From: Lachnospiraceae bacterium
GTDB taxonomy: Bacteria; Bacillota; Clostridia; Lachnospirales; Lachnospiraceae
NCBI GenBank assembly: GCA_017624495.1
Contig: JAGAMY010000004.1
Location: 47,719 to 111,718 of the forward strand
DNA: 64,000 bases
Direction of reading: 5' to 3'
Below, piece after piece: positions 1 through 64,000 of the stretch (the stretch's first letter is position 1; each line of letters starts with the position of its first letter). Made by a program: the position numbers and the translations under genes. The notes beneath the pieces were generated by a model. It did not search any database and had not been told where the DNA came from. It worked only from the letters and a program-made list of their open reading frames with translations.

Positions 1-606
1 CGGTATTACTGCCGGATCTCCCCCGGATTCATTTCCGTAGGTGGTATCCGGAAACAGGGAATTTAAAATTTCTCTATCCAAAACACCCTCCGGAGAAGAA
101 AATGCCCCCTTCATTTCATTGTAAACCACACCATTTAAAGTAATTGGCGCATCTTTACTTTCTAACTCATAATGCCAGCCTTCCTGTTTGAATATCTCTT
201 CCTTTTTATAAATATTCGGATGAAGAACTGCATCCATATATACATCCATTAAATTCTGGAAATCCTTGTCATTACAGCTTGCCACCGGGTATACCGTCTT
301 ATCCGGGTAAGTCATGGCATTTAAAAAAGTATTTAATGAACCTTTCACCAATTCCACAAATGGGTCTTTTGCCGGGAATTTTTCTGAACCGCAAAGTACC
401 GTATGCTCCACAATATGAGCAACTCCTGTACTATCCGCAGGTGGTGTACGAAAACCAATATAAAATACTTTATTTTCATCCGTGTTGGATACGGCTGTAA
501 TCTTCGCACCACTTTTTTTATGGCGGAAAATATAACCTGTAGAATTCATATCCGTAAGTTCTCTTGTTTCTAACAATTCATAGGCTTTTAATTCTTCAAA
601 TCTCAC
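1..606 (-). CDS. M16C zinc metallopeptidase, presequence-protease/insulinase type (3' end outside window)
   Basis: The first 202 residues are present and the gene runs off the left edge. The inverted zinc motif HIVEH is at residues 64-68, followed by TVLCGSEKFPAKDPF, which is typical of the M16C presequence-protease family. E164 in YNEMKG fits the third zinc ligand. Family members are about 970 residues long and degrade peptides in the cytosol. The start is GTG at 604-606 with GGAGG seven bases upstream; no ATG fits better. Family assignment is strong; the substrate is unknown. Confidence 0.9.
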   Translation of the reverse strand, partial: MRFEELKAYELLETRELTDMNSTGYIFRHKKSGAKITAVSNTDENKVFYIGFRTPPADSTGVAHIVEHTVLCGSEKFPAKDPFVELVKGSLNTFLNAMTYPDKTVYPVASCNDKDFQNLMDVYMDAVLHPNIYKKEEIFKQEGWHYELESKDAPITLNGVVYNEMKGAFSSPEGVLDREILNSLFPDTTYGNESGGDPAVIP

Positions 607-679
607 TCTGTTTCCTCCAAAATTTTTATTCTATTTCTCTATATCAACCGCCTGTTTTGGCGCATTTTATCATGATATA

Positions 680-710
680 AAAGAGGGTGTTAAAAGCCAA
701 CACCCTCTTT
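680..710 (-). terminator. Rho-independent terminator of the cold-shock gene
   Basis: A 12-bp stem (arms 680-691 and 699-710) with a 7-base loop is followed on the minus strand by a short T-rich run. It lies 44 bases after the cold-shock stop codon and upstream of the M16C gene. Confidence 0.8.
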
Positions 711-753
711 TTGGTTATTCTTTCCTATATTTCTTTGATTTATGTACGATAGA

Positions 754-957
754 CTATGCTAAACGTGTTACGTTTGCTGCCTGTGGTCCTTTTTCGCCTT
801 CTACAACTTCAAATTCAACAGCTTCACCGTCTTTTAACTCTTTGAAGCCATCCATCTGTAATGCTGAGAAATGAACGAAGATATCGTTGCCTTCTGCATC
901 AGAAATAAATCCATAACCCTTTTTTGCATTAAACCATTTTACAGTACCCTGCTGCAT
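754..957 (-). CDS. csp: Cold-shock protein, CspA family
   Basis: A 67-residue single OB-fold nucleic-acid-binding protein. RNP1-like KGYGFI and RNP2-like DIFVHF are both present, and the length matches CspA/CspB. It probably acts as an RNA chaperone. The reading frame is open further upstream, but the ATG at 957 is chosen because AGGAGGAAG lies at 965-973 and the family starts with MxxGTVKWFN. It has its own promoter (1013-1041) and terminator (680-710), so it is monocistronic. Confidence 0.96.
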
Positions 958-1012
958 AATAAAACTTCCTCCTAAAACTTTAATGTACTTTTGTGGTTTC
1001 CCCACGTTGATT

Positions 1013-1041
1013 AGACTAGCATATATTGGCAGTTTTGTCAA
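1013..1041 (-). promoter_or_regulatory. SigA-type promoter of csp
   Basis: Minus-strand TTGACA (1036-1041), a 17-base spacer, and TAGTCT (1013-1018). The -35 box overlaps the stop codon of the upstream subtilase gene. The predicted 5' UTR is about 50 bases. Confidence 0.75.
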
Positions 1042-3845
1042 TGTAGGGAAGGCAAAACCCTTGATGAATAAAATTCATAGTCCATTGTATTTTCATCTAT
1101 AATTTCCCCATTTTCCGAAATAGAAAATACATTCCATACGCTGCCTTTCTGATTTTTAGGCACCTGATAGATTTTTAATAACGTATTTCCCTTATACACA
1201 CTTACCGTCGCTGCTGATTCTGATAAACGACTGGCATTTGCACTGTCTGCATTGCTATCACGGTCAGTATAATTATGCACGGCATAGCGGATATTTTTTA
1301 ACTGCTCCGGCTTGGTAATTGTAATGGTTTCCATGCCATAAGAAAGCGTTTCATCAATGTCTAAATAGGCACTATCCTTTATATATGCATTGAAATATAC
1401 ATGTACATCTTCGCCTGACACATCCTCTGCCCGCAGATGTGCATCCAAATCCTCCGGTATGCGATTCCATTTTAATACTATACGATATGCATTCTCGCCA
1501 ATTTTCTCCGCTTCTGTTCGATTTATAGCGTCTTCTACTGCCATGCCTGCGTTTACCATTGGTATTTCCCCTGCTGTATAGGGTGAATTGGCATTATCAC
1601 AGGCTGTATTATTCGTTTTTTGCAGTAATATCTCCGTTACTTCTTTGCCTGTAAATGCCGGATTTACCGCCCAAACCATCGAAGCTGTCGCTGCGGTTAT
1701 GGGTGCTGCCATGGAAGTGCCACTTAGATTTCCATAGGTGTTTTCCGGCAGTGTACTATAAATTTTTCTCCCCGGTGCTGCAATATTTACATTTTCACCA
1801 GCATTACTAAAGCTTGTCTGCTGATATCCGGTATTTGTCTGCTCTGCCGCACCTACAATAAGGATTCGGTTTAAAATTTCATCCTTAGTCACCTTTGATG
1901 AAGCATAGCAGTTTTCTTCCGTAATCGATGCAAAATGCCCATTATTATGCGCATCTACACCAATACCATCCTTTGCACCATTTCCTGCTGACTGGACAAC
2001 CACAAAATCAAAGTTTTTTTCCAATAATTTTCCCATTAAAACAGAAGTTGTCTTTCCCCATAACCAGACAAGAGGTTTCCAATAGTTACAACTGCTATCC
2101 GGCAAATTCCCGGAAGTTCCCAAAGACAAATTTATCACTTTACAGCCACTTTCTACAGCTTCTACAAAAACATCCTGTATCTTTGCGCTGGTTGTCCAAT
2201 TTTGCCCGGCAGAAGGATGCCAGTCATATCCATAGACCTTATTCATATGCGCAAGACCTGTAATCCCCTTTCCATTATCTGCCCTTGCACCTATAATCCC
2301 CGCCACATGGGTTCCATGTTTCTCTATGGAATTTTCATTTTCTAAATCCGTACTTGAAAAATATATCTGCAAATCTTCATGACAGGTATCAAATCCATCG
2401 TCAATTACCCCTATACGAACTGGCTGCATTTTTTTCGCATAACCCCATGCCAAAGGCGCATTGACTGTTTCTGCCCACCAGTTTTCATCCGCCGGATAGT
2501 TTGTATCCCATTTTGCATGATTCCAAGTATCATTATACAAGGTTTCTTTTGGTTCGATATATACCCATTCCGGCTCTGCGGCTAGAATTTCGGGATACTT
2601 TTCGCATAGTATGGAAATATAATTCATAAAATCTTCGATTTCTTCAAAGTTCTGTGATAGCTCTACCTGCGATAAGCAGACAGTATGCAGCATACCAATT
2701 TCTTTTGCATGCATGGATGTTAAAATCTCTTCTTTTCTTTCTTTTGAAATATTTTCTACAAAATACATGAACAGTCGATTATTTAAATAATGCGCATAAA
2801 TATCTCCCTCCTGCGTACCTGTCTGTATACAATTTTTCTCTATTTTCAGTTTTCCGTCTGCATCAACACTTACTCCCTCCATGTTTTCTATACATGGCAT
2901 TACATCCAATTTTCCCCTGTCATATGTAAGTTTTATCGTTTTTTCGGTTTTGATACCGGTATAGGTTTCCGCCATAACCGAAATATAATTATCTCCCGGT
3001 GACAACGGTATTTGCAGTATTTCCCATGTACCATTCCCTGTAATAGCTGTACCTTTTGCCTTTGGCGTTGCATTTTCGGATGAAAAATCCTGAATATTAT
3101 AGGTAATGGATTTTAAATTACCATTTGTACTGTATGTACCGGTCAGTGTTGGGTGAATTTCATTTACCACTGTATCTTTTTGATGCATTTCAAGATGTAT
3201 ATATTCCTCTTCATATTCTTTATCTTTTACAGTGATTTTTATCTGTGCTTTCTTTTTTGAGCCATCTAATGCACGAATAGTGATTTTTGTAGTCCCTTCT
3301 TTCATTGCAAAGATTTGTCCTTTATGATTTACCCGAACACAAGACATATCTGCCGATGTATATTGCAGATTTTTGTTTGAAGCCTTTGCTGGTTTTATTT
3401 GTACGGAAATCTTCGCACATTCTCCGACTTTTAAGTTATAATTTTTCTTTTTGGGAATAATTTTTTTGATTTTTTTATACTTTTTCTTTGATATTACTTT
3501 GATTTTTAACTTTGCTTTGATTTTTGAATTCTTTTTTAATTTTGCTGTTACAGTCACTTGACCGACATTTAATGCTTTTATCTTTCCATTTGTGCGTATG
3601 GATATAATCTTCTTTTTGCTTAAGGTGTATTTAATGTTTCCTTTTACCGTTCCTGTTGGTGTAACTGTAGTACCAAGACTATAGGATTGCCCTTTATACA
3701 ATATTAGCGGCTTGTTTTGTGCTTTTGTAAAAGCTATTTTGGTTGTAACTGTTTCCTGTGCTGCTATAGGCTTTGCTATGCTGCTTATTAGAAGAAACAT
3801 ATATAGCGCAAACAGGTACATCCACATGTTTCCGGTGTTTCTCAT
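1038..3845 (-). CDS. Secreted subtilisin-family serine protease with N-terminal Ig-like domains
   Basis: A 935-residue protein. A hydrophobic signal segment occupies residues 7-29. Two Big2-like domains follow at about 32-118 and 130-207, then a lysine-rich linker, a beta-rich region and a propeptide-like stretch to about 450. The S8 triad is D482 (IDDGFD), H510 (HGTHVAG) and S711 (GTSMAAP), with oxyanion N622 (SAGNG). A beta-sandwich-like C-terminal region follows. It is probably exported and autoprocessed; no LPXTG or other anchor is visible. The start ATG overlaps the stop of the upstream Rpn remnant by four bases, and AGGAGG lies inside that remnant, so the two are translationally linked. 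The substrate is unknown. Confidence 0.92.
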
Positions 3846-4228
3846 GTATGTTTAACCTCCTGCATTTCCTTTATTTGTTTTTCCATAGCTGCGATTATGG
3901 CAGCTTGCTCTTTTAACTGTGCATCCTTCTCTTCTATTGCACTTTCCATTTTTGCAATTGCTTTCTGATAAGAACGCAAATCCGCATAATAGTCTTCTCT
4001 GTCCCGGCAGCGTTTTATCACCTGTTCTTCAGCACTCATACGAAAAACGGTTTGTGCAGTTTCCTTTAAATATTCATTTTTTTCTGCTAACATCTTCATT
4101 TCCTCCCAGGTTTTCAATTTAAACAGTGCTGCCCAGTAATCTATCTGGTATTCTTTGTCTTCTGGTGTTGCCAGCTCTATTTTTGTTAAGTCTATCACAC
4201 AAAGCTCTATATTCTCCGGTGGCTTCTT
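3842..4228 (-). pseudogene. C-terminal remnant of an Rpn-type PD-(D/E)XK nuclease/transposase
   Basis: The open frame reads ENIELCVIDLTKIELA and then an EDKEYQIDYWAALF stretch, wording typical of the C-terminal part of Rpn-family (recombination-promoting nuclease, putative transposase) proteins in Lachnospiraceae, ending in a coiled coil. The nuclease domain is missing: an in-frame stop lies at 4229-4231. A good ribosome binding site and ATG at 4277 (AGGAGG, then MIKRENK) open a different frame of 52 codons across the same DNA. This suggests an internal deletion with a frameshift. A GTG at 4198 could still express a 118-residue tail. Confidence 0.7.
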
Positions 4229-4399
4229 CTAATGAAGAAAATGCTACTGTATCTGTTTTATTTTCTCTTTTTATCATTTATCCTCCTGTTTTTTTGCAGA
4301 AGTATCAAAAAACTCCTGCTTTATAGTGTTTTGTAATTGGATTTTAAAAAGCATGAATTTTCTGAAATGAAAAAGATAAAAAGACGATAAATAAAAAAT

Positions 4400-4453
4400 G
4401 TGCATCCTGAAAATATGCTTTTTTGTAGAATAGCATATTTTTTCAGGATGCAC
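4400..4453 (-). terminator. Terminator-like hairpin after the MscS gene
   Basis: Near-perfect inverted arms at 4400-4418 and 4433-4453 enclose an AT-rich loop, ten bases past the channel gene stop codon. Confidence 0.7.
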
Positions 4454-4462
4454 AAGGATTTT

Positions 4463-5362
4463 TTACTCTCGCATTTGTACATCAATCTTCTGATAAGGAA
4501 TCTCAATTCCTTTCTCATCAAATGCTAACTTGATATTTTCTGTCAACCGCCATTTTGTATCCCAGTAATCTTCATTTTTCACCCAGATACGCATACCAAT
4601 TTTTACCTCACTTGATCCTAACTCCGATACAAATACCTGAATTGCCTCCTGTGGCAAACGGCAGCTTTCTGCTTCTGCCAGCTCATACATCACTTTTTTT
4701 GCCAGTTTCAAATCCGCTTCATAGGCAATCCCCACTTCCAAGTCAACCCTTCTGCTTTCGCTGTAAGTTGCATTGGTTAAACTGCTGTTTGCCAATGTAC
4801 CATTAGGAATAATAATGGTTTTATGGTCTGCGGTCAGCAATTTTGTATAAAAAATTGATATTTCAGCAACTGTACCTTCATTGCCATGGGTATCTTCTTT
4901 GATATAATCGCCTACTTTAAATGGCTTTAATAATAAAATCAGCACTCCGCCTGCAAAATTGGATAAACTGCCCTGTAGTGCAAGACCTATGGTAACTCCG
5001 GCAGAACCGACAACGGCAATCACTGAGGCTGTTGTCACACCAAAAAAAGTCAGAATAATCACTACCAGCACAAAATACAGAATATACTTTACCAGTGCAT
5101 CCAAAAACTGTTTTGCACCCACATCTGCGTCTGCTTTATCCAGCCAGCGTTTTAGAATTTTTCTTACCAGCTTGATAATCTTTGTACCAATAAAATAGAC
5201 AACAACTGCCAGTAAAACCTGCACAGCAAATCCTAAAATCCCCGGCAACAGGCTTTCTAACCATTCCCGGATAACGTTAGCATCTGTTTCCTTTAACTTT
5301 TCCGCTGCCGCTGTTACATCTTCTAAGGTTACGGCTTCTGTACTGATATCTGTTATCTCCAT
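4463..5362 (-). CDS. mscS: Small-conductance mechanosensitive channel, MscS family
   Basis: A 299-residue membrane protein that opens under membrane tension to release osmolytes on hypo-osmotic shock. An N-terminal amphipathic region precedes three hydrophobic helices (about residues 40-65, 85-112 and 117-145). The pore-lining helix has the family's Gly/Ala pattern (GSAGVTIGLALQGSLSNFAGG) and is followed by KPFKVGDYI and the beta domain. The length is typical of E. coli-type MscS. A TTG at 5368 is in frame, but AGGGAGG at 5370-5376 is correctly spaced only for the ATG at 5362. Monocistronic. Confidence 0.93.
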   Translation of the reverse strand: MEITDISTEAVTLEDVTAAAEKLKETDANVIREWLESLLPGILGFAVQVLLAVVVYFIGTKIIKLVRKILKRWLDKADADVGAKQFLDALVKYILYFVLVVIILTFFGVTTASVIAVVGSAGVTIGLALQGSLSNFAGGVLILLLKPFKVGDYIKEDTHGNEGTVAEISIFYTKLLTADHKTIIIPNGTLANSSLTNATYSESRRVDLEVGIAYEADLKLAKKVMYELAEAESCRLPQEAIQVFVSELGSSEVKIGMRIWVKNEDYWDTKWRLTENIKLAFDEKGIEIPYQKIDVQMRE

Positions 5363-5430
5363 ATACAATCCTCCCTTTATTTCGCAAAGAAAATAAGGAG
5401 CGCAAAAAAGCCTCTCCTTATTTCCTTTCT

Positions 5431-7476
5431 TTATTTTGTAAATTTACCAAGCAATGCATCTAACTGTGTTGCCAAAACTTTATTTTGCTCAGACTGCTCC
5501 TGTATTTCTCCTGCAACCTGTGATGTATTCTCGTTTTTCTCAACAATAACACCAATAGCCGCACGATTTTCATCTGTAATACAATTTACATCCGATATAT
5601 TATTTGAAATCTGGTTTACATATTCTTCAAGTTTTACAACTGCCTCATTTACGTCATCTAACTGTGACTTTATTTTAGCTGCTGACATACTATATCCAGT
5701 TGCATTTTCTGCAAAGTCTTTAAACTGATTAACAACTTCATCTTCCATAAACTGTATAATAGATTCAAAGCACTCATTAACTACATTTATACTTTCATTT
5801 GCATCACTGCACATAGACTGAATATCGGCAGCAGTATTTTTAGAAGTATCTGCCAGATTTCCAATCTGCTCTGCAACAACAGCAAATCCTCTTCCTGCTT
5901 CACCAGCTCGAGCCGCTTCTATAGAAGCATTTAATGATAAAAGATTTGTTTGCCCCGCTATACTTAATATTTCTTCTGCCAATTCATTAATTTTTGACAA
6001 ACTATTCAAACTGCTAATAGCATCCTCAACTGAATGTTTTGTTTTTACTAACGTATCCTGTCCATTTTTGTATGCACAATCTGCTTTTTGCTGCATCTCA
6101 TGTGCACTACCTATCACACTATCACTCATTTCTACGGAATCTGTTATATTATTCAGAATCGCATCAACTACACTATTTATATTAATAATTTCCTGATTTA
6201 CATTTGTCACAACAATATTCGTGCTTTCCAATGATGCAGAAAGTTCTTCTGTCGTTGCAACATTGTCTGTTACATCCTCTACCAATTCCGTTGCAGACTC
6301 ATGAAGATACGTTGCTTTACTTTCAAGCGTGTTACAACATTCTTTTAATGTTCCTATAATTTCTTGCAATACTGTAACTAGTATTTCCGTTGCTTTTGCA
6401 ATCGTTCCCAGTTCATCACTACGATTTGAATATTTTTTAATTTCATTCTTATCAGATACATCGAAGTTCTGCAGTTCCCGAATACTTTTTTCGATATATT
6501 TCATCGGTTTTGTCATCTTACTTATGATTACATAAGAAATAATAATCATAAGAATTAATGCATTAATACAGAAAAAAATCATTTTTTTCTGCAACTCATT
6601 TGCTGAAGCAAATACTTCTCCTTTATCATCAGCAACCATAAACAACCAGCCATGATCCGCCATATAATGATATGTAGATATATATTCTGTTCCACCTACT
6701 TTGTATTCAACATAATCACTTAGATTTTCTTTTGTACCTGACAATGTATTACAAATATTTATAATATATTCTTCTTCTGCAGCTTGTCCAATCTTTTCAC
6801 TATCAGCATTAAAAATATATTGTCCACTTTTCACATCTACCATGCAATATTCTGCATTCTGCATACCATTCAACGTCAGCTTGTCCAAAATTTCAATAAG
6901 ACCTTTACTGAAAATTCCTCCACCAACCAAACCTACCGGTGTATTCGTTTCATCATAGACTGCCATATACATAGAAACAATCTGCTGACCACTGGCTGGC
7001 GAAATAATAATGCCTGTATTATATACTCCATCCGCAGCAAGCATAGCATCCTGCAATACTTTTAACGATTCACCTTCTCGTGTAACAATTCCTCTTACCT
7101 CCGCATTTGTATGTGTCAGTACATGGGTGTTCCATTCACTGGCATACAAACCTTCAAGATTTTCTACATCAGCTGAAAATTTTTCAGTATACGCCTGTGC
7201 TTTATTTACACAATCTGTATCTGTTGGATTTAACATAATATCCAGAATCTCTCCGGCACGGCTATATGCCATTAGTGTTTTCTCTGCTTCTTTCACATAG
7301 TTCTCAACAATTTGGCTTCTCTCTTCTACAATTGTCTTCATACTGTTAATTGTTGTGATTTTAAGATCATTTGTTACAGTATAAACAACAAATCCTGACA
7401 AAAACAGCATAACCACCATCTGCAATATCAAAATGCAAATCGTAATCTTTTTTCCCAAAGTAACTTTAATTTTCAT
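5431..7476 (-). CDS. Methyl-accepting chemotaxis protein with a dCache sensor
   Basis: A 681-residue chemoreceptor. TM1 spans residues 11-34, an extracellular double-Cache-like sensor about 40-295, and TM2 about 299-319. A HAMP domain begins at [13 protein letters not shown], followed by the coiled-coil signalling domain. The CheA/CheW-contact hairpin ([20 protein letters not shown]) is intact. The sensor contains [11 protein letters not shown], common in clostridial dCache proteins; the ligand is unknown. It implies that the organism has a chemotaxis system, although no other che gene is in the window. AGGAG precedes the ATG, and a promoter lies at 7503-7530. Confidence 0.95.
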
Positions 7477-7502
7477 GGCAATTCTCCTAACCCTTTTCTT
7501 TT

Positions 7503-7530
7503 ATTTTAACATTTTTTTGTAATTTTTCAA
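7503..7530 (-). promoter_or_regulatory. Promoter of the chemoreceptor gene
   Basis: Minus-strand TTGAAA (7525-7530), a 16-base spacer, and TAAAAT (7503-7508), 27 bases before the start codon. Confidence 0.6.
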
Positions 7531-7536
7531 CAAAAA

Positions 7537-7567
7537 AAGTACACAATATATAATTATTGTGCACTTT
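7537..7567 (-). terminator. Terminator of the serC-serA-DUF1015 unit
   Basis: A 13-bp stem with one mismatch, followed on the minus strand by a run of seven T, immediately after the DUF1015 stop codon. Confidence 0.85.
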
Positions 7568-7574
7568 CTTCATA

Positions 7575-8807
7575 TTATAGTTCATGAATAAACAATCCAC
7601 TTCTTAATTTCGGCTCAAACCATGTGGATTTCGGTGGCATTAAGCGGTTTGCATCCGCAACTGCGAATAATTCCTGAATAGATGTCGGATACATAGCAAA
7701 AGCCACTACGCAATCCTCTGCTACTCTGCGCTCTAATTCGGCAAGTCCACGGATTCCGCCAACAAAGTCAATTCTTGCATCAGTTTTCGGATCTTTGATG
7801 CCAAGCACAGGGTCAAGGAGTAAATTCTGCAATAAGGATACATCCAACCCTTCCACAGGGTCTTCACTTCTATCTGCTGCTTTAATGGTAAGTTCATACC
7901 ATTTCCCATCCATATACATAGTCACTTTGCCTTTTTCTTCCGGGCTTTTCGCACCGGAAAGTTCCGTAACATCAAATATCTCCTTTACCTTTGCAAAGAA
8001 AGATTCTTTTGTATATTCTCCAAAATCCTTCACTACACGATTATAGTCCATAATCATTAATTCTTCATCCGGGAATAATACGGATAAGAAATAGTTAAAC
8101 TCTTCCTCCCCTGTATAGGATGGATTCTTCTCTCTGCGCATAAAACCAACTTTTACGGCAGATGCGGCTCTATGATGTCCGTCTGCAATATAGATTTCTC
8201 CAATTGCTGCAAAAGCATTCTGGATTTTTGCAATATCTTCTGCGTTGTCAATACAAAATACTCTATGACGAATACCATCATCTGATACAAAATCATACAG
8301 CGCAGCACCTTTTTTTGTGCGGCTTACCACTTCACGAATCACTGCATTAGCACGATAGGCAAGGAAAATCGGTCCTGTCTGTGCATTACAGGAATCCACA
8401 TGATGAATACGGTCTGCTTCTTTTTCTGCACGGGTATTTTCATGCTTTTTAATTACTTCATTTGCATAATCATCAATGGATGCACATGCTACGATACCCG
8501 TCTGTACTCTGCCATCCATAGTCAGTTCGTAGATATAATAACAGGCACTTTCTTCTCTTACAAAATCTCCTTTATCTACCATATCCCACAATATATCATG
8601 GGCTTTCTGATATACACATTCATCGTAAGTATCCACAGAATCATCGAACTGTGTTTCTGCTCTGTCGATTTTTAAGAAAGAAATCGGATTTTTTGCTACT
8701 ACTTCTTTTGCTTCTTTTCTGTTATAAACGTCATAAGGTAAAGCAGCAATGTCTGCCGCTTTACCTTCTGCCGGACGGATACACAGAAATGGTTTAATTG
8801 TCGCCAT
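7575..8807 (-). CDS. DUF1015 family protein (serine-biosynthesis neighbour)
   Basis: A 410-residue soluble protein that matches DUF1015 in its start (IKPFLCIRPAEGKAADIAALPYD is split by the usual VYNR), its IADGHHRAASA motif near the centre and its total length. The biochemical role of DUF1015 is not established. It lies 19 bases after serA in a serC-serA-DUF1015 order that recurs in Firmicutes, so a role linked to serine or phosphoserine metabolism is an inference from context. AAAGGAG precedes the ATG. Confidence 0.88.
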   Translation of the reverse strand: MATIKPFLCIRPAEGKAADIAALPYDVYNRKEAKEVVAKNPISFLKIDRAETQFDDSVDTYDECVYQKAHDILWDMVDKGDFVREESACYYIYELTMDGRVQTGIVACASIDDYANEVIKKHENTRAEKEADRIHHVDSCNAQTGPIFLAYRANAVIREVVSRTKKGAALYDFVSDDGIRHRVFCIDNAEDIAKIQNAFAAIGEIYIADGHHRAASAVKVGFMRREKNPSYTGEEEFNYFLSVLFPDEELMIMDYNRVVKDFGEYTKESFFAKVKEIFDVTELSGAKSPEEKGKVTMYMDGKWYELTIKAADRSEDPVEGLDVSLLQNLLLDPVLGIKDPKTDARIDFVGGIRGLAELERRVAEDCVVAFAMYPTSIQELFAVADANRLMPPKSTWFEPKLRSGLFIHEL

Positions 8808-8826
8808 TTTGGTTCTCCTTTGTCTT

Positions 8827-9990
8827 TTATTTGATTACTCGTACCTTTAATACGCCGTCAAGTGCTTTTAACTCTTCAATAACTGCATCTGTTGCAGGTG
8901 TTGCAAGATCCATTAATGTGTATGCATACTCACCTTTAGATTTGTTCATCATATCTTCGATATTGATGTCTGCATTACCAAATACAGATGTAAAGCTTCC
9001 AATTGTACCTTTTAAGTTTCTATGTAAAATACCTACACGACCAGCCTTGTCACAGCCACCCATGCTACAGTCAGGGAAGTTTACGGAATGTACGATATTA
9101 CCGTTTTCCATGTAATCACGGATTTCTCTTACTGCCATCATCGCACAGTTATCTTCGGATTCTTCTGTAGAAGCTCCAAGATGTGGTGTTAAAATAACGC
9201 CTTCTTTACCTGCTGTGGTAGGATTTGGGAAGTCTGTTACATATTTCTTTACTTTTCCGGCTTCGATAGCTTCTAATAAAGCAGCTTCATCCACTAAAAG
9301 ATCTCTTGCAAAGTTTAATACAACTACGCCATCCTTCATCATTGCAATGGCATCTTTATTAATCATGCCCTTTGTTGCATCCATCAAAGGTACATGAACA
9401 GTGATAAAGTCACACTGTTTGTAAATATCTTCTACGTTGCTGATGTGTTTTACGCTACGGGATAAGCTCCATGCAGCATTTACAGAAATATATGGGTCAT
9501 AACCATAAACTTCCATACCTAAGTGTGTTGCAGCATTTGCTACTAATACACCAATAGCACCAAGACCGATAACACCAAGTTTTTTACCGGAAATTTCAGA
9601 ACCTGCGAAGTTCTTTTTCTGTTTCTCAGCAGTTTTTGCAATATCCGCATCGTCTTTTGCACTCTTCGCCCATTCGATACCACCTACGATATCACGAGCT
9701 GCAAGCAACATACCGGAAAGTACCATTTCCTTTACACCGTTTGCGTTTGCACCCGGTGTATTAAATACTACAATACCTGCTTCTGCACATTTATCTAATG
9801 GAATATTGTTTACACCTGCACCAGCTCTTGCTACTGCTAAAAGACCTTCCGGTAATTCCATTTCATGCATGGAGGCACTACGAACTAATGCAGCCTCTGC
9901 ATCATTAATATCTTCTACTTTTGTATATTCATCAGAAAATAAATCCAAACCAACATTTGCAATTGGATTTAAACATGTATATTTAAACAT
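8827..9990 (-). CDS. serA: D-3-phosphoglycerate dehydrogenase
   Basis: A 387-residue NAD-dependent dehydrogenase catalysing the first step of serine synthesis, 3-phosphoglycerate to 3-phosphohydroxypyruvate. The Rossmann motif is GVIGLGAIG. The catalytic region includes NFARDLLVDEAAL and TPHLGASTEESEDN, where H and E are the expected catalytic residues. A C-terminal ACT-like regulatory domain starts near residue 315. It is the short ACT type without an intervening domain. It follows serC by 21 bases. Confidence 0.95.
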   Translation of the reverse strand: MFKYTCLNPIANVGLDLFSDEYTKVEDINDAEAALVRSASMHEMELPEGLLAVARAGAGVNNIPLDKCAEAGIVVFNTPGANANGVKEMVLSGMLLAARDIVGGIEWAKSAKDDADIAKTAEKQKKNFAGSEISGKKLGVIGLGAIGVLVANAATHLGMEVYGYDPYISVNAAWSLSRSVKHISNVEDIYKQCDFITVHVPLMDATKGMINKDAIAMMKDGVVVLNFARDLLVDEAALLEAIEAGKVKKYVTDFPNPTTAGKEGVILTPHLGASTEESEDNCAMMAVREIRDYMENGNIVHSVNFPDCSMGGCDKAGRVGILHRNLKGTIGSFTSVFGNADINIEDMMNKSKGEYAYTLMDLATPATDAVIEELKALDGVLKVRVIK

Positions 9991-10011
9991 TTTAACTCTC
10001 CTAACTCTTTC

Positions 10012-11094
10012 TTACTGGTTGTTTTTCTCAAATTCACGCATGAACTCTACTAACTTTTCTACACCTTCGATTGGCATAGCATTGTAGATAGATGCACGCA
10101 TACCACCTACGGAACGATGTCCTTTTAAGTTTTCAAATCCTGCTTCTTTTGCTTCTTTTACAAATTTCGCATCTAATTCATCGTTTCCTGTAACAAATGG
10201 TACGTTCATTAAGGAACGGTCTGCTTTTTCAACTGTTCCTTTGAACATTTTGCTTTCATCTAAGAAATCATATAAAATCTTAGCTTTCTTTTCATTGTGC
10301 TCTTTCATTGCAGAAAGTCCGCCCATTTTCTTTAACCATTTGAATACTTTTCCACAAACGTAGATACCGTATGCTGGTGGTGTATTGTATAAAGAATCAT
10401 TATCTGCATGAATTTTGTACTGTAACATGGTTGGTGTACCCGGTAATGTATCTTCTGTGATTAAATCTTCACGGATAATTACGATAACTACACCTGCAGG
10501 TCCGATATTTTTCTGAACGCCACCGTAGATTACACCGTATTTGGATACATCTACCGGTTCAGATAAGAAACAAGAGGATACGTCTGCTACTAATGTATGT
10601 CCTTTTGTATTTGGTAATTCTTTGAATTTTGTACCATAAATGGTGTTGTTTTCACAGATATATACATAATCTGCATCTTCCGGGATATCTAAATCTGAGC
10701 AGTCCGGAATATAAGAGAATGTTTTATCTTCTGAAGAAGCTACTGCAACAGCTTCACCGTACATCTGTGCTTCTTTCCATGCTTTCTTTGCCCACTGTCC
10801 GGTTACAACATAAGCCGCTTTTTTGTTTTTCATTAAATTCATCGGAATCATGGCAAACTGCTGGGATGCTCCACCCTGAAGGAATAATACTTTATAATTG
10901 TCAGGAATGTTCATCAAATCTCTTAAATCTGCTTCTGCTTCTTTAATGATGTTGTCATATACTTTAGAACGGTGGCTCATTTCCATAACGGACATTCCAC
11001 AACCCTGATAATCCATCATTTCATCTGCTACTTCTCTTAATACTTCCTCTGGCAGAACTGCTGGTCCTGCGGAAAAGTTATAAACTCTGCTCAT
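10012..11094 (-). CDS. serC: Phosphoserine aminotransferase
   Basis: A 360-residue class V PLP aminotransferase that converts phosphohydroxypyruvate plus glutamate to phosphoserine. The N-terminus YNFSAGPAVLPEEVL and the PLP-lysine region YGGVQKNIGPAG are diagnostic. The reading frame opens eight codons earlier, but AAGGAG lies between that ATG and the ATG at 11094, so the latter is the start. A promoter with TTGACA sits just after ilvB, which allows expression independent of the ilv genes. Confidence 0.96.
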   Translation of the reverse strand: MSRVYNFSAGPAVLPEEVLREVADEMMDYQGCGMSVMEMSHRSKVYDNIIKEAEADLRDLMNIPDNYKVLFLQGGASQQFAMIPMNLMKNKKAAYVVTGQWAKKAWKEAQMYGEAVAVASSEDKTFSYIPDCSDLDIPEDADYVYICENNTIYGTKFKELPNTKGHTLVADVSSCFLSEPVDVSKYGVIYGGVQKNIGPAGVVIVIIREDLITEDTLPGTPTMLQYKIHADNDSLYNTPPAYGIYVCGKVFKWLKKMGGLSAMKEHNEKKAKILYDFLDESKMFKGTVEKADRSLMNVPFVTGNDELDAKFVKEAKEAGFENLKGHRSVGGMRASIYNAMPIEGVEKLVEFMREFEKNNQ

Positions 11095-11129
11095 TTTTAT
11101 TTCTCCTTTTTCATTCATACTTATTCATT

Positions 11130-11158
11130 AATGTAATATTTTTCGACAAAACTGTCAA
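11130..11158 (-). promoter_or_regulatory. Internal promoter for serC-serA-DUF1015
   Basis: Minus-strand TTGACA (11153-11158), a 17-base spacer, and TACATT (11130-11135). The -35 box begins ten bases after the ilvB stop codon. No terminator is visible between ilvB and serC, so read-through from ilv is also possible. Confidence 0.6.
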
Positions 11159-11167
11159 TTGTTTTTG

Positions 11168-12850
11168 TTATTTTTTAGCAGCAAGATCTTCTGCGCTGAA
11201 GGCTTCGCTGATTGGTGCTCCCGGTGCTACCATAGGCCATACTTTATCATTGCAGTCAATCACACAGTCGATAACCACTGGTGTTTCTGATGCTAAAGCT
11301 TTGGCAAAAACATCCTCAAACTCTTCTCTGGTAGTGGCTCTATATCCTGTTGCACCCATAGCTTCTGCTAATTTCACATAATCTAAACCATCGTCTAAAA
11401 TAGTTGCAGAATATCTTTCTTCATAGAAAAGATTCTGCCACTGTCTTACCATACCAAGCACATGGTTATTCATGATAATTTCAATCATTGGCAGCTTCTG
11501 GCGGACTGCTGTGGCAATTTCATTCATATTCATACGGAAACATCCGTCTCCGGCAATATTGATAACTTGTTTGTCAGGATTTGCCACCTGCGCACCAATG
11601 GCTGCGCCTAAACCATAGCCCATAGTACCAAGTCCACCTGATGTAATCAGTGTCCGTGGTTTGGAATATTTATAAAACTGTGCTGCCCACATCTGATGCT
11701 GTCCTACTTCAGTAACGATAATGGCATCACCTTTTGTCTTTTCATAAATGGTTTTCATCAGATAAGGACCACTTAAACCTTCTTCTTCGCATTTCAACGG
11801 ATATGTATGCGTATATTCTTTAATATGTGCCAGCCATTTTTCGTGCTCCATTGGCTCAATACGGCTGTTCAAACGGCTCAATACTTCTTTTACATCACCA
11901 ATAATGCTGGCATTTACCATGATATTTTTATTAATTTCTGCCGGATCTACATCAATCTGCAAAATTTTCGCATGATGTGCAAATTTGCTGGCATTTCCGG
12001 TAACTCGGTCTGAAAAACGAACACCGATGGCGATTAATAAATCACACTCACTGACACCATAATTGGATGTCTTTGTACCATGCATACCAAGCATACCTGT
12101 ATATTTCTCATCCGTTCCATCAAAAGCACCTTTACCCATTAAGGTGTCACATACCGGTGCCTGAACTTTCTCTACAAACTCTTTCAACTCTGCGCTTGCT
12201 TCTGAAATTACGGCACCACCGCCTACAAATACATATGGCTTTTTCGATTTTTTAATCATTTTTACAGCTTTTTCTAAATCTTCTTCTGTAATCTGGTCTG
12301 TAAAACGACCCATACGCTCTGCTTTTGTCGGTGTATATGCACATTTTGCGGCTGTCACATCCTTTGGAATATCTACTAATACAGGACCCGGTCTGCCTTT
12401 GGCAGCAATTTTAAAGGCTCTGCGGATGGTATCCGCTAATTTTTCAATGTCTTTTACGATAAAGTTATGCTTTGTAATCGGTGTGGTAATTCCGGCAATA
12501 TCAATTTCCTGAAAGCTGTCTTTTCCTAAAAGCGGAACACCTACATTACAGGTAATTGCCACCATAGGAACGGAATCCATATATGCGGTTGCTATACCGG
12601 TAACTAAGTTGGTCGCACCCGGTCCACTGGTTGCTAAACAAACACCCACTTTTCCTGTACTTCTGGCATATCCGTCTGCTGCGTGGGATGCGCCCTGCTC
12701 ATGGGATGTTAAGATATGTCTGATTTCATCTCTATGCTTATACAACGCATCATATACATTTAAAATTGCTCCGCCCGGATAACCAAATACGGTATCCACG
12801 CCCTGCTCTTTTAAACACTCGATTAAGATTTCTGCACCTGTTAACTGCAT
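11168..12850 (-). CDS. ilvB: Acetolactate synthase, large catalytic subunit
   Basis: A 560-residue ThDP/FAD enzyme that condenses two pyruvates, or pyruvate with 2-oxobutyrate, in Val/Leu/Ile synthesis. The N-terminal region holds GYPGGAILNVYDALY and the catalytic Glu in SHEQGASHAADG. The ThDP-Mg motif is GDGCFRMNMNEIATA. Length and motifs fit the biosynthetic, FAD-containing form, not fermentative AlsS. No ilvN regulatory subunit lies next to it. It sits downstream of ilvD with a GC-rich hairpin between them. Confidence 0.95.
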   Translation of the reverse strand: MQLTGAEILIECLKEQGVDTVFGYPGGAILNVYDALYKHRDEIRHILTSHEQGASHAADGYARSTGKVGVCLATSGPGATNLVTGIATAYMDSVPMVAITCNVGVPLLGKDSFQEIDIAGITTPITKHNFIVKDIEKLADTIRRAFKIAAKGRPGPVLVDIPKDVTAAKCAYTPTKAERMGRFTDQITEEDLEKAVKMIKKSKKPYVFVGGGAVISEASAELKEFVEKVQAPVCDTLMGKGAFDGTDEKYTGMLGMHGTKTSNYGVSECDLLIAIGVRFSDRVTGNASKFAHHAKILQIDVDPAEINKNIMVNASIIGDVKEVLSRLNSRIEPMEHEKWLAHIKEYTHTYPLKCEEEGLSGPYLMKTIYEKTKGDAIIVTEVGQHQMWAAQFYKYSKPRTLITSGGLGTMGYGLGAAIGAQVANPDKQVINIAGDGCFRMNMNEIATAVRQKLPMIEIIMNNHVLGMVRQWQNLFYEERYSATILDDGLDYVKLAEAMGATGYRATTREEFEDVFAKALASETPVVIDCVIDCNDKVWPMVAPGAPISEAFSAEDLAAKK

Positions 12851-12875
12851 GAAAAATCCTCACTTTCTATTTTCA

Positions 12876-12900
12876 GCCGGCTGGCAGATACACCGCCGGC
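12876..12900 (-). other. GC-rich intercistronic hairpin between ilvD and ilvB
   Basis: GCCGGC arms at 12876-12881 and 12895-12900, extended by further pairs, in an otherwise AT-rich gap. No T run follows on the minus strand, so it looks like an mRNA processing or stability element rather than a terminator. Confidence 0.5.
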
Positions 12901-12917
12901 CTGTTACTCATTTCCTT

Positions 12918-14579
12918 TTATTTCTTCTCCAGAATAGCTCCACGGTTACCGGAGGTTACCATGTTTCTATATCTGTCTAAGTATCCGCTTACTTCTTTTT
13001 CCTTTGGCTGCCATTTTGCTTTTCTTGCTGCCATTTCTTCATCAGATACATCTACGTTTAATGTCATCTCCGGGATATTAATCTTGATAATATCGCCTTC
13101 TTCTACCAGTGCAATTGGTCCACCTACGGCTGCTTCCGGTGAAACATGACCAATGGAAGCTCCACGGCTTGCACCGGAGAAACGTCCGTCTGTAATCAAC
13201 GCTACAGAAGAACCAAGTCCCATACCTGCAATAGCAGATGTCGGATTTAACATTTCACGCATACCAGGACCTCCCTTAGGTCCTTCATTACGAATAACCA
13301 CAACATCTCCGGCTACGATTTTACCACCTTTAATGGCTGCAATAGCATCTTCTTCACATTCAAATACTCTTGCCGGACCTTCATGTACTAACATCTCCTC
13401 TACGACGGCAGAACGTTTTACCACACTTCCGTCCGGAGCTAAATTACCACTTAAAACTGCAAGACCACCGGTTTTACTGTATGGATTGTCAATTGGGCGA
13501 ATAACTTCCGGATTTAAGTTTTTCGCATTTGCAATACATTCTCCGATGGTTTTACCGGATACAGTCATACAGTCAAGATTTAATAAATCTAAATCTGCTA
13601 ACTGTTTCATTACTGCGTAAACACCACCGGCTTCATTTAAGTCTTCCATATATGTAGGACCTGCCGGAGCTAAATGACAGAAGTTTGGTGTCTTTTCACT
13701 AATTGGATTTGCATATTTGATATCAAAATCAAAACCGATTTCATGGGCAATTGCCGGAAGGTGTAACATACTGTTTGTAGAGCAACCTAATGCCATATCC
13801 ACGGTCAATGCATTAATGATTGCTTCTTTTGTCATAATATCTCTTGGACGGATATTTTTTTCGAGCAGATTCATAACTGCCATACCGGCATGTTTTGCCA
13901 GCTTGATTCTGTCGGAATATACCGCTGGAATTGTGCCGTTTCCGCCAAGACCCATACCAAGTGCTTCTGTTAAACAGTTCATGGAGTTTGCTGTGTACAT
14001 ACCTGAACAGGAGCCGCATGTAGGACATGCTTTATTTTCATATTCTTTTACTTCTTCCTCTGTCATTGTGCCTGCTGCATAGGAACCAACGGCTTCAAAC
14101 ATGGAGGATAAACTGGTCTTTTTACCATTGACACGACCTGCAAGCATAGGTCCACCGGATACAAATACAGTAGGCACATTAATTCTTGCCGCTGCCATCA
14201 AAAGTCCCGGTACATTTTTATCACAGTTTGGCACCATAACCAAAGCATCAAACTGATGTGCCATTGCCATACATTCTGTAGAATCTGCAATCAAATCTCT
14301 GGTAACAAGGGAATATTTCATTCCTGTATGTCCCATGGCAATACCGTCACATACTGCAATAGCAGGAAATACTACAGGCACACCACCTGCTTCTGCCACG
14401 CCTAATTTTACGGCATTTACAATTTTATCAAGGTTCATATGTCCCGGAACGATTTCGTTATAGGAGCTTACGATACCTACCATTGGTTTTTTCATTTCTT
14501 CTTCGGTAAATCCTAATGCATTAAATAAACTTCTATGTGGTGCCTGCTGCATGCCGGCTTTTACATTATCACTTCTCAT
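12918..14579 (-). CDS. ilvD: Dihydroxy-acid dehydratase
   Basis: A 553-residue iron-sulfur dehydratase converting dihydroxy acids to 2-keto acids in Val/Ile/Leu synthesis. The cluster cysteines lie in NCDKNVPG and [19 protein letters not shown]. The C-terminal region carries [11 protein letters not shown] and [10 protein letters not shown], both family hallmarks. Length is normal. GGAGG precedes the ATG. It lies between leuB (15 bases upstream) and ilvB, consistent with one branched-chain amino-acid transcript. Confidence 0.97.
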
Positions 14580-14594
14580 AAATCTATTCCTCCA

Positions 14595-15695
14595 TTATAT
14601 TCTTTCACAAATTAAATCACCCATCTGCGCTGTACCCACCTGTGTCACAGAGGATTTTTTGCTTTCTTCCTGTGGCATAATATCAATGGTACGGTAACCA
14701 TCCTTTAACACCTGTTTTACTGCTGCTTCAATGGCATCTGCTTCTTTATCTAAATCAAAGGAATAACGAAGCATCATAGCTGCACTTAAAATCGTAGCAA
14801 TTGGATTGGCAATGCCTTTCCCTGCAATATCCGGTGCAGAACCACCGCTTGGCTCATAAAGACCAAATTTGGTGTCATTTAAGCTGGCAGAAGATAACAT
14901 ACCGATAGATCCGGTTACCATACTTGCCTCATCCGATAAAATATCACCAAACATATTTTCTGTCAAAATAACATCAAACTGTTTTGGGTCTTTGACTAAC
15001 TGCATGGCACAATTATCTACCAACATATGCTCATACGCAACTTCCGGATAGTCTTTAGCCACCTCTTCTACTACTTTTCTCCATAGTCTGGAAGAATCTA
15101 ATACGTTAGCTTTATCTACACTGGTAACTTTTTTGCGACGTTTCATGGCAATGTCAAATCCACGTTTTGCAATTCTTCTGATTTCTTCTTCGTTATATGT
15201 AAGGGTATCTACGGCAGTCATCACACCGTCTACTTCCTTTGTTTCTCTTGCACCAAAGTAAAGTCCTCCGGTAAGTTCACGCATAATCATCATATCAAAA
15301 CCATCTCCGATAATATCATCACGAAGCGGACATGCCTCTTTTAACTCTTCATATAAATATGCCGGTCTTAAATTGGCAAATAAATTCAATGCTTTTCTTA
15401 ATTTTAAAAGTCCTGCTTCCGGTCTAAGCTCCGGTGCTAATTTGTACCATGGAGAAGTTGCTGTATTGCCTCCAATGGAACCCATAAGCACCGCATCAGA
15501 TGCTTTTGCTGCTGCAATGGCCTCATCCGTCAATGGGACACCTGTTGCATCAATGGAACAGCCTCCCATTAAAATCTCATCATATTCAAATGTATGTCCG
15601 TATTTTGCTCCTATAGCATCTAATACTTTTCTGGCTTCAGCCACAACCTCCGGTCCTATTCCGTCACCGGAAATTACTCCTACATGGTAACTCAT
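14595..15695 (-). CDS. leuB: 3-isopropylmalate dehydrogenase
   Basis: A 366-residue NAD-dependent decarboxylating dehydrogenase, the third step of leucine synthesis. The N-terminal [19 protein letters not shown], the [10 protein letters not shown] substrate loop, the metal-binding VDNCAMQ region, and [20 protein letters not shown] with [10 protein letters not shown] are all present and family-typical. It is the first gene after the promoter at 15771-15799. leuA and leuCD are not in the window. Confidence 0.97.
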
Positions 15696-15770
15696 ATCTT
15701 TACTTCCTTCCTCTTCTCAATCTGACAAAAAGCTTTTTTCGCATTTTTTGTCGATTCTGTCTATTAGTAT

Positions 15771-15799
15771 ATAATAGTAGATAAAATTTAAAATTTCAA
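15771..15799 (-). promoter_or_regulatory. Promoter of the leuB-ilvD-ilvB operon
   Basis: Minus-strand TTGAAA (15794-15799), a 17-base spacer, and TATTAT (15771-15776). The short leader contains an 8-bp AT-rich hairpin (arms 15724-15731 and 15745-15752). No T-box or leader-peptide attenuator is visible. Confidence 0.75.
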
Positions 15800-15867
15800 T
15801 ATAGTTTATTATTATAGTTTTTCATGTTGTTTATAACGTTTGGTTATATGATGGAAAAAACAAACGA

Positions 15868-15902
15868 AAAGACGGGAATAATCTTTAAAGACTTTCCCGC
15901 CT
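15868..15902 (-). terminator. Terminator of the large surface-protein gene
   Basis: Inverted arms around GACGGGAA/TTTCCCGCC, followed on the minus strand by T-rich sequence, just after the stop codon at 15909. Confidence 0.8.
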
Positions 15903-15908
15903 TTTCTG

Positions 15909-18900
15909 CTACTTAACCCTTACTTTTATCATTTTATAAATACCATTCTGTATGTAAACAAATACATAACAGGTTCCCGCTTTTTTACCTTTGATTCTGC
16001 CCTTTTTATCTACGGTTACTATTTTTTTATTTGAGGATTCATACCTGAAACGTTCCGTATGCTCCTTCATTCTGCCACCTTTTGGCATAACTCTTGTCGC
16101 TTTAATTTTTTTCTTCTTTCCAACCCTTAGAGTTATATTTTTTTGCTTAATTTTCACATTGGTTGGATTCTGATATTTTCCACCCGCAGTAACTGCATGT
16201 ACACATTTTGACACACTTAACACTTTTTTCTTTCCATCAATCTTTTTATAAGCTACCACGACATATTTATAATAAGTAGCTTTTTTTAATTTCTTATGTG
16301 TCCATTTTGTTTTCTGCGGATTTGTAATCGTTTTAAGTTTTTTCTTTTTGTATATGCGACTACCACTGTTGCATCTGTTTCCATAAATGATATAACCATC
16401 TGCATCTGTAACTTTATTCCACTTTAAGGTCTGTTGTGTTTGTTTTTGTGAAATCACCCGGGCACGCACCTTATTATAAATACTTCCTTTTACGTCTTCA
16501 TCAGAAGTGTGTTTATAAATATATTCTTCAAATTTCGTTACTTCTTCATATTTCCAAACATCGTTGCTGTCATAAGGTGCTTCTAACACCAGTCCACAGG
16601 TTGAAAGATAGGTGATATTTCCTTCCACATCCACTATTTTGGCATAAATAATTCCACGCATATCCGGATTTATGTAAAAATTAGACACATATGGCATCCA
16701 TGTAAGATTTTGTAATGCACTCTCATCTATTGCTTCTTCGCTCACATAATAAGAAACAGACTGTATACCTCCTCCTTCATCAGAAGCCTCTATTCTGACT
16801 CCTTGCATGGTTGTATAGAACTTATCAAAAGAAATTTCTTTTTGCAGCGTTGTCCAACTATCGGTATTCACATAAATTGTTCCTGTAGGTGCTGTATTAT
16901 CTGCAATCGTAACTTCCATTTGTACATCTTTGCCATCACGACCGATGGATGAAATGGTATATATACCATCCTTAGCTGTCAGAACTCTTCCGTTTGCAGT
17001 TACAATCAATGTTGAACTGTCATATCCTTGCTTAATTTTTATTCCAAAAGCATAACTGCCATTGTAATTTACAGGATTTTGAGAACCTTCTTCCGGAATA
17101 ATCTCATAACCAATCATGTTTTTAGGCCAAATCACCTTATACTGTCTTAATACTTTATCAAACACAGCACTATACATCTGATTCCGTGTTACCGGTTCTA
17201 TTGCAGGTGACCAGCCAATAAAGGAATATGTATACTGATAATCTGCTCTTTTTTCTGCTTCTAAATTTTCTGGCAACACACCATAATCTAACTGTTCGGC
17301 AGAATCTGCCCGTCCATCTCCGTCCACATCCCATTCAATTTTGTATTTTTTCACATGCTCTTCAAATTGTGCTGTATACGTTTCTTCACCGCTTACCTTT
17401 GCCATCTCCTTATCCCATCCGGTAAAAATATAATAATACTGGTCAGATTCCTCCTTCTCACCATCTGCATGAGAGGGCATATCTCCTTCCTTATAAATTA
17501 CGCTTTCGTCCACTGTATCATCCGCATCTGTATCCCAATGAACTGTATACAAATGTAATTCTACCTCATAAGGTGTAATATCCGGTTCAAACATTTCTGT
17601 CCGTCCAATCACCACCTCTTCCTCTGCCAGATATACCTCTATATTATATGTTCCCGGAAAAATCTGCGCATCCCAGCCTTTTTCTCCATAAGTCATCTCT
17701 ATCGTTTCCTCTTCTGAAACAATGTAAACTTTATATTGGCTGTTATCTCTAATCTCTTCCTCATTTAAATACACATAAAAATCAATATCTATCACATCCG
17801 GTTCCCACTGTGCATATAGTGTAATGCTCTCAGTCATGGTAATTTTATCCCCTGACTGGTAGGATACACCTGTTCCATCTGCCTTTGTATTCCATTTTTT
17901 AAAATGCATTCCTTCAGGCGCATCTAAAGCCTTTCCATCTGCAACAGTACAGGCATCTCCTTCTCGAATATCTGTTCTTCCAATAACACTGCCATCACCA
18001 CCATTGCTGTCATAGTTCAAATCATACGCATTGTATACCATCACTATCAGATTCTTTGAACACTTTGTCACAGACTGCTCACCGGATACAGCCGTCACTT
18101 CACAACAAAGATAATATACACCAATATCCTCTTTATTACCGGTTGGCACAAAAGTATATTTTCCCGTATCTGCCCCACTTATGATTTTTCCAGTTTCTAT
18201 TACATTAGGAGAATCTGAAATATACCAGCGATAACTAACGCTGCAAGTAGATAAATCTACTCCGGTAATAGATGCACTGACATAAGCACTGACACTCTCT
18301 TCCGGACGATTTATAAGCTCTGCTTCTATTTCTTCACTGGAAATATCCAGACTTAACATTCCTTCTATTGCCGATTCCAAATTCGTATCCAGACTGGAAA
18401 AATAAGATATTTTTACTGTTTCTCCACTATTGAAAGTCGGAAAATCATAATAAACAAAAATATTTCCATCGACTACTTCATTTGCCCCATGCTCAATATG
18501 CGCTTTTCCTGACGCAACTTCACTTTCCACACTAAATAATGTTGTATCATAATTATCCGACCAGCCTACAGTTGCCCTCTTATCTGTCGTAAAATAAATA
18601 AACGGTGCTGTACCATCTGTTTTAGAGGCAATAACCGATACCCCTTTAGCATCTAGTTCCTCATGACCTATTACTCTGCTCGTCACATTTTCTCCACCGT
18701 TTAAACGTCCCTGATCTGGATCAAAGCTTCGCATAAAACGCACATCCGTCAAATCCACGGCACTCTGATTCGTAATCTCCACATAGGTTTTAAAAAACTT
18801 ATCCTCCGGCTTAAAGGAGATAGTCTGTACAATCTTTATATTCTCTGCTGTAACAATTGTTGTTTCTGCACACAACAATTGTGTGGTACTTTTATTCACG

Positions 18901-19400
18901 GTTGTTGCCGTAAAATTGCCCACCGAAGTATATCCAGAATATCCTCCAATGCACCCTTTTGCTTTCAGAACATTATCCCAGCCAAGCATCCATGACTCAT
19001 TTACCAGCCATGGCATGAAAAAATCACAGGTTATGCTGTTCCAACCTTTTTCAGCACCATTTGCATCTGCATTGGTTACCATTCCCAATTTTTTCGGGTC
19101 ATTACCTGTAGCATCCGGATGAAAATAAATCAACCTTCCGGTTACATCATCTATAACCGGTGTGGATGATGTCGGTGCAGAATTTACCGTACCAAGAGAA
19201 CCTTCTTTTGTAATTCCTATTTCAATATATTTCCCACCTAAAAATACATCACCCGAAGAAGTATCCGTATAACTTCTTGCCCCACTTCCATCCAGAGTGG
19301 ATGCTTTTACTTCAAATAATGAACCTTGAAACACAGAAAAAATCATGGATAATATGAAAACTATCGCTACTATTGCTCGATACTGTTCTTTCTTTTTCAT
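15909..19400 (-). CDS. Large secreted surface protein with an InlB B-repeat, Fn3-like and Big2-like domains
   Basis: A 1163-residue exported protein. The signal peptide spans residues 9-34. A long beta-rich N-terminal region (about 45-350) contains many aromatic and Asp/Asn residues and resembles no family I can name. An Ig-like region follows at about 365-455. A clear Listeria-Bacteroides (InlB B) repeat lies at 459-533 with the KKWNTKADGTG and LYAQW signatures. Further repeat-like modules follow. Towards the end there is a fibronectin-III-like domain (WNKVTDADGYIIYG) and a lysine-rich Big2-like tail. No LPXTG is present. It is probably an adhesin or envelope protein. It is a single gene with an extended -10 (TGTTATACT) upstream and a terminator downstream. 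Confidence 0.8.
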   Translation of the reverse strand: MKKKEQYRAIVAIVFILSMIFSVFQGSLFEVKASTLDGSGARSYTDTSSGDVFLGGKYIEIGITKEGSLGTVNSAPTSSTPVIDDVTGRLIYFHPDATGNDPKKLGMVTNADANGAEKGWNSITCDFFMPWLVNESWMLGWDNVLKAKGCIGGYSGYTSVGNFTATTVNKSTTQLLCAETTIVTAENIKIVQTISFKPEDKFFKTYVEITNQSAVDLTDVRFMRSFDPDQGRLNGGENVTSRVIGHEELDAKGVSVIASKTDGTAPFIYFTTDKRATVGWSDNYDTTLFSVESEVASGKAHIEHGANEVVDGNIFVYYDFPTFNSGETVKISYFSSLDTNLESAIEGMLSLDISSEEIEAELINRPEESVSAYVSASITGVDLSTCSVSYRWYISDSPNVIETGKIISGADTGKYTFVPTGNKEDIGVYYLCCEVTAVSGEQSVTKCSKNLIVMVYNAYDLNYDSNGGDGSVIGRTDIREGDACTVADGKALDAPEGMHFKKWNTKADGTGVSYQSGDKITMTESITLYAQWEPDVIDIDFYVYLNEEEIRDNSQYKVYIVSEEETIEMTYGEKGWDAQIFPGTYNIEVYLAEEEVVIGRTEMFEPDITPYEVELHLYTVHWDTDADDTVDESVIYKEGDMPSHADGEKEESDQYYYIFTGWDKEMAKVSGEETYTAQFEEHVKKYKIEWDVDGDGRADSAEQLDYGVLPENLEAEKRADYQYTYSFIGWSPAIEPVTRNQMYSAVFDKVLRQYKVIWPKNMIGYEIIPEEGSQNPVNYNGSYAFGIKIKQGYDSSTLIVTANGRVLTAKDGIYTISSIGRDGKDVQMEVTIADNTAPTGTIYVNTDSWTTLQKEISFDKFYTTMQGVRIEASDEGGGIQSVSYYVSEEAIDESALQNLTWMPYVSNFYINPDMRGIIYAKIVDVEGNITYLSTCGLVLEAPYDSNDVWKYEEVTKFEEYIYKHTSDEDVKGSIYNKVRARVISQKQTQQTLKWNKVTDADGYIIYGNRCNSGSRIYKKKKLKTITNPQKTKWTHKKLKKATYYKYVVVAYKKIDGKKKVLSVSKCVHAVTAGGKYQNPTNVKIKQKNITLRVGKKKKIKATRVMPKGGRMKEHTERFRYESSNKKIVTVDKKGRIKGKKAGTCYVFVYIQNGIYKMIKVRVK

Positions 19401-19543
19401 AGGCGCCTCCTTAATCGAAATAGTCCTTTCTTCCTATATTTGTAGTATAACACAGCTCGCCTTATGTTTTCCACTGTTTTTATATTCTTGCGTTCGCTTT
19501 ATAGTAACCACCTGTTTGCCTGACAGCAAAGACTCAAAAAAAA

Positions 19544-19575
19544 GAAACCTCCGTGTACCGCTACACTTAGATTTC
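19544..19575 (-). terminator. Terminator of the trpB operon
   Basis: An imperfect hairpin (core GTGTA/TACAC with a CCGC loop, extended by A/G-rich pairs) followed on the minus strand by eight T, just after the aldolase-like gene. Confidence 0.65.
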
Positions 19576-19585
19576 CTTTTTTCAT

Positions 19586-20638
19586 TTATATTGCCAAGTT
19601 ATTATACAGTTCTTCTATCCGCTTTATTAGTGATTCCACATCCTCTGCCTTTGTTGCCCAACTTGTGCAGAAACGAACCGCACTATTTTTTTCATCTATC
19701 CGTGAATCATAGGAATAGGCATAATCTTTCTCCAGCTCTTGCAACAACGCATCCGGCAAAATTGGAAAAATCTGGTTTGTAGGTGAATCCATCTTAAATT
19801 TTACACCCAGTTCCTCTAAACTCTCCCGCAAACGATCCGCCAGCATAGCTGCATGGGCTGAAATCTGAAAATACAGATTATCCTCAAATAGTGTTAAAAA
19901 CTGAATACCCAAAAGTCTTCCCTTTGCCAGCATACCACCACGCTGCTTAATATTGTAACGAAAATCCTTTTTTAATGCATCATTCATAATAACAACCGCT
20001 TCACCAAACAATGCACCAACCTTTGTTCCACCAATATAAAACACATCACAATATTTTGCCAGATGCGGTAAATCCAAATCATTTTCCCGACAGGCAAGCC
20101 CATATCCTAATCTTGCACCATCTAAAAACAAATACACGCCATGCTTTTTACAGACTTTACTAATTGCTTCTAACTCATGTTTTTTATAAATTGTTCCATA
20201 TTCTGTCGGATTGGAAATGTATACCATTCCCGGCTGCACAATATGCTCATGTGCTTCGTCTTTATAATGCCCTGTAATATAGTCTTCGATTTGTATTGCG
20301 GAAATCTTTCCATCTGTGGATGGCAATGCAATTACTTTATGTCCGGCAGCCTCTATCGCTCCCGTTTCATGCACATTAATATGCCCTGTATCTGCTGCAA
20401 TCACACCCTGGTATGGACGAAGCGCAGAAGCAATCACTGTCGTATTCGTCTGTGTTCCACCCACCAAAAACTGTACATAGGCATCTTCTGCTTTGCAGAG
20501 CTCTCGAATTTTCTCTGCCGCCTGTTCGCAGTAAATATCTTCACCATAGCCCGGTGTCTGCTCCATATTTGTTTCCATCATCCGTTCTAAAATCAGCGGA
20601 TGCGCACCTTCGGTATAATCACTGTTAAATCGTATCAT
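19586..20638 (-). CDS. PLP enzyme of the L-threonine aldolase / beta-eliminating lyase family
   Basis: A 350-residue fold-type I PLP enzyme. The probable Schiff-base lysine is K206 in YIGGTKVGALFGE, and D173 in FLDGARLGYG contacts the cofactor. GGTQTNTTVI is the cofactor-phosphate region. Family members cleave threonine or allo-threonine to glycine plus acetaldehyde; some neighbouring families act on tryptophan or tyrosine, so the substrate is not certain. The ATG at 20638 is preferred over one two codons upstream because AAGGAG is correctly spaced. It is the last gene of the Trp T-box operon, 12 bases after the shortened trpA, which makes a link to serine/glycine or indole chemistry possible. 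Confidence 0.85.
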   Translation of the reverse strand: MIRFNSDYTEGAHPLILERMMETNMEQTPGYGEDIYCEQAAEKIRELCKAEDAYVQFLVGGTQTNTTVIASALRPYQGVIAADTGHINVHETGAIEAAGHKVIALPSTDGKISAIQIEDYITGHYKDEAHEHIVQPGMVYISNPTEYGTIYKKHELEAISKVCKKHGVYLFLDGARLGYGLACRENDLDLPHLAKYCDVFYIGGTKVGALFGEAVVIMNDALKKDFRYNIKQRGGMLAKGRLLGIQFLTLFEDNLYFQISAHAAMLADRLRESLEELGVKFKMDSPTNQIFPILPDALLQELEKDYAYSYDSRIDEKNSAVRFCTSWATKAEDVESLIKRIEELYNNLAI

Positions 20639-20650
20639 TTGCATATCTCC

Positions 20651-21064
20651 TTATTTATCTAATGCCGCCTGTAGTTCTTCCTGCTCCACAGATGGCAAAT
20701 CCGGTATAATCAGTCCCTTTACCCCTGTTTCTTTGCAACGCTTTGCAAATTCCTCTATTCCATATCGAAGAACCGTATTGTAATACAAACGGTAAACCAC
20801 AGGTATACTTACGCCTTCATTTCTAAGCTCCTCCATCATTTGAAACACTTTGCGAAGTGTTGTTCCGTTTAAAATTGCTTGATAAGACTCTTCCTGCTGC
20901 TTCGGGTCGTCTGCCACAGGGTCAGAAAAAGGGATGTTGATTACTACAAATTCTACATTCTTTTCTATCTCTTTCCGTACAGATGCCTTTGTAGCTTCCA
21001 TATCCGGCAAGCCCGCTGTTATATATGTACTCAGTTCCTGTTTATTTATTTCCACACAATGCAT
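20651..21064 (-). CDS. Half-length TrpA-like protein (tryptophan synthase alpha, truncated and lacking the catalytic Glu)
   Basis: At 137 residues it aligns with the first half of TrpA (normally about 260). Recognisable segments are STYITAGLPD, IPFSDPVADDP (alpha loop 2), LYYNTVLRYGIEEF and GVKGLIIPDLP. It stops before all glycine-rich loops that bind the indole-glycerol-phosphate phosphate. The catalytic Glu49 of E. coli TrpA aligns with V41; Asp60 is kept as D52. AGGAGG is well placed before the ATG, the frame is clean, and the next gene starts 12 bases on, so this is not a frameshift with a leftover tail. It cannot be a normal indole-releasing lyase. It may be a TrpB-binding partner or a decaying gene. 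Confidence 0.8.
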   Translation of the reverse strand: MHCVEINKQELSTYITAGLPDMEATKASVRKEIEKNVEFVVINIPFSDPVADDPKQQEESYQAILNGTTLRKVFQMMEELRNEGVSIPVVYRLYYNTVLRYGIEEFAKRCKETGVKGLIIPDLPSVEQEELQAALDK

Positions 21065-21075
21065 CACTTTTCCTC

Positions 21076-22263
21076 CTAGTTTAAATAACCTTTACCAGCT
21101 AAATAATCCGCTATGGTATGTACATCCTTATCACCACGCCCGGATAAGTTTACCACCATAATCTGCTCCTTTGTCATGGTTTTCGCTTTCTTTATCGCAT
21201 AAGCAATGGCATGAGCACTTTCAATTGCAGGAATAATTCCTTCTAATTTGCACAACTCCATCAAAGCATCCATAGCCTCTACATCTGTAGCAGCCACATA
21301 CTCTGCCCTGCCACTATCTTTTAAATATGCGTGCTCTGGACCAACTCCCGGATAGTCCAAACCTGCCGAAATTGAATGAGCAAGTTTTACATTTCCATCC
21401 ATATCCTGTAACAGATAAGATTTCATTCCGTGCAAAACTCCGGGCAGCCCCTCTGCCATGGCTGATGCATGTTCTTCCGTATCAACACCTTTTCCTGCTG
21501 CTTCTACACCAATCAGCTCTACATCTTTTTCTTCAATAAACTCTGCGAACATTCCAATGGCGTTTGAACCACCGCCTACACATGCCATGACTACATCCGG
21601 CAAACGATTCTCTGCTTCTAAAATCTGTCTTTTTGCTTCTTTACTGATAACGCTCTGGAATTCTTTTACAATTTTCGGATACGGATATGGACCCACTGCC
21701 GAACCAATAACATAAAATGTATCTTCAGAGGTCTGTGCCCATGTACGAATAGCTTCATTTGTCGCATCCTTTAAGGTATTACTGCCGGAACGTACGCTGA
21801 CAACCTTTGCGCCTAACATTTCCATACGCATAACATTTAGTGCCTGACGCTTTATGTCCTCTTCTCCCATATATACGGTACATTCCATATCAAAAAGTGC
21901 TGCCCCTGTCGCAGTTGCCACACCATGCTGTCCTGCACCGGTTTCTGCAATAACTTTTTTCTTTCCCATGCGTTTTGCCAACAAAATCTGTCCGATAACG
22001 TTGTTGATTTTATGTGCTCCCGTATGGTTTAAATCTTCTCTTTTCAAATAGATTTTTGTACCATATTTTTCTCTTAGACGTTCCGCAAAATATAACGGCG
22101 TTTCTCTTCCCACATATTGTTTTAAATAATATTGGTATTCCTGTATAAACTTTTCATCCTTCATTGCAGCTTCAAAGGCTGCATCCAATTCATCCAATAC
22201 CTTTACCAATGTTTCTGCCACAAACTGTCCGCCATATTCTCCATAATACGCTTTCTTATTCAT
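21076..22263 (-). CDS. trpB: Tryptophan synthase beta chain
   Basis: A 395-residue PLP enzyme joining indole and serine to make tryptophan. The N-terminal [12 protein letters not shown], the Schiff-base lysine K85 in [22 protein letters not shown] (with the catalytic Glu) and the phosphate loop VGGGSNAIG are intact. It is the TrpB1 type. The frame is open 26 codons further into the leader, but those codons are the T-box terminator; the ATG at 22263 has AAAGGTGAG upstream. It is the first gene of a T-box-controlled operon. With no functional alpha partner next to it, it may use salvaged indole. Confidence 0.96.
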
Positions 22264-22283
22264 TTTTCTCACCTTTCTTATCA

Positions 22284-22610
22284 ATAAAAAAATCCCAAGG
22301 CGTTTTTTAACGCCCGGGACGAGTATTCTTCGTGGTGCCACCCGGCTTCACTATGCATGGATAATAAATAAAAAAGAGCACTTCCCTGATTCGGAAAATG
22401 CTCGCCACCAATCACATAGTCTTATCTTAATACAGAACAAATCGTTCGATATCTCACCCCTGTAACGTGAGGAACACGGCATCCGCTACTCTGATTCACT
22501 TTGCATCTCACAAACCCATTCCTATATAACTTTCTTATCATCTTCCACCAGCGATGACTCTCTGTAAAGAACCTTTCTATAGTACTCTCTTTGCTCAAAG
22601 ACTTTATGTA
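22284..22610 (-). promoter_or_regulatory. T-box riboswitch leader, probably tRNA-Trp responsive
   Basis: On the minus strand the leader has a Stem I region (AGAGAGTCATCGCTGGTGGAA), a candidate specifier UGG at 22516-22518 (in GGAATGGGT), the T-box TGGCACCACG at 22331-22340, and a terminator hairpin at 22293-22319 with seven T at 22286-22292. Uncharged tRNA-Trp would pair with the specifier and T-box and favour the antiterminator. The trpB gene directly downstream fits the Trp specifier. The terminator and T-box are certain; the specifier is inferred. Confidence 0.92.
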
Positions 22611-22631
22611 TTCAATTCATAAACTCTATAT

Positions 22632-22660
22632 AGTTTAACACATCACTGTGTCAGTGTCAA
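22632..22660 (-). promoter_or_regulatory. Promoter of the trpB operon
   Basis: Minus-strand TTGACA (22655-22660), a 17-base spacer, and TAAACT (22632-22637). The -35 box abuts the stop codon of the upstream Big2 gene. Confidence 0.8.
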
Positions 22661-23701
22661 CTATTTTGCATTTGCTTTTTTACCATTTCCCCAGTCTAAT
22701 TCAGAGCCAATTCTATAAGTATGTCCTTTTAATAAATCTGCATTATGATACTGTAGTCCACGGTAATATGTCGGCTGAATGGTTACCTGCTTATTTCCCT
22801 TTTTCAAGGTTGCTTTTCCCTTATAATATGTTTTAGAATTTTCATCATAAACCGGCACTGTAATGTCTGCTGTTTTTCTGCTGCTGGCTGCTACATTCTG
22901 CTTAGGAAATGCAAGCTGAGCCGCCAAAATCTGTGCTTCAGTCACATTTTTTGTCAGCTTGACAGTAATTTTATCTGACTTGCTGTTTACTGCTACACTA
23001 CTAATTTTCATTGTATTTTTAGACTCTATAGACGTCGGGTCATTCGTCAACTGAAACTGCCGCACCAGTGCATATGCTGTCCAATAACGGCTTGCTTCCG
23101 GAACTGCAAGCTTATCGCTTTTTGATACATCTACACTATCACTTGCCGGTTTTTCATTATTAAATATGAAACCATCGTAGGATAATTTTGTCTTGGAATT
23201 CAAATTATAATTGCTCATAAATTTTCTGTATTTTGTAATAAAATTATATGCCTTTCCGGCATTTAAGGTCTTTCCCGGCATACCCTTAGCCAGTGTTTGA
23301 ACAGCTTTTTTCAATTCCTTCGCTTCTGTACTTTTCTCATAAGTCCCCTTTTCTTCCACCACAAGCTGGCAGGTCAGCTTTTTGCCCTTACAGGTCACTG
23401 TAATATTTGTCATACCTTCTTTTTTGGCTTTTACCAGACCTTTATTACTAACCGTAGCAATCTTTGTATCCAAAGATTTATACGATGCTCCTGTCATAGA
23501 TGCTGTCGCATGACTGTTCTTTGCTGTGACGATTACATAATCACCAATATAAAATTTTGCACCCTTCTCTACAGATATACTGCTTTCTGTTGACAAATCA
23601 TGCCATCTTACCACATCCTTTGCCTGTACATACATAGATGCCTGTGGCAGAATAGCCAACATAAATACCAGTACCAAAAAAACAGATATTTTCTTTCGCA
23701 T
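22661..23701 (-). CDS. Secreted Big2-domain protein, paralogue C
   Basis: A 346-residue exported protein with a signal peptide at residues 3-29. A Big2-like Ig domain lies at about 40-115 (KIATVSNKGLVKAKKEG is its signature). A module of about 230 residues follows, shared with the proteins at 25442-26533 and 26663-27748. Shared anchors are TMKISSVAVNSKSDKITVKL, EAQILAAQLAF and the ending KGHTYRIGSELDW. The shared module matches nothing I can name. There is no sorting motif. The ATG at 23701 has GGGAG at a spacing of eight bases. It follows the Wzy_C ligase gene by 12 bases. Confidence 0.75.
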   Translation of the reverse strand: MRKKISVFLVLVFMLAILPQASMYVQAKDVVRWHDLSTESSISVEKGAKFYIGDYVIVTAKNSHATASMTGASYKSLDTKIATVSNKGLVKAKKEGMTNITVTCKGKKLTCQLVVEEKGTYEKSTEAKELKKAVQTLAKGMPGKTLNAGKAYNFITKYRKFMSNYNLNSKTKLSYDGFIFNNEKPASDSVDVSKSDKLAVPEASRYWTAYALVRQFQLTNDPTSIESKNTMKISSVAVNSKSDKITVKLTKNVTEAQILAAQLAFPKQNVAASSRKTADITVPVYDENSKTYYKGKATLKKGNKQVTIQPTYYRGLQYHNADLLKGHTYRIGSELDWGNGKKANAK

Positions 23702-23713
23702 ATACACCTCTCC

Positions 23714-25429
23714 CTAAGCATTTTTCTTCATTATACTACTTAATGCAATTCCTGCAAACACCCAAAACAACGGTGAAGTCTGCAATGTGGAATCATTAAA
23801 AATTGCGGTAAACATATAACTGATACACGCCAGATAACAGCCATAGCCGATACGGCTATTCATACTATTCATATTTGTATATGCCCCAAATCCTTTTTTT
23901 ATAAAAAGAATATAGAAAATCACTATACAAATCATGGAAACACCACCTGTCTGTATCCATTTTGTCAGATAATCGTTGTGTGCCTTTTCAATAACCATAT
24001 CTGCCCTGTCAGAATAGACCACTTTTCCGGCATAATCATGCTGCGGAAATACCTCTGCAAAGGTATCCGGTCCACTGCCTATCAAAAGATATTCCTTTAA
24101 CATAGGCATTACCCTTGACCAGATATATCCACGAGCGGAACCTAAATATTCCAAGCCATGAAAATCTGCTGCCTCTATCTTCTCCATGCCAGTCTTTTTT
24201 CCGCTGGTTGTAAGGTAATAATATGTATCTGCTTCCTTAACAAAATTCAGCGTATTCTCTGCAAGATACACATAAATCTCCTGCTCATAGAAGACTGCTT
24301 TGGCATCTTTTTCCATCGGAAGAGCCATTTCCTCTCCCTCTTCGGCAGTCAAAGATATTTCTTCTGACTCACTTGCACACACCAAAACATCATTTTCTAT
24401 GCATAACAGATAATTTTTATCATCATAACAAATATGTATACCCTTTTCATCCGTAATCATGCTTTCTAACGGTTCTCTGGTATTTTTATCTATCATTCTT
24501 GATAAATATTTAAAATCATTTCCCGCATCTGCTAATACCAGGCAAACAAGCAGCACCATAGCACCGACAGTCCCAAACAGCAAATATCTTTTTTTACCCT
24601 GATATATTCCGGCAAATACCATTGTCAATATTGCTGCTAGAAGAGAGGCTCTTGAATAGGTATACCAGATTAAAACAAACACACCAACGGATAATACACC
24701 ATATACCGCCTTTTTTTTTGTTACATCCTCTGACAAAAACATGACAAAAATAACCGCAAACAGCATGTTCAACGTAATTCCGGCATAATTCGGATTATAC
24801 AATGTCAGATATACATTATTTCCTGTAAATGTATCCTCAATTTCACCGGCATATAACGCAAATTCTTCTTTTGTCATAATAAGTCGCTGTACCCATTCAA
24901 AATTCATCAAATCACATTGAAAAATCTGAAATGTTCCAATTACCATAAAAAACACAGTAATACCCAAAACAGCATACCAGACAATGCTATAATCCCGCTC
25001 ATATTCCATAATCTGGTAGGCATATACGGACAAAATACCATATGCCAAAAGTACAAGGCAGCTCTCAAAGGATTCAAAATTTCCCTGTAACGAAGCGGTA
25101 ATATTCACAGAAAAAATCGTAGACAATACTACAAATACACAATATACGCCTACCGGAATATAAATTTTCATGCTTTTGGTTTTTTCTTTATATAAGCCCA
25201 AGCGAAACAAAAGTACAATTCCTGCAAATATACCAATCACATCTAAAAAATAACTTTTATAATAACAATAAAAATCTGTAATCACATCATTTGTGGAATA
25301 CCAGTCATATACACTATATCCACAGCTATATACGGCTAAATGTACCACCCACGGTAATACTGCTATCACCAGCAAAACCGGAATCAGTACATCCCACATT
25401 TCCTGTTGTTTTATCTTATTCTTTTTCAT
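23714..25429 (-). CDS. Wzy_C family membrane protein (O-antigen ligase / polymerase-like)
   Basis: A 571-residue polytopic membrane protein with about 11-12 hydrophobic segments and one large extracellular loop (about residues 310-450) between helices. That is the topology of WaaL/Wzy/PglL enzymes. The loop end carries AHNDYLTKWIQTGG, matching the conserved His-Asn-Asp-Tyr-Leu motif of Wzy_C proteins, and YSRASLLAAILTM matches the core Arg region. The family transfers or polymerises undecaprenyl-linked glycans. It is transcribed with three secreted Big2 proteins, which could be glycosylation targets (inference). AGGGG precedes the ATG. Confidence 0.85.
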   Translation of the reverse strand: MKKNKIKQQEMWDVLIPVLLVIAVLPWVVHLAVYSCGYSVYDWYSTNDVITDFYCYYKSYFLDVIGIFAGIVLLFRLGLYKEKTKSMKIYIPVGVYCVFVVLSTIFSVNITASLQGNFESFESCLVLLAYGILSVYAYQIMEYERDYSIVWYAVLGITVFFMVIGTFQIFQCDLMNFEWVQRLIMTKEEFALYAGEIEDTFTGNNVYLTLYNPNYAGITLNMLFAVIFVMFLSEDVTKKKAVYGVLSVGVFVLIWYTYSRASLLAAILTMVFAGIYQGKKRYLLFGTVGAMVLLVCLVLADAGNDFKYLSRMIDKNTREPLESMITDEKGIHICYDDKNYLLCIENDVLVCASESEEISLTAEEGEEMALPMEKDAKAVFYEQEIYVYLAENTLNFVKEADTYYYLTTSGKKTGMEKIEAADFHGLEYLGSARGYIWSRVMPMLKEYLLIGSGPDTFAEVFPQHDYAGKVVYSDRADMVIEKAHNDYLTKWIQTGGVSMICIVIFYILFIKKGFGAYTNMNSMNSRIGYGCYLACISYMFTAIFNDSTLQTSPLFWVFAGIALSSIMKKNA

Positions 25430-25441
25430 CAGATTCCCCTA

Positions 25442-26533
25442 TTATTTTACTCTTACGGTTTTTGCTTTCGTCCAGCCTACTGTGGAATCCAAACGATAGG
25501 TATGTCCTTTATCCAGCCTTATTGTAATATAGGTTAATACACCATCTACATATTTACTCTTTTTAGGCACAATTTTTATCTTCTTTGTTCCTTTTTGCAA
25601 CGTCAGAAAACCTGTATACTTTTCACTTGTATCCAGATCTGTAATATCCATTCTAAGCACTCCCTTTTTCTTCGTCAGTGCCGGCGTAGGATTGTAATAA
25701 CTACTCTGATTTATCTGTGAAGCTAATAATTGTGCTGCACTAATTTTCTTCTTGATCTTTAAAGTAATGTACTTTGTATTTGCCGTTGCTGATGATATTT
25801 TCATTACTTTTGCACTTCTCGTTGAAACAGGGCTGTTTTTTGCTTCATAAGCATATAACAGATTCGTCAGATATCTATATCTGCCCATCTGCGGAACTAC
25901 CAGCTTTGTACTTACTTTTGTCTGTGTCGTGCCATCCTCCGCATTTTCTACCGCTTCCATCAAAAATCCATTTGTGTTCACCACCGTAGAATATTCCTGA
26001 CGCTTATCTTCATAAACTAAAGTCTTTTGAATCAGTCCATAACCATTTGCTGTTGTAACTTTTTCAGGAATTCCATTTGCTAACTCTGCTGCAATTCCCC
26101 GCATATTTTCCACATCTGTTGTTCCGGAAAGACTTCCCGCCTCCACAACCTGAAACTTACAACTGATTTTCTGATTTTTATAAGCTATGGAAACTTTTGT
26201 AGTTCCGGCTTTTTTGGCAATCAGATAGCCTTTTTCATTTATGGATGCAACCTTTTTCTTACTGGATGTATAGGTTACAGGAAAATTTGAGGCTGTTCCT
26301 GAACATTCCTGTGCATAATCATAAACATATGCAAAATCGCCTGCAAAAAACTCCTGTCCACATTCAATAAGAATCGTAGATTTTCCCGCATCTGTCAAAT
26401 AACTCCAGTTTATATACGCTCCATCTTCTGCCAAAACCTCTATAGCTGTCATTGGCAATACCCCTAAAATAGCGGGTAATATCAGTAATATCGATAAAAA
26501 TACCAAAAAACGAGTTCTACATTCTCTTTTCAT
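25442..26533 (-). CDS. Secreted Big2-domain protein, paralogue B
   Basis: A 363-residue exported protein. A hydrophobic signal segment covers residues 8-35 (ending near AEDG). A Big2-like domain (KKVASINEKGYLIAKKAG) is followed by the same conserved module as in paralogues A and C: KVMKISSATANTKYITLKIK, AAQLLASQIN and KGHTYRLDSTVGW at the end. It ends in a basic tail. It has its own GAGGAGG site and lies 12 bases upstream of the Wzy_C gene. Function unknown; envelope or extracellular location inferred from the signal peptide. Confidence 0.75.
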   Translation of the reverse strand: MKRECRTRFLVFLSILLILPAILGVLPMTAIEVLAEDGAYINWSYLTDAGKSTILIECGQEFFAGDFAYVYDYAQECSGTASNFPVTYTSSKKKVASINEKGYLIAKKAGTTKVSIAYKNQKISCKFQVVEAGSLSGTTDVENMRGIAAELANGIPEKVTTANGYGLIQKTLVYEDKRQEYSTVVNTNGFLMEAVENAEDGTTQTKVSTKLVVPQMGRYRYLTNLLYAYEAKNSPVSTRSAKVMKISSATANTKYITLKIKKKISAAQLLASQINQSSYYNPTPALTKKKGVLRMDITDLDTSEKYTGFLTLQKGTKKIKIVPKKSKYVDGVLTYITIRLDKGHTYRLDSTVGWTKAKTVRVK

Positions 26534-26606
26534 ACTTTTCCTCCTCTTACACCATTATCCAATCATAAACATTATAGCCAATCCAAAAGGAAAAGTAAAC
26601 TTATAA

Positions 26607-26653
26607 AAAAAGACGGAAAGTGACATATTTTCATATGCAGCTTTCCGCCTTTT
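26607..26653 (-). terminator. Hairpin terminator between Big2 paralogues A and B
   Basis: Long inverted arms (26608-26620 and 26641-26653, GACGGAAAG/CTTTCCGCC) with an inner CATAT/ATATG stem and T-rich flank. It may end or attenuate transcription after paralogue A. Confidence 0.75.
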
Positions 26654-26662
26654 ACTTTCAAC

Positions 26663-27748
26663 TTATTTTACTTTTACTTTTTTATTTTTGGCCCATGTGT
26701 ATTTCTCACCTAATGAATAGGTATGACCTTTTTTCAATTTACCTGTTTTAAACTCGCCTACTGAAGAGCCGTTCTTATAGGTATATTTCATCTCTCCAAC
26801 CTGAATCTTCAGTACTTTGCTGCCCTTAGTAATTGTACCTCTGGCAGATGTATATTTCTTTTCTTTTGTGTCATAAACACTTAAGCTAAGATATGCTTTC
26901 TTTGTATCTATTTTCTCATTGATATATGTATTATTAATCTGTGCGCCTAAAATCTGTTCTGCTGAAATTGCTTTTTTTAGTTTTACAGTAATCTGTTTTG
27001 TATTCGCAGATACCGATGCTATTTTCATTACTTTACTGCTTCTTGTGGATGTAGGATTTACTTTATCTCCATAGTTCCATAACATATTATTCAAGCATAT
27101 ACTGCTGCCTGCCTGTGGAACTGCTAATTTACAACTGGATTTGTAATAAGTATAATTACCGGATTTTACCGGTTCCTGAATAAATCCTCTGTTATTAACA
27201 TCTGTGGAATATTTTGATACCGAATCAAAGAAATCTTCCTTCAACTGCAAATATTTGAAACCATTGGCAACGGTAATTTTAGACGGCATATCTGCCATAA
27301 GCTTTTCACTGGCTTCCCGTAATGCTGTAATAGCTTCGGATTCTCCAAAGGCACCTGCTTTTACCACTTCAAATTTGCAGGTAAGTTTTCTACCTTTATA
27401 TTTTACGGTAATGGTTGTTGTGCCTTCTTTTTTCGCCTTAAAAACTCCCTTAGAATCAATTGCTGCAACAGCTTTCTTACTGGAAGAATAGGTTACCTTT
27501 TTAAACATGGCTGCACTTCCATAGTTATTTCCATCATAAATGGAAACATAATAACCTAAATTAAATTCCTGTCCATTTTCTACCTGAATGGTGCTTTTGC
27601 CATAGCCCGGAAAATCATACCATGACACAGACACATTTGATGCCGCAGATACTTCTGTTGCTGTCATCGGCAGCATGGATACAATTGCCGGTAATACAAG
27701 CATAATTGTTAAAAATACTGCCAGACGTTTTTTGAGATTTGTTCTCAT
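26663..27748 (-). CDS. Secreted Big2-domain protein, paralogue A
   Basis: A 361-residue exported protein with a signal peptide at residues 8-36 and a Big2-like domain at about 55-125 (KAVAAIDSKGVFKAKKEG). The conserved module contains KVMKIASVSANTKQITVKLK and AEQILGAQIN and closes with KGHTYSLGEKYTW. It resembles paralogue B most closely. GGAGG is placed eight bases before the ATG at 27748. A consensus promoter lies upstream and a hairpin terminator downstream, so it is probably expressed more strongly than the genes that follow. Confidence 0.75.
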   Translation of the reverse strand: MRTNLKKRLAVFLTIMLVLPAIVSMLPMTATEVSAASNVSVSWYDFPGYGKSTIQVENGQEFNLGYYVSIYDGNNYGSAAMFKKVTYSSSKKAVAAIDSKGVFKAKKEGTTTITVKYKGRKLTCKFEVVKAGAFGESEAITALREASEKLMADMPSKITVANGFKYLQLKEDFFDSVSKYSTDVNNRGFIQEPVKSGNYTYYKSSCKLAVPQAGSSICLNNMLWNYGDKVNPTSTRSSKVMKIASVSANTKQITVKLKKAISAEQILGAQINNTYINEKIDTKKAYLSLSVYDTKEKKYTSARGTITKGSKVLKIQVGEMKYTYKNGSSVGEFKTGKLKKGHTYSLGEKYTWAKNKKVKVK

Positions 27749-27784
27749 AAACACTTCCTCCTTTAATCATCGTACTTTAGTACT

Positions 27785-27813
27785 ATTATACCTGTAAAAT
27801 CAAAAATTGTAAA
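27785..27813 (-). promoter_or_regulatory. Promoter of the Big2/Wzy_C cluster
   Basis: Minus-strand TTTACA (27808-27813), a 17-base spacer, and a perfect TATAAT (27785-27790). Confidence 0.75.
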
Positions 27814-27829
27814 CTGTTTAATTTAGAAA

Positions 27830-28552
27830 CTAATTCTCGTTTATCAGCAATCGGTATAATAATTGTTCACGATTATTAATAAACATCTCTGTCACCTGAT
27901 AGCTGTCTGTCTCTTCGTATGCACAGGCATGTACAACACCATCATCAAAAGTCAATATCTGCGCATCAGGAATTCCTAATAATATCGGTGAATGGGTCAC
28001 AATAAAAAACTGTGACCCTTCTTGTATGCAATTATAAATCTCCATCAAAAGTGTCAATTGTCTTTGCGGTGATAAAGCCGCCTCCGGCTCATCAAAAATA
28101 TACAAGCCATTGGGCTTTAACTGACTTTGCGCAATGGCAAGAAAACTTTCACCATGGGATTTTTCATGATACCGCTGCGACGGATGTTCTATGTCTGCAT
28201 ATTCTTCCTCTTTTGTAGCCACATTATAAAAGCTTTCCGCCCGCAAAAAATATCCCCAGCCAGCCTTTCTATAGCCCTTAGAAAGCCTCAATGCTTCACA
28301 CAAATCAGAATGGGAATCATAGGTGGAAAAATTGTAATTCTTCGTGCCACCTTCCGGGTTAAAACCATAAGCTATGGCAATGGCTTCTAACAATGTAGAC
28401 TTGCCACTGCCGTTTTCTCCCACAAAAAAGGTAATCGGACTTGGAAATTCCAATGTTTTCAGATTTTTTATTGCTTCTATCTTTCGCAGATAGCTGTAGG
28501 ATGGAATTTTACTCCAGTCAATGGATAACCCCTGTATAAATTGCTGATTCAT
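27830..28552 (-). CDS. AAA/ABC-type ATPase, small SMC-like family
   Basis: A 240-residue cytosolic ATPase. Walker A is GENGSGKST (45-53), the ABC signature is SHGESF (132-137), Walker B is LYIFDEPEAALS (150-161) and the H-loop is THSP (186-189). The short insert in place of a long coiled coil is typical of the AAA_21/YhaN-like ATPases used in nutrient transport, defence and repair contexts, so the role is open. The start at 28552 follows the preceding stop by two bases with AGGGGG just before; a longer frame start is less likely. It is the last gene of a three-gene set with two DUF4230 proteins. Confidence 0.8.
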   Translation of the reverse strand: MNQQFIQGLSIDWSKIPSYSYLRKIEAIKNLKTLEFPSPITFFVGENGSGKSTLLEAIAIAYGFNPEGGTKNYNFSTYDSHSDLCEALRLSKGYRKAGWGYFLRAESFYNVATKEEEYADIEHPSQRYHEKSHGESFLAIAQSQLKPNGLYIFDEPEAALSPQRQLTLLMEIYNCIQEGSQFFIVTHSPILLGIPDAQILTFDDGVVHACAYEETDSYQVTEMFINNREQLLYRLLINEN

Positions 28553-28554
28553 GC

Positions 28555-29151
28555 CTAATTTTCCCCCTCGGGCTTTTCCTCCAGATATACCCATTTAATT
28601 TTATAGTTTTTCCCTACACATTCTCCTATATTATTTACATAATCCTCTAAAAGCTTCTGGGCTCTTTGCTGTGCACCTGCCAAAAGAGTCACATCCTCTC
28701 CTGCTGTCTTTTCCAAATTGCTTTTTGCTTCTTTAAATGCCTCCGTCTGGTCTTCTGCCTTTACATCCGCAGATTTTTTAGCAACAATTATGGAATCTTC
28801 TGTTAGTGAATTTTCATCTACTTTACAATCCAAAACCTTTGCCGGCGGCAGGGTAATCGTAACATCTTCATCCTTTACATCAATCGTAACCAAAGAAGCA
28901 TCTATACCTAAAGTAACTGTCCCTGTAAATTCCATCCAGAAATGCTTATCTTTAGACATCCATAAAAATTTTTCTGCATCTTCTTCCTTGTATTTTGCCA
29001 CATTATGATAATAACATTCCATAGTTGCTAATTCACAGATTGAACGCATCTGCGCTTCCTGTGGCTCTATCGTCTGCGCTTTGTCTGTCTTTCCACATCC
29101 GACACAGAATATGTTAAAAATAAGCAAAGCTGCAATTACATATTTTTTCAT
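28555..29151 (-). CDS. DUF4230 family lipoprotein
   Basis: A 198-residue predicted lipoprotein. The hydrophobic N-terminus ends in a lipobox-like FCVGC with Cys19 as the lipidation site. The rest fits DUF4230: MRSICELATMECYYHNVAK, then DVTITLPPAKVLDCKVD, and a helical C-terminus. DUF4230 has no established biochemical role. It is paired with a second DUF4230 protein nine bases upstream and an ATPase directly downstream, so the three are probably cotranscribed. Confidence 0.8.
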   Translation of the reverse strand: MKKYVIAALLIFNIFCVGCGKTDKAQTIEPQEAQMRSICELATMECYYHNVAKYKEEDAEKFLWMSKDKHFWMEFTGTVTLGIDASLVTIDVKDEDVTITLPPAKVLDCKVDENSLTEDSIIVAKKSADVKAEDQTEAFKEAKSNLEKTAGEDVTLLAGAQQRAQKLLEDYVNNIGECVGKNYKIKWVYLEEKPEGEN

Positions 29152-29160
29152 GACTTCCCC

Positions 29161-29736
29161 CTATTTTATCTCTAATTCGTATTCTGCATCCAATTGGGTA
29201 ACAAAGGGTTTTACAAGTGCTTCTACTATATTTTTTGCATTTTGTTCTGCCAACTGGTATATAGCCTCTTCATCCGCACTTTCATTCTCAACATCTTCTA
29301 TACATGCTTTATACGCTTCCTGCGCAACAGTTTCGTTATTTGCTTTTTCATTTTGAAATATGTAGTCTAAAGATGCAATATCTACATTTACCTCATTAAT
29401 TTGCGCCTTAGGAAGCGTAATCACGATTTTCTTAGTTTCATTGTCTACGGCAACATCTATCTCCTCAAAATCAATCCCCGCTTTTACTCTTGCCTCATAG
29501 GATACATAATAATCACTTCTTACTTCTGCCACACCATTGTATATGGCTTCAAATGTGGACAATTCACTGACGTTTATCATTTTTTCCAATGAGGCTTTGG
29601 ATATAATTTCTTTTTTCTCTTCTTTGTTATTTCGGTTTAACAGTACAAATATGGCTATTATCGCTATGATGAATAGTATTGCTATGAAAATATATTTCTT
29701 TATTGGATATTTCTGCTTTGTCTCCAAATTTTCCAT
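29161..29736 (-). CDS. DUF4230 family membrane-anchored protein
   Basis: A 191-residue protein with one N-terminal transmembrane helix (about residues 14-34) and an extracytoplasmic DUF4230 domain. SELSTFEAIYNGVAEV and IVITLPKAQINEVNVD parallel segments of the lipoprotein encoded downstream, so the two are paralogues with different anchors. The ATG at 29736 follows AAGGAG; the open frame upstream is not used. Function unknown. Confidence 0.8.
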   Translation of the reverse strand: MENLETKQKYPIKKYIFIAILFIIAIIAIFVLLNRNNKEEKKEIISKASLEKMINVSELSTFEAIYNGVAEVRSDYYVSYEARVKAGIDFEEIDVAVDNETKKIVITLPKAQINEVNVDIASLDYIFQNEKANNETVAQEAYKACIEDVENESADEEAIYQLAEQNAKNIVEALVKPFVTQLDAEYELEIK

Positions 29737-29834
29737 GTGTGTCTCCTTTTCATTCGTGTTTCTCTTTCTTTTATAATACACAGTTTCTTGTGTAAATGCG
29801 ACTGTTTTATAAAAAAAGAAAAGGACTATGCATC

Positions 29835-30137
29835 TCAAAAATTACTCGGTGTATACCTGACAGTAACAATAACAACCATCTTCCTTATCTCATCAATACG
29901 ATACACAATTGTAAAATTCTTCACAAAAATCTGACGATATCCCCGATTAGCAAAAGCTCCTGTTCTTCTAATCGACCCCCGATAAGGCATTTTATCCAGA
30001 CTCAAAATAGCGTCCTCTAAAGCATCCGCCATCTTCTCAACAATACCTATTTCCTTAAAATCATCTGCTATATGATTATAAATATTGTCAAGGTCGTCCG
30101 ATGCTCTCTGCAACATTTTTATTGTATATTTAACCAA
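29835..30137 (-). CDS. RelE/ParE-family toxin
   Basis: A 100-residue basic protein with the ParE/RelE pattern: ASDDLDNIYNHIADDF in the helical hairpin, then MPYRGSIRR, GYRQIFVKNFTIVYRID and VRYTPSNF at the end. It would act as an mRNA interferase or gyrase inhibitor, held inactive by the antitoxin. The start is TTG with AGGAGG seven bases upstream, overlapping the antitoxin gene by eight bases, as is common for such pairs. Confidence 0.88.
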   Translation of the reverse strand: MVKYTIKMLQRASDDLDNIYNHIADDFKEIGIVEKMADALEDAILSLDKMPYRGSIRRTGAFANRGYRQIFVKNFTIVYRIDEIRKMVVIVTVRYTPSNF

Positions 30138-30393
30138 AATGCTTCCTCCTAAGTGTCGCTAATGTTTCTTTTGCATCAAGCAATATTCCTGTTGCTTCGT
30201 ACTCCTCTTCTGCTTCTGAAATTGCATTATCAATAATCTGTGTTTCAACTATCTGTTCATAGGTTTCTATACTCATAACAACTAAATCACCATATCCATT
30301 CTTAGTAATAAAAATAGGCTCATTGGCTGCATGACATGCATCTGATATATCATTTGTATTTCTCAAATCTGTAATTGGTCTAATCTGTGGCAT
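30130..30393 (-). CDS. YefM/Phd-family antitoxin
   Basis: An 87-residue antitoxin. Its N-terminal DNA-binding part (IRPITDLRNT, EPIFITKNGYGDLVVMSIETY) is typical of the Phd/YefM fold, and the acidic helical C-terminus wraps the toxin. It usually autorepresses the pair. GAGAGG lies before the ATG, and a promoter is found at 30422-30450. It forms a bicistronic unit with the ParE-like toxin. Confidence 0.9.
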   Translation of the reverse strand: MPQIRPITDLRNTNDISDACHAANEPIFITKNGYGDLVVMSIETYEQIVETQIIDNAISEAEEEYEATGILLDAKETLATLRRKHFG

Positions 30394-30421
30394 AAACTAC
30401 ACCTCTCTTTCTTTGTACATT

Positions 30422-30450
30422 ATTCTAACATAATTATATACATTTCACAA
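30422..30450 (-). promoter_or_regulatory. Promoter of the toxin-antitoxin pair
   Basis: Minus-strand TTGTGA (30445-30450), a 17-base spacer, and TAGAAT (30422-30427). Confidence 0.6.
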
Positions 30451-30601
30451 TTATTTTGTATTCAAACAATATAAGGACACTATAGAATTTCTAAATAAGA
30501 AAAAGAAAGAGTACCTTCACTTGAAAGTCCTCTCTCCATAAAAACATATTCACTTTTTACAAGGATTTTAACTCCTCTTAGCAAAACTTAGGCTATCTCC
30601 C

Positions 30602-31678
30602 CTAGTTCTCATTCATCTTCGCAAGCTTCGCCGTCTGGTCCGCCGCAATACAAGCATCGATGATTTCCTGAATATCTCCATTCATAATCTTATCTAACTT
30701 ATACAAAGTCAAATTAATACGATGGTCTGTCACACGTCCCTGTGGGAAGTTATACGTTCTGATTTTTTCAGAACGGTCTCCTGTACCAATCTGGCTTCGA
30801 CGCATTTCTGCCTCAGCATCATGTCGCTGCTGCTGTTCAATATCGTATAATTTTGCTTTCAGCAATGCAAACGCTTTTGCCTTATTCTGCAGCTGTGATT
30901 TCTCTGTCTGGCTGTATACCACAATTCCTGTTGGATAATGTGTTAAACGTACCGCAGAGTCAGTTGTATTGACACACTGACCACCATTACCGGAGGCACG
31001 CATTACGTCAATACGAATATCCTTATCTTCAATTACAATATCAATGTCTTCGTCTACTTCCGGCATAACAGCAACACTGATGGTAGATGTATGAATACGT
31101 CCACCAGACTCAGTTTCCGGGACACGCTGTACACGATGTACACCACTTTCATATTTCAGTACTGAATACGCACCCTGTCCTGTTACCATAAAGGTCACGC
31201 TCTTCATACCGCCAATACCGATTTCTTCACATTCCATGGTCTCTACTTTCCAGCGGCGACCTTCTGCATAATGTACATACATACGATAGATTTCTGCGGC
31301 AAATAACGCTGCTTCATCACCACCTGCACCCGCACGAATTTCTACAATTGTATTCTTTTCATCATTCGGGTCTTTTGGTAAAAGAAGAATCTTTAATTCC
31401 TGCTCTAATTCTTCTACTTTTGCCTTGGATTCATTCAATTCTTCCTTAGCAAGCTCACGCATTTCCTCGTCGCTTTCTTCGTCTAAAAGCATTAAGGATT
31501 CTTCAATATTCTGCTTATTTGCTTTATATTCTTTATACGTTTCAACGATTGGTGTCAAATCACTCTGTTCCTTCATTAACTTGCGAAAACGCTCTGCATC
31601 AGAAGCCACATCCGGCTCACTTAACTGGTTTAAAACTTCTTCTAAACGTAATACAAGATCTTCTAATCTGTCAAACAT
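30602..31678 (-). CDS. prfA: Peptide chain release factor 1
   Basis: A 358-residue class I release factor recognising UAA and UAG. The GGQ motif is at 232-234 ([16 protein letters not shown]). The codon-recognition PxT loop reads PET (187-189) in [14 protein letters not shown], the RF1 type rather than the SPF of RF2. Length is normal. The prmC gene, which methylates the GGQ glutamine, lies directly upstream and overlaps it by 16 bases, an arrangement that is conserved widely. Confidence 0.97.
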
Positions 31679-32511
31679 GCTTCTTTTCCCTTTCCTATCA
31701 CTACACGATCAAGACCTGCTAAGTCTTTTACTACTTTTATCTCACTGTAACCTGCCTGCTGCATCAGCGCAGACACATCTTCGCCCTGGTCGCATCCAAT
31801 TTCAAACATCAGATAACCCCCAGGTTTTAAATATTTTTGTCCCTCGTCCACAATTTTACGGTAAAAATATAACCCATCTTCTTTACCATCTAATGCACCA
31901 AAGGGTTCAAAATCCCGTACTTCCGGCATCAGTTTTGTTATCTCCTCTGTACGGATATATGGTGGATTTGAAACAATGACATCAAATTCTCCTCTAATAT
32001 GTTCAAACAAATCACTGGTTTCAAATCTAACCGTCACATCATTTAATTTAGCATTTTCTTTTGCCACATTCAATGCCTGTTTTGAAATATCTGCTGCTAC
32101 GGCATTAACCTTAGACACATTTTTTAAAATGCTGATGATTATACAGCCTGAACCTGTACACATATCCAGCACATCCATACCCGGACGGACTACTTTCAGT
32201 GCCTCTTCCACCAAAATCTCTGTATCCTGTCTTGGAATCAGCACATTGGAATTCACCAGAAAACGATGTCCCATGAATTCCTGCTCTCCGGTTATATACT
32301 GCAACGGAATATGCTCTGCTCTCTTTTTTAAGACAGAAGCATACTCCTGCTGTTGCTCTTCTATAATATCTTCATTCATATGCAGATAATAAAAGTTACG
32401 GTCTATTTTACATGCCATAGCAAGAAGCAGCCATGCATCTGTCCTTGCGTCGGCAATTCCCTGCTCTTCTAATATCTGCGCACCCATAATCATAGCTTCA
32501 CGATATGTCAT
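31663..32511 (-). CDS. prmC: Release-factor glutamine methyltransferase
   Basis: A 282-residue SAM-dependent methyltransferase that methylates the GGQ glutamine of RF1 and RF2. The catalytic NPPY motif is at 182-185, the SAM-binding motif is LDMCTGSGC (115-123), and [14 protein letters not shown] is the family's motif X. The N-terminal helical RF-binding domain is present. The ribosome binding site is weak, so translational coupling to the DUF1385 gene 30 bases upstream is likely. Confidence 0.96.
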
Positions 32512-32541
32512 ACATCCACGCTCTCTATTTAGACTTTTGCC

Positions 32542-33462
32542 CTATCCTTTATGCTTCTGCGAATTCTCCTGCTGCAACGCTTCAACATATGCTTTCCAGT
32601 CAAATACAGCTTCCACAGAGGCTATTCCAACTTCAATCATGTCATCATCCGGTTCTCTGGTTGTGATTTTTTGCAGCATAAGTCCCGGTTTACTAAGCAG
32701 ATTTACCACCGGGTTATCACTTCTGCCCGCCAAACGGATAAATTCAAACGAAATACCTGCTATCACAGGTATCAGCACAATCCTTAGCACCAGCTTAAGC
32801 AGTGGGGACTCCACCTGAATCACCATAAAAAACAAAATACTTATCAATACCACTATCAGCAAAAAGCTTGTCCCACAACGCTTATGCAGTCTTGAACTTT
32901 TTCTGACATTTTCTACATTCAGCTCCAGACCGCTTTCTATACAATTAATGCATTTATGCTCTGCGCCATGATACATATATACGCGCTTAATATCTGACAT
33001 CAGGGAAATACCTGCCACATAACAAATAAAAATCACCAGACGGATAACACCTTCTAAAAGCGCAATCACAAGCCCGGAATGGATAACCTTCTGAAAAAGC
33101 AACGAAATCCCATAAGGCAGCACCATAAATATACCGACTGCCAGCACAATGGAAAATGCTACGGTAAGTCCCATCAAAAAATTTTCCTTTTTTTCATCCT
33201 TTGGTGTTTCTTCCTCTTCTTCAAAAAAAGAAGCTGAATAGGTTAATGTCTTCATTCCTAGCACCATGGACTCTATAAAACTAAACACACCACGCAAAAT
33301 CGGCATATTTCGAATTTTCTTATTATTAACTGTACCGGAATAATTAGAAACCTCTACCACAATTTCTTTATCCGGTTTGCGAACAGCCACAGCATATTTT
33401 GCACCATTTTTCATCATGATACCTTCCATAACTGCCTGTCCGCCAATACCTGAATATTTCAT
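32542..33462 (-). CDS. DUF1385 family membrane protein
   Basis: A 306-residue membrane protein. It starts with GIGGQAVMEGIMMKNG, the hallmark of DUF1385 (YqhQ-like), with hydrophobic segments at about 100-125, 140-165 and 210-245, and YHGAEHKCINCIE in the middle. The function is not established; linkage to rpmE, prfA and prmC is common in Firmicutes. The frame is open for 73 more codons upstream through rpmE, but GAGGGAAC before the ATG at 33462 sets the start. Confidence 0.88.
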   Translation of the reverse strand: MKYSGIGGQAVMEGIMMKNGAKYAVAVRKPDKEIVVEVSNYSGTVNNKKIRNMPILRGVFSFIESMVLGMKTLTYSASFFEEEEETPKDEKKENFLMGLTVAFSIVLAVGIFMVLPYGISLLFQKVIHSGLVIALLEGVIRLVIFICYVAGISLMSDIKRVYMYHGAEHKCINCIESGLELNVENVRKSSRLHKRCGTSFLLIVVLISILFFMVIQVESPLLKLVLRIVLIPVIAGISFEFIRLAGRSDNPVVNLLSKPGLMLQKITTREPDDDMIEVGIASVEAVFDWKAYVEALQQENSQKHKG

Positions 33463-33483
33463 TTGTTCCCTCGATTCATAAAA

Positions 33484-33511
33484 AAGGTTGAGATTTAACA
33501 ACCTCAACCTT
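33484..33511 (-). terminator. Terminator after rpmE
   Basis: A 9-bp AAGGTTGAG/CTCAACCTT stem followed on the minus strand by TTTTTT, between rpmE and the DUF1385 gene. Confidence 0.85.
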
Positions 33512-33526
33512 ATCATGCACTGTATA

Positions 33527-33733
33527 CTATTTCTGATCCATGCCGTATTTCTTATTGAACTTGTCAATACGTCCACGAGCCTGAGCAGCTTTCTGCTGAC
33601 CTGTGTAGAATGGATGGCATTTGGAACAGATTTCAACGTGGATATCCTGTTTTGTTGAACCTGTAACGAATGTGTTACCACAGTTACATGTTACAGTTGC
33701 CTGGTAGTAATCTGGATGGATTCCTTCTCTCAT
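33527..33733 (-). CDS. rpmE: 50S ribosomal protein L31, zinc-binding form
   Basis: A 68-residue L31. Four cysteines at 16, 18, 36 and 39 (CNC and CSKC) give the zinc-ribbon C+ form, and HPFYTG is the family signature. The GTG three codons upstream is rejected because AGAGGTG is spaced for the ATG at 33733. A 20-base inverted repeat lies 46 bases upstream, and a terminator follows. Confidence 0.97.
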
Positions 33734-33779
33734 GATTTTCACCTCTCACATTATTATCATATTCTAAGTCATCTGTTTC

Positions 33780-33799
33780 ATATTCGTTACAACGAATAT
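33780..33799. promoter_or_regulatory. Perfect 9-2-9 inverted repeat upstream of rpmE
   Basis: ATATTCGTT-AC-AACGAATAT, a perfect dyad in the rpmE leader/promoter region. It looks like a dimeric-repressor operator. It does not match the B. subtilis Fur, PerR or Zur boxes, which share a 7-1-7 layout. Confidence 0.5.
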
Positions 33800-33904
33800 A
33801 CACGATTTCAAAATTGCTCATTTACATCCCGATAAACAGCTTGTTTAGTATAGCATACTCTTTTCTTATATGCAAGCAATTTCAGGAAATTTCTGCAAAA
33901 AAAC

Positions 33905-35308
33905 TTATAATCGTGTTTTTTTCACCAACTGAATGTATTCTTTGTTATTTCTTGTTCTTGCAAACATATTCAATACGGATTCTACTGCATCATCACTTCT
34001 TGCTCCATTAAAGGCTTTACGCATGATATCTACAGCCTCCTGCTCTTCTTTGTCTAACAGCAGGTCTTCTCTTCTTGTACCGGATTTTACTATATCAATG
34101 GCTGGGAATACACGTTTTTCGGATAATTTTCTATCTAATACCAGTTCCATGTTACCGGTTCCCTTAAATTCTTCGTATACGACATCATCCATCTTACTTC
34201 CTGTATCCACAAGTGCTGTGGCAAGAATAGTAAGACTTCCGCCTTCACGCATGTTTCTGGCTGCACCAAAGAAACGCTTTGGCATATGTAATGCCGCAGG
34301 GTCAAGACCACCGGATAATGTTCTTCCGCTTGGTGGAACTGTTAAGTTGTATGCCCTTGCCAAACGAGTAATGCTGTCTAATAAAATCATAACATCTTTA
34401 TGATGCTCAACTAAACGCTTTGCTCTTTCGATTACCATTTCAGATACACGCTTGTGATGTTCCGGCAGTTCATCAAAGGTAGAATAAATAACTTCTACAT
34501 TTTCTCCTTCGATAGCTTCTTTGATATCGGTAACTTCTTCCGGTCTTTCATCAATCAGAAGAATAATCATATGCATATCCGGATTGGACTCTGTAACAGC
34601 TTTTGCCACCTGTTTTAACAAAGTGGTTTTACCTGCTTTTGGCTGGGATACAATCATACCACGCTGTCCTTTTCCAATTGGGGAAACAAGGTCTACAATA
34701 CGCATAGCAACAGATGCGCCCTGCTGTTCAAGACGAATTCTTTCATCCGGGAATATCGGTGTCAAATCCTCAAATGCTTTTCGCTTCTGTACAATGCTTG
34801 GATGCACACCATTGATGTTATTCACATAAAGCAGTGCACTAAACTTCTCCTGCTGTGTCTTAATACGGGTATTTCCATTGATAATATCACCGGTTTTTAA
34901 ATTGAATTTACGAATCTGGGATGGAGAAACATATACATCCCTGTCCCCCGGAAGATAATTGTCACTACGAATAAAACCATAACCATCCGGCATAACTTCC
35001 AGAATACCTTCAACGGTAATTCCGCTGTCTAAATCCTCTCTAATCATATCCGGCACGGCATTTTTATCATCGTTTGTCTCTGTGCTCTTCGCTTCCCGGA
35101 CAGTATTTTCTGTATTATTTGCTGTACTATCTGCTGTATTGCTCTCTTTTGTTTCTTCTGTCTTTTTTTTCTCTGCATCTTTTTCATCTTCTGCTAACAT
35201 TAATTCCACCAGTTCAGCCTTCTTTAAACCTGATAAATGCTTAAGTCCTCTGGCTTTTGCTACTTCTTTTAATTGTGTTACAGGAAGACTTTCATATTTT
35301 TCTCTCAT
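33905..35308 (-). CDS. rho: Transcription termination factor Rho
   Basis: A 467-residue hexameric RNA helicase. The N-terminal Rho-N helical domain ([19 protein letters not shown]) is followed by a low-complexity K/E/T/N-rich insert at about 45-85, then the CSD RNA-binding domain ([21 protein letters not shown] split over about 100-120). Walker A is SQPKAGKTT, Walker [16 protein letters not shown], and the Q/R-loops GRTLSGGLD and [12 protein letters not shown] are intact. The insert is typical of many Clostridia and Bacteroidetes Rho proteins and may promote phase separation or RNA binding (inference). Confidence 0.97.
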
Positions 35309-35441
35309 ATTCCTAACAATCTCCTATCTGTCCAAATCTCTGTTGCTCATTGGGAATCCCGCCTGATATGACGAATGACAAACATTATAACTGATTTTAA
35401 TATTATACACCACCTGTTTTAAAATAGGAAGTCCCTTTTTC

Positions 35442-35470
35442 TTGATTTGTAATTTTTTTAATGCTATGAT
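35442..35470 (+). promoter_or_regulatory. Promoter of the radical SAM / DUF4364 pair
   Basis: TTGATT (35442-35447), a 17-base spacer, and TATGAT (35465-35470), about 43 bases before the start codon. Confidence 0.65.
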
Positions 35471-35513
35471 AAGAGGGTGAATACAAAATTATGCATCGCA
35501 TACAAGGAATGGA

Positions 35514-36497
35514 ATGGGAAATTTGACTAACACAATAAAATACTGGGGTGACAAGCCCTACTATTCTTTGAATTATTATTTAAAAGAAACCTTTGGTGAA
35601 AAAGTCTACCGTCTGTCTTTAAATGGTGGCATGACCTGTCCTAACAGAGATGGTACTATCGATACCAGAGGGTGTATATTCTGCAGTGCCGGTGGTTCCG
35701 GTGACTTCGCAGCTTCTCCCCTGCTCTCTATTACCGCACAAATTGAGCAGGCAAAACAGCGAATAACTGCAAAAAGCAATGCCGGAAAATTTATTGCCTA
35801 CTTTCAGGCATACACAAATACTTATGCTCCTATAGAATACCTAAGAAGCATCTATATGGAGGCGGTTATGCACCCGGACATTGTCCTTTTATCCATTGCT
35901 ACCCGGCCGGATTGTTTAAGTAACGAGATTTTAGATTTACTCTCTGAAATCAACAGGTATAAACCGGTCTGGATTGAGCTTGGCTTACAGACCATTCACC
36001 CACAGACATCCGCATGGATTCGCAGTGGATTTACTTTATCGGATTTTACAAATGCTGTTGCACATTTGCATGCAAGAAACATTCCCGTTATCGTCCACCT
36101 GATTTTAGGTCTTTTGGGCGAAAACCGTGACATGATGTTAGATTCCGTAGCTTATGTATCATCACTTCCTATTTCCGGTATAAAACTTCAGCTTCTTCAT
36201 ATCCTAAAGGGAACTGATTTGGATTTCATATATCAAAAGAATCCTTTTCCTCTTCCTGATTTAGAAGAATATGCCAATCTGATTGCTGATTGTATTGAAA
36301 TACTACCGGAACACATTGTTATCCACAGGATTACCGGTGATGGTCCAAAAAAATTACTTACTGCTCCTCTTTGGAGTGCTGATAAAAAACGTGTACTGAA
36401 CACCATGACAAAAATCCTAAAACAACGCGGTACTTATCAGGGAAAAGGAGGGATAACATGGCAGAGCCAAATACCATATACAAAATCACAATTTTAG
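35514..36497 (+). CDS. TIGR01212-family radical SAM protein (YhcC-like)
   Basis: A 327-residue radical SAM enzyme. The cluster cysteines lie in MTCPNRDGTIDTRGCIFC, with the spacing peculiar to the TIGR01212/YhcC family. KFIAYFQAYTNTYAP and HLILGLLGENRDMMLD are further family segments. The substrate is not established. AAGGA lies before the ATG. It overlaps the DUF4364 gene by 40 bases, so the pair is cotranscribed. Confidence 0.9.
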   Translation: MGNLTNTIKYWGDKPYYSLNYYLKETFGEKVYRLSLNGGMTCPNRDGTIDTRGCIFCSAGGSGDFAASPLLSITAQIEQAKQRITAKSNAGKFIAYFQAYTNTYAPIEYLRSIYMEAVMHPDIVLLSIATRPDCLSNEILDLLSEINRYKPVWIELGLQTIHPQTSAWIRSGFTLSDFTNAVAHLHARNIPVIVHLILGLLGENRDMMLDSVAYVSSLPISGIKLQLLHILKGTDLDFIYQKNPFPLPDLEEYANLIADCIEILPEHIVIHRITGDGPKKLLTAPLWSADKKRVLNTMTKILKQRGTYQGKGGITWQSQIPYTKSQF

Positions 36498-36973
36498 AAA
36501 TGTTAGACAAGGTGGATTTTCCACTTTCGAATACGCAGATATCCAATTTCTTTTTAGAGCAGGATTATACAGACTATTTTACCGTTCAGCAAATTATCAG
36601 CGGACTGATTGATTCAGAATTAATTCGTTCTGAATCCACACACAGTAACACGCAGTACTATATTACAGCCAGCGGAAAAGAGACTTTAAGCTTTTTTAAG
36701 GATAAAATTTCCCCTGCTATTGCTGAAGATTTAAGCCGATATTTTGAAAATAACAAAATGTCCTTAAAAAATGAAAATTCCATTGTTGCAGACTATTACA
36801 AATCCACCTCTCCCGGTTTTGATGTGCGATGCCAGATGAAAGAAAAAGATATTTCCATTATCGACCTGACAATCCATGTACAAAACAAAAGTCAGGCAGA
36901 AGCTGTCTGCAAAAACTTTCAGGAACAAAATTTGGAGATTTATGCCTATCTGATGGATACCCTTATCCACTAA
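36458..36973 (+). CDS. DUF4364 family winged-helix regulator
   Basis: A 171-residue protein. The N-terminal PadR-like winged helix (ITILEMLDKVDFPLSNTQIS, then a recognition-helix region and YYITASGKETL) fits DUF4364, a family mostly restricted to Clostridia. The C-terminal half probably senses or dimerises. Targets are unknown. AGGAGG lies before the ATG, inside the end of the radical SAM gene. Confidence 0.85.
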   Translation: MAEPNTIYKITILEMLDKVDFPLSNTQISNFFLEQDYTDYFTVQQIISGLIDSELIRSESTHSNTQYYITASGKETLSFFKDKISPAIAEDLSRYFENNKMSLKNENSIVADYYKSTSPGFDVRCQMKEKDISIIDLTIHVQNKSQAEAVCKNFQEQNLEIYAYLMDTLIH

Positions 36974-37005
36974 CCATGTATCCTGACGAAGACATGCCGT
37001 GCGTA

Positions 37006-37056
37006 AAAAACCGCCATAAGCAGTTTTTCTTACTGAACTACTTATGGCGTTTTTTT
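37006..37056. terminator. Bidirectional terminator between DUF4364 and flavin-reductase genes
   Basis: A CGCCATAAG/CTTATGGCG stem (37012-37020, 37041-37049) with an inner CAGT/ACTG stem, flanked by A and T runs, so it can work for both converging genes. The last codons of the minus-strand gene lie inside it. Confidence 0.8.
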
Positions 37057-37619
37057 GTTTTCTTCTTCTGCACAGAATAACCAAACGTGCCTATCTTTTT
37101 CCCTAATTCAAAGTATTCTCCATGGGAATATGTCACCAGACCGGTATGATTCAATTCAAACTTGCCTGCCTTATTCATATATTTGTCATCTATGCTCACA
37201 GATACAACTTCTGCAATAAACATATGGTGACTGCCAAGTTCTTTAATTTCCTGTACTTTACACTCAATATTTACAGGGCTTTCTGCAATCTGCGGTGCTA
37301 AAACCTTTTTTGACGGTTCTGCCGTTAAATGCATTTCTTTGAATTTATCCACATCCCTGCCGGAGCGGACACCACAATAATCTGTTGCAAATGCCAAATC
37401 CTTTGTCACCAGATTGATAACAAATTCACCTGTTTCTTTAATAATATTATAGGAATATCTTTCCGGTCGCACGGAAATAGATACCATCGCCGGAGAGGAA
37501 CAAATTGTTCCTGCCCACGCCACTGTGATGATATTCGGCTTTTCGCCTTCCTTTCCACAACTTACCATCACCGCCGGAAGTGGGTACAGCATATTTCCGG
37601 GTCGCCATTCCTGCTTCAT
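37038..37619 (-). CDS. Flavin reductase family protein (FMN-binding split barrel)
   Basis: A 193-residue protein. The pattern VMVSCGKEGEKPNIITVAW, SSPAMVSISVRPERYSYNII and GEFVINLVTK is typical of flavin-reductase-like FMN-binding proteins. It probably uses NAD(P)H to reduce FMN or works as a small flavoprotein; the partner is unknown. The basic C-terminus (KKKTKKRHK) is encoded within the terminator stem, so the tail may be a by-product of that overlap. Confidence 0.88.
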   Translation of the reverse strand: MKQEWRPGNMLYPLPAVMVSCGKEGEKPNIITVAWAGTICSSPAMVSISVRPERYSYNIIKETGEFVINLVTKDLAFATDYCGVRSGRDVDKFKEMHLTAEPSKKVLAPQIAESPVNIECKVQEIKELGSHHMFIAEVVSVSIDDKYMNKAGKFELNHTGLVTYSHGEYFELGKKIGTFGYSVQKKKTKKRHK

Positions 37620-37655
37620 TTTCCAAATTCCTTTCTCTTTTTTCTTATGTCATTT

Positions 37656-38342
37656 TTATAACTGCGCTAATGCCTCTAATGCCTGCTCTTTTAGAATTAT
37701 TTTTGCATGTTCTTCTAAATAATTTTTATACGCACTCTCTTTCTCGATGGATACTGCATATTCCATAGATGCTGCCACAAATTCATAGACATACTTTCTT
37801 GTACTATTATTCAAATCAGCCCATAAATAATACTGTTTCTTTTTTTCTAAATAATATAAACGACTGTCTGCTTTATGATTTTGCGGAAGAATACGACAAA
37901 AATTCCTTACACCATTAAAGGATACAAAATTCAGTATATAAGCATATCCTTCCATATCTCCGGATATTTTTTCTTCCTGATTTTCGCTGATTTCTTTAAA
38001 AATATCCTCTTTCACATCCGGTAAAGCATGATTTTTTTCTGCTTTTCCAGATGCACCAAGCATATTTTTTATATGCTCAAATATCTCTGAACCATTGACT
38101 TGATTTTCGGAAAAAGTCAGTATAATCTCATTTTCGGACATAATGGATGCCTGAATAGACATCATATTGCCATTTGCCTGAAAACCGACTTCATCCTCTG
38201 CAATATGAATCACTTTTTCCAAAAAATCTCTTGCATTTTTAGAATTTGTAAAAAAATCCTCCAGACCGACACCATTAGCGTCTAAGTCCTCTTTATTCAG
38301 GGTACAACGTAATGTCCCATTTTCCATTTTTTCAAATTTCAT
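37656..38342 (-). CDS. mecA: Adaptor protein MecA family
   Basis: A 228-residue protein. The N-terminal substrate-binding domain (KMENGTLRCTLNKEDL, ARDFLEKVIHIAEDEVGF) and the C-terminal ClpC-binding domain match MecA. In B. subtilis MecA delivers ComK and other proteins to ClpCP and activates ClpC assembly; the Lachnospiraceae targets are unknown. The ATG at 38342 is chosen over an in-frame TTG immediately before. No clpC is nearby. Confidence 0.87.
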   Translation of the reverse strand: MKFEKMENGTLRCTLNKEDLDANGVGLEDFFTNSKNARDFLEKVIHIAEDEVGFQANGNMMSIQASIMSENEIILTFSENQVNGSEIFEHIKNMLGASGKAEKNHALPDVKEDIFKEISENQEEKISGDMEGYAYILNFVSFNGVRNFCRILPQNHKADSRLYYLEKKKQYYLWADLNNSTRKYVYEFVAASMEYAVSIEKESAYKNYLEEHAKIILKEQALEALAQL

Positions 38343-38374
38343 CAAGCATCACTTCCTTTTTATCCAAATGGGAT

Positions 38375-40027
38375 TTATTCCTGCATAACTGCCATAAGTG
38401 CCGGTATTAACTGTTTTTTACGGGACACTACCCCTTTTAACAGATAACCGTCAGCTTCTCTCACCGCTGTAAAAGCCTTTGCTATTATTTCCTCAGCTTC
38501 TTCACCTGCGCTCATTAATATGGTGGATTCTTCAATAATATCTGTCAGCATGACAAATACCATATCCAGCTTTTGTTCACTACGCACAGTATCTATATAC
38601 TCTTTTAATTTTTCCTGTACGGATTCTAAACTTTCACGGCTCATAGCACTTAACTGTGCCACACCAAATTCACATTCGCCTGCTGTAAAGGTCTTAAAAT
38701 CCTGATAAAAAATCTCTTCTGCGGTCTTGCGATTAAAATCGCTGCCCGCACGAAACATATTCTTTGCAAGTACTTCAATATCAATTCCGGCAATAATCGC
38801 CAATTCTTCCGCAGCAGCCCTGTCTATAGCTGTGCATGTCGGTGAACGGAACATCAATGTATCTGAAATGATAGCTGCGCACAAAAGTCCGGCAATTTTA
38901 GGTTCAATCTCTACACCTTTTTCCCGATACATCTGAAAAATAATCGTAGATGTACAGCCTAATGGCTGATTTCTAAAAAACACCGGTGAAATGGTTTCTA
39001 AGCTGCCTAAACGATGATGGTCTACGATTTCTAGAATCTCTGCCCCGCCGATACCATCTACTGCCTGTTCTTTTTCATTATGGTCTACTAAAATAATCTT
39101 TTTCTTCTGTGTATTTAACAAATTTCTTCGGGAAATCATACCTACATAGTTATTTTCCTCATCCACAATCGGAAAATCACGATGACGGATTTTCGACATA
39201 GTTTCTTTTACATCATCTACATAATCATCTATGTCAAACTGTATCAAATTATCCCTCGTCATAAAATATTTAATCGGCATACTCTGATTTAAAAGACGAG
39301 ATACCGTAAATGTATCATACGGTGTGCCAATAATCACACAATCTCTTTTGTTTGCCGCTTCAATCACTTCTTTTGTCACAGCAAATCCATAGCAGATAAC
39401 CAGACAACTGGCATTTAACTCAATCGCTTTCATCTGGGATTCTACACGGTCACCTAAGATTACCAAATCATCACTTTCCACATATTCATCCATCCATTCC
39501 GGTGTGGATAAGGCCGCTACAACTTTTCCCTTCATAAAATACGCATGCGCATTTCCGGCATAAACCGTACCTTCTAAGGTATCAATAATATTCTTATACG
39601 GTGTCTTTGCTGTTGCTAAAATATGATTATCATAAACATCCATATAAGATGTAGCAATATCACTGGTAACAATCAAACCACGAAGCTTCTGGGTACTATT
39701 GGTAATTGGAAGCGTTACAACATTCTCCGTCTTCATCAGCTCCCATGCTCTTTTTAATGAAATACTGTCACTGACACCGGCTGTTCTGCGGAAAGAAATA
39801 TCTTTTATCTGTGCACCCACATCCGACACTAATTCCGGTTCTTCCACTTGAAAATGCTCTAAAACATATCGTGTTTCTTCATTGATATTTCCTGCTCTTT
39901 TCGCTTCATGCTTTATACTTTCTGTTTTATTCTTTAAATCTGCATAAGCAATTGCTGCACAGATTGAATCGGTATCCGGATTTTTATGTCCAATAATCCA
40001 TACCTTTTTTTCCTGATTTAATCCCAT
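38375..40027 (-). CDS. CBS-domain manganese-dependent inorganic pyrophosphatase (family II)
   Basis: A 550-residue enzyme hydrolysing pyrophosphate. The N-terminal DHH part has GHKNPDTDSICAAIAYADL. Regulatory inserts follow: a CBS domain (about 70-130), a DRTGG-like domain (about 135-240) and a second CBS domain (about 250-305). The DHH motif (IVDHHRLG) and the DHHA2 C-terminus come last. The CBS-DRTGG-CBS arrangement is the nucleotide-regulated clostridial type, controlled by AMP/ADP/ATP and diadenosine polyphosphates. AGAGAGG precedes the ATG. Confidence 0.94.
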   Translation of the reverse strand: MGLNQEKKVWIIGHKNPDTDSICAAIAYADLKNKTESIKHEAKRAGNINEETRYVLEHFQVEEPELVSDVGAQIKDISFRRTAGVSDSISLKRAWELMKTENVVTLPITNSTQKLRGLIVTSDIATSYMDVYDNHILATAKTPYKNIIDTLEGTVYAGNAHAYFMKGKVVAALSTPEWMDEYVESDDLVILGDRVESQMKAIELNASCLVICYGFAVTKEVIEAANKRDCVIIGTPYDTFTVSRLLNQSMPIKYFMTRDNLIQFDIDDYVDDVKETMSKIRHRDFPIVDEENNYVGMISRRNLLNTQKKKIILVDHNEKEQAVDGIGGAEILEIVDHHRLGSLETISPVFFRNQPLGCTSTIIFQMYREKGVEIEPKIAGLLCAAIISDTLMFRSPTCTAIDRAAAEELAIIAGIDIEVLAKNMFRAGSDFNRKTAEEIFYQDFKTFTAGECEFGVAQLSAMSRESLESVQEKLKEYIDTVRSEQKLDMVFVMLTDIIEESTILMSAGEEAEEIIAKAFTAVREADGYLLKGVVSRKKQLIPALMAVMQE

Positions 40028-40148
40028 ACTATCCTCTCTTTATAACCACTTACTCTTATACCATGAATAAAGAGGGCTGTCTCGCAAAGTCACCCCACAC
40101 TTTTCGAAACACCCCTGAATTTATCTATCTATTAAAGTTCCTCTTCTT

Positions 40149-40841
40149 TTAGCCAAGAATTCCTAACGCATACACAACGAATGCTGCAAGACCTGCCAAA
40201 TTCAATACAGAAAATACGGTAACAACCACCATGAGCTTCTTCACTGAAGAAAGCTTGCTGATTTCTTCCTTTATAAGTTCTGTTTTCTTGTCAGATTCTT
40301 CAAATAATGTCTGGATGTTACGATAGCATTTCACATCCTCTGTATGTACTTTTTCACAAATTTCGCTTTTCATCCTGTCAAATTCGCCGGTCAGTCCTTC
40401 AATTGTCTCTGTGAGTTTTGCATTCTGCTCATCAATAAGTGTTTTGATGTTATCACACTGCTCTGTACTGCTCACAGCATTTTCAGCCAAACGCTCTGCA
40501 AAGGTTTCATTTAATTCATTTAATTTCGCATCTACCTTTTCAATCATGCCGTCAATCTGTCCGCTGACACCGGACACAACCTTATCTGCAGCATCCTGTC
40601 TTTCCTCTAATATATCAGAAAGCTCTTTTGCCTTTTCTTCTCTTTCATCGACGATTTCCTGCAATTCCTGAACCTTGCTCTCTTTTGATGCCAGTAAGCT
40701 CTGCAACTGTCTTGCTTTTTCTCTAAACTCATCAATCTGACTTAATAAAAAATCTTCTTTTCCCACTTCTTCTCTTATCCTTTCGCGTTCTGATTTCCGG
40801 CGTTCTATATACTCTTGTAGCTTTTGTGTCAATTCACCCAT
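40149..40841 (-). CDS. Coiled-coil protein with a C-terminal membrane anchor
   Basis: A 230-residue protein, almost entirely heptad-rich (K/E/L/Q) to about residue 205, ending in one transmembrane helix (LMVVVTVFSVLNLAGLAAFV) and a very short tail. No known domain is recognised. GGGGGAGG precedes the ATG. The topology suggests an inner-membrane-tethered cytoplasmic filament or scaffold, but no function can be assigned. Confidence 0.75.
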   Translation of the reverse strand: MGELTQKLQEYIERRKSERERIREEVGKEDFLLSQIDEFREKARQLQSLLASKESKVQELQEIVDEREEKAKELSDILEERQDAADKVVSGVSGQIDGMIEKVDAKLNELNETFAERLAENAVSSTEQCDNIKTLIDEQNAKLTETIEGLTGEFDRMKSEICEKVHTEDVKCYRNIQTLFEESDKKTELIKEEISKLSSVKKLMVVVTVFSVLNLAGLAAFVVYALGILG

Positions 40842-40925
40842 AAATCCTCCCCCAAAGGTTGTCCGCCTGCATTTCTATCACATTATTGTAACATCAACGA
40901 CAACCCTTGTAAAGAGGGGAAAATT

Positions 40926-42134
40926 TTATCCAAAATCCCTTGTCAAAAGGTCACTGTTTTCCACAAAATCCAGAATATTCGTAAATCCTAAACGCTCTAA
41001 CAACTCCTTTACAAAAGGATTTTCTAGCGGTGTCTTATATTCTGCCGCATCTCCATAGGCATTAACAGCAGCTCTTCCTTCTTCATTCGATATAACAGCT
41101 TTTGGTCCACCTACACAGCCGCCATTACATGCCATTCCTTCAAAGAAGTTTCCTTCAATTTCACCATTTTTAATCTGTTCAATTAATGTTTTGCATGCCT
41201 TTGCACCATCTGCCTGTTTAGGCTCCACCTTAATTTTCTTATCCGGTGCTAACTGCTCTACAGTCGCTTTTACCGCCTCACTGACACCTGTGGTTCTTGC
41301 GTAAATTCTTCCGGCTCTTGACGAATGTTCTCTATTATCCTCTTCTAATTCCTCCGGATGAATTTCTGCCGCCTCAAAAATTTCTTTTACTTCCTGAAAA
41401 GTCAATACATAATCAACGGCATCTGCAATATCCGGCTCTTTTGCTTCTTTCTTTTTTGCCATACAAGGACCGATAAAAACCGTAACCGCATTGGGATGCA
41501 GTTTTTTTACCACTCTGCCTGCCGCAATCATAGGGGAAACCGCCCCCGGCACATGCGGTACCAAATCACGATAAATTTTACGAATCATGGCTATCCAGAC
41601 CGGGCAACAGCAGCTTGTAAGCTGAAAATCCCCCTGCTTATTGACATGATGTTCAAATTCCAACGCCTCTTTTAATGTCAAAATATCCGCAAAAACTGCC
41701 ACTTCCACCATTCCATGAAAGCCTAACTGCTTAAAGGCTGTTCGCAGTCTTCCCGGTGTCGCTTCATTTCCAAACTGTCCTGTAAATGCAGGTGCAATCA
41801 AGGCATATACTTCGCCTTTTTGCTCACTTAACTCTTTTAACACCGGATATATTTCCTTATTTTCAATCAAATTGCCCACCTTACAAGCCGTAATACATTC
41901 TCCACAGCCACAGCATTTCTGTGGGTCAATGTGAATACGCCCCTCTGTTTTTTCAATTGCTCCAAACGCACAGCTTGATTGGCAGGCACTATCCTTTCCA
42001 CATGCATCCTTACATTTGTCTGCGGCAATTACCGGGGCATATTTTTTTGGATGAAGCAGACAATCCAATGCATAATTATCCAATTCCAATTCTTTTTCCA
42101 TGATTTGTTCATACAACTCTTTTAATGTCTTCAT
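40926..42134 (-). CDS. [FeFe]-hydrogenase, short group B-like form with TSCCCP motif
   Basis: A 402-residue protein. Two ferredoxin-type 4Fe-4S motifs lie at residues 41-90, then the H-cluster domain: L1 TSCCCPVW (173-180), SPMIAAGR, L2 GPCMAKKKEA (222-231), and L3 EGMACNGGCVGGPK. The extra cysteine in L1 and GPC in L2 (versus TSCCPAW and MPC of the classic enzymes) match group B/CpIII-type hydrogenases as I recall them. It could evolve or oxidise H2, or act as a sensor; no partner genes or maturases are nearby. The ATG at 42134 is preferred over an in-frame GTG two codons earlier. Confidence 0.88.
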   Translation of the reverse strand: MKTLKELYEQIMEKELELDNYALDCLLHPKKYAPVIAADKCKDACGKDSACQSSCAFGAIEKTEGRIHIDPQKCCGCGECITACKVGNLIENKEIYPVLKELSEQKGEVYALIAPAFTGQFGNEATPGRLRTAFKQLGFHGMVEVAVFADILTLKEALEFEHHVNKQGDFQLTSCCCPVWIAMIRKIYRDLVPHVPGAVSPMIAAGRVVKKLHPNAVTVFIGPCMAKKKEAKEPDIADAVDYVLTFQEVKEIFEAAEIHPEELEEDNREHSSRAGRIYARTTGVSEAVKATVEQLAPDKKIKVEPKQADGAKACKTLIEQIKNGEIEGNFFEGMACNGGCVGGPKAVISNEEGRAAVNAYGDAAEYKTPLENPFVKELLERLGFTNILDFVENSDLLTRDFG

Positions 42135-42295
42135 ATTCACCTACATACCTTTCATTTGCGATTCTATGCAATAAGTATGGTCGAAATTCCCAAATTCCAT
42201 ACGAAACCTGCCAAAAACCCTTGCAAAATATGAATTTTACTGTAAAATAGAAATGATTGTGTATTAACAGAGTATAATAAAGAAAGGTAAATGAT

Positions 42296-43936
<1,641 letters not shown>

Positions 43937-43950
43937 ATTGTAACTATACC

Positions 43951-43987
43951 AAAAATGCAGCTTCTTTCCATTTGAAGCTGCATTTTT
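43951..43987 (+). terminator. Terminator after the ABC-F gene (bidirectional)
   Basis: An AAAAATGCAGCTTC / GAAGCTGCATTTTT hairpin with an eight-base loop and T run; the A-rich left arm lets it also stop the converging minus-strand gene. Confidence 0.9.
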
Positions 43988-44004
43988 GGTATTCTATTTA
44001 GCTT

Positions 44005-44844
44005 TTAAATCAAATCGTTTAAAATTTCACCTACATTGCTGTTACTGCTATACTTACCACTGCTGGTATAAGTATTTGCTCTAGATGCTTCATGTGCAGC
44101 ATATTTATCAATATCAGATGCCTGCTCAGATACTTTATATGCAAAAGAATTTGTTCCATTGAATAGCTTTTTCACAGAAGACATATTCGATGTTTTAAAT
44201 GCTTCCTCGTCAATACTTAATGTATTATCTTTATCATTGATAGTAATACCAACAGAAGCAAGTTCTTCCTTATACATAAGTGTCTGGTATTTTAACGCTG
44301 ATGCTGTAGATTTAATGGAAGATACACTTGCGCTTGATGCATTTGTCATCATATCGTTATACTTACCAACAAAATCTTTTACAGCACTAGTAATCTTATC
44401 TCTGTCGTAGTCTGTAATTGCATTTCCAGATGCATCTGTCGCAACATTTCCTTCTGAATCCTTAACTGCTGTCTGGTTAAATATAGAACCACTGCCCTGT
44501 GTTAAAAGTTTATCTGCTGCTTCTTTTGCTTTTTCTGCACTTGACTCAATCGCAGCCAATTTATCAGCTGCAACAGAAGATGTAGAAGTAGATGTTGAGG
44601 CACTTGTACCAGTTGCAGAGGAAGAATTTTTATCCTTTGTACTATCCTCTGTTTTATTTGTCTTACTACTCTCTTCTGTCTTATTCAAATCATAATACGC
44701 ACTTAAAAGTTTACCATAGGAACCATTTCGAATGCTGGCATAATCCATATAATTAATCCCTAACATATCTGTAGAATTAAACATACTACTACTTGAAAAT
44801 AAACCTTTTACCGCATCCGCATTTGTTGAAATAGTAATTGCCAT
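44005..44844 (-). CDS. FliD C-terminal-like protein of unknown function
   Basis: A 279-residue protein. Residues about 1-50 read as a helical start (YASIRNGSYGKLLSAYYDL). A Ser/Thr-rich linker (about 65-95) follows. The C-terminal half (KDFVGKYNDMM, ELASVGITINDKDNTLSIDE, SVKKLFNG) resembles the C-terminal D0/D1 region of the flagellar cap FliD (HAP2). The N-terminal FliD region and D2/D3 domains are absent, so it is not a full cap. No signal peptide is seen, which would fit flagellar-type export. AAAGGAG fixes the ATG at 44844. A perfect promoter lies upstream. Confidence 0.7.
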   Translation of the reverse strand: MAITISTNADAVKGLFSSSSMFNSTDMLGINYMDYASIRNGSYGKLLSAYYDLNKTEESSKTNKTEDSTKDKNSSSATGTSASTSTSTSSVAADKLAAIESSAEKAKEAADKLLTQGSGSIFNQTAVKDSEGNVATDASGNAITDYDRDKITSAVKDFVGKYNDMMTNASSASVSSIKSTASALKYQTLMYKEELASVGITINDKDNTLSIDEEAFKTSNMSSVKKLFNGTNSFAYKVSEQASDIDKYAAHEASRANTYTSSGKYSSNSNVGEILNDLI

Positions 44845-44937
44845 AAAATCACTCCTTTGAATTCTGCTGCTTTGACCTCCGTGTCCAAGCACTTGAAACT
44901 ATTGTTATTATTTATATCGTATCTTTTAGTTATGTAC

Positions 44938-44966
44938 ATTATAGCAAAATCTGTTATTTTTTTCAA
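44938..44966 (-). promoter_or_regulatory. Consensus promoter of the FliD-like gene
   Basis: Minus-strand TTGAAA (44961-44966), a 17-base spacer, and TATAAT (44938-44943). It is a SigA type, not a SigD flagellar promoter. The leader of about 90 bases shows no clear riboswitch. Confidence 0.8.
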
Positions 44967-45208
44967 TTCTTTATGCACAAAGATTTTATTTATTTTTCAC
45001 AAAGAACAGTTCTATTTTTTTTATAATCCATTCACTTTTCACAATAAGTTTTAGTTTTGTTCATGATTTATTCACATGTAATTGTTAATATATTATTGTT
45101 CGAAAGAACAACGAATCTTTTGTTCGTTCTCATGTTTTTTTATAAATTTTTTCATAATAGCCCCGATATCTTTGGATAGCGGGGCACTCCTCATTTTTAT
45201 AGAGAAAT
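44967..45208. other. AT-rich intergenic stretch with a GC-rich hairpin
   Basis: Mostly A/T sequence between the FliD-like promoter and the Rpn gene. A GCCCCGATATC/GATAGCGGGGC hairpin (45160-45170, 45175-45185) lies 24 bases after the Rpn stop codon, with no proper T run on the minus strand, so it is a weak terminator candidate. At 45095-45132 several GTTCG/CGAAC inverted copies are seen. No gene was found. Confidence 0.5.
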
Positions 45209-46459
45209 TTATTTCCAATAATCTTGTACTATTTTTTCCGCTTCTGCTTTTGACAATTTGTAACTCTCGGTAATTTTTTTCATTGCATTTTCCTTTGTTA
45301 CACCTAATTCCTGCAATGTTTCTACAAAGCTTTTCAACAGAAATTTTGTGCTTTTTTCTATTCTTTCACGCTCTTGAATCAATTTCTGTTTTTCATTTTC
45401 GATTTCCTGCTTTTCATTTTCGATTTCCTGCTTTCCGGCTTCAATTTCCTGTTTTCCGGCTTCGATTTCCTGTTTTCCGGCTTCAATTTCCTGCTTTCCG
45501 GCTTCAATTTCCTGCTTTCCGGCTTCAATTTCCTGCTTTCCGGCTTCGATTTCCTGTTTTCCGGCTTCGATTTCCTCTTGTTGTCTGGCAATTTCATTTC
45601 TCACCTTGTCCATCTTGCGCCACTCCGCCTGAACATCAATTTTTTCCATTGCACCAAATAATTCTGCCATTTTCTTTTTCTTCACCCTTCCTACTAATTC
45701 CTGTACTATATCCATGGGCACATTCATTTTCATCAAAACTGCAGTATACACTTTCGCCACAATTTCTTTCTGGTATTCAGGCATAGTATTCAAAATCTTT
45801 TCCACTTTATCCGGCGGTAAATTACAAAAATCTTCAATATCCTCTTTACTCTGCAACTTATTTATCATCATTGCCAGAGAAATACCGTCACCATGATTTA
45901 TTAATTCTTCGTTAGAATAACTTTTCAGCGGAAGCAAATAATATTCAAAGTCCGGCACATATTTCCCAAACTTATGACCATTCCATATTCTGCTCTTAAA
46001 ATTAGGGGGAACTGTCCAATTCTTTTTTCCTTCATAATATACAATCGGAATAATTGGCGGATATTTGAAACCTGCCCTTTTAGAAATGCCTTTTTTCTGC
46101 TTTTCCATTTCCTTTTCGTAAGCATCCCATATAAACACCATATAACGAAAAATCTGCATATGTACATTGTAATCTACTTTTGTTTTGTGTTCAAGAAGGG
46201 AAATAAGAAAAAATGGTACTCCCTCTCTTACATTAATACGTTTTACCACATCTGCCTCTCGCTCTTCCGCAAAAAGCGGTACAAACTGCTCTGAAACATC
46301 CACAATATCCTCTGCTTTCACATCTTTTGCATAAGGTATATCACTATAATCTCTGATAAATTCTGCGCAAAACCCATTATCTCCAAACAATAGCTTTGCT
46401 CCACTGTCACCTTTTTTTGAGTTTAATAAAAACTCCTTAGATTCTTTTTTCTTCTGCAT
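45209..46459 (-). CDS. Rpn-family PD-(D/E)XK nuclease / putative transposase with heptad-repeat tail
   Basis: A 416-residue protein. The nuclease core includes FGDNGFCAEFIRDY, an acidic EEREADVV segment and SLLEHKTKVDYNVHMQIFRYM, where E-x-K and the preceding Asp fit the PD-(D/E)XK site of Rpn (YhgA-like) proteins. These promote RecA-independent recombination in E. coli. The C-terminal third is a coiled coil built of seven EAGKQEI and two ENEKQEI heptads, then a conserved helical end (GVTKENAMKKITESYKL). AAAGGAGG precedes the ATG. Unlike the Rpn-like remnants at 3842 and 55017, it looks intact. Confidence 0.85.
   Translation of the reverse strand: MQKKKESKEFLLNSKKGDSGAKLLFGDNGFCAEFIRDYSDIPYAKDVKAEDIVDVSEQFVPLFAEEREADVVKRINVREGVPFFLISLLEHKTKVDYNVHMQIFRYMVFIWDAYEKEMEKQKKGISKRAGFKYPPIIPIVYYEGKKNWTVPPNFKSRIWNGHKFGKYVPDFEYYLLPLKSYSNEELINHGDGISLAMMINKLQSKEDIEDFCNLPPDKVEKILNTMPEYQKEIVAKVYTAVLMKMNVPMDIVQELVGRVKKKKMAELFGAMEKIDVQAEWRKMDKVRNEIARQQEEIEAGKQEIEAGKQEIEAGKQEIEAGKQEIEAGKQEIEAGKQEIEAGKQEIENEKQEIENEKQKLIQERERIEKSTKFLLKSFVETLQELGVTKENAMKKITESYKLSKAEAEKIVQDYWK
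45390..45576 (-). repeat. 21-bp in-frame tandem repeat in the Rpn gene (nine units)
   Basis: Nine contiguous 21-base units encode seven EAGKQEI and two diverged ENEKQEI heptads. The EAGKQEI units differ only at a few synonymous positions (GAA/GAG-type changes), a sign of recent expansion. Because the unit is a multiple of three, copy-number change alters coiled-coil length without breaking the frame. Confidence 0.95.
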
Positions 46460-46667
46460 AAAAACCTCCTTTTGTCACAAATAGAAAAATACATATTCCG
46501 TAAAGATATGTTTTTGCAAGGGTACTCCTTATAAAATTTTACAATGTTGAATTATGGCGAAACGCCAGATTCATTAGACTTCATTAACATGTTAATTGAT
46601 TAATCTTATAATAACATAGAGAATATGATTTTGTACAGATAACATTGAAATTTTTGTGCATAATTAC
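46460..46667. other. Intergenic region with palindromes upstream of the Rpn gene
   Basis: No gene. It contains a TGGCG-AAA-CGCCA mini-hairpin near 46555-46567 and a perfect 14-base palindrome ATTAACATGTTAAT at 46583-46596. A possible promoter for the Rpn gene (TTGCAA, 18 bases, TATGTA) lies close to its start. Confidence 0.45.
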
Positions 46668-46696
46668 AAAAGGAAAGTCCGGAGGACTTTCCTTTT
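46668..46696 (-). terminator. Terminator of the GH43/LamG operon
   Basis: A 13-bp perfect stem AAAAGGAAAGTCC / GGACTTTCCTTTT with a three-base loop, 19 bases after the last stop codon of the operon. Confidence 0.85.
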
Positions 46697-46714
46697 GCTT
46701 AAAAATTAGGGATA

Positions 46715-49186
46715 TTATACTTCTTTAATTTTCATCGGTTTCTTGAAACCAACCTTTTTCTTCAGTAATTTCTTTACAGTTGCATAGTTATCACTGGATA
46801 CTTTGAAGGTTGCATTTTTCTTAATACCTTTGAATGCATTTTTACCGATGCTCTTTACATTGTCACCGATAGTAATTGTTTTTAATTTTTTGCAGTTCTG
46901 GAATGCTTTATCAGCAATCTTGTTTACTGCAAATGAATAACCTTCGATTTCAACTTCATCAGGAATTACAACAGATTTTGCATTCTTCTTTGTCATTCCT
47001 TTTACGGTAACTGTTCCGTTTGTACCATCTGTGTTGTATTCATCTACTTTTGTTATTTCGTATTTTACACTACCTACGATATGTACAGATTTTTCTGCCG
47101 GAAGTTCTGGTGCAGCTTCACCTTCATCAATCACAATTTCTGTTTCTGTAGAAGGTGTAACAGATGTTATAGGCGCTGATATTTCTGGTTTTGTAAGAGT
47201 AATCAGTGTGTTATTTATTAACTTATCTGCACGAGTGAGAATGTTATTGATAACCTTTGTACCACACATATTTTCTTCATACAATGCTTCTGCTTTATCT
47301 GCTAATACATTCATCTGTGCAATCGCATCTTTTGTATAAAGAGATGTCTTTTTTGCTGCTTCTCTTAATTCTTCTGCTTTATACTTCAACCCTCTTGTAT
47401 CTACTTCAATATAATCAATATGATGATAATTCTCAACCGTTTCATCGCTATTGTATGTATCAATGATTGTATTATACTCCTCTACAGTAATTGGAATCAT
47501 ACCACCATGTGTACCAATATCTCCACCAGTACGTCCATAACCACTTGTTACTTTCTTGATACTATCCGGATCTGATAAATCAGTTGTTGTATATGGCTCA
47601 TAACGAACATTTATCGGAACATAATTATCAATCATGACACACCATTCATCACGATCAATGAATTTAAACATGGTAGCTCCTTCATAAGCACCTGTGTACT
47701 TTTCAATTCCTTTCTGGGAAATCTTTTCAAAATGATCTCCTGTCGCATTATTCTTAAACCAATTCCAAACAATTTCCGCTTTCTTAATATCATTCTTTTC
47801 ATTTGTAATACTGCTTAAATCCTCTAAGCTTGTATATTTCTTTCCATCCAATTCATACGGTGTAATTTTATGCGCTACAGATGCATCATAATCTACACTT
47901 GAATCTAATACAGTATCTGCACAATATAACTCAATATGATTATTAGTTTCATCTTTTGTAAGACGATACAACTTGCCATATGGATTACCCGTTTCATCTT
48001 CTACCCAAAGCATAGATGTATCAATAGTTCCATATCCACTATTATTACCGCCTACACCATTGGGCTTATAATTTTCAAAGAATGGATCCTGCTCATATAA
48101 TTTAGTTGGTCCAAAGGTAACAAAATCACTTGTTTCATTACAATATACACGATCTCTTGTTCTACCATCTACTGTTGTACGTGCAGACCAGTATACAAGA
48201 TAATTATCTTTTTGCGGATTATAAATTGCTTCTGGCGCCCAAGCCATACAAATCGTTTCGTCACCATTCTCATCTTTTATTCCCACATCAATATATCTTC
48301 TAGTCCAGTTAACATAGTCTTCGGTTTCCCAAACAAACAAACATGTACTGCCGTTTACATTTGTTAACTCCCATTTTCCACAGGTATTGGTTAATTTATT
48401 TCCATCATAATTCTCAGCATCATGTGTATTTAAGTCAGTCGCTAAAATCCATGTCTTGCCTTTATCCTCTTCTCTGACACCACGGATTAAGTATGGATCA
48501 CGCACACCCTGATCATCACCTTCGAATGGGAACAATACAGAAGCATCACCTGTTACAGTTTTGGAAATATCTGTTCCTGCTTTCACTTCATAGTTTACAC
48601 TACCCGGTCCACAGGATTCAATTTTATCTGCATAATCATCCCCTGTAAGGAATACCGGATTACATCCATTTACTGCTGTCCAATTCAAACCATCTTCACT
48701 TAAGAAGAAATGTAACTGCTGTACGTCAGACTCTTCTTTCACTCGCTCTACGGCAAAAGATACATAAATATATCCTGCATAAGAATCCTCTGCAAATCCT
48801 TCCCAAACCGTTAATGGAATCTCTTTCGTATATGTATCGCCCTCTGCTGTTACAGTTGCATATAAAGTAAATTCATAATTCCCTGCTCCTGCATATGGTC
48901 TGGTAACCTTTAATACGTTTCCCTCTACTGATACCCAACGTGCATCTGCATTTCCTACACTATATGTAATACTTGCATCAGACAAACCATCAACTGTCGT
49001 CGGCAATGTAAGATCTTCTGTCAAAAGTTGTTTTACTTCTGCTTCACGAAACGTCAAATTTTCTTCAACAATTTCTTCAATACTCGACGCTGCTAAGACT
49101 TCCCCAGTAGTAGTGGGTATCATACCCACTACCATAGCTGCGGAAAGACTTAATGCAAATATACTCTTCACGATTCTTTGCTTCAT
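46715..49186 (-). CDS. Secreted GH43-like beta-propeller glycosidase with Ig-like and LRR_5 domains
   Basis: An 823-residue exported protein with a signal peptide at residues 8-33. An atrophied Ig-like domain (about 38-130) precedes a five-bladed-propeller-like region (about 135-560) with GH43/GH32-type motifs: DQGVRDPYLIRG, WAPEAIYNPQKDNYLVYWSA and SYGTIDTSMLW-like segments. GVRDPYL and AWAPEA place candidate Asp and Glu catalytic residues. A helical FIVAR-like region follows. The last 120 residues form a BspA-type LRR_5 domain nearly identical to the end of the protein at 52238-54712. It is probably an arabinan or arabinoxylan-debranching enzyme at the cell surface. It is the third gene of the operon. 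Confidence 0.8.
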   Translation of the reverse strand: MKQRIVKSIFALSLSAAMVVGMIPTTTGEVLAASSIEEIVEENLTFREAEVKQLLTEDLTLPTTVDGLSDASITYSVGNADARWVSVEGNVLKVTRPYAGAGNYEFTLYATVTAEGDTYTKEIPLTVWEGFAEDSYAGYIYVSFAVERVKEESDVQQLHFFLSEDGLNWTAVNGCNPVFLTGDDYADKIESCGPGSVNYEVKAGTDISKTVTGDASVLFPFEGDDQGVRDPYLIRGVREEDKGKTWILATDLNTHDAENYDGNKLTNTCGKWELTNVNGSTCLFVWETEDYVNWTRRYIDVGIKDENGDETICMAWAPEAIYNPQKDNYLVYWSARTTVDGRTRDRVYCNETSDFVTFGPTKLYEQDPFFENYKPNGVGGNNSGYGTIDTSMLWVEDETGNPYGKLYRLTKDETNNHIELYCADTVLDSSVDYDASVAHKITPYELDGKKYTSLEDLSSITNEKNDIKKAEIVWNWFKNNATGDHFEKISQKGIEKYTGAYEGATMFKFIDRDEWCVMIDNYVPINVRYEPYTTTDLSDPDSIKKVTSGYGRTGGDIGTHGGMIPITVEEYNTIIDTYNSDETVENYHHIDYIEVDTRGLKYKAEELREAAKKTSLYTKDAIAQMNVLADKAEALYEENMCGTKVINNILTRADKLINNTLITLTKPEISAPITSVTPSTETEIVIDEGEAAPELPAEKSVHIVGSVKYEITKVDEYNTDGTNGTVTVKGMTKKNAKSVVIPDEVEIEGYSFAVNKIADKAFQNCKKLKTITIGDNVKSIGKNAFKGIKKNATFKVSSDNYATVKKLLKKKVGFKKPMKIKEV

Positions 49187-49200
49187 ATTATTTCCTCCAG

Positions 49201-52200
49201 TTATTTCTTTTTAATTGTAATTGTCTTTTTCATTGTATAATTTCCAACTTTTGCAGTTACTACAACTTTGCCTTTCTTTTTCGCTTTTAACACACCTTTA
49301 CTATTAATTGTTGCTAATTTCTTTTTATCTACAGACCATTTTACTTTACCGGAAATTCCTTTTACTGTTAATTTAATAGATTTCTTCACTTTAACAGTAC
49401 CTTTACCGGAGATATCACCTACATTAACTGTTACTCTTCTTGTAACTGTTTTACCACTTACATTAACTTTAACAATAACAGTTCCTATTCCGCCTTTTTT
49501 ACCTATTACTTTTCCTGTACTTGTAACAGCTACTGCACCTTTGGCACGATAAGTAACAATTGCATCAGTCGGTGCACTAACACTTACCTGCGTACTCTGT
49601 CCTTTTACAATTGTTGTATCTGCCACAGTTGCTTCTACTGTAATCACTTTCTTTTCTACTATCGGTGTTGGTGTAGTCACTGGCTTATTTTCTATTTTAG
49701 CACCTTCACCAACTTTTATCTGTGTCTGATACTCAACAGCATAGCCATCTGCTTTTGCTGTTACCGTCGCAATAATACGTACATAACCGTCTGCTTTACC
49801 TGTAATCACACCATTTTCATCTACTGTTGCAATGGCTGCATCACTAGAAGAATAGCTAACAGTTACAAAATCTCTAATTTCTGCCGGTACACTAAATACA
49901 GTAACTGTGCCACCTACAGCAACTTCTGTAGAGGTCAGAAGCTTACTTTCATCGATAAATGTAAATGGATTTGCATAAGTTTCTACATATTCTAAATTAT
50001 ATAATGCATTTTTAACTTTTCTTACTGCCTTATCTACTTTTGTCTGAGAATCCACACCAGATTCTAATAATACTCTTGCCTGTTCAATCTCATATTTTAC
50101 ATCTGCGGTAGATTCTTGAATTACATATTCTTCTTCGCATGCAGCCTCAGCTTTTTCGATTACTTCTTCAAGCTCAGATGTGTCTAACGCTTTTACAACT
50201 ACTGTATACTCTTTAGTAGCTTTCAATGTACCGGATGTAAGTGTTGCTGTTAACACAACAGTTACATCTTCACTACCATTTACCACAGCACCTGTTTTTG
50301 AAGAAAGTACCTCTTCATTGTCTGATTCCCAAGTGAGTGGGATCTCATTTATGGATGTTGGAAGATTTAAGCTATATTTTACATTGTTAAAGTCTTTATT
50401 TATACCTAAAATATCTGCATCTGTTATTGTATCTAATTCTTTTGCAAAAGACTCTGCAAACGCAGACTGTACTTCTTCATCTGATAATGCTTTGTTATAA
50501 ACTTTAAAGGAAGCTATTTTTCCCTGATAGTTTTTATCCGGTTTCCAGCAGGATTTACCAATAAAACCTAAAATATCATTCGCTGTACCCGGTGTTACAA
50601 CATCATCCATAATGCTATATCCTGTATCAATATAACTAGCACCTGAATCACCTGTAATCAACACACCATCCCAATATAATTTCAAAACACCTTCATCAAA
50701 TACCATATTAACCGTATACCATTCATCCACTTCCGGCTGGATAGATGTACCAAATAGTTTTTCAGTACTATCATTTTTGATACCCGCTCTTAATGTCAAA
50801 TTTCCAAAGTTTGGAGATAAGAACATATAGTTAGTTCCCGAATCTTTTACGTTAGAACCTAAACAGAATAACCATGCATTTTCTCCACATGCAGAGCTCT
50901 TTGCAAACTTGGTTTCAATTGTAAATTCTTCTTTATTTACTAATGAATCCATAATGCTTGCCGGCAATTCCAAATAAGAAGAATTACTTGCCATTTGCAT
51001 ATAATTATTTCCTTCTTCATCTGTACCAAATGTAATGCCAGAAGCACCCTGTACAGTTGCATGATTGCCACGTCCAGACATGTCTTTAATCTGACCGTCT
51101 ACAATCTTTGTCAAATCATATTCTGCAGCAAGCTCAGAATTAATACCTTCCCCTGCTTCCACATTTACGGTTGTCTTCTGTGTTTTGGTCGTGTTTCCTA
51201 ACACTATTGTGGTTGTTACTTCTGTACTTCCTTCTTTTACACCTGTAATCATACCGTTCTTATCTACAGTTGCAATTTTTTCATCTGCTGGAGCATATGT
51301 AATTGTAGTATCTGCTTTATTTACTAAAGAAGGAAGTGATACTGTAATACTTCTCTGCTCACCCGGATACATGGTAACAGAAGAAGTAGCTGTAAATCCT
51401 GCTTCTGCAAAAATTTCTTCTGCACCTTTTCCATCATATAAATAACGAATCTGTGCATCTGTTAATACAGAATCATATACATAAATATCATCTACATAGC
51501 CTGGAAATATAAGGTCACCAGCAAAATTGTTTACGCCAACACAGATGCTTCGATTATCCCCATTCAAAGGCTCTGCATTTACTGTTGTTTTACCTACATA
51601 CTCTCCATTTTTATAAACGGAAATCTCTGTCCCCTTTCCGGTTATGGTAATCATGGACCACTCATTTTTGTCCATTGTAAAATGCACTTCGTTTGAGCCA
51701 TCTAGTCCAAAACTGCCTCCCCAAAGGATAAAATCGTTACCTGCAATCGTCGCTCCATTAGCTGTATATGCTCTAGCTAAAGAAAGCCATGTGGCATTAT
51801 CATTTTCCGCAACACCAAACTGTGTTACAGTCTGAAAGCCCTTAAAATCTTCTGTAGGCTTAAACCATGCAGAATAAGTAAAGTCTGAACCCACATTTGA
51901 ATCCGGTAATTTTAAACCGTATCCGTTCATTTGTATTGACTTATCTGTGGCTTCGCCGGTTCTTCCTGTTTCATAACTTATCTTACCGGTATATTCCCCT
52001 GCCAGACCTGCTATATATGGTGTTGCTGTATGATTCGCAATCATTTCATTTCCGCTTGGTACTGTCTCATTGCTATCAAGCGTTTCATCATTGAAACTAT
52101 AGCTTGCTACTGCTTCCGGCAGTTCTGCTGCTTTTACTGTTGTTGTCATATCTCCTGCAAATACAGAAGTTGCCAACATGGATAAAGATAATAATCCACT

Positions 52201-52221
52201 TATGATTTTCTTACATTTCAT
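49201..52221 (-). CDS. Secreted LamG/Big2 multidomain protein (glycan binding)
   Basis: A 1006-residue exported protein. The signal peptide is at 1-32. A concanavalin-like LamG domain (about 40-265) contains FTYSAWFKPTEDF. A Big2 domain (about 275-355, ATVDKNGMITGVKEGS) follows, then a second LamG domain (about 365-600, FTIETKFA). Next come an atrophied Ig domain (about 612-690), a FIVAR-like helical segment, and two or three further Big2 domains, ending in a basic Big2 domain. No GH catalytic pattern was found, so it probably binds or presents glycan alongside the two flanking GH43-type enzymes. It lies 14-16 bases from each neighbour. Confidence 0.8.
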   Translation of the reverse strand: MKCKKIISGLLSLSMLATSVFAGDMTTTVKAAELPEAVASYSFNDETLDSNETVPSGNEMIANHTATPYIAGLAGEYTGKISYETGRTGEATDKSIQMNGYGLKLPDSNVGSDFTYSAWFKPTEDFKGFQTVTQFGVAENDNATWLSLARAYTANGATIAGNDFILWGGSFGLDGSNEVHFTMDKNEWSMITITGKGTEISVYKNGEYVGKTTVNAEPLNGDNRSICVGVNNFAGDLIFPGYVDDIYVYDSVLTDAQIRYLYDGKGAEEIFAEAGFTATSSVTMYPGEQRSITVSLPSLVNKADTTITYAPADEKIATVDKNGMITGVKEGSTEVTTTIVLGNTTKTQKTTVNVEAGEGINSELAAEYDLTKIVDGQIKDMSGRGNHATVQGASGITFGTDEEGNNYMQMASNSSYLELPASIMDSLVNKEEFTIETKFAKSSACGENAWLFCLGSNVKDSGTNYMFLSPNFGNLTLRAGIKNDSTEKLFGTSIQPEVDEWYTVNMVFDEGVLKLYWDGVLITGDSGASYIDTGYSIMDDVVTPGTANDILGFIGKSCWKPDKNYQGKIASFKVYNKALSDEEVQSAFAESFAKELDTITDADILGINKDFNNVKYSLNLPTSINEIPLTWESDNEEVLSSKTGAVVNGSEDVTVVLTATLTSGTLKATKEYTVVVKALDTSELEEVIEKAEAACEEEYVIQESTADVKYEIEQARVLLESGVDSQTKVDKAVRKVKNALYNLEYVETYANPFTFIDESKLLTSTEVAVGGTVTVFSVPAEIRDFVTVSYSSSDAAIATVDENGVITGKADGYVRIIATVTAKADGYAVEYQTQIKVGEGAKIENKPVTTPTPIVEKKVITVEATVADTTIVKGQSTQVSVSAPTDAIVTYRAKGAVAVTSTGKVIGKKGGIGTVIVKVNVSGKTVTRRVTVNVGDISGKGTVKVKKSIKLTVKGISGKVKWSVDKKKLATINSKGVLKAKKKGKVVVTAKVGNYTMKKTITIKKK

Positions 52222-52237
52222 TTTCTTTTCCTCCCTC

Positions 52238-54712
52238 TTATACTTCCTTAATCTTCATCGGCTTCTTAAATCCAACTTTTTTCTTTAATAATTTCTTTAC
52301 ATTATCATAATTATCACTAGAAACCTTAAATGTAGCTTTCTTATGAATACCTTTGAATGCATTTTTGCCAATACTCTTTATATTGTCACCAATTGTAATT
52401 GTTTTTAATTTTTTACAGTTATAGAATGCTTTGTCAGCAATCTTGTCGACCGCAAAGGAATATCCATCTATTTCTACTTCTGTTGGAATTACAAGTGTCT
52501 TTGCTTTCTTCTTTGTCGTACCGGTTACAGTTACCGTACCATTGATACCATCGGTATTGTATTCATCCACTTTGGTAATTTTATAATTGATATTTCCAAT
52601 TGTATGTACAGAATCTATTACAGGCATATCCGGTTCTGCTTCACCTAAATCCACTTCAATTTCTGTAGAAACGGTAGTAGATGGCTGAATTGTTGTTGAA
52701 CCTTCTGATGCCTTTGGTGTATTATAAACTGTAATCGGAACTATCTGGGTTTTCACAATTCCTTTTTCATCATAAGACACTTTCAAGCTCTTTGTTCCCG
52801 GTGTACTCATATCAATCGTATCTGCATTTGTAGAATATCCCGATGTCTTTGCCTTATATACTCCATTATCATATCCTGCTTTTATACGAATATCGTCTAA
52901 ATTAATCTTATCACCCACTTCATATGCTCGTGTCGTCTTCTGTACACTAATAGAAGTTAAGTTTTCTTCTGCTCCTACATGGAATACTACTTCATCACTA
53001 TTAAAATCTTTACTCAAAACAAGTCCATCATTTTCTAATGCCATATAGTATCCCGGATATGCCACACTTTCAAATGTGACACCTACACCTTCATATCCTT
53101 TTAATGTACGGAATGTCATTTCTTTACTATAAAGCGTCGTTCCATCCGGCTCGGACTTTGCATTTCCATTGTGATCACGAGATAATACAACTTGTGTGAC
53201 CTCATTATCTTCTCCACCTGATACAACTGCTCTTAAAAACATACCCGGTTTATTATAAGATTCAATGCTTACATAGTTTTCATTGGTTTTCTCATGCTTA
53301 GCCGGTTCAATTTCCCAAAGCGCATCCGCTTTTTCGGCTTCATCATTTGCAGTTATTTTTACATTAACTGCCGGATATAATGTTTCGTCAACATCTCCAT
53401 CTACTTTAAATTCATCTTCTAACACCTGATTTGAAAAAGCTTCATGCGCAAGCGTTTCCATAGTATCTGCTAAAATCTGACTTACTGTACCACTAATACC
53501 TGTTGAAGTTTCCTGAATATAGTCAATAGAGCCATCCTCATTAAATTCAAATTCTTCTATACAAATGGTACGACGATAGCCATTTCCAGCTGGAAGTGAC
53601 CCATTGTGATATACAAAATAGGTTTTTCCTTTAAAATCCAGAATCGCTGGATGATTTGTATTTGATGTAGCTGTCGGCTCCATCAAATGTCCATAGCCTT
53701 CTATTCCACCACCATAGGTCCATACACTTTCATTTCCCAATTTTTCATAAGGACAAGTAGCATACCCCATTTCTTCACGCCAATGTGTAGCAAAGAACAA
53801 ATAGTAATCGCCGAAATATTCACCACTCTCATTCTGACGACGATATACCCATGGTGCTTCCGTAAAATCCACACCACCAACTATTTCTAAATCCTGAAAT
53901 CCTTGATACCAAATATCCTCATCTACACCCTGTGTAATTTCTCCATCCCCATTTTGATCTTTTACAGAAAGCAGATCTTCCTCTAATTCACACATGTATA
54001 CATTCACATTCCCCCATACTAAGTATGGATGTTCTACGCCGTCTTCATCTACATGCAACCAAAAAGTCGGATCAATATCTTCCCACGTAAATCCCGTCTT
54101 CGATGTTGATCTGCACTGATATTGACTATATAACTCTTTTGCTGTTGTAGTATCTTCTGTTCCCGGAATCCTCACTTCACAAGAAATGGTATCCGTTACT
54201 GTGTGTCTAAAATAAGATTCCTTTGCTGGTATAAATGGACCAGTAGGATTTTCCGCTACTGCAACACCTAATTCTTTTCCTCCGGCTTTGCTCTCTGCAC
54301 AAAATAGCATATAGTATCTATCACGATATTTAATTACTTGTGCTGCCCATGCACTATCATTTGTAGCCCATTCTACCTGTGACATTTCCATAACCGGTCC
54401 CTCATATGTCCAATTCTTTAAATCTTCTGTAGAATAGCATAAATAATTCGGCATACTATAGCCTCCTGAACCATTCTGCGCATCATGTCCAACATAGAGA
54501 TATACCGTATCACCATCTACTAAGACATTAGGATCTCCACCGTAAATAATCTCGCCATTTTCATCAAATCCGGTAAGTGGATTTCCGAGCGTACTTTTTT
54601 CAAGTACTATCTCCTTTGGTTCCGCTGCTGCGGACACTGTCGTGGGCATTGGTACGACTATTCCTGCCAACATGGAAAGCGTAAGAATGCCTGATAACAG
54701 TCTTTTTTTCAT
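52238..54712 (-). CDS. Secreted GH43 family glycosidase with CBM42-like, Big_3 and LRR_5 domains
   Basis: An 824-residue exported protein with a signal peptide at 4-28. The GH43 propeller spans about residues 35-400. GGDPNVLVDGDTVYLYVGHD carries the catalytic-base Asp; IDPTFWLHVDEDG, DFTEAPWVYRRQNESG and NHPAILDFKGKTYFVYHNG are further blade motifs. An AbfB/CBM42-like beta-trefoil (about 445-570; YVSIESYNKPGMFLRAV) suggests binding of arabinofuranose side chains. A Big_3 Ig domain and an LRR_5 tail follow. Likely an alpha-L-arabinofuranosidase or beta-xylosidase. It is first in a three-gene operon with a promoter at 54764-54791. Confidence 0.87.
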   Translation of the reverse strand: MKKRLLSGILTLSMLAGIVVPMPTTVSAAAEPKEIVLEKSTLGNPLTGFDENGEIIYGGDPNVLVDGDTVYLYVGHDAQNGSGGYSMPNYLCYSTEDLKNWTYEGPVMEMSQVEWATNDSAWAAQVIKYRDRYYMLFCAESKAGGKELGVAVAENPTGPFIPAKESYFRHTVTDTISCEVRIPGTEDTTTAKELYSQYQCRSTSKTGFTWEDIDPTFWLHVDEDGVEHPYLVWGNVNVYMCELEEDLLSVKDQNGDGEITQGVDEDIWYQGFQDLEIVGGVDFTEAPWVYRRQNESGEYFGDYYLFFATHWREEMGYATCPYEKLGNESVWTYGGGIEGYGHLMEPTATSNTNHPAILDFKGKTYFVYHNGSLPAGNGYRRTICIEEFEFNEDGSIDYIQETSTGISGTVSQILADTMETLAHEAFSNQVLEDEFKVDGDVDETLYPAVNVKITANDEAEKADALWEIEPAKHEKTNENYVSIESYNKPGMFLRAVVSGGEDNEVTQVVLSRDHNGNAKSEPDGTTLYSKEMTFRTLKGYEGVGVTFESVAYPGYYMALENDGLVLSKDFNSDEVVFHVGAEENLTSISVQKTTRAYEVGDKINLDDIRIKAGYDNGVYKAKTSGYSTNADTIDMSTPGTKSLKVSYDEKGIVKTQIVPITVYNTPKASEGSTTIQPSTTVSTEIEVDLGEAEPDMPVIDSVHTIGNINYKITKVDEYNTDGINGTVTVTGTTKKKAKTLVIPTEVEIDGYSFAVDKIADKAFYNCKKLKTITIGDNIKSIGKNAFKGIHKKATFKVSSDNYDNVKKLLKKKVGFKKPMKIKEV

Positions 54713-54763
54713 TTTGTTTGCCCCTTTCTTTTTTTGTGTAAAAACACCTGTTACTGTGAGTTT

Positions 54764-54791
54764 AGCATAACAGTTTGAAAATTTTATTCAA
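54764..54791 (-). promoter_or_regulatory. Promoter of the GH43/LamG operon
   Basis: Minus-strand TTGAAT (54786-54791), a 16-base spacer, and TATGCT (54764-54769), about 50 bases before the start codon. Confidence 0.6.
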
Positions 54792-54844
54792 TTCAAGAAT
54801 ATCCTCTTTTTGTACATTTTTTTACTTTTTTGTATTTTTTTATT

Positions 54845-54859
54845 GTGCAAACGGTTAGT
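54845..54859. promoter_or_regulatory. cre/LacI-operator-like site upstream of the GH43 operon
   Basis: GTGCAAACGGTTAGT matches the catabolite-responsive element pattern WTGNAANCGNWNNCW in all but two positions. It lies about 55 bases upstream of the -35 box, so it would act by activation or looping if used. Confidence 0.35.
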
Positions 54860-54963
54860 CAGGTTGATTTTTTTATGATTTTGTTTAATTATTATATTTC
54901 ACTAATTTTTAGTAAATTTTTTAGTCTAAAAATGTATAATTTTGCTTAAATTATGGTTGGTAC

Positions 54964-54996
54964 AAAAAAAGCAAGACACTATTCTGCCTTGCTTTT
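54964..54996 (-). terminator. Terminator after the Rpn-like fragment
   Basis: An AAAAGCAAG / CTTGCTTTT stem followed on the minus strand by seven T, 21 bases past the stop codon at 55017. Confidence 0.85.
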
Positions 54997-55016
54997 CATC
55001 TTTTCTATTTGAAATT

Positions 55017-55775
55017 TTATAATCCATATTGCTGAAACAACTGCTCTTGATAATTCATATCCGTTACAGCTTTTTCAATATCTTCATTGCGAGATTCTTT
55101 TAATAGAATACGAATAAGCTGATTTACACGCTCACTGCCTTTTTCTATTCCTTGCTGCATTCCTTTTTCCATTCCTTGCTGTAATCCCAATCGTTCACAT
55201 TCTTCGAACTTATCTTTCATTCTTTCCATAACAATTTCTTCTAACGCTTCACACATATCTTTATCCTCCTCTTCAAATACACTTTTATTTGCCTTTACTA
55301 TCAGATTCATTATTGATTTATACCTTTTATCCTGCTTATGCTTTCCATATTCATCCAAAAGCTTTTCCTTTGTCAATCCCCTTAACCATAAATTTTCTTC
55401 CTGCGATAATTCTGATGTAAGAATCAACTGTATCGGTATCTTCAAACCATTAATATAGTATATTCCATCTTCCATGCGCATAATCATGAACCCATGTCTT
55501 TTTAAATGGGACAATAACTTTCTAGGATACTTGTAACACACAAATGTTATGGTTAATTCTTCTATTTTTATCATATTAACCTTTACTGAATCTGCTTTAT
55601 AGAAACAGGCATAGCCATATACTTTATAAAAATCATCAATATTCAGATAATCTCCCGGCGGCTTGTATTCTATAATATTATGCCTGCGAAATATTCTCCC
55701 TATATTTTTAGTAATCGGCTTTTGCGTATCCTTTTTTATCACCAAAACATCTATTTCTTTTGGTTTTGTACCTAA
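55017..55775 (-). pseudogene. N-terminally broken PD-(D/E)XK (Rpn-like) nuclease gene
   Basis: The frame reads LGTKPKEIDVLVIKKD and then IIEYKPPGDYLNIDDFYKVY, which has the D...E-x-K pattern of a PD-(D/E)XK nuclease family abundant in Lachnospiraceae, followed by a helical tail with QQGMEKGMQQGIEKG repeats. No ATG precedes the conserved core; the only start is a TTG at 55745, and in-frame stops lie at 55776-55778 and 55782-55784. In another frame the DNA upstream reads EVESPDNN, which would join to LGTKPKE if one T were added. So a one-base frameshift is likely, with further decay upstream. Confidence 0.65.
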
Positions 55776-55977
55776 TTATTGTCAGGAGATTCCACTTCGA
55801 AAACCCCTGCTATATTATTGGGTATCAAGCATGAATTTTCTGATAGAACAACTTACGTTGTTTCAATGGAAATGTTTATAATATGCTATATGAATCATTG
55901 AAAAATCTTGCTTTGGCTTATTCTAACACACCGGCATACCAATGTAAAGAAAAAGATGCCACACCGTGACATCTCTT

Positions 55978-56220
55978 TTAATTATACACTCTCTGCATCG
56001 TCTGTCCCACAAACACCTGCCCATTTCTGGCATATCCCATAGTCTTGCCTTCAAAGCTGTGTTCTGCGTTCTGACGTTCTTTTTCGTCCGCTAAAAGCTG
56101 TCCGAAAGATTTTTGTTTCCCATGGTTTTCGTCTTTTCTGCGTCTGGACTTCGAATCCTGTAAAGCTGTGACTAAAACCACAGAGGTAACCTTGAAATAA
56201 CCATCATATGCGTATGCGGC
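55978..56220 (-). CDS. Small basic protein, start uncertain or frameshifted
   Basis: An 80-residue open frame reads AAYAYDGYFKVTSVVLV, then a basic SRRRKDENHGKQKSFGQLL region, and ends QVFVGQTMQRVYN. No known domain is recognised, although the wording looks like a conserved Lachnospiraceae family. The frame has no ATG: a GTG at 56181 would give 67 residues. An AAGGAGGG site (56225-56232) abuts an ATG in another frame, and one base fewer there would give a 5' end MS-AYAYDGYF. It is read as a frameshifted start or a non-ATG start. It lies directly downstream of jetC. Confidence 0.55.
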   Translation of the reverse strand, partial: AAYAYDGYFKVTSVVLVTALQDSKSRRRKDENHGKQKSFGQLLADEKERQNAEHSFEGKTMGYARNGQVFVGQTMQRVYN

Positions 56221-56238
56221 TCATCCCTCCTTAAATAC

Positions 56239-56252
56239 TGTGCCTAGGCACA
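56239..56252. promoter_or_regulatory. 14-base perfect palindrome between jetC and the small gene
   Basis: TGTGCCTAGGCACA, six bases upstream of the AAGGAGGG site. A perfect TATAAT lies about 35 bases further upstream on the minus strand. It could be an operator or an mRNA hairpin. Confidence 0.4.
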
Positions 56253-56300
56253 TATCTGTTAAAGTTTTTCGGTTACTTTGCTTCTATATTATATATCGGC

Positions 56301-59300
56301 TTAAATCTCATTTTCAGAAAGCTCTGCAAAGTCAGTTTTTTCAAATTCCTGAATGGAAATGCTTTTTTTGTTCGGGTTCGCATAGACAAAGGTCTTATCT
56401 ACATTTTCTAAATAGTTCTGGATTTTATCATTTGTGGCACTAATAATTGCCTGAAATCCCAATCCGCGTATCAACTCAATACAGCTTGCCACTTTTTCCG
56501 CATCCATCTTAGAAAAGGCTTCATCTAAAACTACTAAACGAATAGTCGGTCTTCTTTGCAGCTTCGGTGAAAGATTTATCCTATAAGCCTGGGCAAAACT
56601 TGCCAATAGAGCTACATAGAGCGGATTTTGTCCTTCTCCACCGGAATTTTTCTTAATCATTTTGCTAAGTCCAATGACTAATTTTTCTTCTCCTTCTACA
56701 ATCTGCTCCATTTCAAAGGAAAGATATGTCCGGTAATCTGCATATTTTTCCATATTTAACCGGGCTTCTTCCTGTGTCTTTGCATCTGCATTTTCCGGCG
56801 GGATAAAAATATGTATCAGCTCATTGATACGGTTTCCGTAACGATTTTCATGCTCCAAGGAAAAAAGGTTCACCTGATTTGACATAGAATCGGATAAGGT
56901 ATCCGGGTGAATTTCTAAGGATTCATCCATAAACATATCGTAGTATTCACCATCTATCCCTTTATTTCTTGTAATCTTAAACTGGTAACGGTCTTTTCCA
57001 AAGTTTAAGTTCTTGATTATACGGTTTAACTCATCCCGACGAATATATGCTTCTTTTATGGCACTGCGGATTTTATAGACAAAGTCCTCTTTAAAATGCT
57101 CAATGGCTACTTTTGCCTGTTCAGATGCCATTTTTTCATAGTCGATAAGTCTGTCACAGGAAAGCTCATCTAACAGCTTCTGATAAACATCATTATTTTC
57201 TTCACTGGCAGAAAAATCTCTTGACGGATGCTTTTGCAGATATTCACTGCGGACATCTATCAGTCGTTTTTTCGCATTTTCGCTTTCTGCTTTTGTCTTT
57301 TCTAAAGCATCCCTTGTCTGCTGCATCATTTTTTCATAGGAAATATTTTTCTTTTCTTCTATATAAAGTGCAAACTCTTCTTCCTGCTGTTTTGAACCTG
57401 TCAATGCCCTCTGCTTTTGTAAAAGAGCTTCATTCCAATCAATATTCTGCTGTTTATAAACTTCAATATTTTTTTCCCTGTCATGAATCAGAAGCTTTTG
57501 CTTGTCCATTTTAGCTTCTATATCTTTTTGTTTTTCACGGACTTCTGCTAATGCTTCTTTTAATACATCCACCGTATCTGCCCCTAAGTCTTTTAACTGC
57601 TTTTCAAGCTCCTGTTTCCGCTTGATTTTGGATTTTTCATCCGCCATATCTCTTTGCAGCTCTAAGTACTCTTCCGTTGTGCGGGAAAGATATTCAAATT
57701 CTAAAAGTCTTCGGGCATCTTCAACAACAGCATCAAATTCTTCTTTCCTTTGGGAAAGTTCTTCATACCGCTGCTGTAATTCCTGCTGCCGCTTCCGCAT
57801 ACTCTTTTCCCCGATAAATGCCCGGCGGGTATAATTATCCGGGTTCATGCGGCGAAGCTGGTAATTTTGATACAGCATACATTCTGCCGTAACACCAATT
57901 CGCTGACTGCGAAGCTCTTCAATGGAATCACATTTTACCACATTTCCTAACAGATAGTGGACAAATGCCTGCACATAGGATTCTTCTGCGGTAATTTCTT
58001 CTGCTAAAGCATTTTCTTTTACTTTATACTCTTGTCCCGTCAGCCGTTCTGTATCAACTACAGAAATACTCCAGTATTTTTTTCTGTCTAGCTTTTCATA
58101 GACTTCCATGGCGGCATGGACATATTTTGGTTCAACCAGCAGTGCAAGTTTATTATAGCCTAAATATCCTTCAATGGCATTTCGCCATTTTTCATCCCGG
58201 ATATCGATGACATCGGCTAATATGTGCACAGGTATAGTCTTGCCATACACATCGTACAAGCCTCTTTGAATCAGTCTTTTCGCATCCTCTAATTCTCTTG
58301 GATATGCTTTTTTACCAAGACGGATTTCTGCTAATTCTCTCTCTAAAATGTCCAGTTCTTTTTTTAATCCTCTGCCTTCTGAAGCAGCTTCCTGTCGCTG
58401 TTTTTCCACATCATTATGAACATCTGCAAGATTTTTGGCTAAACGAATGAGTTCTTCGCCGGTAATGCTGCCATCCTTAAATTTTTCAATATCCCAAATA
58501 ATCTGGTTGGATGCCACTTCTTCGTCTTCCCATTTTGCAAGTACATCTGACAAATGCTGCCAGCGGCTGCGGCTGCGCTCTAAACGATGCAACAGCTCCT
58601 GAATATTATCCATTTCCTTTTCTAGCTCAGTATAGCCACTGCCTAGAATCTGACGGTTAATTTCATCATACTTATGATTATATTCTTCTCTCAATCCTTC
58701 CAGCTTTTGTAAACTTTCCGTCTGGGCACAAATATCCTGTTTTTCTGCTTCCGTTTTATCTTTTAATTCATGCAATGCCTGTTCTAATTGTAAAATATCC
58801 AGCTTTTCCAAACGGTAACTTAGATTTTGTTCTTTGTTTTTTCCCTGTTTAAACTCCTCATAAATATCCCGGATTTTTTCTAATTCTTCCATTTCTGTAC
58901 GGGTGTTTTCAATTTTACGGCACATTCTGCCATAAAGGATAACACTTTCTTTCATGTCCTCCATGTGAATATCCTGCTCCATACAGATGTATTCCTTTAC
59001 AAATTCTTCTAAACGGACATTCATGCGGAAAGGTATGGCACGTTTAAATAATCGTGGAAATTTTTCCATATCCAGTCCACCTAAATAGATATCATAGAGA
59101 TTTCTGCGGAAACGTTCATTATTAGATGTATAAAAATACTCTTCTTTTTCATAGTTGTGCTGCAAATAGGATTTCAGCTCACTAATCGCCATGGTTCTGC
59201 CATCGGTACGGTATTCATTTTCAAACAGGCCTCCCTTGTGCCAGAAAAATTGACGGTTCACCTCGTTTGTGGCAGTATCCACATCAAAAACAACGCCTAC

Positions 59301-59657
59301 ACATTCACTTTCCTGTGTGGCTGTCTGCTGTAATTCTAAAACGATTGTGGTAGAAAAATTATGATTTCGCTTATAGGCTGCCTGATTATTTTCACCAATA
59401 TTAATCATTCCCCGAAGGTATTCAATCAGATTTCGGTCAGAATCATCCGCTGCCGCTTTATTAAAAAAGCTTCTTCCGTCTGTATTGGCATATAGTACAA
59501 TCTGTATGGCATCAATGACCGTGGACTTTCCACTTCCGGAATGTCCGGTAAAAAAATTGATGCTTTTATTCAGACTTAAGGTTTTTCTATCAATATAATG
59601 CCAGTTATTCAGACAGATTCTCGTTATTGCCTTGTATGCCTGATTCCCATTCTCCAT
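56301..59657 (-). CDS. jetC: JetC/MksB-like SMC ATPase of a Wadjet-type complex
   Basis: An 1118-residue SMC-like ATPase. Walker A is GHSGSGKST (38-46) after LSLNKSINFFT. Two long coiled-coil arms flank a hinge-like centre (GYLGYNKLALLVEP). The signature SGGEGQ is near 1005-1010, and Walker B RLVVLDEAFSKMD near 1041-1053; the catalytic Glu is E1046. All ATPase motifs are intact. In Wadjet/MksBEF systems this subunit extrudes plasmid DNA loops with JetA and JetB so that the JetD nuclease can cut. AAGGAG precedes the ATG. It overlaps jetB by 53 bases. No jetD follows. Confidence 0.87.
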   Translation of the reverse strand: MENGNQAYKAITRICLNNWHYIDRKTLSLNKSINFFTGHSGSGKSTVIDAIQIVLYANTDGRSFFNKAAADDSDRNLIEYLRGMINIGENNQAAYKRNHNFSTTIVLELQQTATQESECVGVVFDVDTATNEVNRQFFWHKGGLFENEYRTDGRTMAISELKSYLQHNYEKEEYFYTSNNERFRRNLYDIYLGGLDMEKFPRLFKRAIPFRMNVRLEEFVKEYICMEQDIHMEDMKESVILYGRMCRKIENTRTEMEELEKIRDIYEEFKQGKNKEQNLSYRLEKLDILQLEQALHELKDKTEAEKQDICAQTESLQKLEGLREEYNHKYDEINRQILGSGYTELEKEMDNIQELLHRLERSRSRWQHLSDVLAKWEDEEVASNQIIWDIEKFKDGSITGEELIRLAKNLADVHNDVEKQRQEAASEGRGLKKELDILERELAEIRLGKKAYPRELEDAKRLIQRGLYDVYGKTIPVHILADVIDIRDEKWRNAIEGYLGYNKLALLVEPKYVHAAMEVYEKLDRKKYWSISVVDTERLTGQEYKVKENALAEEITAEESYVQAFVHYLLGNVVKCDSIEELRSQRIGVTAECMLYQNYQLRRMNPDNYTRRAFIGEKSMRKRQQELQQRYEELSQRKEEFDAVVEDARRLLEFEYLSRTTEEYLELQRDMADEKSKIKRKQELEKQLKDLGADTVDVLKEALAEVREKQKDIEAKMDKQKLLIHDREKNIEVYKQQNIDWNEALLQKQRALTGSKQQEEEFALYIEEKKNISYEKMMQQTRDALEKTKAESENAKKRLIDVRSEYLQKHPSRDFSASEENNDVYQKLLDELSCDRLIDYEKMASEQAKVAIEHFKEDFVYKIRSAIKEAYIRRDELNRIIKNLNFGKDRYQFKITRNKGIDGEYYDMFMDESLEIHPDTLSDSMSNQVNLFSLEHENRYGNRINELIHIFIPPENADAKTQEEARLNMEKYADYRTYLSFEMEQIVEGEEKLVIGLSKMIKKNSGGEGQNPLYVALLASFAQAYRINLSPKLQRRPTIRLVVLDEAFSKMDAEKVASCIELIRGLGFQAIISATNDKIQNYLENVDKTFVYANPNKKSISIQEFEKTDFAELSENEI

Positions 59658-60285
59658 CTTCGCTTTCTCCTTCTATGTCTTCTTTTATGTCCGCCACATC
59701 TTCTGCAAAATACGCCAGTAGTTTCAATAAATCCTCCCGCATCAGCACCACATTGATACAGGGATATATGATAATTCTGGTATTTTCATTTAATTCCTCT
59801 AAAACATCCATCAGTTCTATCATCTGGTATTTTTTTAATACAGCCAGTGCCTTTCGGATTTCCGTAATGGAGGAAAGGCTTTTTAACAGCTTAAATTCTC
59901 CTGCTTTTCCGTTTAATTCTCCAAAGGTCGTTGCTATATTGACACTAGAAGATGCGGATGCCATCTGCTCATCATAAATGAGTTTTAACAAAAGCAGATA
60001 AATCGTAGCCAATTTTGGCAGCTTTTCTCCCATGGTGGTTTCACCCTGAATATAAATCGTTCCAAGCTCCATATTCTGATATATCCGTATACCGGCAATG
60101 GCAAAATATGCTTTCAAAAATTCCATATGCTTGTCACAAAAATAAAAGTCCTTATTCAGCACCATTCTACCGATTTTTTTATCGTATTTACGTTCTAGGA
60201 GATAGGTTTGTCTGTAAAGCTGCTGTATGATACTTTGCAGCTTTTCCTGCTCTTCTCCTGTTAATTGTTCATAATATTCAAACAT
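59605..60285 (-). CDS. jetB: JetB/MksE-like kite protein (DUF4194)
   Basis: A 226-residue protein with the DUF4194/kleisin-interacting winged-helix pattern: LERKYDKKIGRMVLNKDFYFC, then TIYLLLLKLIYDEQ and ALAVLKKYQMIELMD, ending with an acidic tail. In Wadjet and Mks complexes this dimeric kite subunit binds the kleisin (JetA/MksF). It lies between jetA (six bases upstream) and jetC (overlapping), the canonical order. The ribosome binding site is weak, so translational coupling is likely. Confidence 0.85.
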   Translation of the reverse strand: MFEYYEQLTGEEQEKLQSIIQQLYRQTYLLERKYDKKIGRMVLNKDFYFCDKHMEFLKAYFAIAGIRIYQNMELGTIYIQGETTMGEKLPKLATIYLLLLKLIYDEQMASASSSVNIATTFGELNGKAGEFKLLKSLSSITEIRKALAVLKKYQMIELMDVLEELNENTRIIIYPCINVVLMREDLLKLLAYFAEDVADIKEDIEGESEDGEWESGIQGNNENLSE

Positions 60286-60291
60286 GATTTA

Positions 60292-61686
60292 TCACTGCCT
60301 TTCTCGTTTCCGTACAAAGGTCATTGCCGGATAACGGTAGTTTCCGTCTTCTACGACAACCTCTTCTGTCAGCACCTCAAATCCGCCATTTTTGCGCATG
60401 GCAAGGTCATAGGCTAAGATTAATTTTTCAAATTCTTCGTCATTTTCCATATGCATATTCGCAGACTGCCACATACCTTCTGTCATATGCATTTCAATAA
60501 ATTCCGTGATTTCTTCCTTACTAAAACGATGGGATATCCTGTTCATTTTCAAGACATCTTCTTTGGATAATTCCTGTAAATTTTCGTCTACGGTTAGCTC
60601 ATCTGTAAATTTTCGTCTGCGCCTGCGCCTAAATAACGGATTTTCACTTAGAATATCCAACGCGGATAAATTGAGTTTTTCAGAAACTATGCGAAGCTTT
60701 TCCTCCGTTTCCTTATCTTCTCCCTGTCCTATACAATTTAAAAGCTGTATCATCAGACCTCTTCTGTCACTTTCCTCACTTAGAAGATAATTCAGACGGT
60801 TGACTGTGGCACGGACATATTTACTGTGCTCCTTGTCCATGTTGGTAATGCGGCGCTCTATATCCTCAAATCCACGCTCGATCTGGTCTAAAATATCCAA
60901 TACGTCATCCGTTCTGCGACTCTGAAAGAAATGGTCTTCCTGCTGTCGTTTTTCCTCTTTTTTTTGCTGTAACAGGGTAAGCCATGTATCGTCCTCACGC
61001 AATGCCTTGATACACTGCTTGATATCCATTTTATACATATAGAAGTTATCACTGGTCTTTAAAATGTGATATTTTTTCTTTACTATTTCTTCTACATAGC
61101 CTTCTAAATGCTCCTCTAAAAGCCCGGCATAGGTATCCTTTTCCAGTAAACGTCCAAAGAATTTGTCCATATTGTGCAGCATATCCTGCAATGCTTTATT
61201 TAATTTTTTGGTATTCACCAATGCCGTCTTTAGCATGGCTGTATTCAGTTTTTTATCGTTGCGAAAAGAATAGAGTGTGGCATAAACATTCTGGATATAG
61301 ATGTCCGTATCGTCCTCCGGCTCATTTGCCAGCTTTTCAAAGGCTTCTATCATAATGGATGCATAATCCGGGATAACGATATTCGTAGACATTGTATTAT
61401 AATCTTCCAGTCTGCGCAGCCATTTCGTGCGCACCAGCCAGTTTAAAATACGTCTTGGCATGGTTTCTGCCAAATCCTCTTCTGTTTCAATTTCCTCTTT
61501 TTCCATCTGAAAGCGATGTCTTGCACACATGTCTCCCAATATTTGAATACACGCTTCACGGCTTAAAAAGTAGTTATTATACTGGTATTCATCATTTATG
61601 GTCAACAGTGCTTCAATATAAATTTCTCTGTTTATGGAACGAAACAGCCCCCAGAAGGAGGCCGGTATTTCATATGTAAATTTCAC
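60292..61686 (-). CDS. jetA: JetA/MksF-like kleisin of a Wadjet-type complex (DUF5716)
   Basis: A 464-residue protein. It starts IPASFWGLFRSINREIYIEALL, typical of Wadjet JetA (DUF5716 family), with a helical middle (coiled coil about 255-310), a basic FRRRRRRKF patch near 355-362, and a C-terminal winged-helix region (SKEDVLKMNRISHRFSKEEI). The start is GTG at 61686 with AGAGG upstream. It is first in the operon, with a consensus promoter at 61724-61752. Kleisin role inferred from gene order and family. Confidence 0.85.
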   Translation of the reverse strand: MKFTYEIPASFWGLFRSINREIYIEALLTINDEYQYNNYFLSREACIQILGDMCARHRFQMEKEEIETEEDLAETMPRRILNWLVRTKWLRRLEDYNTMSTNIVIPDYASIMIEAFEKLANEPEDDTDIYIQNVYATLYSFRNDKKLNTAMLKTALVNTKKLNKALQDMLHNMDKFFGRLLEKDTYAGLLEEHLEGYVEEIVKKKYHILKTSDNFYMYKMDIKQCIKALREDDTWLTLLQQKKEEKRQQEDHFFQSRRTDDVLDILDQIERGFEDIERRITNMDKEHSKYVRATVNRLNYLLSEESDRRGLMIQLLNCIGQGEDKETEEKLRIVSEKLNLSALDILSENPLFRRRRRRKFTDELTVDENLQELSKEDVLKMNRISHRFSKEEITEFIEMHMTEGMWQSANMHMENDEEFEKLILAYDLAMRKNGGFEVLTEEVVVEDGNYRYPAMTFVRKRERQ

Positions 61687-61723
61687 TTGTTCATCTTCCT
61701 CTAACCAAAAATTAGTTCAAATA

Positions 61724-61752
61724 ATTTTAACATTGCCCGGATATTCTGTCAA
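61724..61752 (-). promoter_or_regulatory. Promoter of the jetABC operon
   Basis: Minus-strand TTGACA (61747-61752), a 17-base spacer, and TAAAAT (61724-61729). It is a strong constitutive-looking promoter divergent from aroC. Confidence 0.8.
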
Positions 61753-61770
61753 ATCTGACTGTATTTAAAC

Positions 61771-61799
61771 TTGAAACCCCTCTATGAAAACAGTATAAT
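61771..61799 (+). promoter_or_regulatory. Promoter of aroC
   Basis: TTGAAA (61771-61776), a 17-base spacer, and TATAAT (61794-61799). It gives a leader of about 70 bases with no evident riboswitch. Confidence 0.8.
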
Positions 61800-61877
61800 A
61801 TCAGTAATTGTATTTTTATAACTATAAAAGTACTAAATAGTTACGCATTTTTATAAATAAACAGGAGGCTTTATTTT

Positions 61878-62972
61878 ATGGCAGGCTCAACATTTGGAAA
61901 TATATTTAAAATCACAACCTGGGGGGAATCCCATGGAAAAGGAATTGGTGTAGTTATTGATGGCTGTCCTGCAGGTTTGGAACTATCCGAAACAGATATC
62001 CAGATATATTTAAATAGAAGAAAACCCGGTCAGTCTAAGTATTCCACCCCTAGAAAAGAGGATGATGCGGTAGAAATTCTTTCCGGTGTCTTCGAAGGTA
62101 AGACTACAGGCACACCGATTTCCCTTGTTGTCTTTAATAAAAATCAGAAATCTAAGGATTACAGTGAAATTGCCAGCTACTATCGTCCGGGACATGCAGA
62201 TTATACCTTTGATGAAAAATACGGTTTCAGAGATTACCGTGGCGGCGGACGTTCTTCCGGAAGAGAAACCATCGGAAGGGTTGCTGCCGGTGCTGTTGCA
62301 GCTAAACTGTTAAAACAGTTAGGTATACAGTTTACTACCTATGCAAAGTCCATTGGTCCTGTAGAAATCACATCCTTTGATGCATCACAAATTATGGAGA
62401 ATCCACTTTATATGCCGGATGCTAAAGCTGCTGAAAAAGCATCCGCCTTTTTAGAAGAATGTATGAAAAATCAGGATTCTGCCGGAGGTATTATCGAATG
62501 TATCGTAGAAGGTGTTCCCGTTGGTATCGGTGACCCGGTTTTTGAAAAATTAGATGCAAACCTTGCAAAAGCAATTCTTTCCATTGGTGCAGTGAAAGGA
62601 TTTGAAATTGGCGATGGATTTGCTGTGGCTGCTTCGATGGGAAGTACGAATAATGACAGCTTTGCTATGACAGATAATTCTATACAGAAACTTACCAATC
62701 ATTCCGGTGGTGTGCTCGGTGGTATGACTGACGGTTCTCCTATTATTTTCAGAGCAGCCATCAAACCAACCCCTTCCATCGCTGCCATGCAAAAAACCGT
62801 CAATAAATCCGGTGAGGAAATTGAGATATCCATCAAGGGCAGACATGATCCGATTATTGTACCAAGAGCCGTTGTAGTTGTCGAAGCCATGGCTGCTTTA
62901 ACAATTTTAGATGCTTTACTTATGAATATGACTGCAAAAGTAGACAATATCTGCAGTTTTTATAAAAAATAA
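61878..62972 (+). CDS. aroC: Chorismate synthase
   Basis: A 364-residue FMN-dependent enzyme making chorismate from EPSP, the last shared step to Trp, Phe and Tyr. GNIFKITTWGESHGKGIG, RRKPGQSKYSTPRKEDD, RPGHADYTFDEKYGFRDYRG and GGRSSGRET are canonical. The active-site histidines (ESHG and RPGHAD) are present. AGGAGG precedes the ATG. It is followed 16 bases on by an acetyltransferase gene and is a stand-alone aro gene here. Confidence 0.97.
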   Translation: MAGSTFGNIFKITTWGESHGKGIGVVIDGCPAGLELSETDIQIYLNRRKPGQSKYSTPRKEDDAVEILSGVFEGKTTGTPISLVVFNKNQKSKDYSEIASYYRPGHADYTFDEKYGFRDYRGGGRSSGRETIGRVAAGAVAAKLLKQLGIQFTTYAKSIGPVEITSFDASQIMENPLYMPDAKAAEKASAFLEECMKNQDSAGGIIECIVEGVPVGIGDPVFEKLDANLAKAILSIGAVKGFEIGDGFAVAASMGSTNNDSFAMTDNSIQKLTNHSGGVLGGMTDGSPIIFRAAIKPTPSIAAMQKTVNKSGEEIEISIKGRHDPIIVPRAVVVVEAMAALTILDALLMNMTAKVDNICSFYKK

Positions 62973-62988
62973 AGGAGATGCATTACTT

Positions 62989-63648
62989 ATGAAAATCAGT
63001 TTAGAAGAACGTATTAAAAAAGGGATGATTTTTTACGAACATGGACACAAAGACCCGGTTGATCAGGCTTTAGAGGTGGAATTAGAACGGCAAAGAATCC
63101 ATTGCAAAGAAGTGCTTTTTGACTACAATAATACCCGTCCGGGTGACCGTGCTACACGACTTTCACTTTTAAAAGGTTTATTAGGACATTGCACAGATAA
63201 TGTATATATTGAAGATGGCGTTCGCATGGCATATGGAAATCATGTGTATTTAGAAGATCATTTTTATGCAAATTTCAATTTGTGCATTGTGGATGATGGT
63301 GAAGTACATATTGGTGATAAAACCATGATTGGACCTATGGTTACCATTTGTACCACAGGACATCCAGCTTATCCATTGTACCGTGAAATGGTGGCGCATT
63401 ATTCTTTACCGATTCATATTGGCAAAAATGTGTGGATTGGCAGTAATGCGGTCATTCTGCCGGGTGTTACAATTGGAGATAATTCTATTATCGGTGCGGG
63501 AAGTGTTGTTACTAAAGATATTCCGGCAAATGTTGTGGCTGTTGGAAATCCTTGCAGGGTAATGCGTGAAATTGGTGAACGGGATAGGGAGTATTATTTT
63601 AGAGATATGAAAGTGGATTTTCCTTATACGTTAAGGGAAGAGTGCTAA
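62989..63648 (+). CDS. Hexapeptide-repeat sugar O-acetyltransferase (maltose/galactoside type)
   Basis: A 219-residue acetyl-CoA-dependent transferase. The Mac-domain N-terminus includes FDYNNTRPGDRATRLSLLK. The left-handed beta-helix is built of hexapeptides, with the catalytic His in TTGHPAY, KNVWIGSNAVILPGVTIGDN, then GAGSVVTKDIPANVVAVGNP. The substrate may be a maltose, galactoside or nodulation-type sugar, not known. AAAGGAG precedes the ATG. Probably cotranscribed with aroC; a terminator follows. Confidence 0.93.
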   Translation: MKISLEERIKKGMIFYEHGHKDPVDQALEVELERQRIHCKEVLFDYNNTRPGDRATRLSLLKGLLGHCTDNVYIEDGVRMAYGNHVYLEDHFYANFNLCIVDDGEVHIGDKTMIGPMVTICTTGHPAYPLYREMVAHYSLPIHIGKNVWIGSNAVILPGVTIGDNSIIGAGSVVTKDIPANVVAVGNPCRVMREIGERDREYYFRDMKVDFPYTLREEC

Positions 63649-63683
63649 AAATTTACGTTTAGCAATGAGCAGTGCTAAGGTAA

Positions 63684-63731
63684 AAAAAAGCAGTCTTATG
63701 CAAATTTATTTGCATAAGACTGCTTGTTTTT
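63684..63731 (+). terminator. Terminator of aroC-acetyltransferase
   Basis: An AAGCAGTCTTATGCAAAT / ATTTGCATAAGACTGCTT hairpin of about 18 bp, followed by a T-rich run, 35 bases after the stop codon. Confidence 0.9.
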
Positions 63732-63734
63732 GGC

Positions 63735-64000
63735 TTGATTCGGCGAATGCCGCGACTGAGATGCAGTGAAGCGAAATCGAAGTCGGCACTGCGGAGTAAA
63801 TTCACCAATATTAAAAACGAACGGCAGACGTGCGTTGTGTGGCTAAGTTTCCGTCCGGTATTTGCAGACTGTGAAGTCAGTAAAACAGACGTAGGGAGTA
63901 GTTCGGTGGAAGTCCGTGAAAAGAGGGTTTCTATACATTTTCATTTAGATAGTGACAACGTCCGTTACCGAATCTGACACGGCGTCCATGCCGTGGCAGA
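63735..64000. other. Structured, GC-richer block of unknown identity (runs off the right edge)
   Basis: No gene with a credible start or domain was found. The base composition is visibly richer in G+C than the flanking DNA. It contains multiple inverted pairs: CGGC-GAAT-GCCG at 63741-63752, GCAGTG/CACTGC (63763-63768, 63787-63792), CGACT/AGTCG (63753-63757, 63781-63785), and CACGGC/GCCGTG (63978-63983, 63990-63995). An 80-codon open frame covers it but lacks a ribosome binding site and looks non-coding. It could be a structured RNA or a dispersed repeat. Confidence 0.45.

Follow-up and report, generated by a model that had tools for sequence, protein, structure and literature searches.

What can a type I Wadjet operon be doing for its host when the nuclease gene jetD is missing from it? 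The usual model is that JetABC has no job without JetD. We have studied such an operon in a window of 64,000 nucleotides (the whole stretch of DNA that was analysed, to which all coordinates refer) from a gut bacterium of the Lachnospiraceae. A sequence-only reading of this DNA had offered three answers, namely a relic, a complex served by an unlinked JetD, and an Mks-like loop extruder with another effector, possibly a small basic protein encoded downstream.

The jetABC operon and its surroundings

Three genes on the minus strand make up the operon. The kleisin gene of type I Wadjet, jetA (60292..61686; 464 aa, GTG start), encodes a protein that matches the PADLOC profile JetA1 (PDLC00451; 1e-215, residues 1–461) and Pfam PF18982 JetA (411.9 bits vs a cut-off of 26.2). 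After a gap of 6 bp it is followed by jetB for the KITE subunit (59605..60285; 226 aa), with matches to PADLOC JetB1 (PDLC00484; 8e-107, residues 1–214) and Pfam DUF4194 (51.8 bits vs a cut-off of 32.7), and jetB overlaps by 53 bp with jetC for the SMC ATPase (56301..59657; 1118 aa). JetC matches PADLOC JetC1 (PDLC00505; E=0, residues 5–1117), the Pfam domains SbcC_Walker_B and AAA_29 and the solved relative JetC 8dk1_C (3.3e-8), and its ATPase motifs are complete: Walker A GHSGSGKS (residues 38–45), the SGGE signature and Walker B LVVLDEAF. The profile matches, spacing and motifs bear out the sequence-only reading, which had described intact jetA, jetB and jetC in canonical order, closely spaced or overlapping, with complete JetC motifs; judging from gene order and spacing, the kleisin, KITE and SMC genes appear to form one operon, as in type I Wadjet. 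The consensus promoter also described there does exist 5' of jetA as TTGACA-17-TAAAAT (61724..61752, minus strand; 11 of 12 consensus bases), but it is little proof, because such sites are as frequent in shuffled sequences (23.3 ± 5.3) as in the region (26).

A six-frame profile search found no jetD at the window locus, in agreement with the earlier observation that none lies beside the operon, and a genome-wide search found no JetD domain (Pfam PF09983) in the window's genome, which is only 54.7% complete. A sister genome (98% complete, 0% contamination) has the same operon, locus L001, with a JetC 86% identical to the window's, and it contains no JetD_C match anywhere, so that an unlinked JetD is not supported here. 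Neither the window nor the sister genome thus encodes with its operon the Toprim nuclease JetD that is part of type I Wadjet. That the species has jetD and the draft assembly has missed it would suit so incomplete a genome, but the region downstream of the operon is assembled without jetD and the near-complete sister has none, which makes this explanation extremely unlikely. An assembly error at 55–56.3 kb, which would also have undone the observation, is unlikely because in an independent MAG, too, jetD is missing: the gene directly after jetC there is related to the next large gene of the window.

A small ORF lies 3' of jetC (55978..56181, minus strand; 67 aa, GTG start), followed by a terminator-like hairpin (55950..55978, minus strand; 13 pairs, then a T-rich tail). 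Its start had been described as broken, and we found an in-frame stop upstream with no ATG between that stop and its start. Farther on is an ORF that is probably a 5' truncated gene (55017..55745, minus strand); its upstream in-frame stops fit the broken start of the decayed gene described earlier, but the assignment to PD-(D/E)XK is unconfirmed, with no Pfam match above the cut-off. This ORF has no counterpart at the sister locus, where neither of the window's two small post-jetC genes is present.

When 935 flanking ORFs within 6 kb of the compared operons were clustered, the protein of the small ORF formed a singleton cluster. Its relatives occur in 5 of 200 family genomes, including the window's own, and the four distant ones adjoin non-jet genes. 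As judged from these sequences, the small ORF does not belong to the jet system of the relatives compared, and the proposal of a new effector in the form of the small basic protein is not supported. Both this protein and the truncated ORF were rejected as replacement effectors, since neither has a counterpart at the sister locus or at any of the others. Nor was there, among the 935 ORFs, a replacement neighbour gene common to the jetD-less loci: JetD itself is the most widespread family, at 26 loci, and the two clusters that come after it, at 17 loci each, are found both with and without jetD. Among ten relatives in the genus, the aroC neighbourhood is variable, with one arrangement common to L146, L147 and L149; the window's other flank occurs in none of the ten examined, and no empty site or insertion boundary was found.

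Recurrent loss of jetD among relatives

The focal JetC clade has 42 carriers among 396 family genomes searched; jetD is adjacent in 12, displaced in 1, cut by a contig end in 1 and absent in 28. A control clade of type I JetC has an adjacent jetD at 9 of 10 places, and the two clades differ whether the displaced case is counted as not adjacent (Fisher p 0.0007) or as present (0.001). Matches with one internal stop were seen for jetC of G334, jetD of G273 and 3 of the 9 control jetDs; the first two were counted as intact, each being one open stretch in a six-frame split, and the control ones were left as matched. One 50-locus comparison left out L039 and L049.

The focal JetC occurs in 2 of 15 genomes of the window's own genus, and some JetC-like protein in 7 of 15. 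That jetD loss is peculiar to the focal clade can be claimed only in weakened form, as a sister type I jetABC lineage in this same genus (L157–L159) has no adjacent jetD in 3 of 3 cases, with a JetC dN/dS of about 0.09.

Loss of jetD is recurrent in this JetC clade. The JetC tree holds 79 ingroup rows, with jetD adjacent in 26, displaced in 2, absent in 50 and undetermined in 1; L052, L140, L047 and L049 were dropped beforehand for a decayed or short JetC, and L047 and L049 carry jetD. Counted as the fewest changes, the jetD state has changed at least 21 times on this tree; the losses number about 22 with weak branches collapsed and 28 under a loss-only model. The direction of change is given by two loci: compared with L018, L051 is missing the jetD interval alone, a clean deletion with a downstream flank 85–91% identical, and L032 has kept a jetD remnant of 22 codons. 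JetD and JetC identities are correlated (r 0.70; 0 of 2000 permutations).

Another explanation to be weighed is a nuclease acting in trans, whether an unlinked JetD, one belonging to a second Wadjet in the same genome, or a different enzyme: 8 of the 28 jetD-less focal genomes have a JetD_C match above the cut-off elsewhere. One of the eight, in Hominisplanchenecus murintestinalis (G413, matched to locus L020 by identical coordinates), is an orphan jetD of cognate type that is unlinked to the operon. There is also the genome of L004, in which a jetD lies on another contig and adjoins the gene found after jetC in L005, L006 and L029; by our reading jetC of L004 is followed by restriction genes, and the locus therefore looks as if it had been split by an insertion. 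On the other hand, seven of the eight JetDs adjoin their own jetABC-type genes (recognised by profile match in four; in G157, G213 and G282 only the size and order of the genes show it), 20 of the 28 genomes, including the window's sister, have no JetD_C match above the cut-off anywhere (G403 has one below it), and no candidate partner gene is common to the neighbourhoods. We hold a nuclease in trans to be improbable.

Conservation of JetA, JetB and JetC after jetD loss

Selection conserves JetA, JetB and JetC after jetD has been lost. Between the window and L001, both without jetD, dN/dS is 0.049 for jetB and 0.045 for jetC, and pN/pS is 0.10 for jetA; all three genes are open in both, while pS is 0.62–0.75, meaning that most synonymous sites differ and are near saturation. 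In other jetD-less pairs, where synonymous sites are unsaturated, dN/dS is mostly 0.03–0.10, and in jetD-bearing pairs it is 0.02–0.11. All three frames are open at 41 of 44 assessable jetD-less loci vs 26 of 26 jetD-bearing loci, a count covering loci with a jetA match and enough upstream sequence, plus L111, and leaving aside those cut by contig ends.

Part of the jetD-less loci are decaying, as is evident from L033, L111 and L125, which are damaged or altered among the 44, and, outside these, from jetC frame breaks in L006 and L029 and the decayed L052. Such loci (L033, L111 and L052, with the frame breaks of L006 and L029) are what could be cited in favour of the operon being the relic of a dead Wadjet, too young to have decayed. 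They are few, and the low dN/dS and open frames that the window and its sister have kept across so much synonymous change, with similar results in other jetD-less sister pairs, led us to reject the relic, which we consider very improbable.

An N-terminal IFDR motif of JetB has been reported as a contact with JetD in other type I systems. Matches to it are found in 20 of 26 JetBs from loci with jetD and in 22 of 48 from loci lacking it (independent pairs, median p 0.6), and erosion of this N-terminus in jetD-less lineages is not significant once relatedness is allowed for. As a possible footprint of JetD contact, we listed columns that are conserved in the presence of jetD and relaxed in its absence. 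JetC residue 517 gave a median p of 0.03, but we claim nothing from it because it was picked out of more than 1000 columns. The JetD-contact region that is not significantly eroded and the decay of several jetD-less loci both speak against the organiser role considered below.

A role without DNA cutting and comparison with known systems

The explanation that we favour, with somewhat better than even confidence, is that a type I Wadjet core in a clade of Lachnospiraceae and close kin has repeatedly lost jetD by deletion, and that the motor has been kept as an accessory DNA organiser. JetABC would still assemble as a dimer of SMC motors, load on DNA and extrude loops driven by ATP; without JetD it would be unable to cut, and it may serve as an accessory DNA-organising motor, comparable to MksBEF in Pseudomonas aeruginosa, on the chromosome and/or on plasmids left uncleaved. 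That jetD was lost many separate times, and that jetABC was strongly conserved afterwards, suggests a job for JetABC without JetD, and since many relatives also lack the nuclease gene and yet conserve the machine, this job is probably a useful one that involves no DNA cutting. The Mks-like loop extruder is therefore plausible, and it is now the best of the three readings offered at the outset. To the broader proposal, that JetD is a detachable module, that at least about 20 disarmings have occurred with most lineages keeping the loop-extruding core under selection, and that JetABC alone benefits the host, we would give an even chance.

The distribution of the focal JetC is patchy, as for a defence locus, rather than universal like that of a condensin, which counts against an organiser. 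Of 8 jetD-less genomes tested for canonical Smc, 7 have it (the window's own genome, which is incomplete, gave no match), and thus no condensin is being replaced. JetABC without JetD might instead be a non-cutting anti-plasmid system, which would compact small circular DNA or hold on to it, with the result that this DNA is silenced, left unreplicated or lost at division. This would accord with the defence-like patchiness, the changing genomic neighbourhoods and the strong constraint after jetD loss, and a review mentions polar localisation of the C. glutamicum Wadjet and possible plasmid sequestration (PMC10586767); the same review states that all four genes are required in B. subtilis, and we think the anti-plasmid system unlikely. 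A Rep_1 search for plasmid replication genes gave matches in 0 of 42 genomes, and none in controls either.

If the DNA-organiser explanation is true, the clade is a natural before-and-after series leading from an SMC defence system to a non-cutting DNA organiser. Matched armed and disarmed relatives, such as Eisenbergiella porci (L034), where jetD is present, and E. tayi (L002), whose genome has no JetD_C match, allow the job to be measured. In gut genomes, jetABC without jetD should be taken as a sign neither of active plasmid defence nor of faulty assembly. The literature searched, as judged from titles and excerpts, did not describe repeated loss of jetD. How SMC complexes that organise chromosomes and those that act in defence turned into one another is described in a review as unresolved (PMC10586767).

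Type I Wadjet (JetABCD, also MksBEFG or EptABCD) shares with the window's operon the JetA-B-C order, near full-length profile matches and complete ATPase motifs, and the JetC relatives here include complete jetABCD operons; the difference is that jetD is absent from the locus, the draft genome and the near-complete sister, and the cutting step is therefore missing. MksBEF of P. aeruginosa resembles the window's operon in being a MukBEF-like operon of SMC, kleisin and KITE genes without a nuclease. It differs in that the window's proteins are type I JetABC, with the MukB N-terminal (15.4 bits vs 23) and MksE (19.4 vs 27) Pfam cut-offs not reached, an observation that also counts against the organiser; the losses here, moreover, are events of their own among Lachnospiraceae and their kin, the distribution is patchy, and a chromosomal role would be by analogy. 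The PADLOC catch-all class 'Wadjet other' likewise takes in loci with some jet genes missing, and its description ascribes such calls to MukFEB look-alikes, contig breaks, insertions, missed genes, mutations or divergence (PMC9252829). The jetD-less jetABC described here differs from these in being a maintained state, as we argue from selection together with repeated deletion.

An intact operon and its missing nuclease gene

The jetA, jetB and jetC genes (464, 226 and 1118 aa) are tightly packed on the minus strand at 56301–61686 of the window. PADLOC profiles for type I Wadjet cover JetA, JetB and JetC nearly end to end, JetA passes the Pfam JetA model, and the Walker A, signature and Walker B motifs of JetC are all complete, confirming the intact operon and ATPase described in the sequence-only reading. 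Among solved structures, the only sequence relative of the window's JetC at an E threshold of 0.001 is the JetC of 8dk1. A divergent chorismate synthase gene, assigned by Pfam and NCBIfam, lies on the upstream side; ORF calls downstream of jetC give a 67-aa ORF, a 242-aa ORF with in-frame stops upstream of it, and a pair of large ones (824 and 1006 aa), whose products may resemble secreted glycan-acting proteins. Elsewhere in the window, a T-box leader (22312–22607, minus strand) is the sole Rfam match above the gathering score.

Profile searches of the locus found no jetD, in agreement with the earlier description, and a Pfam search of the window's genome, which is 54.7% complete, found no JetD_C domain. 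On this absence the sister genome G054 (98% complete, 0% contamination) is decisive: it carries the same operon, with a JetC 86% identical to the window's, and has no JetD_C match in the Pfam search. G054 is the same genome as G001, the source of the sister locus L001, because their jetC genes are identical, and G001 likewise has no JetD_C match. These genome-wide searches speak against an unlinked JetD serving the window's operon, which had been proposed earlier. In the sister locus, a relative of the 824-aa gene (61% identity) directly follows jetC, with neither the small nor the truncated ORF after it. Since the absence of jetD and the junction after jetC are common to both genomes, an assembly fault at 55–56.3 kb, raised at first as a possible cause, is unlikely.

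Frequency and history of jetD loss

The window's JetC belongs to a type I clade of Lachnospiraceae and close kin (the focal clade), and 18 of 52 relatives from the species-genome collection have jetD in the locus. For the family we sampled 396 genomes evenly, of which 388 reach 90% completeness or more with no more than 5% contamination, and set their JetD_C matches beside their jetC matches. The focal JetC is carried by 42 genomes, with jetD adjacent in 12, displaced by 7.2 kb in one (L117), cut by a contig end in one and missing in 28. No JetD_C match over the cut-off was found anywhere in 20 of these 28 (G403 has a sub-threshold match). The remaining eight do have one: in seven the JetD lies with jetABC-type genes of its own, and in Hominisplanchenecus murintestinalis it stands alone. 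This last genome has an orphan cognate-type jetD of 388 aa (L056; G020/G413:C129, around 106–107 kb) with no jetABC alongside and jetABC on a different contig, an arrangement that suggests either a Wadjet split in two or a nuclease that has moved. A control type I JetC clade in the same 396 genomes has adjacent jetD at 9 of 10 places (Fisher p about 0.001 against the focal clade), and its exception, in G086, is not at a contig end.

Within the window's genus, a JetC-like protein occurs in 7 of 15 genomes and the focal JetC in two. Three loci (L157, L158 and L159, in G055, G057 and G052) carry type I jetABC, the JetC of L157 matching PADLOC JetC1 with E=0; a quick tree places their JetC beside the focal clade, where branches are long, and none of the three has adjacent jetD. 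This lineage may be an old, established form that lacks the nuclease. The JetC of G063 (L160) is more distant, and the 0.6 kb remaining on its contig contains no jetD; the contig of G059 ends inside jetC; JetD_C matches of 337–357 aa lie on other contigs of G052, G055, G057 and G059. Loss of jetD is typical of the focal clade and its neighbour and does not extend to type I JetC in general.

The JetC tree, from a quick IQ-TREE search, has 79 ingroup rows: jetD is adjacent in 26, displaced in 2, absent from 50 and undetermined in 1. It requires at least 21 changes of jetD state; about 22 losses were obtained once branches below 95% support were collapsed and 28 under a loss-only model, and 15 independent contrasts are supported by starred branches alone. 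JetD and JetC identities are correlated (r 0.70; 0 of 2000 permutations as high), as expected under vertical inheritance. Comparison of L051 with L018 reveals that exactly the jetD interval is missing from L051, with a downstream flank 85–91% identical, and in L032 the first 22 jetD codons remain behind jetC. The history of jetD here is one of loss, not gain.

Palindromic repeats of the GGGGTCAGACCCC type flank jetD on both sides in L130, and L108 and L109, both jetD-less, still have similar repeats a short way beyond jetC; deletion mediated by such repeats is possible. In G004, the genes after jetC (L004) presumably form a type I restriction-modification system, and jetD lies on another contig (L054), adjoining the gene that L005, L006 and L029 carry after jetC; an insertion between jetC and jetD has probably occurred there. 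L039 has two small genes between jetC and jetD, which may be a DUF3990/DUF3791 pair.

Constraint on jetABC and its possible role

Most simply, the common ancestor of the window's locus and L001 was already jetD-less. Between these two, jetB has a dN/dS of 0.049 and jetC one of 0.045; for jetA, whose synonymous sites are near saturation, pN/pS is 0.10. Other unsaturated jetD-less pairs mostly give dN/dS of 0.03–0.10 and jetD-bearing pairs 0.02–0.11, many pairs being saturated at synonymous sites and yielding no ratio. Of 44 assessable jetD-less loci, 41 keep jetA, jetB and jetC all open across 93% or more of the model, as do 26 of 26 jetD-bearing loci. The three exceptions are L033 (jetA broken), L111 (no jetA) and L125 of G190, whose JetC, a single reading frame of 1220 codons matched by the model in two stretches (2–754 and 751–1110), carries an insertion. 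Frame breaks are also present in jetC of L006 and L029, where jetA is not assessable, and L052 is decayed. Some lineages are therefore losing the motor and most keep it, under constraint comparable with that of armed systems; the values for the window disagree with the earlier suggestion of a relic.

The flanking-gene comparison found no neighbour gene common to jetD-less operons and hence no sign of a substitute effector. The small protein, suggested at first as a possible effector, fits poorly: the sister locus lacks it, its family is rare (5 of 200 family genomes, including the window's own), and its relatives stand beside genes other than jet genes. Canonical Smc was found in 7 of 8 jetD-less genomes tested, the unmatched one being the window's incomplete genome, which argues for JetABC as an accessory motor rather than a replacement condensin.

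The patchy distribution of the focal JetC in the genus (2 of 15 genomes) counts against a pure housekeeping role, and because of it the main rival explanation is that JetABC acts against plasmids without cutting them. However, all four genes were required in a heterologous test, according to a review (PMC10586767), and deletion of mksG in C. glutamicum is described as affecting plasmid stability like deletions of mksB and mksF (PMC10123090). The Mks-like extruder of the sequence-only reading is plausible and is now the preferred explanation.

MksBEF without JetD is already known. Our literature search, of limited reach, found no report of recurrent jetD loss within type I Wadjet with jetABC maintained. 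A Bacillota survey was built from jetD orthologues, and jetD-less loci would therefore not have been its focus (PMC12287153). PADLOC classes such loci as 'Wadjet other' and puts them down to look-alikes, contig breaks, insertions, mutations, divergence or genes that were missed (PMC9252829). The closest precedent for a nuclease-less JetABC is MksBEF of Pseudomonas aeruginosa (PMC10586767), and jetD-less JetABC probably has a similar role, as an accessory DNA-organising motor.
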